IMG/VR virus record: IMGVR_UViG_3300024346_000337
Coordinates: 1-30,886 of that record
Length of the DNA: 30,886 nt
Direction: 5' to 3' (one strand)
Origin: a virus
Made by a program: the position numbers and the translations under genes. Under the pieces are notes generated by a model. The model was not told where the DNA came from and searched no databases. It worked only from the letters and a program-made list of their open reading frames with translations. Positions 1 through 30,886 of the stretch are shown one piece after another (within the stretch, counting starts at the first letter, position 1; every line of letters starts with the position of its first letter).

Positions 1-70
1 CCTATCAAGGTGAAGAAAAGTTAGTAAACAAGGTTCGCCTGGTGTTCGAACTACCATTGGAAACCGCAGA
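1..70. repeat. Left copy of the terminal overlap
   Basis: These 70 bases match the last 70 bases of the window except at positions 26, 32 and 39. All three differences are synonymous in the shared reading frame (Val, Lys and Leu codons). Because the repeat sits exactly at both ends and continues the same protein, it is best read as the overlap of a circular or circularly permuted genome assembled from slightly different strains. A true within-molecule terminal repeat would normally be identical. Confidence 0.85.
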
Positions 71-545
71 CTTCGGTAAAGGTGAACAACCGTTCTCAAT
101 TGGACGTGACTTTACTTTGTCGATGCACGAAAAAAGTGGCTTACGCGCTTTCGTTCAATCGTGGCTTGGAAAGGCAATGAGCGATTCTGAAGCATCTAAA
201 TTCGACATTGGTACTTTGTTAGGCAAAGAAGCAATGGTTAGCGTAATGCACCGCACAGCGAATACAGGGCGCACCTACGCAGACTTAAAAGGAGCGTCAC
301 CACTTGCGAAAGGAATGACCTGCCCACCACAGGTGAACGCAGCGTTTCTTTTAGACTACGACAGCGAAGACTTCGACCTTAGATTCAAGATGCTTCCAGA
401 GTGGTTGCAGAACAAAGTGAGTTCGTCGGCTGAATTTAGCCAACGACTTGACAAAGCTGCGGATCAAATGAACAAAGCGAAGGCAATGCTCGAAAAGAGC
501 GGGTTAGTTCAACCACAAGAGAACGAAGACGACTTGCCATTCTAA
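3..545 (+). CDS. Putative phage replication/ssDNA-binding protein, C-terminal part
   Basis: The frame is open from base 3 and has no real start here. Its N-terminus lies at the other end of the window (30705 or 30564), giving about 218 residues once the ends are joined. The VPAGTHVARCYQII start, a central KGMTCPPQVN-type stretch and the acidic end NEDDLPF resemble a small phage family I recall as NGO0469-like replication initiation proteins. The acidic tail ending in Phe is like that of single-stranded DNA-binding proteins, which use it to recruit partners. Replication-type genes follow downstream. The GTG at 42 is an internal Val codon. The family name is from memory. Confidence 0.6.
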   Translation, partial: YQGEEKLVNKVRLVFELPLETADFGKGEQPFSIGRDFTLSMHEKSGLRAFVQSWLGKAMSDSEASKFDIGTLLGKEAMVSVMHRTANTGRTYADLKGASPLAKGMTCPPQVNAAFLLDYDSEDFDLRFKMLPEWLQNKVSSSAEFSQRLDKAADQMNKAKAMLEKSGLVQPQENEDDLPF

Positions 546-555
546 ATTATAATAT

Positions 556-579
556 GAGAGGGTTGAAACATACCCTCTC
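556..579 (+). terminator. Hairpin after the ssDNA-binding-like gene
   Basis: A perfect 7-bp stem (GAGAGGG at 556-562, CCCTCTC at 573-579) with a 10-base loop lies between the stop codon and the next start. Only a weak T-containing tail follows (TTAATCTT), so it is more likely an attenuator or mRNA-end stabiliser than a strong terminator. Confidence 0.45.
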
Positions 580-599
580 TTAATCTTAAAATCAAAACA

Positions 600-893
600 A
601 TGAAAAAATTAGTAAGCCTTGAAAACCGCGTTGAGAAACTGCTTAAGAAGTACAAGACGCTCCGCAACAACAACAAAGCACTTTGTGTTAAAGTTTGGGA
701 ACAACAGTTCGACGAACGTAAAGACATCACAAGCAACTTCTTTGCGATGTACGAAAGCGGAAAGTATGTAAGCGCGGACAACATCACACGAATAGCGCGA
801 TTGGTTAAGGAACACAATCCAGAACTACGCGGAACAAACCACGCGACCAACAAGAAGAAAGAGCAGTTAATCAAACCACTATTGAAACGATGA
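600..893 (+). CDS. Small basic hypothetical protein (97 aa)
   Basis: I do not recognise this protein. It is lysine-rich and mainly helical, with a likely N-terminal coiled coil (residues 1-30) and a middle part, SADNITRIARLVKEHNPELR, that could be a small helical DNA-binding unit. The start is an ATG just after an A-rich leader, TTAAAATCAAAAC (586-598). The stop overlaps the next start (ATGA, 890-893), so the two are probably translated together. Its place among replication genes suggests an early role in DNA metabolism or regulation, by inference only. Confidence 0.55.
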   Translation: MKKLVSLENRVEKLLKKYKTLRNNNKALCVKVWEQQFDERKDITSNFFAMYESGKYVSADNITRIARLVKEHNPELRGTNHATNKKKEQLIKPLLKR

Positions 894-1129
894 ATAAAGC
901 AATTTACAAAACCCCATTCGGTCGACTTGTCAAAAGTCAATTCAAGACGCTGACGAACTTCAAGACCGCGTTACGCATCAGCGACCCAACAGCACGACTT
1001 TACGTCGCACACCCAGAGCGAATGAGAATCAAAGACTTCAACAACATTTGCCTTCATACAGGACTATCTCGCGAAGAAGTATTCAGCACCTTTACACCCA
1101 CCAAATTAATAAACGAAGAAAATGACTAA
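890..1129 (+). CDS. Small putative DNA-binding protein (79 aa)
   Basis: This is a basic protein whose C-terminal half contains ERMRIKDFNNICLHTGLSREEVF. That has the spacing of a helix-turn-helix like those in small XRE-type regulators. The N-terminal part, FKTALRISDPTARLYVAHP, has a pattern I associate with small phage regulators in Bacteroidetes phages. The gene is coupled at both ends: it starts at the ATGA overlap with the previous gene and its end overlaps the next start at 1122. No catalytic motif is visible. A regulatory role is inferred. Confidence 0.45.
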   Translation: MNKAIYKTPFGRLVKSQFKTLTNFKTALRISDPTARLYVAHPERMRIKDFNNICLHTGLSREEVFSTFTPTKLINEEND

Positions 1130-1655
1130 CGAACAAATTAGACAGCAAATAGTCGATATGATTCCATTTGCACATATGGAACGATTCGAAACACTATGGA
1201 CGATGCTCACTCCGAAACACGAGCGTCTATCGAGCGAACAAATCAAACAACAACAGGAACTCGAAAACGAACGTGAGGTGTTCTGGAGCGCACTCGAAGA
1301 CGTTGTTTGTAGCGTTGTTGGTATTCAATCACAAATGCTTTACACCCCGACGAGACGACGTGAGATAGTTACCGCGAGACAAATCATTTTCTTCTTGATC
1401 CGTCCGTGTTACTTCCAGTCTTTCGAATCAATAGGCAAACACTACGGCAAAGACCACGCTACCGTGATGCACGGAATCAAACAGGCAACGTGGCAAATTG
1501 AGTGCGACAAAGCCTACGCGGCAACCGTTGAACGTATCTGTGAATTGATGAACGCGATGGGTTATGCTAAACCTATTAAATTTTTCACTAAATTTGTGGA
1601 ACACTTGGAGCATCAAAAGGAACTCGAAGCAAAAAGAAAAGCCAAATTAAAATAA
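1122..1655 (+). CDS. DnaA domain IV-like replication protein
   Basis: This 177-residue protein has an unrecognised helical N-terminal part (1-60) and, from about 61 to 140, a region that looks like the DNA-binding domain IV of DnaA. RRREIVTARQIIFFLIR (78-94) matches the helix that opens that domain. SIGKHYGKDHATVMHG (103-118) matches the DnaA signature, whose DHxTV core contacts the DnaA box. There is no AAA+ ATPase domain, so it is not a full DnaA. It may mark the phage origin, recruit host DnaA, or act as a repressor. It sits in the replication block, overlapping the preceding gene. No clear cluster of DnaA boxes was seen by eye. Confidence 0.75.
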   Translation: MTNEQIRQQIVDMIPFAHMERFETLWTMLTPKHERLSSEQIKQQQELENEREVFWSALEDVVCSVVGIQSQMLYTPTRRREIVTARQIIFFLIRPCYFQSFESIGKHYGKDHATVMHGIKQATWQIECDKAYAATVERICELMNAMGYAKPIKFFTKFVEHLEHQKELEAKRKAKLK

Positions 1656-1674
1656 ACCTTAAAATCAAAAATCT

Positions 1675-1869
1675 ATGAGCGACTATTGCCGTTATTGCGA
1701 TTCAGAACAAATTGAAGAACGCATTGCAGAAATCAAAAAAACAAACAGAAAATATCGTGACTGGGACGATTCAGATGTGCAGGAACTATTTGAAGACGAA
1801 ATAGGTCTTTGTTACGAATGCACTTGCGAGGAAGATGCGGACGATTACAAAGGGGAGGGTTGGGACTAA
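1675..1869 (+). CDS. Small acidic protein with two CxxC pairs (64 aa)
   Basis: Two Cys pairs, C5-C8 and C46-C49 (with C51 next to it), are separated by an acidic helical stretch. That is the usual look of a small zinc-binding protein. The start follows the leader TTAAAATCAAAA (1659-1670). The stop overlaps the next ATG (TAATG at 1867-1871). Function is unknown. Small zinc-ribbon proteins in phage early regions often bind host RNA polymerase or nucleic acid, but nothing in the sequence shows that here. Confidence 0.55.
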   Translation: MSDYCRYCDSEQIEERIAEIKKTNRKYRDWDDSDVQELFEDEIGLCYECTCEEDADDYKGEGWD

Positions 1870-2063
1870 TGATACCATTTCACAAATCAATCAAATGTTA
1901 CCGTTTGTTCTACGGATACAAACAGGAATACCTCGCGTTCAAATTAGGCATTGAACAATCGAACTACTGCCTTCGCGAAAACGGAACAACCAATTTCAAG
2001 GACCACGAAATTGAGATACTAAAAGAACTTTTTAAAATAGAAATCAGAGAGGAGAAAATATGA
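1869..2063 (+). CDS. XRE-like helix-turn-helix protein (64 aa)
   Basis: The start at 1869 is chosen because its ATG overlaps the previous stop as TAATG. The open frame extends further upstream, but only as an out-of-frame reading of that gene. Residues about 10-55, RLFYGYKQEYLAFKLGIEQS and the stretch after it, fit a Cro/C1-type fold: helix, QEYLAFKLGI turn, and SNYCLREN recognition helix. At 64 residues it is a DNA-binding domain alone. Likely roles are control of the phage promoters or of replication. The ATGA overlap with the next gene indicates coupling. Confidence 0.6.
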   Translation: MIPFHKSIKCYRLFYGYKQEYLAFKLGIEQSNYCLRENGTTNFKDHEIEILKELFKIEIREEKI

Positions 2064-2485
2064 TGCTTATACTACAATTAAAAAAGAGAATTGAGATTCT
2101 CGAAGCGAAGGCAAACGAACAGGAACAAAAGATAAACGATTTGTTAATTCGCTTATCCGTTCCACAAGCAAACCTTCCAGCGACAACAAAAGAAAAGAAG
2201 ACTGCGTTTGTCAAACCAACGGTTGTTGAAATCTACGAATACGCTTGCGAGAAATTAAGCAATGACGACGCGCTTAAATTTACCGAGAAATTCCACGCAC
2301 ACTACGAAGCGAATGGTTGGAAGGTTGGACGCAACGCGATGAAAGACTGGAAGGCTGCCGTTCGTAAGTGGGACTTATCTACCTTTGTAACTACAAACCA
2401 AAATACAAAAATCAAAAATGGAAAATTCGATTCAGACGCTGCGCAACGCATCTACAACGACGCTCACAATTACACAAAGGGTTGA
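2060..2485 (+). CDS. Putative replication (replisome-organiser-like) protein
   Basis: The protein has 141 residues, with a coiled coil at 5-35 and a C-terminal domain holding YEANGWKVGRNAMKDWKAAV. That motif is common in phage replication proteins of the DnaD/replisome-organiser type from Bacteroidetes and Firmicutes phages. In those families it helps load a helicase or bind the origin. The last 68 bases overlap the next gene in another frame. The following start carries its own A-rich leader inside this gene, so the exact C-terminus (after about residue 118) is less sure. No ATPase motif is present. Confidence 0.6.
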   Translation: MMLILQLKKRIEILEAKANEQEQKINDLLIRLSVPQANLPATTKEKKTAFVKPTVVEIYEYACEKLSNDDALKFTEKFHAHYEANGWKVGRNAMKDWKAAVRKWDLSTFVTTNQNTKIKNGKFDSDAAQRIYNDAHNYTKG

Positions 2486-3173
2486 TCGTGCGGAACGTGA
2501 AAGCGCATTTGTAGCCGACTACGACCTACCTACGTTTGTTAAGTTATGCTCGAAAGTTTGCGCGATGTATGGCATAGCACTTCCCGAAGCACAACTACTC
2601 CAGATGCTGCACGAGTTCATAGGTAAGCACTTTCGGTGGGTTACATTCGAACACTTCAATCTTGCGTTTGAACTAAACGCGGCAAATGAACTGAGTAAAA
2701 AGTGTGAGCATTTTGGAGCGTTGAGCGTTTCGTTTATTGGCGACGTACTAACACACTACAAACCACACAGGGATAAAGCGAATCTACAAATTCAGCGTGA
2801 AATAGCGCAATCAATTGAGGAAAAAGCAGAACTAATAAAGGAGAATGAAATGGCGGTAAACGATGATAGCTGGAGACGAATGTTAAAAGAAGATATTGAT
2901 AGCTTCAAACAAGGCAAATACACGACGTTAGAATTGCGCGGAGTGTCAATGATGCGTTGGCTTGAAGAAAGTAAGCGTATAACGGCTGAAACGTTCACAG
3001 ACGACGAATACAATTTTTGTAAAGCGAAGGCGCGAAAGACAGTATTCAACGAACAGCAATTGAGCAAAGGAATGGTTGAACGAATGAGCGATAGGAAGCG
3101 TCAGCTACTCAAAGAATCGATTCAGTTTGAAGGGTTGCGAGAATTGTATAAACTTTATTTGTCAAAGCAATGA
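2418..3173 (+). CDS. Putative phage replication-associated protein (251 aa)
   Basis: I do not recognise a named family. The protein is mainly helical, with a conserved-looking core, HFRWVTFEHFNLAFELNAAN, followed by a charged coiled-coil stretch (about 115-150) and a basic C-terminus. Similar proteins sit next to DnaD-like genes in Bacteroidetes phages and may take part in replication initiation; that is inference from position. The start ATG at 2418 follows AAAAATCAAAA directly, matching other leaders here, although it lies 68 bases inside the previous gene. The stop overlaps the next start as ATGA. Confidence 0.45.
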   Translation: MENSIQTLRNASTTTLTITQRVDRAERESAFVADYDLPTFVKLCSKVCAMYGIALPEAQLLQMLHEFIGKHFRWVTFEHFNLAFELNAANELSKKCEHFGALSVSFIGDVLTHYKPHRDKANLQIQREIAQSIEEKAELIKENEMAVNDDSWRRMLKEDIDSFKQGKYTTLELRGVSMMRWLEESKRITAETFTDDEYNFCKAKARKTVFNEQQLSKGMVERMSDRKRQLLKESIQFEGLRELYKLYLSKQ

Positions 3174-3517
3174 ACCAATTTATATTCAATGAACACGGAG
3201 TTTGCGAGAACCCGATTCTCTACACCTACAAATGTATTAAAGGTTATGAAGCGCAGGTCAATGTAGCCATTGTTCAAAAAGAAAATTGGAGTTATTCAAT
3301 TAGTTTCAAAGGACAGGATCAAGGTTGGTCGCAGCCTTTGATTTACCACGCTGAATACTGCGTATACAAAACAAAAGACGAAGCGTTCAACGCTGGTCTT
3401 GAATTGCTATTGCACCAAGTAAAGCAAAACAACGACGCGAAGAAGTACGACCGCATTGTTCAAATACTTCAAGACGAACTTTGTCCTGTGGTTGAAAATC
3501 AACTAACACTATTTTAA
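3170..3517 (+). CDS. Hypothetical protein ending in a clamp-binding-like motif
   Basis: This 115-residue protein has alternating strand-like segments (GYEAQVNVAIV, WSYSISFKG) and a helical C-terminal third. It ends NQLTLF. QLxLF is the known consensus by which bacterial proteins bind the beta sliding clamp, and it is often placed at the very C-terminus. This suggests, without proving, that the protein is tethered to the host clamp or blocks it. The stop codon overlaps the terminase start by one base. The fold itself is not recognised. Confidence 0.5.
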   Translation: MNQFIFNEHGVCENPILYTYKCIKGYEAQVNVAIVQKENWSYSISFKGQDQGWSQPLIYHAEYCVYKTKDEAFNAGLELLLHQVKQNNDAKKYDRIVQILQDELCPVVENQLTLF

Positions 3518-4827
3518 TGCAACCATACAAACCCGAATACCTGCCGCGTCAGATTGAAGCACTTAACTATTTAGCAACCGATTCACAAGTTGAACAGTTA
3601 CTTTACGGTGGCGCGGCAGGGGGTGGAAAGACTAAGTTTGGTTGTATGTGGCAAATACAGCGACGTTTGAAGTACGCAGGGACGCGTTCTCTTATTGGAC
3701 GTAGCAAATTAGACACGTTAAAAAAGACGACGTTAAACACGTTCTTTGAAACAGCGAAAGAGTTTGGTTTGGTTGCTGACAAACACTACACCTACAACGG
3801 TCAAACGAACGTGATTAAGTTCTTCAATGGAAGCGAAATAGTGTTGAAAGACTTATTTGCTTATCCTTCAAATCCGAACTTCGATTCACTTGGATCGTTG
3901 GAAATTACCGATTATTTTATAGACGAGGTAGCAGAGGTAACAGAGAAAGCCGTGAACATCGTTCACTCTCGTTGCCGTTATAAGTTGAATGAGTTCGGGT
4001 TAATTCCTAAAGGTTTTCTTTCGTGTAATCCTTCGAAGGGTTGGTTGTACAACGAGTTTTACATGAAGAACAACCGCAACGAACTACCTTCACATCGTGC
4101 CTTTGTCCAAGCGTTACCGCAAGACAATCCCTTCCTTCCTGTTGCTTATATCGAATCGTTGCGTCGCCTTCCAGAGTACGACCGCAAACGTCTGCTCGAA
4201 GGCAATTGGGAGTTCGACGATGATTCAGACAAGTTGTTCAACACAGAGAATCTTCTTCGAATGTTCCGCAACGAAGTAATCAATGAAGGCAAGAAATATA
4301 TCACAGCCGACATCGCGCGTTTTGGAAAGGATAGAACGATTATTATTGTATGGGAAGGTCTAACTATCATCGACATTATTGAGTTGAATAGAGCCGCGTT
4401 GGACGAAGTAGTAAACAAGATTCGTGTTGTAGCCAAAGAACACAACATATTACTTCAAAACATCATCGCGGATGAAGATGGCATCGGCGCGGGAGTCTGT
4501 GACTTTTTGAAGTGCTTAGGATTTCAGAATGGATCTAAACCCAAACACCCACAATACCAAAACTTGAAAAGCGAGTGTTACTACAAATTGGCTCAGTATG
4601 TAGAGGAGAATCGACTCACTATCTTATCCAGTACGCGCAAAGAACAAATCATTCGTGAATTAGAAATGATTAAACGACACCGCGCGGACGTGGACGGAAA
4701 GTTGCAAGTAACACCGAAGGACGTTATCAAGAACAGAGAAGGAATCAGTCCAGACGTTGCTGACGCGATAATGATGCGAATGTATTTCGAACTCAATCCT
4801 TCTTATGGACAATATGTTGTTGGTTAG
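3517..4827 (+). CDS. terL: Terminase large subunit
   Basis: This is the motor ATPase and nuclease that packages phage DNA into proheads. The ATPase domain has a Walker A at G32-T39 (GAAGGGKT) and a Walker B ending D136-E137 (DYFIDE). The C-terminal RNase H-like nuclease has the expected acidic residues: D265 in TADIARFGKDRT, D319 in IIADEDGIGAG, and D413/D416 in SPDVADAIMM. At 436 residues the length is normal. It starts at the one-base overlap with the preceding stop. It is odd that it lies in the plus-strand replication unit, away from and opposite to the portal and capsid genes. No small terminase gene sits beside it. Confidence 0.95.
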   Translation: MQPYKPEYLPRQIEALNYLATDSQVEQLLYGGAAGGGKTKFGCMWQIQRRLKYAGTRSLIGRSKLDTLKKTTLNTFFETAKEFGLVADKHYTYNGQTNVIKFFNGSEIVLKDLFAYPSNPNFDSLGSLEITDYFIDEVAEVTEKAVNIVHSRCRYKLNEFGLIPKGFLSCNPSKGWLYNEFYMKNNRNELPSHRAFVQALPQDNPFLPVAYIESLRRLPEYDRKRLLEGNWEFDDDSDKLFNTENLLRMFRNEVINEGKKYITADIARFGKDRTIIIVWEGLTIIDIIELNRAALDEVVNKIRVVAKEHNILLQNIIADEDGIGAGVCDFLKCLGFQNGSKPKHPQYQNLKSECYYKLAQYVEENRLTILSSTRKEQIIRELEMIKRHRADVDGKLQVTPKDVIKNREGISPDVADAIMMRMYFELNPSYGQYVVG

Positions 4828-4850
4828 CATACGTTCACTATATTAGCACA

Positions 4851-5063
4851 ATGAAAAACACACCATTATACGAGTCTTTGAAAATGACTTACGAACGCGA
4901 ACGTGAAATCGTTAATTCACTCGCGAACTATTTCCAACAAGGAAAGATTCTTGGAGATATCCTTCTGGAGCTTTCACAACGAAAAGACTTAAACGCGAAA
5001 GAGAAAATCTATCTTGCGCTTATGATAGGTTCAATGATGTCGAAGCCGAATGAAGAAAAGTAA
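4851..5063 (+). CDS. Small hypothetical protein (70 aa)
   Basis: I do not recognise this protein. It is an all-helical, charged small protein with no cysteines or membrane segment. It starts 24 bases after the terminase gene and overlaps the next gene by 14 bases (5050-5063). A near-consensus promoter, TTG (4817-4819), 19 bases, TATATTAG (4839-4846), lies just upstream. It would put the transcript start almost on the ATG, so it is doubtful. Confidence 0.5.
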   Translation: MKNTPLYESLKMTYEREREIVNSLANYFQQGKILGDILLELSQRKDLNAKEKIYLALMIGSMMSKPNEEK

Positions 5064-5247
5064 TTTACTTACGCAAGTCATCGCTGAATTAGAAGCGCGT
5101 GAAGCGAAGGGAATGGAAACGTATGGAACAACACTCGACCGAACCGATTTAACGCGCTCTGAGTGGCTACAACACGCGTACGAAGAAGCGTTAGACCTTG
5201 CGCTTTATTTGAAGAAACTTAAAATAGAAGAAGATGCCAGAAAGTAA
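5050..5247 (+). CDS. Small MazG-like protein (65 aa)
   Basis: The segment KGMETYGTTLDRTDLTRSEW, followed by LQHAYEEALDLALYLKK, matches short phage proteins I associate with the all-alpha NTP pyrophosphatase (MazG-like) group. The EExLD stretch resembles the metal-binding ExxD half of that group's signature. The protein is shorter than a full enzyme, so it may be a dimeric minimal form or a degenerate relative. Known family members hydrolyse nucleotides or alarmones; activity here is inference. It overlaps both neighbours by 14 bases. Confidence 0.45.
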   Translation: MKKSNLLTQVIAELEAREAKGMETYGTTLDRTDLTRSEWLQHAYEEALDLALYLKKLKIEEDARK

Positions 5248-5410
5248 AACTAAAAAAGGAATATGTGTGTACTTGCACAAAGACCTATGGAACGAGATAG
5301 ACGAAAAGAGAGGTGAGAATAGTCGCAACACATTTTTAAGTGAAGCAATTGAGTTCTCTTTGAAGTTCTACGTTCCAGAATCTAAAGTAAAATTGAAAGA
5401 ACAAAAGTAG
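5234..5410 (+). CDS. Ribbon-helix-helix DNA-binding protein (58 aa)
   Basis: The start ATG is at 5234, inside the end of the preceding gene, and the stop TAG is at 5408-5410. The pattern is that of a CopG/Arc-type repressor: a beta strand, KGICVYLHKDLW (8-19), then helix NEIDEKRGEN, then helix SRNTFLSEAIEFSLKFY. Such proteins dimerise and insert the paired strands into the DNA major groove. It is the last gene of the plus-strand unit. Its 3' end overlaps the 3' end of the opposing spanin-like gene by 29 bases. A natural target would be one of the phage promoters, but nothing in the sequence identifies it. Confidence 0.65.
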   Translation: MPESKTKKGICVYLHKDLWNEIDEKRGENSRNTFLSEAIEFSLKFYVPESKVKLKEQK

Positions 5411-5957
5411 AAAGAACAGCTACGGACGAAGTAACAATTAAGGCGCGGTTTCTGCGTCTTTTTTGTTTGTCTAACTTTTTCTTTTCAGCATTCAAAGTGT
5501 TAATTTGTTCGGTCAATATGTCTTCCTTCTGTTCATAAGCAACGATTGTTTCTTGTAAGTTGTTTACCTTTTCACCTTCGATGTTCAATTGTTCTTTGAG
5601 GTTGTTAATTACAAGTGAATCGGACGCGATAACGCTATCGCAAGAGTTCACCAAACGGAGAACATCAACGCGAACAATAGTATCTCGAATAAGAACAATA
5701 TCACGAGTTCTTTGATAGGTGGTTTTGGCTGTAAGTTGAGCATCTTCATAGGTTCGAAGTTGTTTGTAAAGTTCTATTTGTTCAGCAAGTAAGCGGTCAT
5801 ACTCACCAGCGTTGTAATTGATAACGCTATCTTGTTTTTGTACGTTTTCTTGTACATTATTTGCATGAATTTTTCCAAATATCTGCCAACAAACAACCGT
5901 CCAAATAATAGTCGTTCCCAAAACGAGCAGGACTGCAAATAATAAATTCTTTCTCAT
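5382..5957 (-). CDS. Spanin-like (Rz-like) membrane protein
   Basis: The 191-residue protein has an N-terminal membrane helix (about 5-25), a long periplasmic-type coiled coil (about 35-165), a basic KKKLDKQKRRRNR patch and a second hydrophobic helix at the C-terminus (about 173-191). It is the last gene of the lysis block. That placement and the TM-coiled-coil build are typical of inner-membrane spanins, which disrupt the outer membrane after the cell wall is cut. Hydrophobic helices at both ends are unusual for classical Rz. No lipobox partner gene was found, so it may act alone or have another envelope role. Its last 29 bases overlap the opposing gene. Confidence 0.55.
   Translation of the reverse strand: MRKNLLFAVLLVLGTTIIWTVVCWQIFGKIHANNVQENVQKQDSVINYNAGEYDRLLAEQIELYKQLRTYEDAQLTAKTTYQRTRDIVLIRDTIVRVDVLRLVNSCDSVIASDSLVINNLKEQLNIEGEKVNNLQETIVAYEQKEDILTEQINTLNAEKKKLDKQKRRRNRALIVTSSVAVLSTFVLSILL
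5440..5464 (+). terminator. Intrinsic terminator of the plus-strand unit
   Basis: A 7-bp stem (AAGGCGC at 5440-5446, GCGTCTT at 5454-5460, one G-U pair) with loop GGTTTCT runs into an unbroken T tract (5459-5464). The polarity is plus-strand, 30 bases after the last plus-strand stop. It lies entirely inside the opposing spanin-like coding sequence. Confidence 0.75.
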
Positions 5958-6955
5958 AAGATTTTTCCTTCGTGTATGCGGTAATTGTGAACGCTGAACG
6001 CTCCGTTGTTTCCTTTCTCAACGATAGCGAAGCCGTGATTGTACTTTGAATAAGGGTTGTAATCGGGACTTAATTCAGATAAGCAACCAACACCCCAACA
6101 GGTAATGAACTTTCCGTTAGCATCGCGCTCGTTGTGTTCAGCAGTCTGGTGGTGATGTCCGCAAATCGCGGACACCTTCGTCTTCATAAACAACCCACGC
6201 GCTACGTTAACCGACGGAAGGAATTGTTTCCCAAATTCGTGACCGTGAAAGATAGATAACTTACCGATATTCAGTTTGCTCTTTCCGTCAATCCATTTAA
6301 CGTCGTGTTTATCACAATGGGTAAGCGTTGGAAAGTCGAACGCGTCAATGTCGAATAGTTCGGGTGCTTTGATTCGCATATATCTCCAATAACGTTCTTC
6401 GTGGTTGCCTTCTTTATAATAAATGTTAGCCGTTGGAAATGTATTTCTCAATGAAGCAAGGAATTGACGGATTGAATATAGTTCGTCTTTGAATTTACGC
6501 TTACGCGGATCCTTGACGAAGTCGCTAATCATATGACAGTCTAACGCGTCACCATTTAAAATGATTGAATCACAGCCTTGTTTGATGCCTTCGTTAATGG
6601 CGCACTCAATAGCTTCGTTGTCTTGGTATGGAAAGTGCAAATCACAAAGTATTAAGAACTTCGTTCCTTTGACTTCCACGTGTCTGCGTTTTTTAGCGTA
6701 AGACTTTGGAAGCGCAAATGGGTTGAGTGGTCTTGGTTTTGCATCGTAAAGAGATTTGTCAGCAGTATTCTTTCTGTCTTGTTTCCCTTTTTGACCACGT
6801 ATAATTCGAATAAATGTTCTCGCGTGTTCTTCGTGTTTGTATACCTCTGGATATTCAGCGAACAACTTCTTCGCGAGAGTTAGCGAAGGTGTTTCTTTAA
6901 ATTTAGAACATATTTCTTCAGCTATTGTCCTCGCTGCTGTTTTCGGTGCTGCCAT
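5954..6955 (-). CDS. Calcineurin-like metallophosphoesterase
   Basis: The ATG at 6955 is preferred. The frame can be extended to a TTG at 6979, but the ATG follows an A-rich leader. From that start, the metal-binding motifs appear in order: CDLHF (D105-x-H107), NGDALD (D136), EGNHEERYW, FHGHEFG and CGHHHQT. This is the full set for the binuclear metallophosphatase fold. The first 95 residues are a helical, basic extension. Family members cleave phosphodiesters or phosphomonoesters; the phage substrate is unknown. It lies inside the lysis block and overlaps both neighbours (4 bases with the spanin, 38 with the holin). Confidence 0.85.
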   Translation of the reverse strand: MAAPKTAARTIAEEICSKFKETPSLTLAKKLFAEYPEVYKHEEHARTFIRIIRGQKGKQDRKNTADKSLYDAKPRPLNPFALPKSYAKKRRHVEVKGTKFLILCDLHFPYQDNEAIECAINEGIKQGCDSIILNGDALDCHMISDFVKDPRKRKFKDELYSIRQFLASLRNTFPTANIYYKEGNHEERYWRYMRIKAPELFDIDAFDFPTLTHCDKHDVKWIDGKSKLNIGKLSIFHGHEFGKQFLPSVNVARGLFMKTKVSAICGHHHQTAEHNERDANGKFITCWGVGCLSELSPDYNPYSKYNHGFAIVEKGNNGAFSVHNYRIHEGKIL

Positions 6956-7181
6956 TCTTTTGTTTTGTAAATCGTTCAATTACTGTTCCGCCAAACAAAC
7001 CGCCTGTCAGTAAAGCGAGTGTGTCGAACATCGCAATGGGACAAACGTAATATGTGAATGTTGCAATGTAACTCAAAACGATTAGGTTAATTGTAACAAA
7101 TATAGCAACAATTCGTTTCGAACTTACTTTGGTTGAAGACGTAAGCAATTCCTTAATCCACACCTTCAACTTGTCCTTCAT
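6918..7181 (-). CDS. Holin-like membrane protein (87 aa)
   Basis: Two hydrophobic segments (about 24-45 and 50-68, the second with GGLFGG) are joined by a short loop. A basic amphipathic N-terminus (DKLKVWIKELL) and a polar, charged tail flank them. This is a common layout for small phage holins, which form holes in the inner membrane at lysis. The gene is coupled to the XhlA-like gene upstream (ATGA overlap at 7178-7181) and lies next to the endolysin. Holins share little sequence, so the call rests on topology and position. Confidence 0.6.
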   Translation of the reverse strand: MKDKLKVWIKELLTSSTKVSSKRIVAIFVTINLIVLSYIATFTYYVCPIAMFDTLALLTGGLFGGTVIERFTKQKNGSTENSSEDNS

Positions 7182-7426
7182 AAAAACTTTAATACGAATT
7201 GAACAAGCAAACCACCAACGACACCAGCAGCGGTTGCAATACCACCCAAACGAGCGACCTGCAATCGTTGATTCTGAATGTACTTGTCGTGCTTCTGAAC
7301 CTTACTAACAAGACCTTCAATCTTCATCTGGTCGTCACCAATCAACACGTTGTAAATACGGTCAATCTTCTTGTCCATTTCTTGCAATTGTTCGTGTATC
7401 AAAACGATTTCGGTTTCTGTGTTCAT
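7178..7426 (-). CDS. XhlA-like coiled-coil membrane protein (82 aa)
   Basis: A long N-terminal amphipathic coiled coil (residues 1-55, including EMDKKIDRIYNVL) is followed by one C-terminal membrane helix, GGIATAAGVVGGLLVQFVL. This resembles XhlA-type proteins, which work with holins in lysis. The start overlaps the endolysin stop as ATGA, and the stop overlaps the holin-like start, so the three are probably made together. It could itself be the holin. Confidence 0.55.
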   Translation of the reverse strand: MNTETEIVLIHEQLQEMDKKIDRIYNVLIGDDQMKIEGLVSKVQKHDKYIQNQRLQVARLGGIATAAGVVGGLLVQFVLKFL

Positions 7427-7869
7427 TTCTTAAAGTACAATTCGATTTCTGCTTCACGACGACGAACGAGACCTTTCAATACAACACCACCACCTTTGTT
7501 CCATAAACGAAAAGAATCTGCAATGGTTGCGTCGCTTGGGTTAGCGTTTACCTTTCTCAATACAGACGACTTCTTAAAGCCTCCTGTTCCGATGTTGTAA
7601 GCCAAAGAAACACACGCGCTAAATTGATTCTCGTTAAGCGTTTGCGTTATCAATGCACGAACAGAAACTGCGAACTTGTCAACGACGTTTTTCGCTAATT
7701 GTTCTGCTCTTGCTTGTGTGATTACGTCGCCTTCCTTAACCTTTGTGCCGTCTTCGTAGAAGGTGTTTCCGTAGCCAATTGTCCATACAGCAGAAGGGCA
7801 GAGGTAACTCTTCAAACGACATCCTTCGAACTTCTTCAATAGCGCGTATCCGTCAGCGTTAACTTTCAT
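7423..7869 (-). CDS. Endolysin, GH24 lysozyme
   Basis: This 148-residue phage lysozyme cuts the glycan strands of peptidoglycan. The catalytic region reads KKFEGCRLKSYLCPSAVWTIGYG, so the triad is E15, C24 and T30. The spacing (+9, +6) is exactly that of T4 lysozyme E11-D20-T26, with Cys in place of Asp; Glu-Cys-Thr variants are known in this family. The C-terminal part has the usual QFSACVSLAYNIG and RRREAEIELY segments. There is no signal peptide, so export depends on the holin-like proteins next door. Its start lies inside the last codons of a 38-residue gene. Confidence 0.93.
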   Translation of the reverse strand: MKVNADGYALLKKFEGCRLKSYLCPSAVWTIGYGNTFYEDGTKVKEGDVITQARAEQLAKNVVDKFAVSVRALITQTLNENQFSACVSLAYNIGTGGFKKSSVLRKVNANPSDATIADSFRLWNKGGGVVLKGLVRRREAEIELYFKK

Positions 7870-7975
7870 TTTTGAGTTTCTTTATTTGTTTTTCTTTCTT
7901 TGCAAGATACTTACGAAATTTCTCTTCGTAAATCTTGTGCATCGTTAAATTCTTCTTGCGTCCCCTTGTAGCCAT
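7859..7975 (-). CDS. Tiny basic helical protein (38 aa)
   Basis: The ATG at 7973-7975 lies 15 bases after the preceding stop. The frame ends with TAA at 7859-7861, overlapping the endolysin start by 11 bases. The product is Lys/Arg-rich and looks like one continuous helix (MHKIYEEKFRKYLAKKEKQ). The tight packing between two genes and the overlap favour a real gene that couples translation into the endolysin. Function is unknown. Confidence 0.55.
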   Translation of the reverse strand: MATRGRKKNLTMHKIYEEKFRKYLAKKEKQIKKLKNES

Positions 7976-7990
7976 TCGTTTTTGTTTTAG

Positions 7991-8563
7991 TTATCTCAAC
8001 CAACCTAAACCACGTCTTCTATATTCGTAAGGTAATCTGTCTCTTCCGTCGCTAATCTCGAAAGCGTTCGACGGATACACATTTGTTTGTGACCAAATTT
8101 GTTGCGTTACGTTCGTTGTGTATTCTGGAAAGTCTGATTGATTGAAACACAAATAATCGACCATTCGCTGAGTGTAGAACATTGCCTGTGAACGCGCTTG
8201 ATCGCGGTAGTTTTGCAAGTCGGTTTGGCTTATTGGTGTCGTGTCTTCGCTTGTGCGAATAACAAGACTTCCGTTGTCCGTTTTAACGTATAAATGCGGA
8301 AGCACTTCGTACATCGTCCACCACATTACCATTCGACGCAAGTAATTGTCAAGAAGCGTCGCGTATGCGCCTGTAACGTCGTCGTTGACAACGTCTTCTT
8401 TTATCTTGTTGTAAAGGTCAGTACCTAAATAAAGTTGAGCGTACTTGTCTTGTGAAAGATAGATTGCAGGGTACATCAAAAGAGGGTCAACGCTTCCGTT
8501 AATCCAAGTATATTTCTTTATGTAATTTTCGTCAATGAGTAGAACTTCGGGTTGTAGTGCCAT
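7991..8563 (-). CDS. Putative head-tail connector protein (190 aa)
   Basis: The protein is mainly helical, with aromatic-rich segments such as YLRRMVMWWTMYEVLPHLYV, and a basic C-terminus ending RRRGLGWLR. It follows the portal gene by 12 bases. In phages, helical proteins of this size after portal or capsid genes are usually the first connector (gp6-like) layer. I recall a similar unnamed family in Bacteroidetes phages. The call is from position and helical make-up. Confidence 0.5.
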   Translation of the reverse strand: MALQPEVLLIDENYIKKYTWINGSVDPLLMYPAIYLSQDKYAQLYLGTDLYNKIKEDVVNDDVTGAYATLLDNYLRRMVMWWTMYEVLPHLYVKTDNGSLVIRTSEDTTPISQTDLQNYRDQARSQAMFYTQRMVDYLCFNQSDFPEYTTNVTQQIWSQTNVYPSNAFEISDGRDRLPYEYRRRGLGWLR

Positions 8564-8575
8564 TATGTTTTTTTA

Positions 8576-10279
8576 TTAAGGGTATTTTAAAGAACCTCTA
8601 TCTGGTCTGTTGATTGGTGCTGTTCCTTCGATTCCTTTTTGTGGAACATACGGGTTGTTACCAACACGCTTTTCGTTATTTAATCCGTCGTTTGGAAGTA
8701 TGCGTCCTTTTGAATCGCGTTTACGAATGTAAATTAAACGCTTCCAAAAATGATGACAGAAGCACCCCCCGACGAAGCGGAAGAGCGAATAAGTTTGAGA
8801 CCCCGAAGGAGCAAAATTTCCATTCACTCCTTCCTTGCTCATTGCTTCAATATCTTCATAACGAAAGATTGCGCCTAACTGCGACATTTGAACCATTTCT
8901 TTGCAGAACTCACGACTATTTTCGCTTATGTTTTGTGAATAGGCATAGCGTAATTTATAAAGTCCTTTATCTCCCCACTTAGATTCTTTCTCACCTTGAG
9001 CGTCGCTCATTGTCGGCATCTTGTTACGCTTTGCAAAGAACTCGCTTGTGTAGTTCATTTCGTTATCTGGGTCGGTAACGTCTTCTTCACTTACCAACTG
9101 CCATTCGTCTAAATCGATATATTCCGCTTTTTCTTTTAGAACATCAATCCACTCTTTGCCTTGTTCGTCGCTGAAATCATTTTCAGCATCCGCAACTACT
9201 TTTTTTTTTAACTCAGCAGTTTGCACCGTTGGCTCAACAACGACAACTTCGGGGTCGAATGGCGAGTTCATTTCGATGTTTATCTCTCCTAAAATCGGAG
9301 TGAAAACACGTTCAATGATTCTTTGATATGGCTTAATAACTTGGTTGTTGAAGATTTCCAAACCTACCAACATTTCGTCTTTATTGCTTCCGAATCCTGT
9401 TGTGTCGCGTATGCCGTGAATCAATGGTGACACAACGCGGTGTCCTACCATAATTTGCTTCGCTGTTTCTTCTGATAAGAACTGATATTGCTTGTCCGCG
9501 TCTGAAAGTGGAAACGCTTCAATCTGTGGTGCGCGTGCGGGGTCTTCGTTGAAAGTCATCAAGAACTTACCCGCGTTAGCAGCACCGCTCAATCTTGTTT
9601 CCCATTCGCGACGAATAGCTTCACGTTCTTCTTTTTGCGGAATACCGTTTAAGAAGTTAATGATGAATGAAGGAAATAAGCCGTTCAAGATGTTGTTGAC
9701 GTGGTACATTCCCATTTGATAACTCAACTCAACGTAATTCAACGCACCGAAGTAGTCGGGTTTAGGATAGTAAACACTTCCAGCACTCATTCCGTGAGCG
9801 TAAATAACTTGTCTTGGTTGTTCTTGTGCAATGGAAGGATTGAACGCAGGTATGAACTCTGGCTTACCACGTTTTGAACGCGTATTTGCCCAGTCTTTCG
9901 AGTAGAAAATTCCTGTAATATCGTCTTCTTCTTTGTCGTATGCAAGTCTGCAATTCTCGAAAGGTAGGTGGTTGATTTGTACAACGCGTGTGAAGTCCAT
10001 TGACCAAATTACTTCAGCAACGAACGCGCCTTGTAACTTTAAATCGAACGCAATACCTTGCAATGCGTTGTCGAGAATCGTTCCTGTACCTTTTCCTTCA
10101 ATCATATACGCGATTGAGTTGGTCAATGCGTTGTGTATTGGTGAGTTTTGGTAAAGGTTTATTAAATGCTGAGGAAAAAGATTGTTGTGACCATAATCAA
10201 TGTATCCTGCTCTATTCTCTTTTTCAACCGCTTCAACAGGTTGGTAAGCTGAAAGATTTATTGCTTGTATATTACTCAT
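8576..10279 (-). CDS. Portal protein
   Basis: The 567-residue protein forms the dodecameric portal through which DNA enters the head. Portal-like features include an N-terminal region with LYQNSPIHNALTNSIAYMI and QVIYAHGMSAGS, and the central helical stretch VVSPLIHGIRDTTGFGSNKD leading to NQVIKPYQRIIERVFTPIL. The last 90 residues carry a Cys/His-rich patch (GGCFCHHFWKR) and LPNDGLNNEKRVGNNPYVP, which looks like an added domain. Codons near residue 357 run through ten A bases (9200-9209 on the minus strand), a possible slippage site. It lies downstream of the tail tube gene. Confidence 0.8.
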   Translation of the reverse strand: MSNIQAINLSAYQPVEAVEKENRAGYIDYGHNNLFPQHLINLYQNSPIHNALTNSIAYMIEGKGTGTILDNALQGIAFDLKLQGAFVAEVIWSMDFTRVVQINHLPFENCRLAYDKEEDDITGIFYSKDWANTRSKRGKPEFIPAFNPSIAQEQPRQVIYAHGMSAGSVYYPKPDYFGALNYVELSYQMGMYHVNNILNGLFPSFIINFLNGIPQKEEREAIRREWETRLSGAANAGKFLMTFNEDPARAPQIEAFPLSDADKQYQFLSEETAKQIMVGHRVVSPLIHGIRDTTGFGSNKDEMLVGLEIFNNQVIKPYQRIIERVFTPILGEINIEMNSPFDPEVVVVEPTVQTAELKKKVVADAENDFSDEQGKEWIDVLKEKAEYIDLDEWQLVSEEDVTDPDNEMNYTSEFFAKRNKMPTMSDAQGEKESKWGDKGLYKLRYAYSQNISENSREFCKEMVQMSQLGAIFRYEDIEAMSKEGVNGNFAPSGSQTYSLFRFVGGCFCHHFWKRLIYIRKRDSKGRILPNDGLNNEKRVGNNPYVPQKGIEGTAPINRPDRGSLKYP

Positions 10280-10280
10280 A

Positions 10281-10664
10281 TTATGAACCTGTATAAATTA
10301 CGTCTACGGGAATCGTAGGTGTTGAAACGTCAAAGTAAATAGTTCCGTCTTGAAGGATCATTAAACCCTTTTCAACCAAACCAACTACGGAAGCGTTGGT
10401 AGGGTCTATATTGCTTGAGCTGTTTTGTCCGTACACTTCGTAGTGATAACGTCCAGCGTCAGTTAGACCAACTGTTGTTAAACGTATTTTAGTAACACGT
10501 TCGTTTTCGTTTATTACGACCACGACTTGCGCGAGTTTTTCGCCTGTCATTTCGTAGGTTAAAATAAGAAGGTAATTTGTGAACGCTACATTGAAATACT
10601 GGCGACCTTCGTCTAACGAAAGCCACGCTTCTTGATTCGCTGTATTTGTGTTTAGGTATACCAT
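10281..10664 (-). CDS. Putative virion protein with beta-rich fold (127 aa)
   Basis: The protein is almost all beta strand by pattern (YFNVAFTNYLLILTYEM, KLAQVVVVINENERVTKIRL, RYHYEVYGQNSS) and ends in a short strand, IYFDVST. I recall similar small proteins beside portal or tail-tube genes in Bacteroidetes phages, possibly a neck or decoration protein. It starts just after a strong hairpin and ends one base before the portal start. No catalytic motif is seen. Confidence 0.45.
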   Translation of the reverse strand: MVYLNTNTANQEAWLSLDEGRQYFNVAFTNYLLILTYEMTGEKLAQVVVVINENERVTKIRLTTVGLTDAGRYHYEVYGQNSSSNIDPTNASVVGLVEKGLMILQDGTIYFDVSTPTIPVDVIYTGS

Positions 10665-10693
10665 TCCCTTTTCCCTTTACGTTAAAATTACAG

Positions 10694-10720
10694 CACGTAG
10701 GGACGCGTTGTCCCTATGTG
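10694..10720 (-). terminator. Strong hairpin downstream of the tail tube gene
   Basis: A 10-bp stem (10694-10703 with 10711-10720, one G-U pair) encloses a 7-base loop, between the tail tube stop and the next start. On the minus strand it is followed only by a weak T-containing tail. It may be a partial terminator or a 3'-end protector of the tail tube message. Confidence 0.55.
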
Positions 10721-10734
10721 TGTAAAAGTTTTTA

Positions 10735-11244
10735 TTAAAGAATCGGTGAAGGTGCGCTTGATAACAAGTAAGCACGCTTAGGTGATTCGTGAGTGAAAGC
10801 AAGGGTAAAACCATTAGCGTCACCCAAAACCGTTCCTGTTGCTGCTGTTGCAGTAGAAAGGTCAGCACCGTACTCAAGACCAACCGCCCACCAATTGTTG
10901 TTCGTATCGTTTACGAAAACAACAACACGAGTAGTAGCAACACTTTGCAATTCAAGACGCTTTGCAGCGGTTAATTTTTGCAACATAATGTTTACCGTCT
11001 GCGTGTAGAAAATAGTACCTGCATCGCGGTTGAAGTTAATTGTTTCTTCAAACGATCCTGTTTGCGTTGGAAGTTGGTATCCGTAAAAATCTTCCGTTGG
11101 TAAAGCTGTGATAACTTCAGTCGCGTCAATTGTAACGGTCTCAAGATTTACCACAGACCAATCCGCAAGAACGATTTGCTTTATACCGCCAATCGCATCT
11201 TTGCATTCAAGTAGCATTCCGCTAGATAGCTCGCAATTTGCCAT
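10735..11244 (-). CDS. Putative major tail (tube) protein
   Basis: This 169-residue protein is beta-rich throughout. It has a Cys-containing start (MANCELSSGMLLECKDAIGG) that I associate with tail tube proteins of Bacteroidetes siphophages. The segment QTGSFEETINFNRDAGTIFY resembles the loop and strand region of tube proteins. It follows the capsid gene and is bracketed by strong hairpins, as expected for a highly made structural protein. A tube forms by stacking hexamers of such proteins along the tape measure. Confidence 0.6.
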   Translation of the reverse strand: MANCELSSGMLLECKDAIGGIKQIVLADWSVVNLETVTIDATEVITALPTEDFYGYQLPTQTGSFEETINFNRDAGTIFYTQTVNIMLQKLTAAKRLELQSVATTRVVVFVNDTNNNWWAVGLEYGADLSTATAATGTVLGDANGFTLAFTHESPKRAYLLSSAPSPIL

Positions 11245-11261
11245 ATTATTATTTTTTTATT

Positions 11262-11302
11262 AGCACAAAAGAGGGGTGGTTTTTATGCCACCACCTCTTG
11301 TG
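11262..11302 (-). terminator. Strong hairpin downstream of the capsid gene
   Basis: An imperfect stem (left arm GCACAAAAGAGGGGTGGT, right arm ACCACCTCTTGTGC, with small bulges) fills the gap between the capsid stop and the tail tube start. No U tract follows on the minus strand. It is probably a message stabiliser or leaky terminator that sets capsid-to-tail ratios. Confidence 0.5.
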
Positions 11303-11322
11303 CAAGGGTTAGAATGGTTGGA

Positions 11323-12231
11323 TTAGTCTACGAATTGGTAGAATGCGATTTCGTTACCGAACCCGTATTGCGCACCTGCGAAGAATGAAGTGTGGAAACG
11401 AACATTTCTTGACAAGTCACGGTCTGCCATATCTAAAACGGCAACTGTGTTCCATTGGTCAAGTGTGTTTGTACCAAACCACAAGTTAGATTTTTGATAG
11501 AAAGCCATTGTGTTGTCAGACATTCCTGGACACTCAACAATGTCGTATTGACCCTGCCAAGTCATCTTAACAGCCTCACCTTGATAAAGGTAAGAACCAC
11601 CTCCAAGACCTAAAATTGCAGTTCTAAACGCTTCAGCAACGTTTGAAGATACCGCGATAATTGGCTTCTCAGTAGCACGACGCACGCGTACAGGAAGTGT
11701 CAATACAAGGCGGTTCATTTCTTCGATTACGTTAGCAGTTGTGATAGCCTCTGGAGTATCAACAGTAAGAACAGTAGCATCGTCGTTGAACAATGTTTCG
11801 AAACCGTCATATTGAGTTGCTGAACTGACACCAGTCCACATTAAAATCTCATTACGAGCAGCAATACCTGCCATAACATTGGCAATCATTGCATCAGTCA
11901 AAGAAGCGTGAAGTTCTCCGTTTTGTTCTGAGCGAGTTTCCCAATCTTTTAAAAAGTCATTTTTACACAAATTTCTCTCTACTTGAAATTGTTGTAATGT
12001 CAAAACACGCTCGCTCAATGCAACAGTTCCAAGTGGAGTGAAGTCGCAAGTAGGTGCTTCGAAAGTGATGTTGTCAACTAATCGACGAACAACTTGTTTG
12101 TACTCGATGTTTTCTTTGAACGTAACCGCAGCCAAAGACTCGTTACTTAAAAATGCAGCGCGGATGTAACCGCCTGCGACAGCTCCTGAGTAGGTGCTGT
12201 TAATTGGGTTTGGTGATAATGTAGTAGCCAT
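11323..12231 (-). CDS. Major capsid protein
   Basis: The 302-residue protein has a composition and layout expected of an HK97-fold capsid protein. There is an N-terminal arm, a long segment around residues 60-110 with EAPTCDFTPLGTVALSERVL, a helix-rich middle (EITTANVIEEMNRL-like), and a beta-rich end with FHTSFFAGAQYGFGNEIAFY. It follows the scaffold-like gene by 19 bases and precedes the tail tube. The call is from position, size and overall pattern; no short motif is diagnostic of this fold. Confidence 0.75.
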   Translation of the reverse strand: MATTLSPNPINSTYSGAVAGGYIRAAFLSNESLAAVTFKENIEYKQVVRRLVDNITFEAPTCDFTPLGTVALSERVLTLQQFQVERNLCKNDFLKDWETRSEQNGELHASLTDAMIANVMAGIAARNEILMWTGVSSATQYDGFETLFNDDATVLTVDTPEAITTANVIEEMNRLVLTLPVRVRRATEKPIIAVSSNVAEAFRTAILGLGGGSYLYQGEAVKMTWQGQYDIVECPGMSDNTMAFYQKSNLWFGTNTLDQWNTVAVLDMADRDLSRNVRFHTSFFAGAQYGFGNEIAFYQFVD

Positions 12232-12250
12232 TTTTTATTGTTTGTTTTTT

Positions 12251-12823
12251 TTATTTGTTTAAGTGAAATACGAAACGCTCCTCCGCGCTCATCTTATGAT
12301 AAGGCTTAGAAGGTGTGTTTACTTTTGCTTGCTTTACTTCTTTGATTGAAGTCGCAGCAGGCTGTGCGCTTAATTTTGTTACTTCGCTTGAAAGTTCTGC
12401 GTTTGCCTTCTTAATGTCAGCAAGTTCGCTTTCAAGTTTTGCAACCAACGACAAAAGTCCTTCAACCTCTGCGCTTAGTGATTCGTCAGCAACAACCTCA
12501 GTAGATTGTTTTTCTTCTTCTACTTCAACCTCAACTTCTGGTTCTTCAACCATTGGTTTCAATTCAACAAGTAGCCCGTCTGCAACAACAACTGTGATGC
12601 CTTCCGCTGTCTTGTATTCACCGTCCGCAACAACAACCTCGTTGCCTTCTGCGTCTTTAGCGAATACACGAACACCAGCTGCCCAAGTGTCGCTGTCTGA
12701 ATAGATGCTTGTACCGTCCTCTAAAATCGCCTCAACCATTTGCTTCACCTCAACTACTTCTTCAGCAGAGAGAGAAACATTGTGTTTAGCGAAAAGAGCG
12801 TTTACTTTTTCTCGTAAATTCAT
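12251..12823 (-). CDS. Putative capsid scaffolding protein (190 aa)
   Basis: The ATG at 12823 (MNLREKVNALFAK) is chosen. The open frame extends 24 codons further, but that part (MKNRITKQIYLFLYLL) looks like AT-rich leader. The product is acidic, with a Glu/Val-rich low-complexity stretch (about 90-110), a coiled coil (about 118-150, VAKLESELADIKKANAEL) and a basic C-terminus with YHKMSAEERFVFHL. Scaffold proteins typically pair an acidic coiled coil with a basic C-terminal capsid-binding helix. The gene sits directly upstream of the capsid gene. Confidence 0.6.
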   Translation of the reverse strand: MNLREKVNALFAKHNVSLSAEEVVEVKQMVEAILEDGTSIYSDSDTWAAGVRVFAKDAEGNEVVVADGEYKTAEGITVVVADGLLVELKPMVEEPEVEVEVEEEKQSTEVVADESLSAEVEGLLSLVAKLESELADIKKANAELSSEVTKLSAQPAATSIKEVKQAKVNTPSKPYHKMSAEERFVFHLNK

Positions 12824-12920
12824 AATTCTGTTAATTGTTTGTTTGAATAGGAGATATAAAAAGAGGTATATTTGTTTCGTAATTCGATTTTTCATAGGTT
12901 GAATTTGATTTTTAGGTTTG

Positions 12921-12950
12921 ACGGAGGGAGTGATTACCCTCCGTTTTTTT
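12921..12950 (+). terminator. Terminator-like hairpin with plus-strand polarity
   Basis: A perfect 8-bp stem (ACGGAGGG at 12921-12928, CCCTCCGT at 12937-12944) is followed on the plus strand by seven T bases (12944-12950). All genes around it read the other way. It would stop antisense transcription; on the minus strand it could only act as a plain hairpin between two genes. Confidence 0.6.
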
Positions 12951-13126
12951 TATCCTAAATTGTCGAGAATAGTATTCAGTATCTTCAATTCATCTTCGCT
13001 CAACCCATACGTCTTAAACCCCATTTTACCGCCCTCATTGGTAATCTTCGTGAGAGCATTGAGAAACAGGTTAGCGTCATCGTTGAATAATTCAACTTTT
13101 AGAAACCCCCCCGCTTCGATATTCAT
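12950..13126 (-). CDS. Small hypothetical protein (58 aa)
   Basis: The ATG at 13126 overlaps the stop of the protease-like gene (TAATG), and the frame ends with TAA at 12950-12952. The translation starts MNIEAGGFLKVELFNDDANL, contains GFKTYGLSEDELKILNTIL and is mostly helical. The overlap and normal codon use support a real gene. It lies between the protease and the scaffold, so a head-assembly role is possible, but no family is recognised. Confidence 0.6.
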   Translation of the reverse strand: MNIEAGGFLKVELFNDDANLFLNALTKITNEGGKMGFKTYGLSEDELKILNTILDNLG

Positions 13127-14037
13127 TACTTGTTCGGATTATAAGCCCAGTTCAAAAGAGAAATCGTGCGCTTACTTCCGCAAACGTTCCCATTACTATC
13201 TTCTAATATGTCACCTGCGCTGTTCTCACGCATACGATTGATGAAGGCAATAGTCTTTCCCGCGTCTTCGTAGTGGCTGTTGTTCCAGTCGGCTTTGTTC
13301 GTTTGAAGTAATTCAAGATTTCTTTCGATAGGTGAACGATCAAGAGAAGCCAATGTTGAACACTCCGTTTCGCTCCACGCTTTTAGTTCTGAATAGGTCA
13401 TATTCACCGCGCTCATATAATCGTCATAACGCGCGTCTATTTCTTCTTGCGTGGCTAACGTTAGAAGTTGTTCAATCTCTGCGAGAATGGCTGCAAATTC
13501 TTCGTGTGCGCTTAAATACATTTCTTTCTCAGCAATAAAGTTTCCTTCGATAGAGAAACCTAACACCTCTTTGTTTTGAATCTGCTTTTTCACTTCTTCA
13601 TTCTCCACTTTCATGCAACCGAACCAAGTACCTTCTGGAAGGTCGAACCCGAAGTTTTTACTCTTGTCGTTCTCGCCTTCAATAATCCACGTTTCAACAA
13701 GCGACACTCCGTCAACGACTTTCGCGTGTTCAACCGTTGCGTTGTTTTGGTTTGCTTGTTTTAAGTAGTTGTAAGCAATTGCACGAATGGTATCTTTCGA
13801 ATACTTCACGTAGTATTCCTCGTCTGTCTCGTCGTTGCGTCTGTAAATCAGTTGATCGGGAATCAATAACGCACCATACAAAAGACCTCTGAAGTCTTCT
13901 TTAAACTTTACGCTGTGTTGTTCGCTTAACGCTACAAAGTCTACTCCGATTGCAGGTTGTTCTACAACGCTTATCGCGTACACTCCGAGCAATCCTGCGT
14001 CGTCGATTCCGTATTCAATAACTTTTATTTTTTTCAT
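13126..14037 (-). CDS. XkdF-like putative head maturation protease
   Basis: Residues about 48-165 resemble the XkdF-type putative phage serine protease: LYGALLIPDQLIYRR, then DTIRAIAYNYLK, VEHAKVVDGVSLVETWIIE, LPEGTWFGCMKV and VLGFSIEGNF. In tailed phages such proteins process the scaffold and capsid. The C-terminal 70 residues form a separate unit ending GSKRTISLLNWAYNP, seen beside head genes in related phages as I recall. Residues about 175-225 are helical. The order protease, small gene, scaffold, capsid is the usual head-gene order. I cannot pick the catalytic residues with certainty. Confidence 0.65.
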   Translation of the reverse strand: MKKIKVIEYGIDDAGLLGVYAISVVEQPAIGVDFVALSEQHSVKFKEDFRGLLYGALLIPDQLIYRRNDETDEEYYVKYSKDTIRAIAYNYLKQANQNNATVEHAKVVDGVSLVETWIIEGENDKSKNFGFDLPEGTWFGCMKVENEEVKKQIQNKEVLGFSIEGNFIAEKEMYLSAHEEFAAILAEIEQLLTLATQEEIDARYDDYMSAVNMTYSELKAWSETECSTLASLDRSPIERNLELLQTNKADWNNSHYEDAGKTIAFINRMRENSAGDILEDSNGNVCGSKRTISLLNWAYNPNK

Positions 14038-14040
14038 TGT

Positions 14041-16041
14041 TTATCCTCCTAGTCTAGATTGGTTTTGAATTAATTGTTGTGCCTCTAAATTGCTGCTGAC
14101 TTGCGTTCCAACGACGTAGGCTTGTAATGGTGGTTGTTGTTGGTTGGGTTGGTTGCCTACAAATGCGAAGTTTGCAGGTGAAGGAGCAGCCGTTCCACCA
14201 CCACCACCACCGCTTGTACTCATATTTGTTCCAGAAGGAGCAGAATCATTTCCGTATTCCGTCTTTGAAATTTTCAACACGTTAGCAAGTCCCATTGCTC
14301 CAACGATTGACGCTTGAATAATACGAGCCGTTGTTGAAGGCATTGTCTTATCGTTTAACGCTCTGTTTATACCTCCGTAAGTATCGATAACAGCAGATGC
14401 AAGATTCAACGCTTTTTGAATCTGAAATTGTTTCTTTGATTGTTGTTGTCCTTTCTTTGTGAACGCGTCGTTTAATGCTCCGAGTGCTTGCAATCCACTT
14501 GACATAATACCAATTCTTGCATTGAACGCTTCTTGTTCTTTTGCTAACTTATCGTCCCTTCTTTTGTCGTCTTCATCTTTTTCTTTATCAGCATATTTCT
14601 TCTTTATCTCAGCCTCAGTTGCTAACTGCGCTTCTAAAAAGACTGTTGTATCAATACCTCTTAAATCTGCTTCAGCAATTAAAGCGTCATACTTTTCTTT
14701 GTTTATTTGAAGTTCTTTGTCCTTGTCACTTAATAAACGAAGTTCGTTTTCTTTTGATTGTTGTTTTGCAATGTCACTTATAGCGTTGTAAGCCGCTCTA
14801 AATTCTTCCGCTGAATTATCTACAACTTCTGCTTTTTTCTCCTCTATTTTTACTTCTTCTTTCTTGTCTTTGTTTAAGTCTTTTTGAAGTTCTGCCTCTT
14901 GTTTCTTTAATTCGTTAACAGTTGTACCTGTTGCGATTGCAAGTTTTGCATTTCTTAAAATTTGTTCTTCTTCGACAAGTTGATTTAATTCGGCTTGAAG
15001 TTGTTTTTGCCTGTCGCTAACAACTAAAACTTTTTTTGTTTCAATATCCTTCTGAACAAAGTTTGCGCGTTCTGTTGTGTATTGTTGTTCTGTTCCAATT
15101 AATTCTTCTTTTTGAAGATTGGCTTTTATCAATCTTTGCTTTTCTGCAATAACAGCAAGTTGTTGCGCTCTCGCGTCTTCAAACTTAGCCATTGCGGTTT
15201 GTCTTTCTTGTTGTTCTTTATATCCTGCAATTGTAATGTTCTTAGCTTCTTCAACTAACTTCATTCGGTCTGCTTCACCTTTGTTAGTTATTCCGCTTAA
15301 CAAGTTACGCATCTCAATTAACTTGTTTTCCTTTTCACGAATTGTATTAATATCTCCAGTTGTTCTTGCAATTTCAAGTTCGTTTTCTGCAACTGTTATA
15401 TTGTTTTTCGCTTTTTCTTTTTCTAATTCAAGAGTTTTAAAACTTTCTCCATATAATGCTTTTTCTTTAATTAACTGAGCGTCTAAAATTTGATTTTGTT
15501 TTTCTAAAGCTGCATTTGCTTCGCCTAACTTTTCTATTTTTTCAGCTGTTCCACTTAACGCTTCGTTTATCTTATCAAAATTTAAAACAAGTAAAGCAAC
15601 CGCGCCACCAAGTGCAAGCAATGGATTTGAAATAATAGCACCTGCAAGATTACCAAGTCCTTTAACAAGTCCACCTAATTCATCTTTAAGAGATTTGATG
15701 TTTATTTTGCTTACTGCTCCACCTAAAGAAGTCAATGACTGACCTAAACCGCCAAAATCTAAATTGGCTATTTGTCCAGACATAATGCTGAACGTGTTGT
15801 TCATTGACTCTAATGCTGGACCTGTTGAAGTACGAATAGCATCTGCAGTATCTGCCATTTGATCTTTCAACTCACCTGCTCTTGCAGCAGCCTTTTGGAA
15901 CTCCGCAGAACTTGCGTCCATTGAAAGCATCTGCTTTTGCAGTTCTCTCAATTCTTGTTTTGCGTTCCTTGTTGCGTCTGCCGTCTGATTAAGGACGGTC
16001 ATTGCGTTTGTGCCTACATTAAAATCAACTGTATTCGCCAT
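14041..16041 (-). CDS. Tail tape measure protein
   Basis: The 666-residue protein is dominated by coiled coil (about 15-75 and 160-500, with many Lys, Glu and Gln). A Gly-rich hydrophobic stretch (about 100-155, including LAGAIISNPLLALGGAVALLVL) is typical of tape measures. The C-terminal 110 residues are Gly/Gln-rich and contain a second small hydrophobic region. Tape measures span the tail tube and set its length. By the usual rule of about 0.15 nm per residue, this one would suit a tail near 100 nm. The start overlaps the stop of the 72-residue gene upstream (TAATG). Confidence 0.8.
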   Translation of the reverse strand: MANTVDFNVGTNAMTVLNQTADATRNAKQELRELQKQMLSMDASSAEFQKAAARAGELKDQMADTADAIRTSTGPALESMNNTFSIMSGQIANLDFGGLGQSLTSLGGAVSKINIKSLKDELGGLVKGLGNLAGAIISNPLLALGGAVALLVLNFDKINEALSGTAEKIEKLGEANAALEKQNQILDAQLIKEKALYGESFKTLELEKEKAKNNITVAENELEIARTTGDINTIREKENKLIEMRNLLSGITNKGEADRMKLVEEAKNITIAGYKEQQERQTAMAKFEDARAQQLAVIAEKQRLIKANLQKEELIGTEQQYTTERANFVQKDIETKKVLVVSDRQKQLQAELNQLVEEEQILRNAKLAIATGTTVNELKKQEAELQKDLNKDKKEEVKIEEKKAEVVDNSAEEFRAAYNAISDIAKQQSKENELRLLSDKDKELQINKEKYDALIAEADLRGIDTTVFLEAQLATEAEIKKKYADKEKDEDDKRRDDKLAKEQEAFNARIGIMSSGLQALGALNDAFTKKGQQQSKKQFQIQKALNLASAVIDTYGGINRALNDKTMPSTTARIIQASIVGAMGLANVLKISKTEYGNDSAPSGTNMSTSGGGGGGTAAPSPANFAFVGNQPNQQQPPLQAYVVGTQVSSNLEAQQLIQNQSRLGG

Positions 16042-16259
16042 TATGAGAGTAGTTTATAAAGTATAAATATCCAAAACGCGACGTTTACCGAAATGCGAGT
16101 AATTTTCCACGCGTAGTGCTTCCACATTTTTAACTTACGTTTGCCGTTAGCAATACGTCCGAAATTACTTTCGCTCTTGACGTTCAACTTAATGAACTCT
16201 AAACAAGCGACCATTGCGCCTACTTTATTTTGTACTCGTTCCTTTGAAGTCGCTTCCAT
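16041..16259 (-). CDS. Small membrane protein next to the tape measure (72 aa)
   Basis: A basic N-terminal two-thirds (VQNKVGAMVACLEFIKLNV, GRIANGKRKLKMWKHYAWK) is followed by one hydrophobic helix at the C-terminus (ISVNVAFWIFILYKLL). The start lies 35 bases inside the preceding gene and the stop overlaps the tape measure start. It is not recognised. It could be a tail-assembly or DNA-ejection accessory. Confidence 0.5.
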   Translation of the reverse strand: MEATSKERVQNKVGAMVACLEFIKLNVKSESNFGRIANGKRKLKMWKHYAWKITRISVNVAFWIFILYKLLS

Positions 16260-18882
16260 TACTTATTATTGTTATTGTGTCACCCATTCCTGTAAAGGTC
16301 ACGCTTCCGCTTCCCTCAACCGTTTCTCCTGTGTATGCTTGGACTGTTACGTTATTAGCCGCAACGCTCTTTTGTATTATCAGTTCACGACCTGCCGTCG
16401 TCGTTGCTGAAGGCAAATAAATTGTGATGCTTCCACCTGTCGTATCCGCAAAAATCATTCGGTCGAAATTCGTTACAACGTAATCAGTCGTAATCGTTCT
16501 AACTGGTTGACTAATCGAACCACCGAAACTCACAGGCGCACCGAATTTTGTTGGTGCAAGTGAAGGTACTTGTTGTGTTATGAAGGAACGCGTTCCGTTG
16601 TTTGGTTGTGAATAGCAATTGTTTTTCGCGCTGTTCCAATTGTAGCCAAAACGAAGGCAACAATCTTGCGTAATTGTCGCAGGATCACCATTCGGTGTTT
16701 CCCAATTAAGACTTTGGTCAAGATTAGCGGAAACAGGTATAAGGTCGCAACCATTCTCGATGTCCAGAACGCGAATAAGTTTCACTTTCGTTAGGTCTTG
16801 TTCGCCTACGACGTAACCTTGAATTTCCAACACGCGCCACCAAGAATCAATTATCCAAATTTTGTCGCTGAATTGAAAGCTGAAAATGTCGTTCAACGTT
16901 AACGCAAACATACCCTCTAAAATTCGCGCTTGTCCGTCGAATAGTTCGCGGTAGTAATTGCGCCACCAACGATTATAAAGGTTGTTGTATGGATTAGCAA
17001 CGATTGTGTGAGGTGGTATTTCGGGAGCGAAGTTTAAATCTGAATCCGTCACCGTTGCGTTCATCGTTGAGTAGTTATTCAAACACTTCACCGCTGTTTG
17101 CACCACATCACCGCTCACTTCGTCGTACATATTTACAAAGAAGTCTGCGAAGTAATAAAGGATGCGTGGCTTAGGTTGTACAAATTGTCCTTCTGCGTTC
17201 AAGAATTTAGGGACAACAACGTCGGTGTTTTCCACAGGTGCGGAAGGTGTAGACGCAAACGCTAACTCTACTTTTTCTTCGCCTGTTGCGAACTCATTGA
17301 TTACTTCGAAATCGTTTTCTGTTACCTCATAACGTCCATATGTGCGTCCGTTGTCGGTGTATACTGAATTGAAAAAATCTGAATCACTTGTGTATGTAAA
17401 ACTAAACTTCGCCTTTTGCAAGTCGGTCGTTGGAGAATACATAATGTCTTTCGACAAGTCCAACTTCTGCGACCAATCGAGCGTGTTACCACTTGCGATG
17501 TATTCAACCATTGGTTCAATCTTAAGCGTGTTCGGAAGCGTCTTGTCGGCTACGAAAACAAGGTTGAACATCTTTTGAATTGATGTGATAAAATCGATTT
17601 GCTTCATATCTGGAGCGTTGTATTCCATTACAACCGTGTCGCCTGTTAATGCTGTTCCAACGCTTACAAGTTCAATTCCTGTTCCTGTGTAGTCATTCGC
17701 TCCGTTACCGATTATATCAACTGAATATGAAGGTGGTGTTGTTCCTATTTCATAAGTTGAGGCAACTTGTAACCTAACTCTAAAAGTATCACCTTCATTT
17801 AAGTTAACCGTCCAAAGAGTGTTTAAAGATGCTGAAGTTTCAGTTGCTAAATTTACAATATCTGTGTAAGGTGTATTTCCAAATGAATTCCAAGCGTTGT
17901 TAACATAACCTCTTAAAATAACGCTGTAATAAGTAGCGGCATTGGTTGTAGTAACATCCAAATTTGCCCAAACTTTAAAAGAGAATTGACCGCTAAAAGG
18001 AGCAGTAAAAATACCACCACTCCAATTGTTTCCTGCGTCTTCGTATTCAGTTAAATTTGAATATAAATCATAAGTATATGAACCAACAACAAATGGAACT
18101 GAAGTAATTGTTGAAGGCACAGCCAACGTACTTGCAAGGTCGTTTAAACCGTTATTTGAATTTAAGTATTGACCGTTCACAAAAGGAACGTAAACATTTT
18201 CTAGTATGTCTCCTAAGTAATCGCTCGAATACTGCAACCCTGCATCGTTCATTATTTCGTCAAACAAGTATTGCGCCTTTACCGCAGGTGTCATATGTCC
18301 AACGTACAAAGGTTTGTAAAGCGGAGAAATAGTTACTGTATTTGAATAGATAGGTTGACCTTCAACGTTCGTTGCAGTTAGATTGAACTTATCACATAGC
18401 GTTAAAATCGTGTGCGCGTTAGGTGGTGTTTCAACATATTCATGAAGTAAATCGTAGTCCAAATCACCCGCAACAATCGATTCAATATCTTTGAGTTTCT
18501 TTTCATTTAATAGTCTTGCAAGGTTTGGAACTTCACCGAAAAACACCACTTCAAATTCGAACAACTTACCGCTTTGCCAGTATAGTTTCTTAACTTGTAT
18601 GTGACCACTTGCAATGGGAATAGTGTTCACCGTTAACACCGCGTCAACCTTCTTTCGAAAGTCAAACCATCCGTCGAAGTTTACGTTGAAGATAGCACCG
18701 AAGAAGTCGGTGTTCGTCTTTGATGCAGGAACGCGAAACTCCTGCGAGTAATTGCCCACAGAAGCGAAGTCGGTGATGTCTGTGAACTTGTAATTGAGGT
18801 GCATCTTCTCGTTCTCGTAAAGGTCGAGAATCGCGCTATTGCCGTCGTTATCGGTAAGCGTAAGTATTACTTGATTCATCAT
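16225..18882 (-). CDS. Large tail/baseplate protein with an inserted jelly-roll-like module
   Basis: The protein has 885 residues. The N-terminal part (1-240) contains YSQEFRVPASKTNTDFFGAI and is like tail-tip or baseplate proteins of Bacteroidetes phages. Residues about 250-415 form a distinct beta-rich module with GGIFTAPFSGQFSFKVWANL, a pattern like C1q/TNF-type jelly rolls. Its DNA (about 17640-18130) is visibly richer in A and T than both flanks, suggesting later insertion. The C-terminus (about 805-885) has strand repeats such as SITIYLPSATTTAGRELIIQ, as in fibre ends. It starts by ATGA overlap with the 412-residue gene. Cell-surface contact is the likely role. Confidence 0.6.
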   Translation of the reverse strand: MMNQVILTLTDNDGNSAILDLYENEKMHLNYKFTDITDFASVGNYSQEFRVPASKTNTDFFGAIFNVNFDGWFDFRKKVDAVLTVNTIPIASGHIQVKKLYWQSGKLFEFEVVFFGEVPNLARLLNEKKLKDIESIVAGDLDYDLLHEYVETPPNAHTILTLCDKFNLTATNVEGQPIYSNTVTISPLYKPLYVGHMTPAVKAQYLFDEIMNDAGLQYSSDYLGDILENVYVPFVNGQYLNSNNGLNDLASTLAVPSTITSVPFVVGSYTYDLYSNLTEYEDAGNNWSGGIFTAPFSGQFSFKVWANLDVTTTNAATYYSVILRGYVNNAWNSFGNTPYTDIVNLATETSASLNTLWTVNLNEGDTFRVRLQVASTYEIGTTPPSYSVDIIGNGANDYTGTGIELVSVGTALTGDTVVMEYNAPDMKQIDFITSIQKMFNLVFVADKTLPNTLKIEPMVEYIASGNTLDWSQKLDLSKDIMYSPTTDLQKAKFSFTYTSDSDFFNSVYTDNGRTYGRYEVTENDFEVINEFATGEEKVELAFASTPSAPVENTDVVVPKFLNAEGQFVQPKPRILYYFADFFVNMYDEVSGDVVQTAVKCLNNYSTMNATVTDSDLNFAPEIPPHTIVANPYNNLYNRWWRNYYRELFDGQARILEGMFALTLNDIFSFQFSDKIWIIDSWWRVLEIQGYVVGEQDLTKVKLIRVLDIENGCDLIPVSANLDQSLNWETPNGDPATITQDCCLRFGYNWNSAKNNCYSQPNNGTRSFITQQVPSLAPTKFGAPVSFGGSISQPVRTITTDYVVTNFDRMIFADTTGGSITIYLPSATTTAGRELIIQKSVAANNVTVQAYTGETVEGSGSVTFTGMGDTITIISNGSDFKGTSTK

Positions 18883-20117
18883 AGACCTACGGGTTGAGAG
18901 TATTTTAAATTCAAAGTAACATTGTAAAGTTTCGAATATCTTTCGTCCTTGATAACAAAGTTTTGAGTGTCAACTAAAACAGGTGTCATTGTAGCGTCGT
19001 CGTTGATTATAAACACGTCGTTCGAACGACAAAGCGTTTGTAACAATTCGAACTCTCCAACCGACACCCAGTCGCTGTTTATTTGCAGTCCTTTCGTTGT
19101 TGTGACGTATCTGTCCGTTGTTCCTCTGTCGTAGGTGTTGAAACCGAACGTTGAAGCGTTGTATGTTCCAACTACTTTTTGATATTGCTTACGATCGTAG
19201 TTAAACGATAACTCCGACTTCTTCGTGAAGTTGAAGTAATCCACCCCACCGCAAGTGTTCGTCCAACCCAAACGCACATTGTCAAAGCGACAATCGTCAG
19301 CGACAAGGTAAAAACAATATAAGCGTGAAGAAGGCGAGTAAATAGGGAAGGTAATTTCTTTTCCAAGTTGAATAGTGTAATATTTTGCACCTGTTAAATC
19401 TAATCCACCCCACGAATCTATGTTAGCGTAATAGCTACCGATAACATTCACGATTGACGAATTGTCCGCCATTGTCAAAAACTGCGTGTCAATGATTGTA
19501 TCCGTGTCGTCGTAAGAGGTGAACACAGCAATGTCGAAGTCGTTATCTACAAGCAACGCAGAAGACGAAGGAGCGTAAATAACACCCCAATCACTAACGC
19601 GCGTTGGTATGTAAACCCAATCGCTCGAAAGACCGCGTGAAGGTGCTTCAATCCACTTGTGCGTGTCGGTTGTTCTTTCGCTCATTGCGTACTTCGTAAT
19701 GCCGTCCATTCCATAACGAACGTTTGGGTCTGGCTTATATCCGTCAGCCACTTGATATTCAGCAAGGAACGCGTACACGTCGTCGATGTCAGCCATTCCG
19801 CTACCGCTTACCGTGAATACTCCGTCGACCAACCAACCCTCTTTAATCGTGCAAGAGATAAACGCCACGCTGGTGTTCTCCGTGTCCGCTGACGTTGTCA
19901 AAAACGAAGGATTGTGTTGCAAAGATTCGCGAAAGATAGGTGCTAAATCCAACACCCCTTTGTTCGCTGCGTTAGGTTGTACGTTCACTTGAAACGAACC
20001 GAAGTCGAACACGTATCGAAACCCTGCGTTGCTCACGTTGTCGCTCGATGCAACGAGAATAAGTCGTTGTCCTATTGGTGTGTATTGGTAAGGTTGATCG
20101 TCTATTGTAATTGCCAT
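18879..20117 (-). CDS. Tail protein (412 aa), possibly distal tail or tip
   Basis: This is a beta-rich virion protein with no catalytic motif. The N-terminus (MAITIDDQPYQYTPIGQRLI) and the C-terminus, with DRGTTDRYVTTTKGLQINSD and FELLQTLCRSNDVFI, are patterns I associate with conserved tail proteins of Bacteroidetes phages. It lies upstream of the 885-residue tail protein and overlaps it by 4 bases, so the two are probably partners in the tail tip. The name is by position and composition. Confidence 0.5.
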   Translation of the reverse strand: MAITIDDQPYQYTPIGQRLILVASSDNVSNAGFRYVFDFGSFQVNVQPNAANKGVLDLAPIFRESLQHNPSFLTTSADTENTSVAFISCTIKEGWLVDGVFTVSGSGMADIDDVYAFLAEYQVADGYKPDPNVRYGMDGITKYAMSERTTDTHKWIEAPSRGLSSDWVYIPTRVSDWGVIYAPSSSALLVDNDFDIAVFTSYDDTDTIIDTQFLTMADNSSIVNVIGSYYANIDSWGGLDLTGAKYYTIQLGKEITFPIYSPSSRLYCFYLVADDCRFDNVRLGWTNTCGGVDYFNFTKKSELSFNYDRKQYQKVVGTYNASTFGFNTYDRGTTDRYVTTTKGLQINSDWVSVGEFELLQTLCRSNDVFIINDDATMTPVLVDTQNFVIKDERYSKLYNVTLNLKYSQPVGL

Positions 20118-20120
20118 ATT

Positions 20121-20723
20121 TTAAATGTCTTTAAATTCGTTTTCTATTGTTGCGGTGAAGTCTTTCGCGTATGCTGCGACGACCTTCGATTCGTATTCGT
20201 CCCAAATGTTTTCGTATGCGTAGTCGAATGCTTTCCACCCCTTGATTCCGTCGCGACGAACTTTGAACATTATTAATTTCGCCACTTGTTGCTTAAGTTC
20301 TTCGGTCGACTTCTTGAACTTTCCACTTGACTTATCGCGAAGGCGAATGCCTTTTATTGTCATCCAATCGTAGATAGCCTTTTGCATTGGCGACATTTGA
20401 CCTTTCGCGGGTTTGCTTCCAGAACCTTTCTTGAAAGAGTATGGCGCACCTTGTGACTTTTGCGTTCCATTGACACCGTTTTCTCTGAACAAAAAGTATT
20501 GTCCTGCCTTACCCTTCGCGTAGACCGAAACATTGATGTTTTGCCCTTTGATTTGTAACCTGTATTTCAAAGACTTTTCGAGCGTACCACTTGCTACCGC
20601 GTTGGTGAAGTTGCGTCCAACCTTTCGTTTCATACGATAGTCAGACTGCATCAATTCGACAAAGCGTTTAGCCATGTCGTTCACTACAGCGAAGAAGTTG
20701 GGTGCGCTCTGTTCGTTAGCCAT
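20121..20723 (-). CDS. Putative head-tail joining or tail completion protein (200 aa)
   Basis: The protein is strongly basic. Its N-terminal segment, VGRNFTNAVASGTLEKSLKY, is followed by strands NINVSVYAKGKAGQYFLFREN, then a Gly/Lys-rich stretch and a helical end. This resembles the HK97 gp10-like neck group, where the pattern of basic helix, strand pair and GxxxFREN-type turn recurs. The start at 20723 lies 8 bases inside the preceding small gene. It is only a moderately supported call; a tail-tube capping role is also possible. Confidence 0.45.
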   Translation of the reverse strand: MANEQSAPNFFAVVNDMAKRFVELMQSDYRMKRKVGRNFTNAVASGTLEKSLKYRLQIKGQNINVSVYAKGKAGQYFLFRENGVNGTQKSQGAPYSFKKGSGSKPAKGQMSPMQKAIYDWMTIKGIRLRDKSSGKFKKSTEELKQQVAKLIMFKVRRDGIKGWKAFDYAYENIWDEYESKVVAAYAKDFTATIENEFKDI

Positions 20724-20844
20724 TGTCCTTTTCGCTTTCCTCTTTTATCTTGTTGAAGAATTGAATCAATGGTAAGCCAAACTTTGTAGGCATCTCTTGG
20801 ATGAAAGCATCTAACTGCTTCAAGTGTTCCTCTGTTAAGTTCAT
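20716..20844 (-). CDS. Tiny acidic helical protein (42 aa)
   Basis: The ATG at 20844 comes 2 bases after the preceding stop, which favours it over the longer frame starting at 20901 inside that gene. The sequence starts MNLTEEHLKQLDAFIQEMPT and ends KIKEESEKDNG, probably two short helices. It overlaps the next gene by 8 bases. Function is unknown. Confidence 0.55.
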   Translation of the reverse strand: MNLTEEHLKQLDAFIQEMPTKFGLPLIQFFNKIKEESEKDNG

Positions 20845-20846
20845 AG

Positions 20847-21116
20847 TTAGAAAGATAAAATTGTTACTCCTATTGCGTTTGCCACGCATTGCTCTACCCA
20901 CGAATTATCTTCACCCCACGCTGCGAATTCTTGTTCTGTTAGCGTGTAGTTACCATTTGATAAAACCTTTGCAGGCACTTCTTCAGTAGCCTCTGATTTT
21001 AACTCGTAGTAGGTAGTGCAAGTGGTTGCGCTTGTTTCGAAGTTGAGAATGAGTACACTCATCTCTGTTGCTGTTCCTGCGTTTAAAGGAAAAGTAATTG
21101 GTTGTATTTTAGCCAT
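20847..21116 (-). CDS. Small tail-region protein (89 aa)
   Basis: The protein is beta-rich at the start (ITFPLNAGTATEMSVLILNF) with a strand-rich middle and a helical segment, YTLTEQEFAAWGEDNSWVEQ. I recall similar small proteins downstream of fibre-like genes in Bacteroidetes phages, without assigned function. The start lies 21 bases after the fibre-like gene and the stop lies 2 bases before the next ATG, so it belongs to the same cluster. Confidence 0.5.
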   Translation of the reverse strand: MAKIQPITFPLNAGTATEMSVLILNFETSATTCTTYYELKSEATEEVPAKVLSNGNYTLTEQEFAAWGEDNSWVEQCVANAIGVTILSF

Positions 21117-21137
21117 TGTTTTATATTGTTTGAATTA

Positions 21138-24029
21138 TTATGCTGATGTTATTGTTTCCCACGCTGAAGCTGTTCTAACGCATAGTTTACCCAAAGTTGT
21201 ATCGTAAACAACCAACCCTGCCGCAGGCGAAGCAATAGCATTCTTTTGCGTTGTGGTCATGCGAGGAGGTAAAAAGCCTTTTACTGTACTTTGCACGTCA
21301 AAGATTGCAGAAGCATCTGAATTCGCTCCGTTTGTTGTAGCTGAAACGCTTACTGTTCCACCGCTTAAAGTTATTTGACCTCCATTTACAACAGTTCTAC
21401 TTGATGTATTTCTGAAATATGAAGAAGAATCTCCACCCTGATTGGTGTATAAGATTGAACCCGCTAAATTTGCACTACTCGCAAGAGTAAGTAATCCACT
21501 CACCCTCGCCGTCCCATTCACATCTAACTTAAAGCCAGCATCGGTAGTAGTGCCTATCATTGTATTGCCGCTTGTAGTATTCAAGCATACCTTACCGACA
21601 GTTGTTTCAATAGCTCTAAAGTCAGCCGCTGCTGTTAGCGTTGGGTTGACAAACAAACCTCTTGTGATTCCGTTCGCGCCACCCGTTTGGTTGATAGTTT
21701 CATTTAATGCAATTAAGTTATAGACTCCGCTGCCACTTGTTGGAGCGTATGTAGATTGAACAAAAATATCTCCTCCTGTTCCCGTAGTCCAGCTTCTTGT
21801 GCCATTTGAATTGATGAAGTTATAGCCGTATAATGCAGAGCTTAAAGTGTTTGATTGAAATCTTAAGGCATTTCCATTAGCTGCTAAAGTGAATCCATCA
21901 TTTGTTGGATAGATAGCTGTGAGTGAATCTGCTGTTCTAAAACTTAAATAAGTAGATTGAAATGTTCCACTCACCCTCGCCGTTCCATTCACATCGAGCC
22001 TAAACCCTGCGTCTGTTGTTGTGCCGATACCTACGTTACCATTAGCGAAGATTCTTACGCGTTCACTATTGTTTGTCCATAATTGTAATGGATGATTGCT
22101 TACTACACGAAGTGCTGCGCTACCGCCATTGCTTGAATCTCTCCTAACCTGCAACCACATTTCAGGAAATCCACCACCAAATCCAGTTCCTACTAAAACT
22201 TTTGCAAGAGCAAATAACTCAACGCTTGAAGTAGTGTTTGAATTTTGAAATCTTAATTGTGGTATTAAATTATCGTCACCTCCTGCATAACTACCTTGAA
22301 CGTGTAAAGTTGAAACAGGCGCATTCGTACCAATACCCAACCTACTATTCGTATTATCCCAAAAGAAGTTAGCACTTTCCTGCAACACATTGCCCGTTCC
22401 TTCGAACAACACACGACCTACCGTTCCGCTTGTTATTGGTGTTGTGCCTACCGTTAAGCCTGTCGCAATCGTGAATGTTCTATTGGCTGAAAGGTCTTGC
22501 GTTGTGCCGTTAATCGTCAGCGTTCGTGTTTCGGGAACTGGTGTGTATCCGAGTGCCGTTGCAACCGTCTTGTTCTTCCAAAGGCTTGTTGAACTTTCGT
22601 AAGTTAGAACGTTGTTGTTTACAGGAGTGTCAATATACACGTTGTGCAATTCGTCCAACTCGTAGCCGTTATCCACCTTAACGAAAATCTTTCCGTTGTT
22701 CGCGTGAGCGTAAACCACATAACCAATAATGATTGTGTGCGTTGGTGCGGAAGGCTTCACGTTTGTAATGCGTCCCGATGTAGTACCACTTAAATAAAGA
22801 ATGTCTCCGTCAACCCACGTTTCACCTTGAAGTGAACCCGTTGTGTTTATGTTTTTTACTTCACCGCTTGTGGTTACAAATCCTTCTTGGTTGTTGTTAA
22901 TCGTTTCGGTAACAAGACCTATTGTCGTTGCTGAGTCTGCGTCTGTATCAGCAAGTGCTAACACGACGGCAAGTCGTTGACCTTGCGCGCCACCTTCGGC
23001 AACAAGACGAACGCGCACCGCTTGATAATTTGCTTCTAATAAGTTAGAACCCGATTTGTTGACTACACGAATAACGCTTTCTTGACCTACTTGTAAAGTC
23101 ACATTGCCACCTTTCAACCCAACGTCAACCGTTCCGTCTGTGTCGTTCCAACGCATAACACCCACTCCCGCTGTTCCTGTCGGTGTTTGGTCGAACTCTA
23201 TCTGTCCTGCCTTCAATTCAAATTCACCTAAGTCAACGTTGCCTGTTGCGCCTGTGTAAGGTACTTTGTTCGTTTCCAAAGAAGAAACGTCGCTCTGCAA
23301 GTCGGTAACGTCAGTCTGCAACAAATCAATTGCCGCTTCGATGTCGATAATCGTCTGGCAAGAAGGAAGCGTTACGCAAGTAAGACCTACTTCGTCCGTC
23401 AATAAGTACCAACCGCGCACACCTTCGTCATTCGTTCCGTAGTAGTAATTCGGAGCAGGTTCTGCTTCGTCGTTTACAAGACTAACGTTTCCGTTTTCGT
23501 CGCGTGTGATTGAATCAATGAACGTTAAAATTGATCCCGTGCCACCTGTTGAAGATTCAAACATATCGTTCCACTCCGCAGGAATACTGCACGCGTCCCA
23601 ATAGTAAGGAACAAGCAAATCAAGGCTAATCGTCCAACCTGTTAGCGTGTGTTGAAACTCTTCTAAGAATGGTTCAAGGCTTACATTGTTTACCGTAATC
23701 AAGTCACCGAACAAAACGCGGTGGTTTGTAATCTCAGCAACCAAGTCTTCTGCAATCCGTTGAAGGTCGCTTAATACTTCGCGTTGGTATTCCGTCTTGT
23801 CTTCCTTGTCGCGTGGTAAGTCAGCAAGGACAATCTGAAAACTGAAGGTCTTCATACCTTTCGCGTAAGTAACGTTGGAAGGCACAACGTGCATGAATGG
23901 ATATTCACCAAACTTCTCAAGGTCTGATACCTCAATCTGTCCGTGAGAGAATCTCTTTAATATAAAGTGTCCAGAGGCGAATGCCTTGAATCTATCTATG
24001 AGCGCGTTGTAGCTTTGTACGTTCGACAT
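21138..24029 (-). CDS. Tail fibre-like protein with N-terminal tail-associated domain
   Basis: The protein has 963 residues. The first 170 (with FPFMHVVPSNVTYAKGMK-like text and PYYWDACSIPAEW) look like a compact tail-associated domain. A short coiled coil follows (IDLLQTDVTDLQSDVSSLE, about 230-250), and then a fibre module beginning VPYTGATGNVDLGEF. The C-terminal half has the repeated adhesin motif IGTTTDAGFxLDVNGTARVSG and LGIGTNAPVSTLHVQG, as in many fibre and collar proteins. It ends with a FLPPRMTTTQKNAIASPAAG segment typical of fibre tips. It most likely contacts the host surface. No S74-type peptidase end was recognised. Confidence 0.7.
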   Translation of the reverse strand: MSNVQSYNALIDRFKAFASGHFILKRFSHGQIEVSDLEKFGEYPFMHVVPSNVTYAKGMKTFSFQIVLADLPRDKEDKTEYQREVLSDLQRIAEDLVAEITNHRVLFGDLITVNNVSLEPFLEEFQHTLTGWTISLDLLVPYYWDACSIPAEWNDMFESSTGGTGSILTFIDSITRDENGNVSLVNDEAEPAPNYYYGTNDEGVRGWYLLTDEVGLTCVTLPSCQTIIDIEAAIDLLQTDVTDLQSDVSSLETNKVPYTGATGNVDLGEFELKAGQIEFDQTPTGTAGVGVMRWNDTDGTVDVGLKGGNVTLQVGQESVIRVVNKSGSNLLEANYQAVRVRLVAEGGAQGQRLAVVLALADTDADSATTIGLVTETINNNQEGFVTTSGEVKNINTTGSLQGETWVDGDILYLSGTTSGRITNVKPSAPTHTIIIGYVVYAHANNGKIFVKVDNGYELDELHNVYIDTPVNNNVLTYESSTSLWKNKTVATALGYTPVPETRTLTINGTTQDLSANRTFTIATGLTVGTTPITSGTVGRVLFEGTGNVLQESANFFWDNTNSRLGIGTNAPVSTLHVQGSYAGGDDNLIPQLRFQNSNTTSSVELFALAKVLVGTGFGGGFPEMWLQVRRDSSNGGSAALRVVSNHPLQLWTNNSERVRIFANGNVGIGTTTDAGFRLDVNGTARVSGTFQSTYLSFRTADSLTAIYPTNDGFTLAANGNALRFQSNTLSSALYGYNFINSNGTRSWTTGTGGDIFVQSTYAPTSGSGVYNLIALNETINQTGGANGITRGLFVNPTLTAAADFRAIETTVGKVCLNTTSGNTMIGTTTDAGFKLDVNGTARVSGLLTLASSANLAGSILYTNQGGDSSSYFRNTSSRTVVNGGQITLSGGTVSVSATTNGANSDASAIFDVQSTVKGFLPPRMTTTQKNAIASPAAGLVVYDTTLGKLCVRTASAWETITSA
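21496..21557. repeat. Fibre gene internal repeat, copy 1
   Basis: This copy is similar over 62 bases to 21967-22028. On the minus strand both encode IGTTTDAGFxLDVNGTARVSG. Such repeats can promote recombination that reshuffles fibre modules. Confidence 0.8.
21967..22028. repeat. Fibre gene internal repeat, copy 2
   Basis: Partner of 21496-21557. Differences are mostly at third codon positions, so the protein repeat is under selection rather than freshly copied. Confidence 0.8.
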
Positions 24030-24276
24030 AATTGTAGTCTATTAGGTAAGTCATAAATGTAAATATTTCCCACGCGCTTTTTTCCGTAATTGCGTCCAAC
24101 TTTGTTATATCACGTCCGCACGCTTCCATAAACAAGTGATACCAACCGTAGCGTCCAAGTACTTGGTTTAGGTTGTCTCGGTCTTCAATTGCTCCGTCAA
24201 TTCCTCCGTCAACTTTTTCACCTCGTTCTCCAAATAGTCTAGCGAAGTGTTGCTTAGTTCGTTGAGCAAAGTCGAA
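23992..24276 (-). CDS. Frameshift extension of the tail assembly chaperone
   Basis: In the -1 frame relative to the chaperone gene, the sequence is open from the T9 tract to a TAG at 23992-23994, 94 codons. Its second half reads LGRYGWYHLFMEACGRDITK and continues with SAWEIFTFMTYLIDYNYVER, which looks like conserved protein and fills an otherwise gene-free gap. It has no start of its own. Siphophages commonly make a gpG and gpGT pair by -1 frameshifting; the longer form binds the tape measure and tail tube. The fused product would be about 253 residues. Its end overlaps the fibre gene start by 38 bases. Confidence 0.7.
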   Translation of the reverse strand, partial: FDFAQRTKQHFARLFGERGEKVDGGIDGAIEDRDNLNQVLGRYGWYHLFMEACGRDITKLDAITEKSAWEIFTFMTYLIDYNYVERTKLQRAHR

Positions 24277-24752
24277 AAAAAAAGCATCGCACCATTGAAT
24301 TGTTCGAGCGTCATCTGCTCAATGTAGCCTTCAACAAGTTCGCGGTTTGCTTTGCTATGTGGTACGATTGTGTACTTTGTTCCTACGCGTTTGTCAATGG
24401 GACGATATAGCGTTCCCATTATCTTCACCATATTAGTTGACACGTCCGAAGCCCAGGTGCTTATGTCCGCATATTCGCCCATACTGATTGAGTAAAGGTC
24501 GGGAATGAAACCGAAGTCCTTGTCTTTGATTGTAATGGTCTCGAAGAACTTCGCGCTTTCGTTTAGTAGTGTTCCTTCGAACGCTGCGAGTAGTGTCGGC
24601 AAGTGTTGGAAAGGAATCTGCTCCGCTTGTTCTTTGCTCAAGTTGGACACGGACGCAAGGCGCTCAATGTCATTCTTCGCTGCGTGGTAGTCAACGTATT
24701 GCTTGACGCTTATCGATGCGTAGTCAGCTGGTATACTTACTTTTATGCTCAT
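24168..24752 (-). CDS. Tail assembly chaperone (gpG-like)
   Basis: The 194-residue protein is helical after a short N-terminal strand (MSIKVSIPADYASISVKQY) and resembles tail assembly chaperones of Bacteroidetes siphophages. PLIYxPIDKRVGTKYTIVPH-like and LEQFNGAMLFFSTLLNEL segments come before the charged tail. It starts just after four TTACGAAA repeats. The T9 tract at codons 157-160 allows a -1 frameshift product with the downstream extension. In most siphophages this gene directly precedes the tape measure. Here the fibre and other tail genes lie between. Confidence 0.65.
   Translation of the reverse strand: MSIKVSIPADYASISVKQYVDYHAAKNDIERLASVSNLSKEQAEQIPFQHLPTLLAAFEGTLLNESAKFFETITIKDKDFGFIPDLYSISMGEYADISTWASDVSTNMVKIMGTLYRPIDKRVGTKYTIVPHSKANRELVEGYIEQMTLEQFNGAMLFFSTLLNELSNTSLDYLENEVKKLTEELTEQLKTETT
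24275..24283 (-). promoter_or_regulatory. Slippery T9 tract for -1 frameshifting
   Basis: On the minus strand the message reads CTT TTT TTT TCG in frame, containing the canonical heptamer U UUU UUU. A -1 slip here leads straight into the open extension frame. A second, weaker candidate is G AAA AAG at 24213-24218, also within the shared open stretch. Confidence 0.55.
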
Positions 24753-24789
24753 TTTCGTAACTTTCGTAATGGTTTCGTAATTTTCGTAA
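24753..24789 (-). repeat. Four TTACGAAA repeats before the chaperone start
   Basis: On the plus strand TTTCGTAA occurs at 24753, 24762, 24773 and 24782, a spacing of 9, 11 and 9 bases, close to one helical turn. The last copy touches the start codon of the chaperone gene. Possible roles are a protein-binding array or a translation-control element. Confidence 0.75.
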
Positions 24790-24791
24790 TT

Positions 24792-24818
24792 AACACCCGA
24801 CTTTAGCTCGGTGTTTTT
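24792..24818 (+). terminator. Terminator-like hairpin with plus-strand polarity
   Basis: The stem pairs AACACCCGA (24792-24800) with TCGGTGTT (24808-24815), with one bulged C, and is followed by T bases to 24818. No plus-strand gene lies upstream, so it would stop antisense transcription into the early genes. It lies directly next to the repeat array. Confidence 0.55.
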
Positions 24819-24916
24819 GTGTTAGCGGTTGCTGTTACTACCTAACACAGCTACTTGCAATAATGTCGCGACCACCTGCAAGGCACTCTACTTTGAAACA
24901 AGAGGTAGGTACAATG

Positions 24917-25072
24917 TTATGAACCACAATACAAACACCCTTCGTCGTCGTCGTCGATAGTGTTCGCCTCGTTGTAGATTCTGATTGCTTCCATCTCAAC
25001 TTGCTCTTTCGTCCACGTTGGGTTGAAGGCTGAGATTTGTGATTTTAGAAAGTTTAATTTGTTGTCGCTCAT
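24917..25072 (-). CDS. Small acidic protein with C-terminal CxxC (51 aa)
   Basis: The frame runs from ATG at 25072 to TAA at 24917-24919. It starts MSDNKLNFLKSQISAFNPTW, continues with a helical KEQVEMEAIRIYNEAN stretch and an Asp run, and ends GCLYCGS with C47 and C50. This looks like a real small protein: balanced codon use, an A-rich leader, and a shape I recall from other Bacteroidetes phages. The CxxC may bind zinc with a partner. Function is unknown. Confidence 0.6.
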   Translation of the reverse strand: MSDNKLNFLKSQISAFNPTWTKEQVEMEAIRIYNEANTIDDDDEGCLYCGS

Positions 25073-25103
25073 TACTTATTTTAAGTTTAGTTCTTCGTTC
25101 TTT

Positions 25104-25176
25104 GTCACAAATTTAACCTACAATTGTGACGAATCCACATTATAAAGTGTCACAGTTTTCTGAATTATTGTGACAC
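25104..25176. repeat. Two tandem hairpins with a shared TGTCACA stem
   Basis: Hairpin A pairs GTCACAA (25104-25110) with TTGTGAC (25124-25130). Hairpin B pairs GTGTCACA (25147-25154) with TGTGACAC (25169-25176). All four arms share the same core, so arms of A and B could swap partners. A TAAATTTG -7-like box (25108-25115, minus) overlaps hairpin A, so an operator role is possible. Confidence 0.55.
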
Positions 25177-25271
25177 ATTTCTTTCGCCTTTTTTAAAATT
25201 GCATTCCACTCCCACTTGTCTTTCGGTGTGTTCCAAAGTTCTTCGAACATCCAGTCAAGTGCTTCGTTCAT
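25140..25271 (-). CDS. Tiny Trp-rich protein (43 aa)
   Basis: The ATG at 25271 overlaps the preceding stop (ATGA at 25268-25271). The frame ends at 25140-25142. It starts MNEALDWMFEELWNTPKDKW, with four tryptophans in the first half. Hairpin B forms inside its last codons. The overlap and the composition support a real gene. Function is unknown. Confidence 0.55.
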   Translation of the reverse strand: MNEALDWMFEELWNTPKDKWEWNAILKKAKEMCHNNSENCDTL

Positions 25272-25513
25272 ACGATTAGTTGTTCAACGTCTATGTTGTG
25301 TTCTCGCAGTAATCCGCGTATGTATTCAAACACTTCTTCGATTCCTTCTTGATACGCATCATCTTGTCGTTCGTTGTACTTAGTGAACTTCCTGTATCCG
25401 TTCATATCCAACTCCCATAAAGCCATTGCCATATCGAGAGACTTCATCATGCGATCGAACTCTATACGGTCGTCCCTGTCGTCAAGGTCAAATGTCAATG
25501 TTGCTTTACTCAT
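25268..25513 (-). CDS. Hypothetical acidic protein (81 aa)
   Basis: The sequence starts with a strand, KATLTFDLDDRDDRIEFDRM, and then becomes helical. Similar small proteins with the DLDDxDDxxxF start occur in many phages and are unassigned as far as I recall. It is coupled at its end to the 43-residue gene. No enzymatic motif is visible. Confidence 0.5.
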   Translation of the reverse strand: MSKATLTFDLDDRDDRIEFDRMMKSLDMAMALWELDMNGYRKFTKYNERQDDAYQEGIEEVFEYIRGLLREHNIDVEQLIV

Positions 25514-25536
25514 TCGGTGTTTTGTCGAATTGGTTG

Positions 25537-25824
25537 TTATAATTTGTCATTGATGATTATTTGAACAGGCGCTTCGGTATCGCCTGCGTGAACGGTTCTC
25601 GCCTGTTTAGGTTTGAAGTATTCGAGCATCGCAAGGTAGTGGTGCAAGTAGTCTTCGTCGTCCATTGAATGAAGAACCGACATAGCGCGTTCTGCTCCCT
25701 GCGTTACCACATAGTCGCCTAACTGATTCCACATTTCGGTCTTCTTGCTTAGTGCGCCCTTAGGCTTCAAACCACCGTGTCCTTTCTTTAATCGTCCGTG
25801 TTCGTCTCTTTCCATATCTGACAA
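25537..25824 (-). CDS. Possible small terminase-like protein (95 aa)
   Basis: The N-terminal part is basic and Gly-rich (ERDEHGRLKKGHGGLKPKG), followed by helices and an end reading YFKPKQARTVHAGDTEAPVQ. That combination is common in small phage proteins often annotated as small terminase-like (DUF5681-type). If correct, the small subunit would be separated from and opposite to the large one. No DNA-binding motif is clear, so this remains a pattern-based guess. Confidence 0.4.
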   Translation of the reverse strand: MSDMERDEHGRLKKGHGGLKPKGALSKKTEMWNQLGDYVVTQGAERAMSVLHSMDDEDYLHHYLAMLEYFKPKQARTVHAGDTEAPVQIIINDKL

Positions 25825-25856
25825 TAATTTATTGTGCTAAAATGTAAATATAAGAA

Positions 25857-26210
25857 CTACCCTAATTTTCCCTTGTAGTGGTTAATAAGTTGCTCCATTT
25901 TGCTATCGTAGTATTTCGAGAATGTTTTGAAGCCGTCGTTGTCCTGTTCGAATAGTCGAAAGAGAACACCCCTGAGACGTTGTGAGGGCTTCTTTAACGT
26001 ATCTTCTAACTCACTCTTTAATGATTCAACCGCGTCCAGTTCTTCGCGCTTAAAGTCTTCATCTTTGAACGCAAGATAACCAAATTGATTTGCTATTGTG
26101 AATAGTTCTGACGCTTGCGCAGGTGAAAGTTCATTCGTTCCAAATGTTAGTTTGAGCGTTTTGTCCTTTCGCGTACCTACGCTTTCAAGTTGAGCGGGAA
26201 TAATTATCAT
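25857..26210 (-). CDS. Conserved phage hypothetical protein (117 aa)
   Basis: A strand-rich start (KTLKLTFGTNELSPAQASEL) leads to a helical C-terminal half with KPSQRLRGVLFRLFEQDNDG and KMEQLINHYKGKL. I recall this SQRLR...LFEQD pattern from many Bacteroidetes phage proteins of unknown role near the terminase or tail genes. It overlaps the preceding gene by 4 bases. Confidence 0.55.
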   Translation of the reverse strand: MIIIPAQLESVGTRKDKTLKLTFGTNELSPAQASELFTIANQFGYLAFKDEDFKREELDAVESLKSELEDTLKKPSQRLRGVLFRLFEQDNDGFKTFSKYYDSKMEQLINHYKGKLG

Positions 26211-26623
26211 TCATCACCTCCGTAAGTTTCGTTGTAGTACTTCCTAAAAGCATCTTCAGATTCTGAATTGTCTAAACCTTTCATTTTTTCAATAGCGTAC
26301 TTAAGCGCGTTTACCCAAGTAAGTGCGTGTTGATACTCTTGACCTTTACTGTTATCCGAAGATTCAACTTCCACTTCTTTACTCTTGTAATAATCTTCAA
26401 TAGACTCATACTTAAAATAAACACCATCGTGTTTAACAGCACATATCTGCGCCTCTTTAAATATCTCAGCCTCTTGCTCTTTCTCCATTTTTTGCGCTTC
26501 ATAAAACAAGTTATGATGCGTAATGAGGAAGTCAGTGTTAGTGATTTCACCGTTGTTCTTTTTTACAATTAATTCATGTGAGGCATTTGCATACCATTCA
26601 ACCGCAGTTTGTTTCTTTTCCAT
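26207..26623 (-). CDS. Hypothetical charged helical protein (138 aa)
   Basis: I do not recognise a family. The protein is rich in Lys and Glu and predicted mostly helical, with a segment GVYFKYESIEDYYKSKEVEV and an aromatic acidic end. Coding is supported by a clean ATG start and overlap with the next gene (26207-26210). Confidence 0.5.
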   Translation of the reverse strand: MEKKQTAVEWYANASHELIVKKNNGEITNTDFLITHHNLFYEAQKMEKEQEAEIFKEAQICAVKHDGVYFKYESIEDYYKSKEVEVESSDNSKGQEYQHALTWVNALKYAIEKMKGLDNSESEDAFRKYYNETYGGDE

Positions 26624-26625
26624 AG

Positions 26626-26916
26626 TTATTTAGTTTTAAATTGTTCTCTTTGCCATTCAGCACCTTTTCTAGCACCGTCTGCCCATATCTCTTGGGAAAA
26701 GCTACCTTCATCGTAGCCTTCTCTTTCTAAAAATTCTTCAAATGTTTCTTGACTTGCATTTGATTCAACTGGTACTTCAAAGACTTCTACTCCGTCATGG
26801 TCTGATTCATCCCATAGCATTGAGTCATCACAGTTTAGAATGTCGACAATGTACTTAGCTTCTTGTTCCGTTGTTTCTTTGGTGTTGTAGATGAACACCG
26901 TTCTTTTTGTTTTCAT
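26626..26916 (-). CDS. Hypothetical acidic protein (96 aa)
   Basis: A strand-like start (KTKRTVFIYNTKETTEQEAK) is followed by an acidic helical stretch and a Trp-containing end. Not recognised. It is the first gene after the promoter-like element at 26949-26968, with about 26 leader bases. It may start a separate transcript. Confidence 0.5.
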   Translation of the reverse strand: MKTKRTVFIYNTKETTEQEAKYIVDILNCDDSMLWDESDHDGVEVFEVPVESNASQETFEEFLEREGYDEGSFSQEIWADGARKGAEWQREQFKTK

Positions 26917-26948
26917 AAATTGTTATTTGATTATTGATTATACTTTTG

Positions 26949-26968
26949 CAAATCTATGCTAAACTTTT
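26949..26968 (-). promoter_or_regulatory. Promoter or operator motif upstream of the 96-residue gene
   Basis: The minus strand reads AAAAGTTTAGCATAGATTTG, with a TAnnTTTG -7 box (TAGATTTG) at its end. It matches the early plus-strand promoter region at 29040-29059 in 19 of 20 bases. The -33 position is AGA rather than TTG, so it may be weak or depend on a regulator. Confidence 0.6.
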
Positions 26969-26997
26969 ATAATTGTCTATACGTATTTGTGCGTATC

Positions 26998-27225
26998 TTA
27001 AATATGCAAAGAAAAGTCTTGTAAAGTTGTAAGGTCACCACGAAGGTTATTTTTTATATCGTGCCAACGTAAACTATTAATGTAGAAATCAATTGTCTTG
27101 TTGGGTGTGAAAACACGAAAATGAGCGTTTTGAAAGTTATGCCACGACATTACATTGTTTTCTTTGTACTTGTCTAACATTTGACTAAACAATTCTCTCT
27201 TTGCTCTATTAGTTACTTTACTCAT
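26998..27225 (-). CDS. Hypothetical basic protein (75 aa)
   Basis: A basic N-terminus (KVTNRAKRELFSQMLDKYKE) is followed by a segment with FRVFTPNKTIDFYINSLRW. It could be a small nucleic-acid-binding protein, but nothing specific is seen. It is the first gene after the RNA gene terminator, and ends 30 bases before the motif at 26949-26968. Confidence 0.45.
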   Translation of the reverse strand: MSKVTNRAKRELFSQMLDKYKENNVMSWHNFQNAHFRVFTPNKTIDFYINSLRWHDIKNNLRGDLTTLQDFSLHI

Positions 27226-27245
27226 TCTTGTTACTTCTTAAATTC

Positions 27246-27290
27246 AAAAAACACTCAGTATATTAATTACTCCCGAGATTAGATCTGGAG
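27246..27290 (-). terminator. Terminator of the structured RNA
   Basis: A hairpin at 27270-27290 (8 bp, two-base bulge), or alternatively 27254-27258 with 27273-27277, precedes a minus-strand U6 tract at 27246-27251. Either form could end the transcript near 27245. Confidence 0.5.
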
Positions 27291-27625
27291 CTAAGTGAGA
27301 GATAGAAGTATCCAAGCACACTAATTTCTTAATGTGTTGGACTCTCACTTTTGCGATAATTACTCCGTCGAATGAGTCTCTCGCTGTTGTGTCCTAACGT
27401 GAACAGCAATGTCCGTTAGTCTGGAATCTATCTTTCGAAGAATTGCCTCTCCGTGTGTCGTATGGCTTATTCCTTTGTCATACCATTGGGCTTTAACACA
27501 ATCCCACAGTTGCCCTTATTCGTCTTTTACCCTGCCGTTCAATACTCCCGACGATAAAAAATATACCCCCAATTGTCTTATGCCGCCAAGCAAAAACAAA
27601 AGGGGGTAGTATCGCAATGCTTGGC
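27246..27625 (-). ncRNA. Structured non-coding RNA, about 380 nt
   Basis: This 440-base gene-free gap has no supported coding frame but is full of paired segments. Reading the minus strand: 27619-27625 pairs with 27585-27591, and 27602-27608 with 27564-27570 (7 bp each), interleaved as an H-type pseudoknot. A second pseudoknot pairs 27414-27419 with 27394-27399, and 27402-27407 with 27383-27388 (6 bp each). A long hairpin, 27293-27350, has stems of 9, 5 and 8 bp and a GAAA loop. A further hairpin lies at 27270-27290, followed by six U at 27251-27246. Two G-U pairs form only in the minus-strand RNA, which fixes the orientation. It is not recognised as tmRNA, RNase P or a riboswitch; a group I intron is a weak alternative. 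Confidence 0.7.
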
Positions 27626-27630
27626 TGTAA

Positions 27631-27660
27631 CAAATATACTTTGAATATTATTCGTTACAA
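27631..27660 (-). promoter_or_regulatory. Promoter of the structured RNA
   Basis: The -33 TTG (27658-27660) and -7 TATATTTG (27631-27638) are separated by exactly 19 bases, the Bacteroidetes housekeeping consensus. The predicted start is near 27625, where the first pseudoknot arm begins. An 11-bp inverted repeat (27626-27636 with 27649-27659, one mismatch) spans the promoter and may be an operator. Confidence 0.7.
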
Positions 27661-27667
27661 CGATAAG

Positions 27668-28102
27668 TTATTCACCTATTTCAACATCCTTCATTGATTC
27701 AAGAAACGTATTGATGTCTTTCTTCACGCAAGGGGGACAAGTAGAACGCTCGTTGAACGCTCCTGTGGCTTTATCCTTGAACGAATAAAACTTCAGCATA
27801 TCATTCGGTTCAAGACGTCCTTGCGCTTTCATATCAAGAAGGAATCGTTTGAACTCTATTTGTTCATCCAACGACAACACACCGTCCCACTTTGAAGCTG
27901 GACAGGAAGCGAAGGCTAACTTTGCCTTGATAGGCATAACACAACCGCACAACTTAATCGACTTGCGACGGAATAGGACTTCGGTTTCCACTTCGTCGCC
28001 AACGATCAATTGACCGCAGCTTTGCGTTGATGATTCAAAGAATTTACAGGTGCGACAGATTTCAAGTCGTCTTTTATACTCGTTACTTTTTGCGAATAAC
28101 AT
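27668..28102 (-). CDS. Cys-rich putative zinc protein (144 aa)
   Basis: Cysteines at C16, C19, C29, C52, C54 and C67, plus a later CPPC, point to one or two zinc sites. The pattern is LEICRTCKFF, QSCGQLI, KLCGCVMPIK, ASCPASKW. I recall similar proteins in Bacteroidetes phages near a sigma-like gene. It overlaps that gene by 20 bases, so the two are co-translated and may act together on host RNA polymerase; the link is inference. The structured-RNA promoter begins 8 bases after its stop codon. Confidence 0.6.
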   Translation of the reverse strand: MLFAKSNEYKRRLEICRTCKFFESSTQSCGQLIVGDEVETEVLFRRKSIKLCGCVMPIKAKLAFASCPASKWDGVLSLDEQIEFKRFLLDMKAQGRLEPNDMLKFYSFKDKATGAFNERSTCPPCVKKDINTFLESMKDVEIGE

Positions 28103-28583
28103 TTGCTCTTATTTTTTGTTTGATATTATCAATTGTTCGGTAAAGGAAAGGCATTGGTATGCCTGTTTGTTTTGACAGCTCTCGGTAGGTGAAACCTTCG
28201 AATATGTACTCTTGAAAGATTAGCCGTTCAAACTCGCTTAATCGACTAATTAGAATATCCAGTTGCTCGTTTGTCATTCGTGCGCCTAACCACGTCTTAT
28301 CGACTTCGTGCGCATATTCTTTGAAGTCGCGTCTATTTCTATTCCACGCGATAGTTTGTTTGTAGAAAGGCGACGTTGGACTGTTGACCGCGAGATACAT
28401 AACGCGGATTAGATAGAACTCAAAGTCGCCTGTGTCAATTAAATTTTCAATATGCTTTGAACCAAACATTGACAACAAAGAATCGTGAAGCAAGTCTTCG
28501 TAGTAATCCTCACCTCGCGAGATATTCTTCGCAAGCTCTTTGAACTTTTTGTAATGTCCCTCTATATAAGTTTCAAGTGTCAC
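28083..28583 (-). CDS. Sigma-70-like (ECF-type) transcription factor
   Basis: The GTG at 28583 is the start, since it overlaps the previous stop as GTGA. The 166-residue protein has the two helical domains of small sigma factors. Region 2 is about 20-75, with EDYYEDLLHDSLLSMF. Region 4 is about 110-160, with LSEFERLIFQEYIFEGFTYR and the helix-turn-helix ELSKQTGIPMPFLYRTIDNI. Such a factor could redirect host RNA polymerase to late phage promoters, which is attractive at the head of the late unit. Region 2 is divergent, so it may instead be a regulator that only resembles sigma. Confidence 0.7.
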   Translation of the reverse strand: MTLETYIEGHYKKFKELAKNISRGEDYYEDLLHDSLLSMFGSKHIENLIDTGDFEFYLIRVMYLAVNSPTSPFYKQTIAWNRNRRDFKEYAHEVDKTWLGARMTNEQLDILISRLSEFERLIFQEYIFEGFTYRELSKQTGIPMPFLYRTIDNIKQKIRANVIRKK

Positions 28584-28984
28584 CCATTAAAATATTCGTC
28601 GATAACTTTGATTGCTTCTTCATTACCCTTACAAATATAAGAACAATACCCCCTGTTTCTTAAATCGTCCTGCCAACGCTTTTGTTCTGGCGACGCAGTA
28701 CCACCTTTCAACTTCTTCATTTCAATAGCAAGACCGTGAAACTCTCCGCGTGGTTCGTAAATGAATAGGTCGGGAAAGCCTTTGACGTAGCCTGTGCGCT
28801 TCATCTTGATCGCTTGCAAGTAACTCGTTCGCATTCCACCTGCGGAAGCGCAATACAACGCTTCGGGATATGCTAAACGAATGTACTTTATAACTATTTC
28901 TTGTTGGTTCGATTCGGATTCGGGCGTTGTTTTACGCTTCACAACACTTTTTTTGTATGTTTTCTTAAAAGTTTTTACATTCAT
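28580..28984 (-). CDS. VRR-NUC domain nuclease
   Basis: The ATG at 28984 is chosen over a TTG two codons upstream. The 134-residue protein matches the VRR-NUC fold: ESNQQEIVIKYIRLAYPEAL, GGMRTSYLQAIKMKRTGYVK, GFPDLFIYEP, then LAIEMKKLKGG and SPEQKRWQDDL. The PD...(E)xK pattern (PDLFI, IEMKK) gives the catalytic core. Stand-alone VRR-NUC proteins in phages act on structured DNA, such as junctions or replication intermediates. It is the first gene of the minus-strand unit. Its stop overlaps the next start. Confidence 0.85.
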   Translation of the reverse strand: MNVKTFKKTYKKSVVKRKTTPESESNQQEIVIKYIRLAYPEALYCASAGGMRTSYLQAIKMKRTGYVKGFPDLFIYEPRGEFHGLAIEMKKLKGGTASPEQKRWQDDLRNRGYCSYICKGNEEAIKVIDEYFNG

Positions 28985-29029
28985 TTTCAATCAGTTAGAA
29001 ATTATTTTCAATTTATTTTCATTTTTTTG

Positions 29030-29059
29030 TTGCTATCTCAAAAGTTTAGCATATATTTG
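29030..29059 (+). promoter_or_regulatory. Early promoter of the plus-strand unit
   Basis: TTG (29030-29032), exactly 19 bases, then TATATTTG (29052-29059) match the Bacteroidetes promoter consensus. The next start codon is at 29107, leaving an A-rich leader of about 40 bases. The 29040-29059 part matches the minus-strand motif at 26949-26968. No equally good promoter was found for the divergent gene at 28984. Confidence 0.75.
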
Positions 29060-29106
29060 TCAAACAATTAACAACAATAACAAAGATAAACAAAAACAAA
29101 ACAACG

Positions 29107-29481
29107 ATGAGAACAAAAATTGAAAGCACAGTAACCTTTAGCGGACTTTCTGTAAGAATTGACGAATTTCTTAAATTATGGGCTACCTATGCAGGTCGTT
29201 CTATCAAAGAACTTCCTTTTAAAAGAGATTTACGCGGTTGGAATGACGGTCATACCAGTATGCAGCCGAAAAAAACTATCGCGTGTTATGCGTGGAGCAG
29301 GGAAGAAGGCAATCAATGTGTTGGGGTGTATGAAATTTGGGAGCGTAAAGATGGTTACAGCATCGAGTGTTTCAAGTTTAACACTATTGAAGATTATAAT
29401 CAATACGATCCTTGTCAAGATAGCCCCGACGCTATTAAGCGCGAAATCGGATTATGCGAAAATTATCATACAGGAATTTAA
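29107..29481 (+). CDS. First early gene, hypothetical protein (124 aa)
   Basis: Not recognised. The protein has a strand-like start (STVTFSGLSVRIDEF), a middle with Trp-rich stretches (KLWATYAGRS, CYAWSREEGN) and several cysteines. As the first gene after the early promoter it would be made soon after infection, when phages often express host-takeover factors. This is inference from position only. Confidence 0.5.
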   Translation: MRTKIESTVTFSGLSVRIDEFLKLWATYAGRSIKELPFKRDLRGWNDGHTSMQPKKTIACYAWSREEGNQCVGVYEIWERKDGYSIECFKFNTIEDYNQYDPCQDSPDAIKREIGLCENYHTGI

Positions 29482-29533
29482 TCAAATGAGGGGTGCGACT
29501 CAACAACGCGCATTAACTAAAACCAAATCTAAA

Positions 29534-29647
29534 ATGAAAAAGACTTTACTCTTTATCGCGCTTCTTTTCGGAGCAATGTTAATCGCAGGAACGATTGACG
29601 AATCAACAAGACAATTAGAACAACAACCAAATCACATAAGCAAATGA
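29534..29647 (+). CDS. Small membrane or secreted protein (37 aa)
   Basis: The ATG at 29534 follows an A-rich leader. The product is one hydrophobic helix (KKTLLFIALLFGAMLIAG) with a basic N-terminus and a polar tail. It could be a signal peptide with a short mature part, or a membrane anchor. The longer in-frame reading upstream is only a shadow of the previous gene. Its stop overlaps the next start. Confidence 0.55.
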   Translation: MKKTLLFIALLFGAMLIAGTIDESTRQLEQQPNHISK

Positions 29648-29895
29648 ACAACAACATCGATCAAATTTTCAAAGAACTTGAAAACATCAACAACAACTTT
29701 TTAAACACAAAACAAGAAAACAAAATGAAAGTAGAACTAATCGAAGAAGTAAAATACAACGAAACTTTGTACTGGTTAAAAATTGACGTAAGTTATGTAG
29801 GTTGCTTTAAAACTTACGAAGCCGCAAAAGAAGAATTTGACAAAGCGGTGTGTTTCGAACCACGTCAAACAGTCCTTGAATCAAAAGAAATCTAA
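29644..29895 (+). CDS. Hypothetical protein (83 aa, alternative start at 29725)
   Basis: The longer start at 29644 overlaps the previous stop as ATGA. A second ATG at 29725 follows the typical leader AAAACAAA and may be the real start, giving 56 residues. From there, VELIEEVKYNETLYWLKIDV and CFKTYEAAKEEFDKAVCFEP form a compact alpha-beta protein. Function is unknown. Confidence 0.5.
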   Translation: MNNNIDQIFKELENINNNFLNTKQENKMKVELIEEVKYNETLYWLKIDVSYVGCFKTYEAAKEEFDKAVCFEPRQTVLESKEI

Positions 29896-29909
29896 AAACC
29901 ATAAATCAA

Positions 29910-30134
29910 ATGAACAATGAAAACAAATGTAAAACACCACTTCTCTTTCCAGAAGACATCAATGAAATTCAAGAAGCTATTATTGTCGCCCAAAATTATT
30001 GGGGTGATAAGAGAAATGGAACATTGGATTGGGATGCGTATTGTACCTTTCGAATTGACAAACTTGAACGAGTATTCAAGCACATTGTTACAACGCATTG
30101 GAAAGAACTACCAACACCACCAAAAGAAATCTAA
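29910..30134 (+). CDS. Hypothetical protein (74 aa)
   Basis: Not recognised. It has a helical middle (EDINEIQEAIIVAQNYWGD) and a Trp/Pro-rich end. The ATG follows the leader ATAAATCAA. A further coding-looking stretch in the +1 frame continues to 30270, so the gene may once have been longer. Confidence 0.45.
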   Translation: MNNENKCKTPLLFPEDINEIQEAIIVAQNYWGDKRNGTLDWDAYCTFRIDKLERVFKHIVTTHWKELPTPPKEI

Positions 30135-30270
30135 CTTTGTTTGCGTTTCGTCTTGCGCTAACGCGTACAACCTAACTCACAACGAGATAAGCGCGAACAT
30201 CGAGAAATGTCAAAAACTTTCGGAAGCGCGTTGGAACGACAACTTAATTGAATACATTTGCAACCACTAA
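30135..30270 (+). pseudogene. Possible orphan coding stretch after the 74-residue gene
   Basis: In the frame that ends with the TAA at 30268-30270, the segment reads SNFVCVSSCANAYNLTHNEI, continues with EARWNDNLIEYICNH and has codon use like its neighbours. It has no good start. It may be a former C-terminus lost by a frameshift, or part of a gene reached by frameshifting. A chance open frame is possible. Confidence 0.35.
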
Positions 30271-30282
30271 AAATCAAAATCA

Positions 30283-30564
30283 ATGTACAACCCAAAAATC
30301 ACTTACCACTTTAGTATGGACGACATCGAGCGTCTGAACCAAGAAATCAAAGTAATCGCACAGAACTTCGAACAGGAGAACGGTTGGTTTCACGAGAACG
30401 AAGGTCGCCAGTTCACAGACGAAAAAGGAAATATCTTCGACTTCGATGTTCTTGGTCGATTCTTTCGACGTGATGAACCGCTATTCGACATTCACTACGT
30501 TAGATTGAAGAAGGACGGAATCACTTTCGAGTTTGACTATCGAATCTTTCAAGACACAATTTAA
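30283..30564 (+). CDS. Hypothetical protein (93 aa)
   Basis: Not recognised. Acidic, with a helical start (DDIERLNQEIKVIAQNFEQE) and strand-rich end (FDIHYVRLKKDGITFEFDYR). The ATG follows CTAAAAATCAAAATCA, the same leader motif seen before other starts. Its stop overlaps the following ATG at 30564. Confidence 0.5.
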   Translation: MYNPKITYHFSMDDIERLNQEIKVIAQNFEQENGWFHENEGRQFTDEKGNIFDFDVLGRFFRRDEPLFDIHYVRLKKDGITFEFDYRIFQDTI

Positions 30565-30886
30565 TGGGGTACTACAAGCGCGTCAACGAACAATCGCACT
30601 TGCACGAAAGCCAAACGCGTCACATACAAGCGGACGAAGAACTGGCTGTTAAGTTCGAACAATATCTAAATTCATTTAATAACAACAAAATAAACAACAA
30701 CAACATGAGCATCATTGCCCAAAACAACAACAACAACAGCGGAGGTCAAACAGTCCCCGCAGGTACACACGTAGCGCGTTGCTACCAAATCATCCACATC
30801 GGAACAATCGTCGACACCTATCAAGGTGAAGAAAAGTTAGTGAACAAAGTTCGCTTGGTGTTCGAACTACCATTGGAAACCGCAGA
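30564..30886 (+). CDS. Putative replication/ssDNA-binding protein, N-terminal part
   Basis: This open frame continues at base 3 of the window. Two starts are possible. The ATG at 30564 overlaps the previous stop (TAATG) and gives 47 extra residues (MGYYKRVNEQSHLHESQTRH, then an Asn-rich stretch). The ATG at 30705 (MSIIAQ) follows an A-rich leader and gives about 218 residues in total. The family-like domain begins at VPAGTHVARCYQII. The Asn-rich stretch could be a linker or untranslated leader. The protein probably coats or guides single-stranded DNA in replication. Confidence 0.55.
   Translation, partial: MGYYKRVNEQSHLHESQTRHIQADEELAVKFEQYLNSFNNNKINNNNMSIIAQNNNNNSGGQTVPAGTHVARCYQIIHIGTIVDTYQGEEKLVNKVRLVFELPLETA
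30817..30886. repeat. Right copy of the terminal overlap
   Basis: This copy matches bases 1-70 with three synonymous differences and completes the circle. Confidence 0.85.

Follow-up and report, generated by a model that had tools for sequence, protein, structure and literature searches.

A 20-bp sequence recurring at two putative promoters on opposite strands of a phage genome

Does a 20-bp sequence that recurs on opposite strands of a viral genome mark a promoter class belonging to the phage, and does it join the early genes of that phage to a block of genes on the minus strand? The question was raised by a reading made from the sequence alone (the sequence-only reading), and we addressed it in the window, a complete IMG/VR record of 30,886 bases, and in related viral loci. 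The two ends of the window (1-70 and 30817-30886) repeat each other at all but 3 of 70 bases, and a reading frame of 218 aa crosses the junction; the best reading is therefore a circular or permuted genome that was assembled with a small variant overlap. Genes are on the plus strand from 29107 through the junction to 5410 and on the minus strand in the remainder. Because the nearest named phages by terminase are Cellulophaga phage phi10:1 (48.1%) and Flavobacterium phage 11b (48.6%), the host probably belongs to the Bacteroidota. In phage 11b we found no site within 2 mismatches of TTTAGCATANNTTTG.

Anatomy of the two copies

The 20-mers AAAAGTTTAGCATAGATTTG, at 26949-26968 on the minus strand, and AAAAGTTTAGCATATATTTG, at 29040-29059 on the plus strand, differ by a single mismatch, as first described; both are noncoding, lie directly upstream of genes, and are oriented toward the next gene. 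The sequence-only reading had held that similar matches at random positions in coding sequence would speak against its interpretation. No further copy within 3 mismatches was found in the window, 0.01 matches were expected by chance, and two matches were reached in 0 of 100 dinucleotide-preserving shuffles. The plus-strand copy is here called P1 and the minus-strand copy P2:

29040-29059, plus strand: P1 copy of the 20-mer, made up of AAAAGTTTAGCA and the -7 box TATATTTG at 29052-29059 (from the sequence and relatives)
29030-29032, plus strand: -33 TTG of P1, 19 nt from the -7 box (from the sequence, following the architecture TTTG/TANNTTTG given in the portion of PMC6847099 drawn on here)
26949-26968, minus strand: P2 copy of the 20-mer, with its -7 box TAGATTTG at 26949-26956 (from the sequence and a matrix scan)

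Bacteroidota promoters, according to that portion of PMC6847099, carry TTTG at -33 and TANNTTTG at -7, with transcription starting 4 to 5 nt after the box; in Flavobacterium johnsoniae the -33 element is weak, G at -10 is almost absent from promoters, and the region near -18 is AT-rich. Both 20-mers end in the Bacteroidota -7 box TAnnTTTG, which is followed after 47 nt by the ATG at 29107 (plus strand) in P1 and after 32 nt by the ATG of the gene starting at 26916 (minus strand) in P2. P1 forms a complete promoter, TTG-CTATCTCAAAAGTTTAGCA-TATATTTG (that is, TTG-N19-TATATTTG), and P2 has no TTG at the -33 position. The -7 box by itself proves nothing, since plain TAnnTTTG occurs often in the window (39 matches versus 33.3 expected). 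What the copies have in common beyond the promoter boxes is AAAAGTTTAGCA, directly upstream of the -7 box, and the earlier observation that they agree at spacer bases was correct. No clear dyad was apparent on inspection of either copy. A scoring matrix made from 21 distinct P1 30-mers of relatives, with the window left out, gave 41.8 at 29030 (plus strand) and 21.2 at 26949 (minus strand), the next site in the window scoring 5.9 and the best in six shuffled windows 9.3. An E. coli-type sigma-70 scan was uninformative, with 18 matches versus 14.5 in shuffles.

A third site, a shorter relative of the 20-mer (TTAGCATACGTTCA) starting at 4824 on the plus strand, had been overlooked:

4824-4835, plus strand: P3, TTAGCATACGTT right where the terminase large subunit gene stops, the third site of the class (pattern scan)

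In relatives, too, a second site usually follows directly after the terminase large subunit gene: the word TTAGCATA lies no more than 73 nt from its stop in 79 of 86 distinct regions. On inspection, the register of this word relative to box-like sequences varies, and in some cases there are two copies of TTAGCA, spaced 10 or 19 bases apart. One class of post-terminase site, TTAGCATAnnTTnA, varies between phages at the n positions and is otherwise fixed; some starts at post-terminase sites lie 4 nt after a box-like sequence and would give leaderless messages.

Conservation of P1 and a possible origin of P2

To follow P1 through relatives we used its divergent neighbor as an anchor and a second promoter of the window as an internal control:

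28580-28990, minus strand: VRR-NUC gene, divergent from P1 (domain match)
29107-29481, plus strand: first gene after P1, differing between relatives (comparison of relatives)
27631-27660, minus strand: Pnc, a TTG-N19-TATATTTG promoter before a structured noncoding region, spacer not conserved

Eighty loci were fetched by the sigma-like protein described below, independently of the motif, and the P1 region could be evaluated in 74 of them, leaving out L085 (a contig-end artifact), three loci without a VRR start, and two truncated loci. The scan of related phages proposed in the sequence-only reading found TTAG[C/T]ATA at P1 in all 74, as GTTTAGCATANATTTG in 55, as AGTTAGCATANATTTG in 10, and in other forms in 9, the phage group being close-knit and the 74 regions therefore not independent. 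In three of the nine other forms (L086, L088, and L104) the -7 box is displaced by 3 bp and TTTAGCA has stayed put. The first gene after P1 varies among members. In a spacer comparison of 48 distinct pairs, anchored only on the -7 box and replacing motif-selected P1 columns that were circular, mean pairwise identity was 0.81 in the right spacer and 0.48 in the left, compared with 0.52 at the corresponding positions of the Pnc spacer and 0.65 at third codon positions of the neighboring VRR-NUC gene; the bootstrap range of the right-spacer difference between P1 and Pnc was 0.18 to 0.38. The element is thus held more tightly than its surroundings.

Behind Pnc lies a very conserved noncoding region of about 400 nt (27226-27643, minus strand), whose consensus fold in 12 relatives has an energy of -93.8 kcal/mol; double changes that keep pairing are seen at 10 of its 114 pairs. 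It matched no Rfam family at the gathering threshold (best weak match, 29.8 bits; cutoff, 49.4), and may be a new structured RNA.

The element is largely confined to this phage group. Among 80 stretches listed in an IMG/VR scan for the exact 19-base pattern, 74 were from the group; five of the other six (L007, L042, L050, L064, and L066, the sixth being L040) carry the exact motif with no gene of the group and share one common upstream context. TTAGCATANNTT gave 51 matches, with at least one in each of 26 near-complete members chosen from the loci collected here, and the reversed pattern gave 2. The exact pattern occurred 4 times in 257 Gb of prokaryote genomes, and in 295 Bacteroidia genomes TTTAGCATANATTTG was hardly above its control (25 matches versus 17 for the reversed pattern). 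These controls rule out a host origin of the motif within the genomes sampled, outside which the real host may lie.

P2 precedes two minus-strand genes:

26626-26916, minus strand: first gene after P2, with a homologue in the early plus-strand operon of locus L130 (sequence comparison)
26207-26623, minus strand: second gene after P2, MEKKxTAVE family (start counts in relatives)

The homologue in L130 (91%) follows the 1675 gene in the early operon and has no promoter of its own directly upstream. In the MEKKxTAVE family, among the loci collected here, 14 distinct starts lie on the early strand; the late strand has 2, in the window and L034, the same two contigs that carry P2. Between the 27668 and 25857 genes, 56 distinct intervals were compared; only those two have the element and a -7 box in register, and two more contain TTTAGCATA without the box. 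Since the P2 regions of the two contigs are 97.5% identical, P2 may be a single event, and we consider that it probably is. Outside the 20-mer, P2 shares little with P1. The simplest account would be that early cargo shifted to the minus strand, where it has an early-type promoter core. The proposal that the 20-mer joins the early unit to a minus-strand block therefore stood in part: P2 precedes two genes of early-operon kinds, but it is no general promoter of the late block, and most relatives are without it.

We consider it likely that P1 and P2 represent one shared functional promoter class specific to this phage group, because two copies were found where 0.01 were expected, P1 is conserved, and the P2 genes are of early-operon kinds. 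This supports the earlier suggestion of a shared regulator site or phage-specific promoter class, the element being fixed in the group, better conserved than the rest of the spacer, and absent as a class from Bacteroidia genomes. Against this reading stand the missing -33 TTG of P2 and its G at -10, almost absent from F. johnsoniae promoters according to the portion of PMC6847099 drawn on here, as well as the probable single origin of P2 and the close relationship of the 74 P1 regions.

What may read the element

The observations are consistent with a model in which P1 and P2 would each be a host-type Bacteroidota promoter with a -7 TAnnTTTG box and a fixed extra element, AAAAGTTTAGCA. P1 would open the early plus-strand operon, as its position and conservation support, and P2, located before two accessory genes of early type that now lie on the minus strand, would place them under the same signal and presumably the same timing. 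Most likely, the extra element would be an operator, with TTTAGCA next to the -7 box as the binding site of an early phage protein that coordinates when these promoters are active. That the element is the operator of any phage regulator we put at somewhat below an even chance. Two proteins are candidates for reading it:

890-1129, plus strand: candidate regulator, 79 aa, Cro/XRE helix-turn-helix model (predicted structure; 94 of 94 loci)
28083-28583, minus strand: sigma-factor-like protein between the P1 and P2 copies (PHROG 1740; ECF-like model)

The first of these, present in all 94 loci spanning its region with a nearly invariant helix-turn-helix part, is the best candidate; its model (pLDDT 78.6) resembles Cro/CI-type regulators (best E value 0.21, probability 1.00, TM score 0.61), and it may bind the element. 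The protein at 28083-28583 is the second candidate; it matches the PHROG 1740 sigma factor family (E value 7.5e-10), and the PDB matches of its model are almost all sigma factors but weak (best E value 0.017). Its homologues come from about 99 viral loci that make up a close clade, and none was found in 50,697 named phage records searched. An XRE-like protein at 1854-2063 was ruled out as a general regulator, occurring in only 12 of 94 loci, and a ribbon-helix-helix reading of 5234-5410, made by eye, gained nothing useful from Pfam or PDB sequence searches. Also against the favored reading are the lack of a clear dyad in P1, the finding, by eye, of no correspondence between P1 variants and sequence groups of the sigma-like protein, and the lack of a homologue of the 890-1129 protein in five other records searched, four of them of the Sphingobacterium family.

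A rival that is unlikely but deserves weight is that the element is an extended -7 element favored by host RNA polymerase, giving strong early expression with no phage regulator. Its register with the -7 box is kept in all but a few P1s, its GTTT is positioned near -18, an AT-rich part of F. johnsoniae promoters according to that portion of PMC6847099, and it could compensate for the poor -7 box of P2. Enrichment in Bacteroidia would then be expected, yet the excess over the reversed pattern was small; moreover, TTAGCATA occurs in other registers at P3, and the box is shifted in three P1s.

The chance seems small that the sigma-like protein reads the element by replacing the host sigma factor at P1, P2, and P3. 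Its gene adjoins P1 in the group, and both its PHROG match and its weak PDB matches point to a sigma factor. Against it, P1 already carries both host elements, an early promoter must fire before a phage sigma factor exists, and P1 variants do not track its sequence groups by eye.

We find it slightly less probable still that P1 and P2 are ordinary promoters alike only through recent duplication of P1 or a swap between close relatives. The group is closely related, and in L010, L015, and L077 the terminase is followed by a duplicated P1 region, complete with its flanks, that has a different gene behind it; against this, P1 and P2 share little outside the 20-mer, and Pnc spacers in the same phages have diverged (identity of 0.52 versus 0.81 in P1). 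Least probable is that the element serves packaging or replication, as a site for TerS or DnaA-like binding, and overlaps promoters by chance: P3 follows the terminase, TTTAGC arrays precede terS in Sphingobacterium prophages, and a protein with DnaA domain IV is found in 94 of 94 loci, but the sites overlap -7 boxes and point the same way as the gene that follows, both in the window and in most relatives, and one prophage has them before a prohead protease-like gene too.

No report of this motif was found in the literature searched, which says little about how Bacteroidota phages time the expression of their genes. Together with its candidate partner protein, the conserved 20-bp signal offers a testable early-control circuit; the signal could serve to annotate early genes, moved accessory genes included, in many metagenomic phages and might provide a phage-derived regulated promoter for Flavobacterium-type hosts.

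Comparison with known systems

P1, as TTG-N19-TATATTTG, and the -7 box of P2 resemble the Bacteroidota housekeeping (sigma-ABfr) promoter (-33/-7, TTTG/TAnnTTTG), to which both add a fixed 12-bp spacer element. The -33 TTG lies about 19 nt upstream in P1 and is absent from P2, and P1 conforms to the rule of no G at -10/-9 (TAHHTTTG), whereas TAGATTTG of P2 has G at -10. Unlike phage-sigma promoters without host elements, P1 does carry them.

In phages such as the lambdoid phages, early promoters are under operators read by Cro/CI-type regulators, and Cro-type operators are usually dyad symmetric. The present system is similar in having a short site beside a polymerase box that recurs at a few promoters (P1, P2, and P3) and a predicted Cro-like protein encoded in the early operon; it differs in having one site per promoter, with no clear dyad in P1.

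A likeness in arrangement was also seen in prophages of the Sphingobacterium family, whose terminase is related (40%) and in which TTTAGC also stands directly before a TAnnTTTG box. The comparison covered six displayed terminase loci, three weaker terminase matches (L331 to L333) being outside it. In four of the six, GCTAAA-n3/4-TTTAGC followed by more TTTAGC around TAnnTTTG lies directly upstream of terS, and the other two (L329 and L330) have no TTTAGC array. In the one prophage record examined whole, that of the Sphingobacterium prophage L336, another array precedes a prohead protease-like gene; TTTAGC/GCTAAA half-sites about 9 to 10 bp apart there surround the terS and prohead protease-like promoters (462-503 and 4857-4899). 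GCTAAA-n3/4-TTTAGC was rejected as a Sphingobacterium host regulon, as the site recurring in all four genomes reads as a terminator hairpin; it lies at or just beyond the 3' end of an oxidoreductase gene in each of the three genomes examined for this (L346, L348, and L349). The prophages differ from the present group in having several half-sites, including GCTAAA-n3/4-TTTAGC dyads, at packaging and head-gene promoters, and the relation between the two may be one of convergence. The arrays nonetheless make the operator reading more plausible. A broader hypothesis, which we regard as rather unlikely, is that TTTAGC beside TAnnTTTG is a regulatory word used across Bacteroidota phages for one type of regulator, and that genes switched to the other strand keep their timing by acquiring it, as the P2 genes would have done. 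If so, the same word would serve as single sites at early promoters in this phage group and as arrays at packaging and head-gene promoters in Sphingobacterium prophages.
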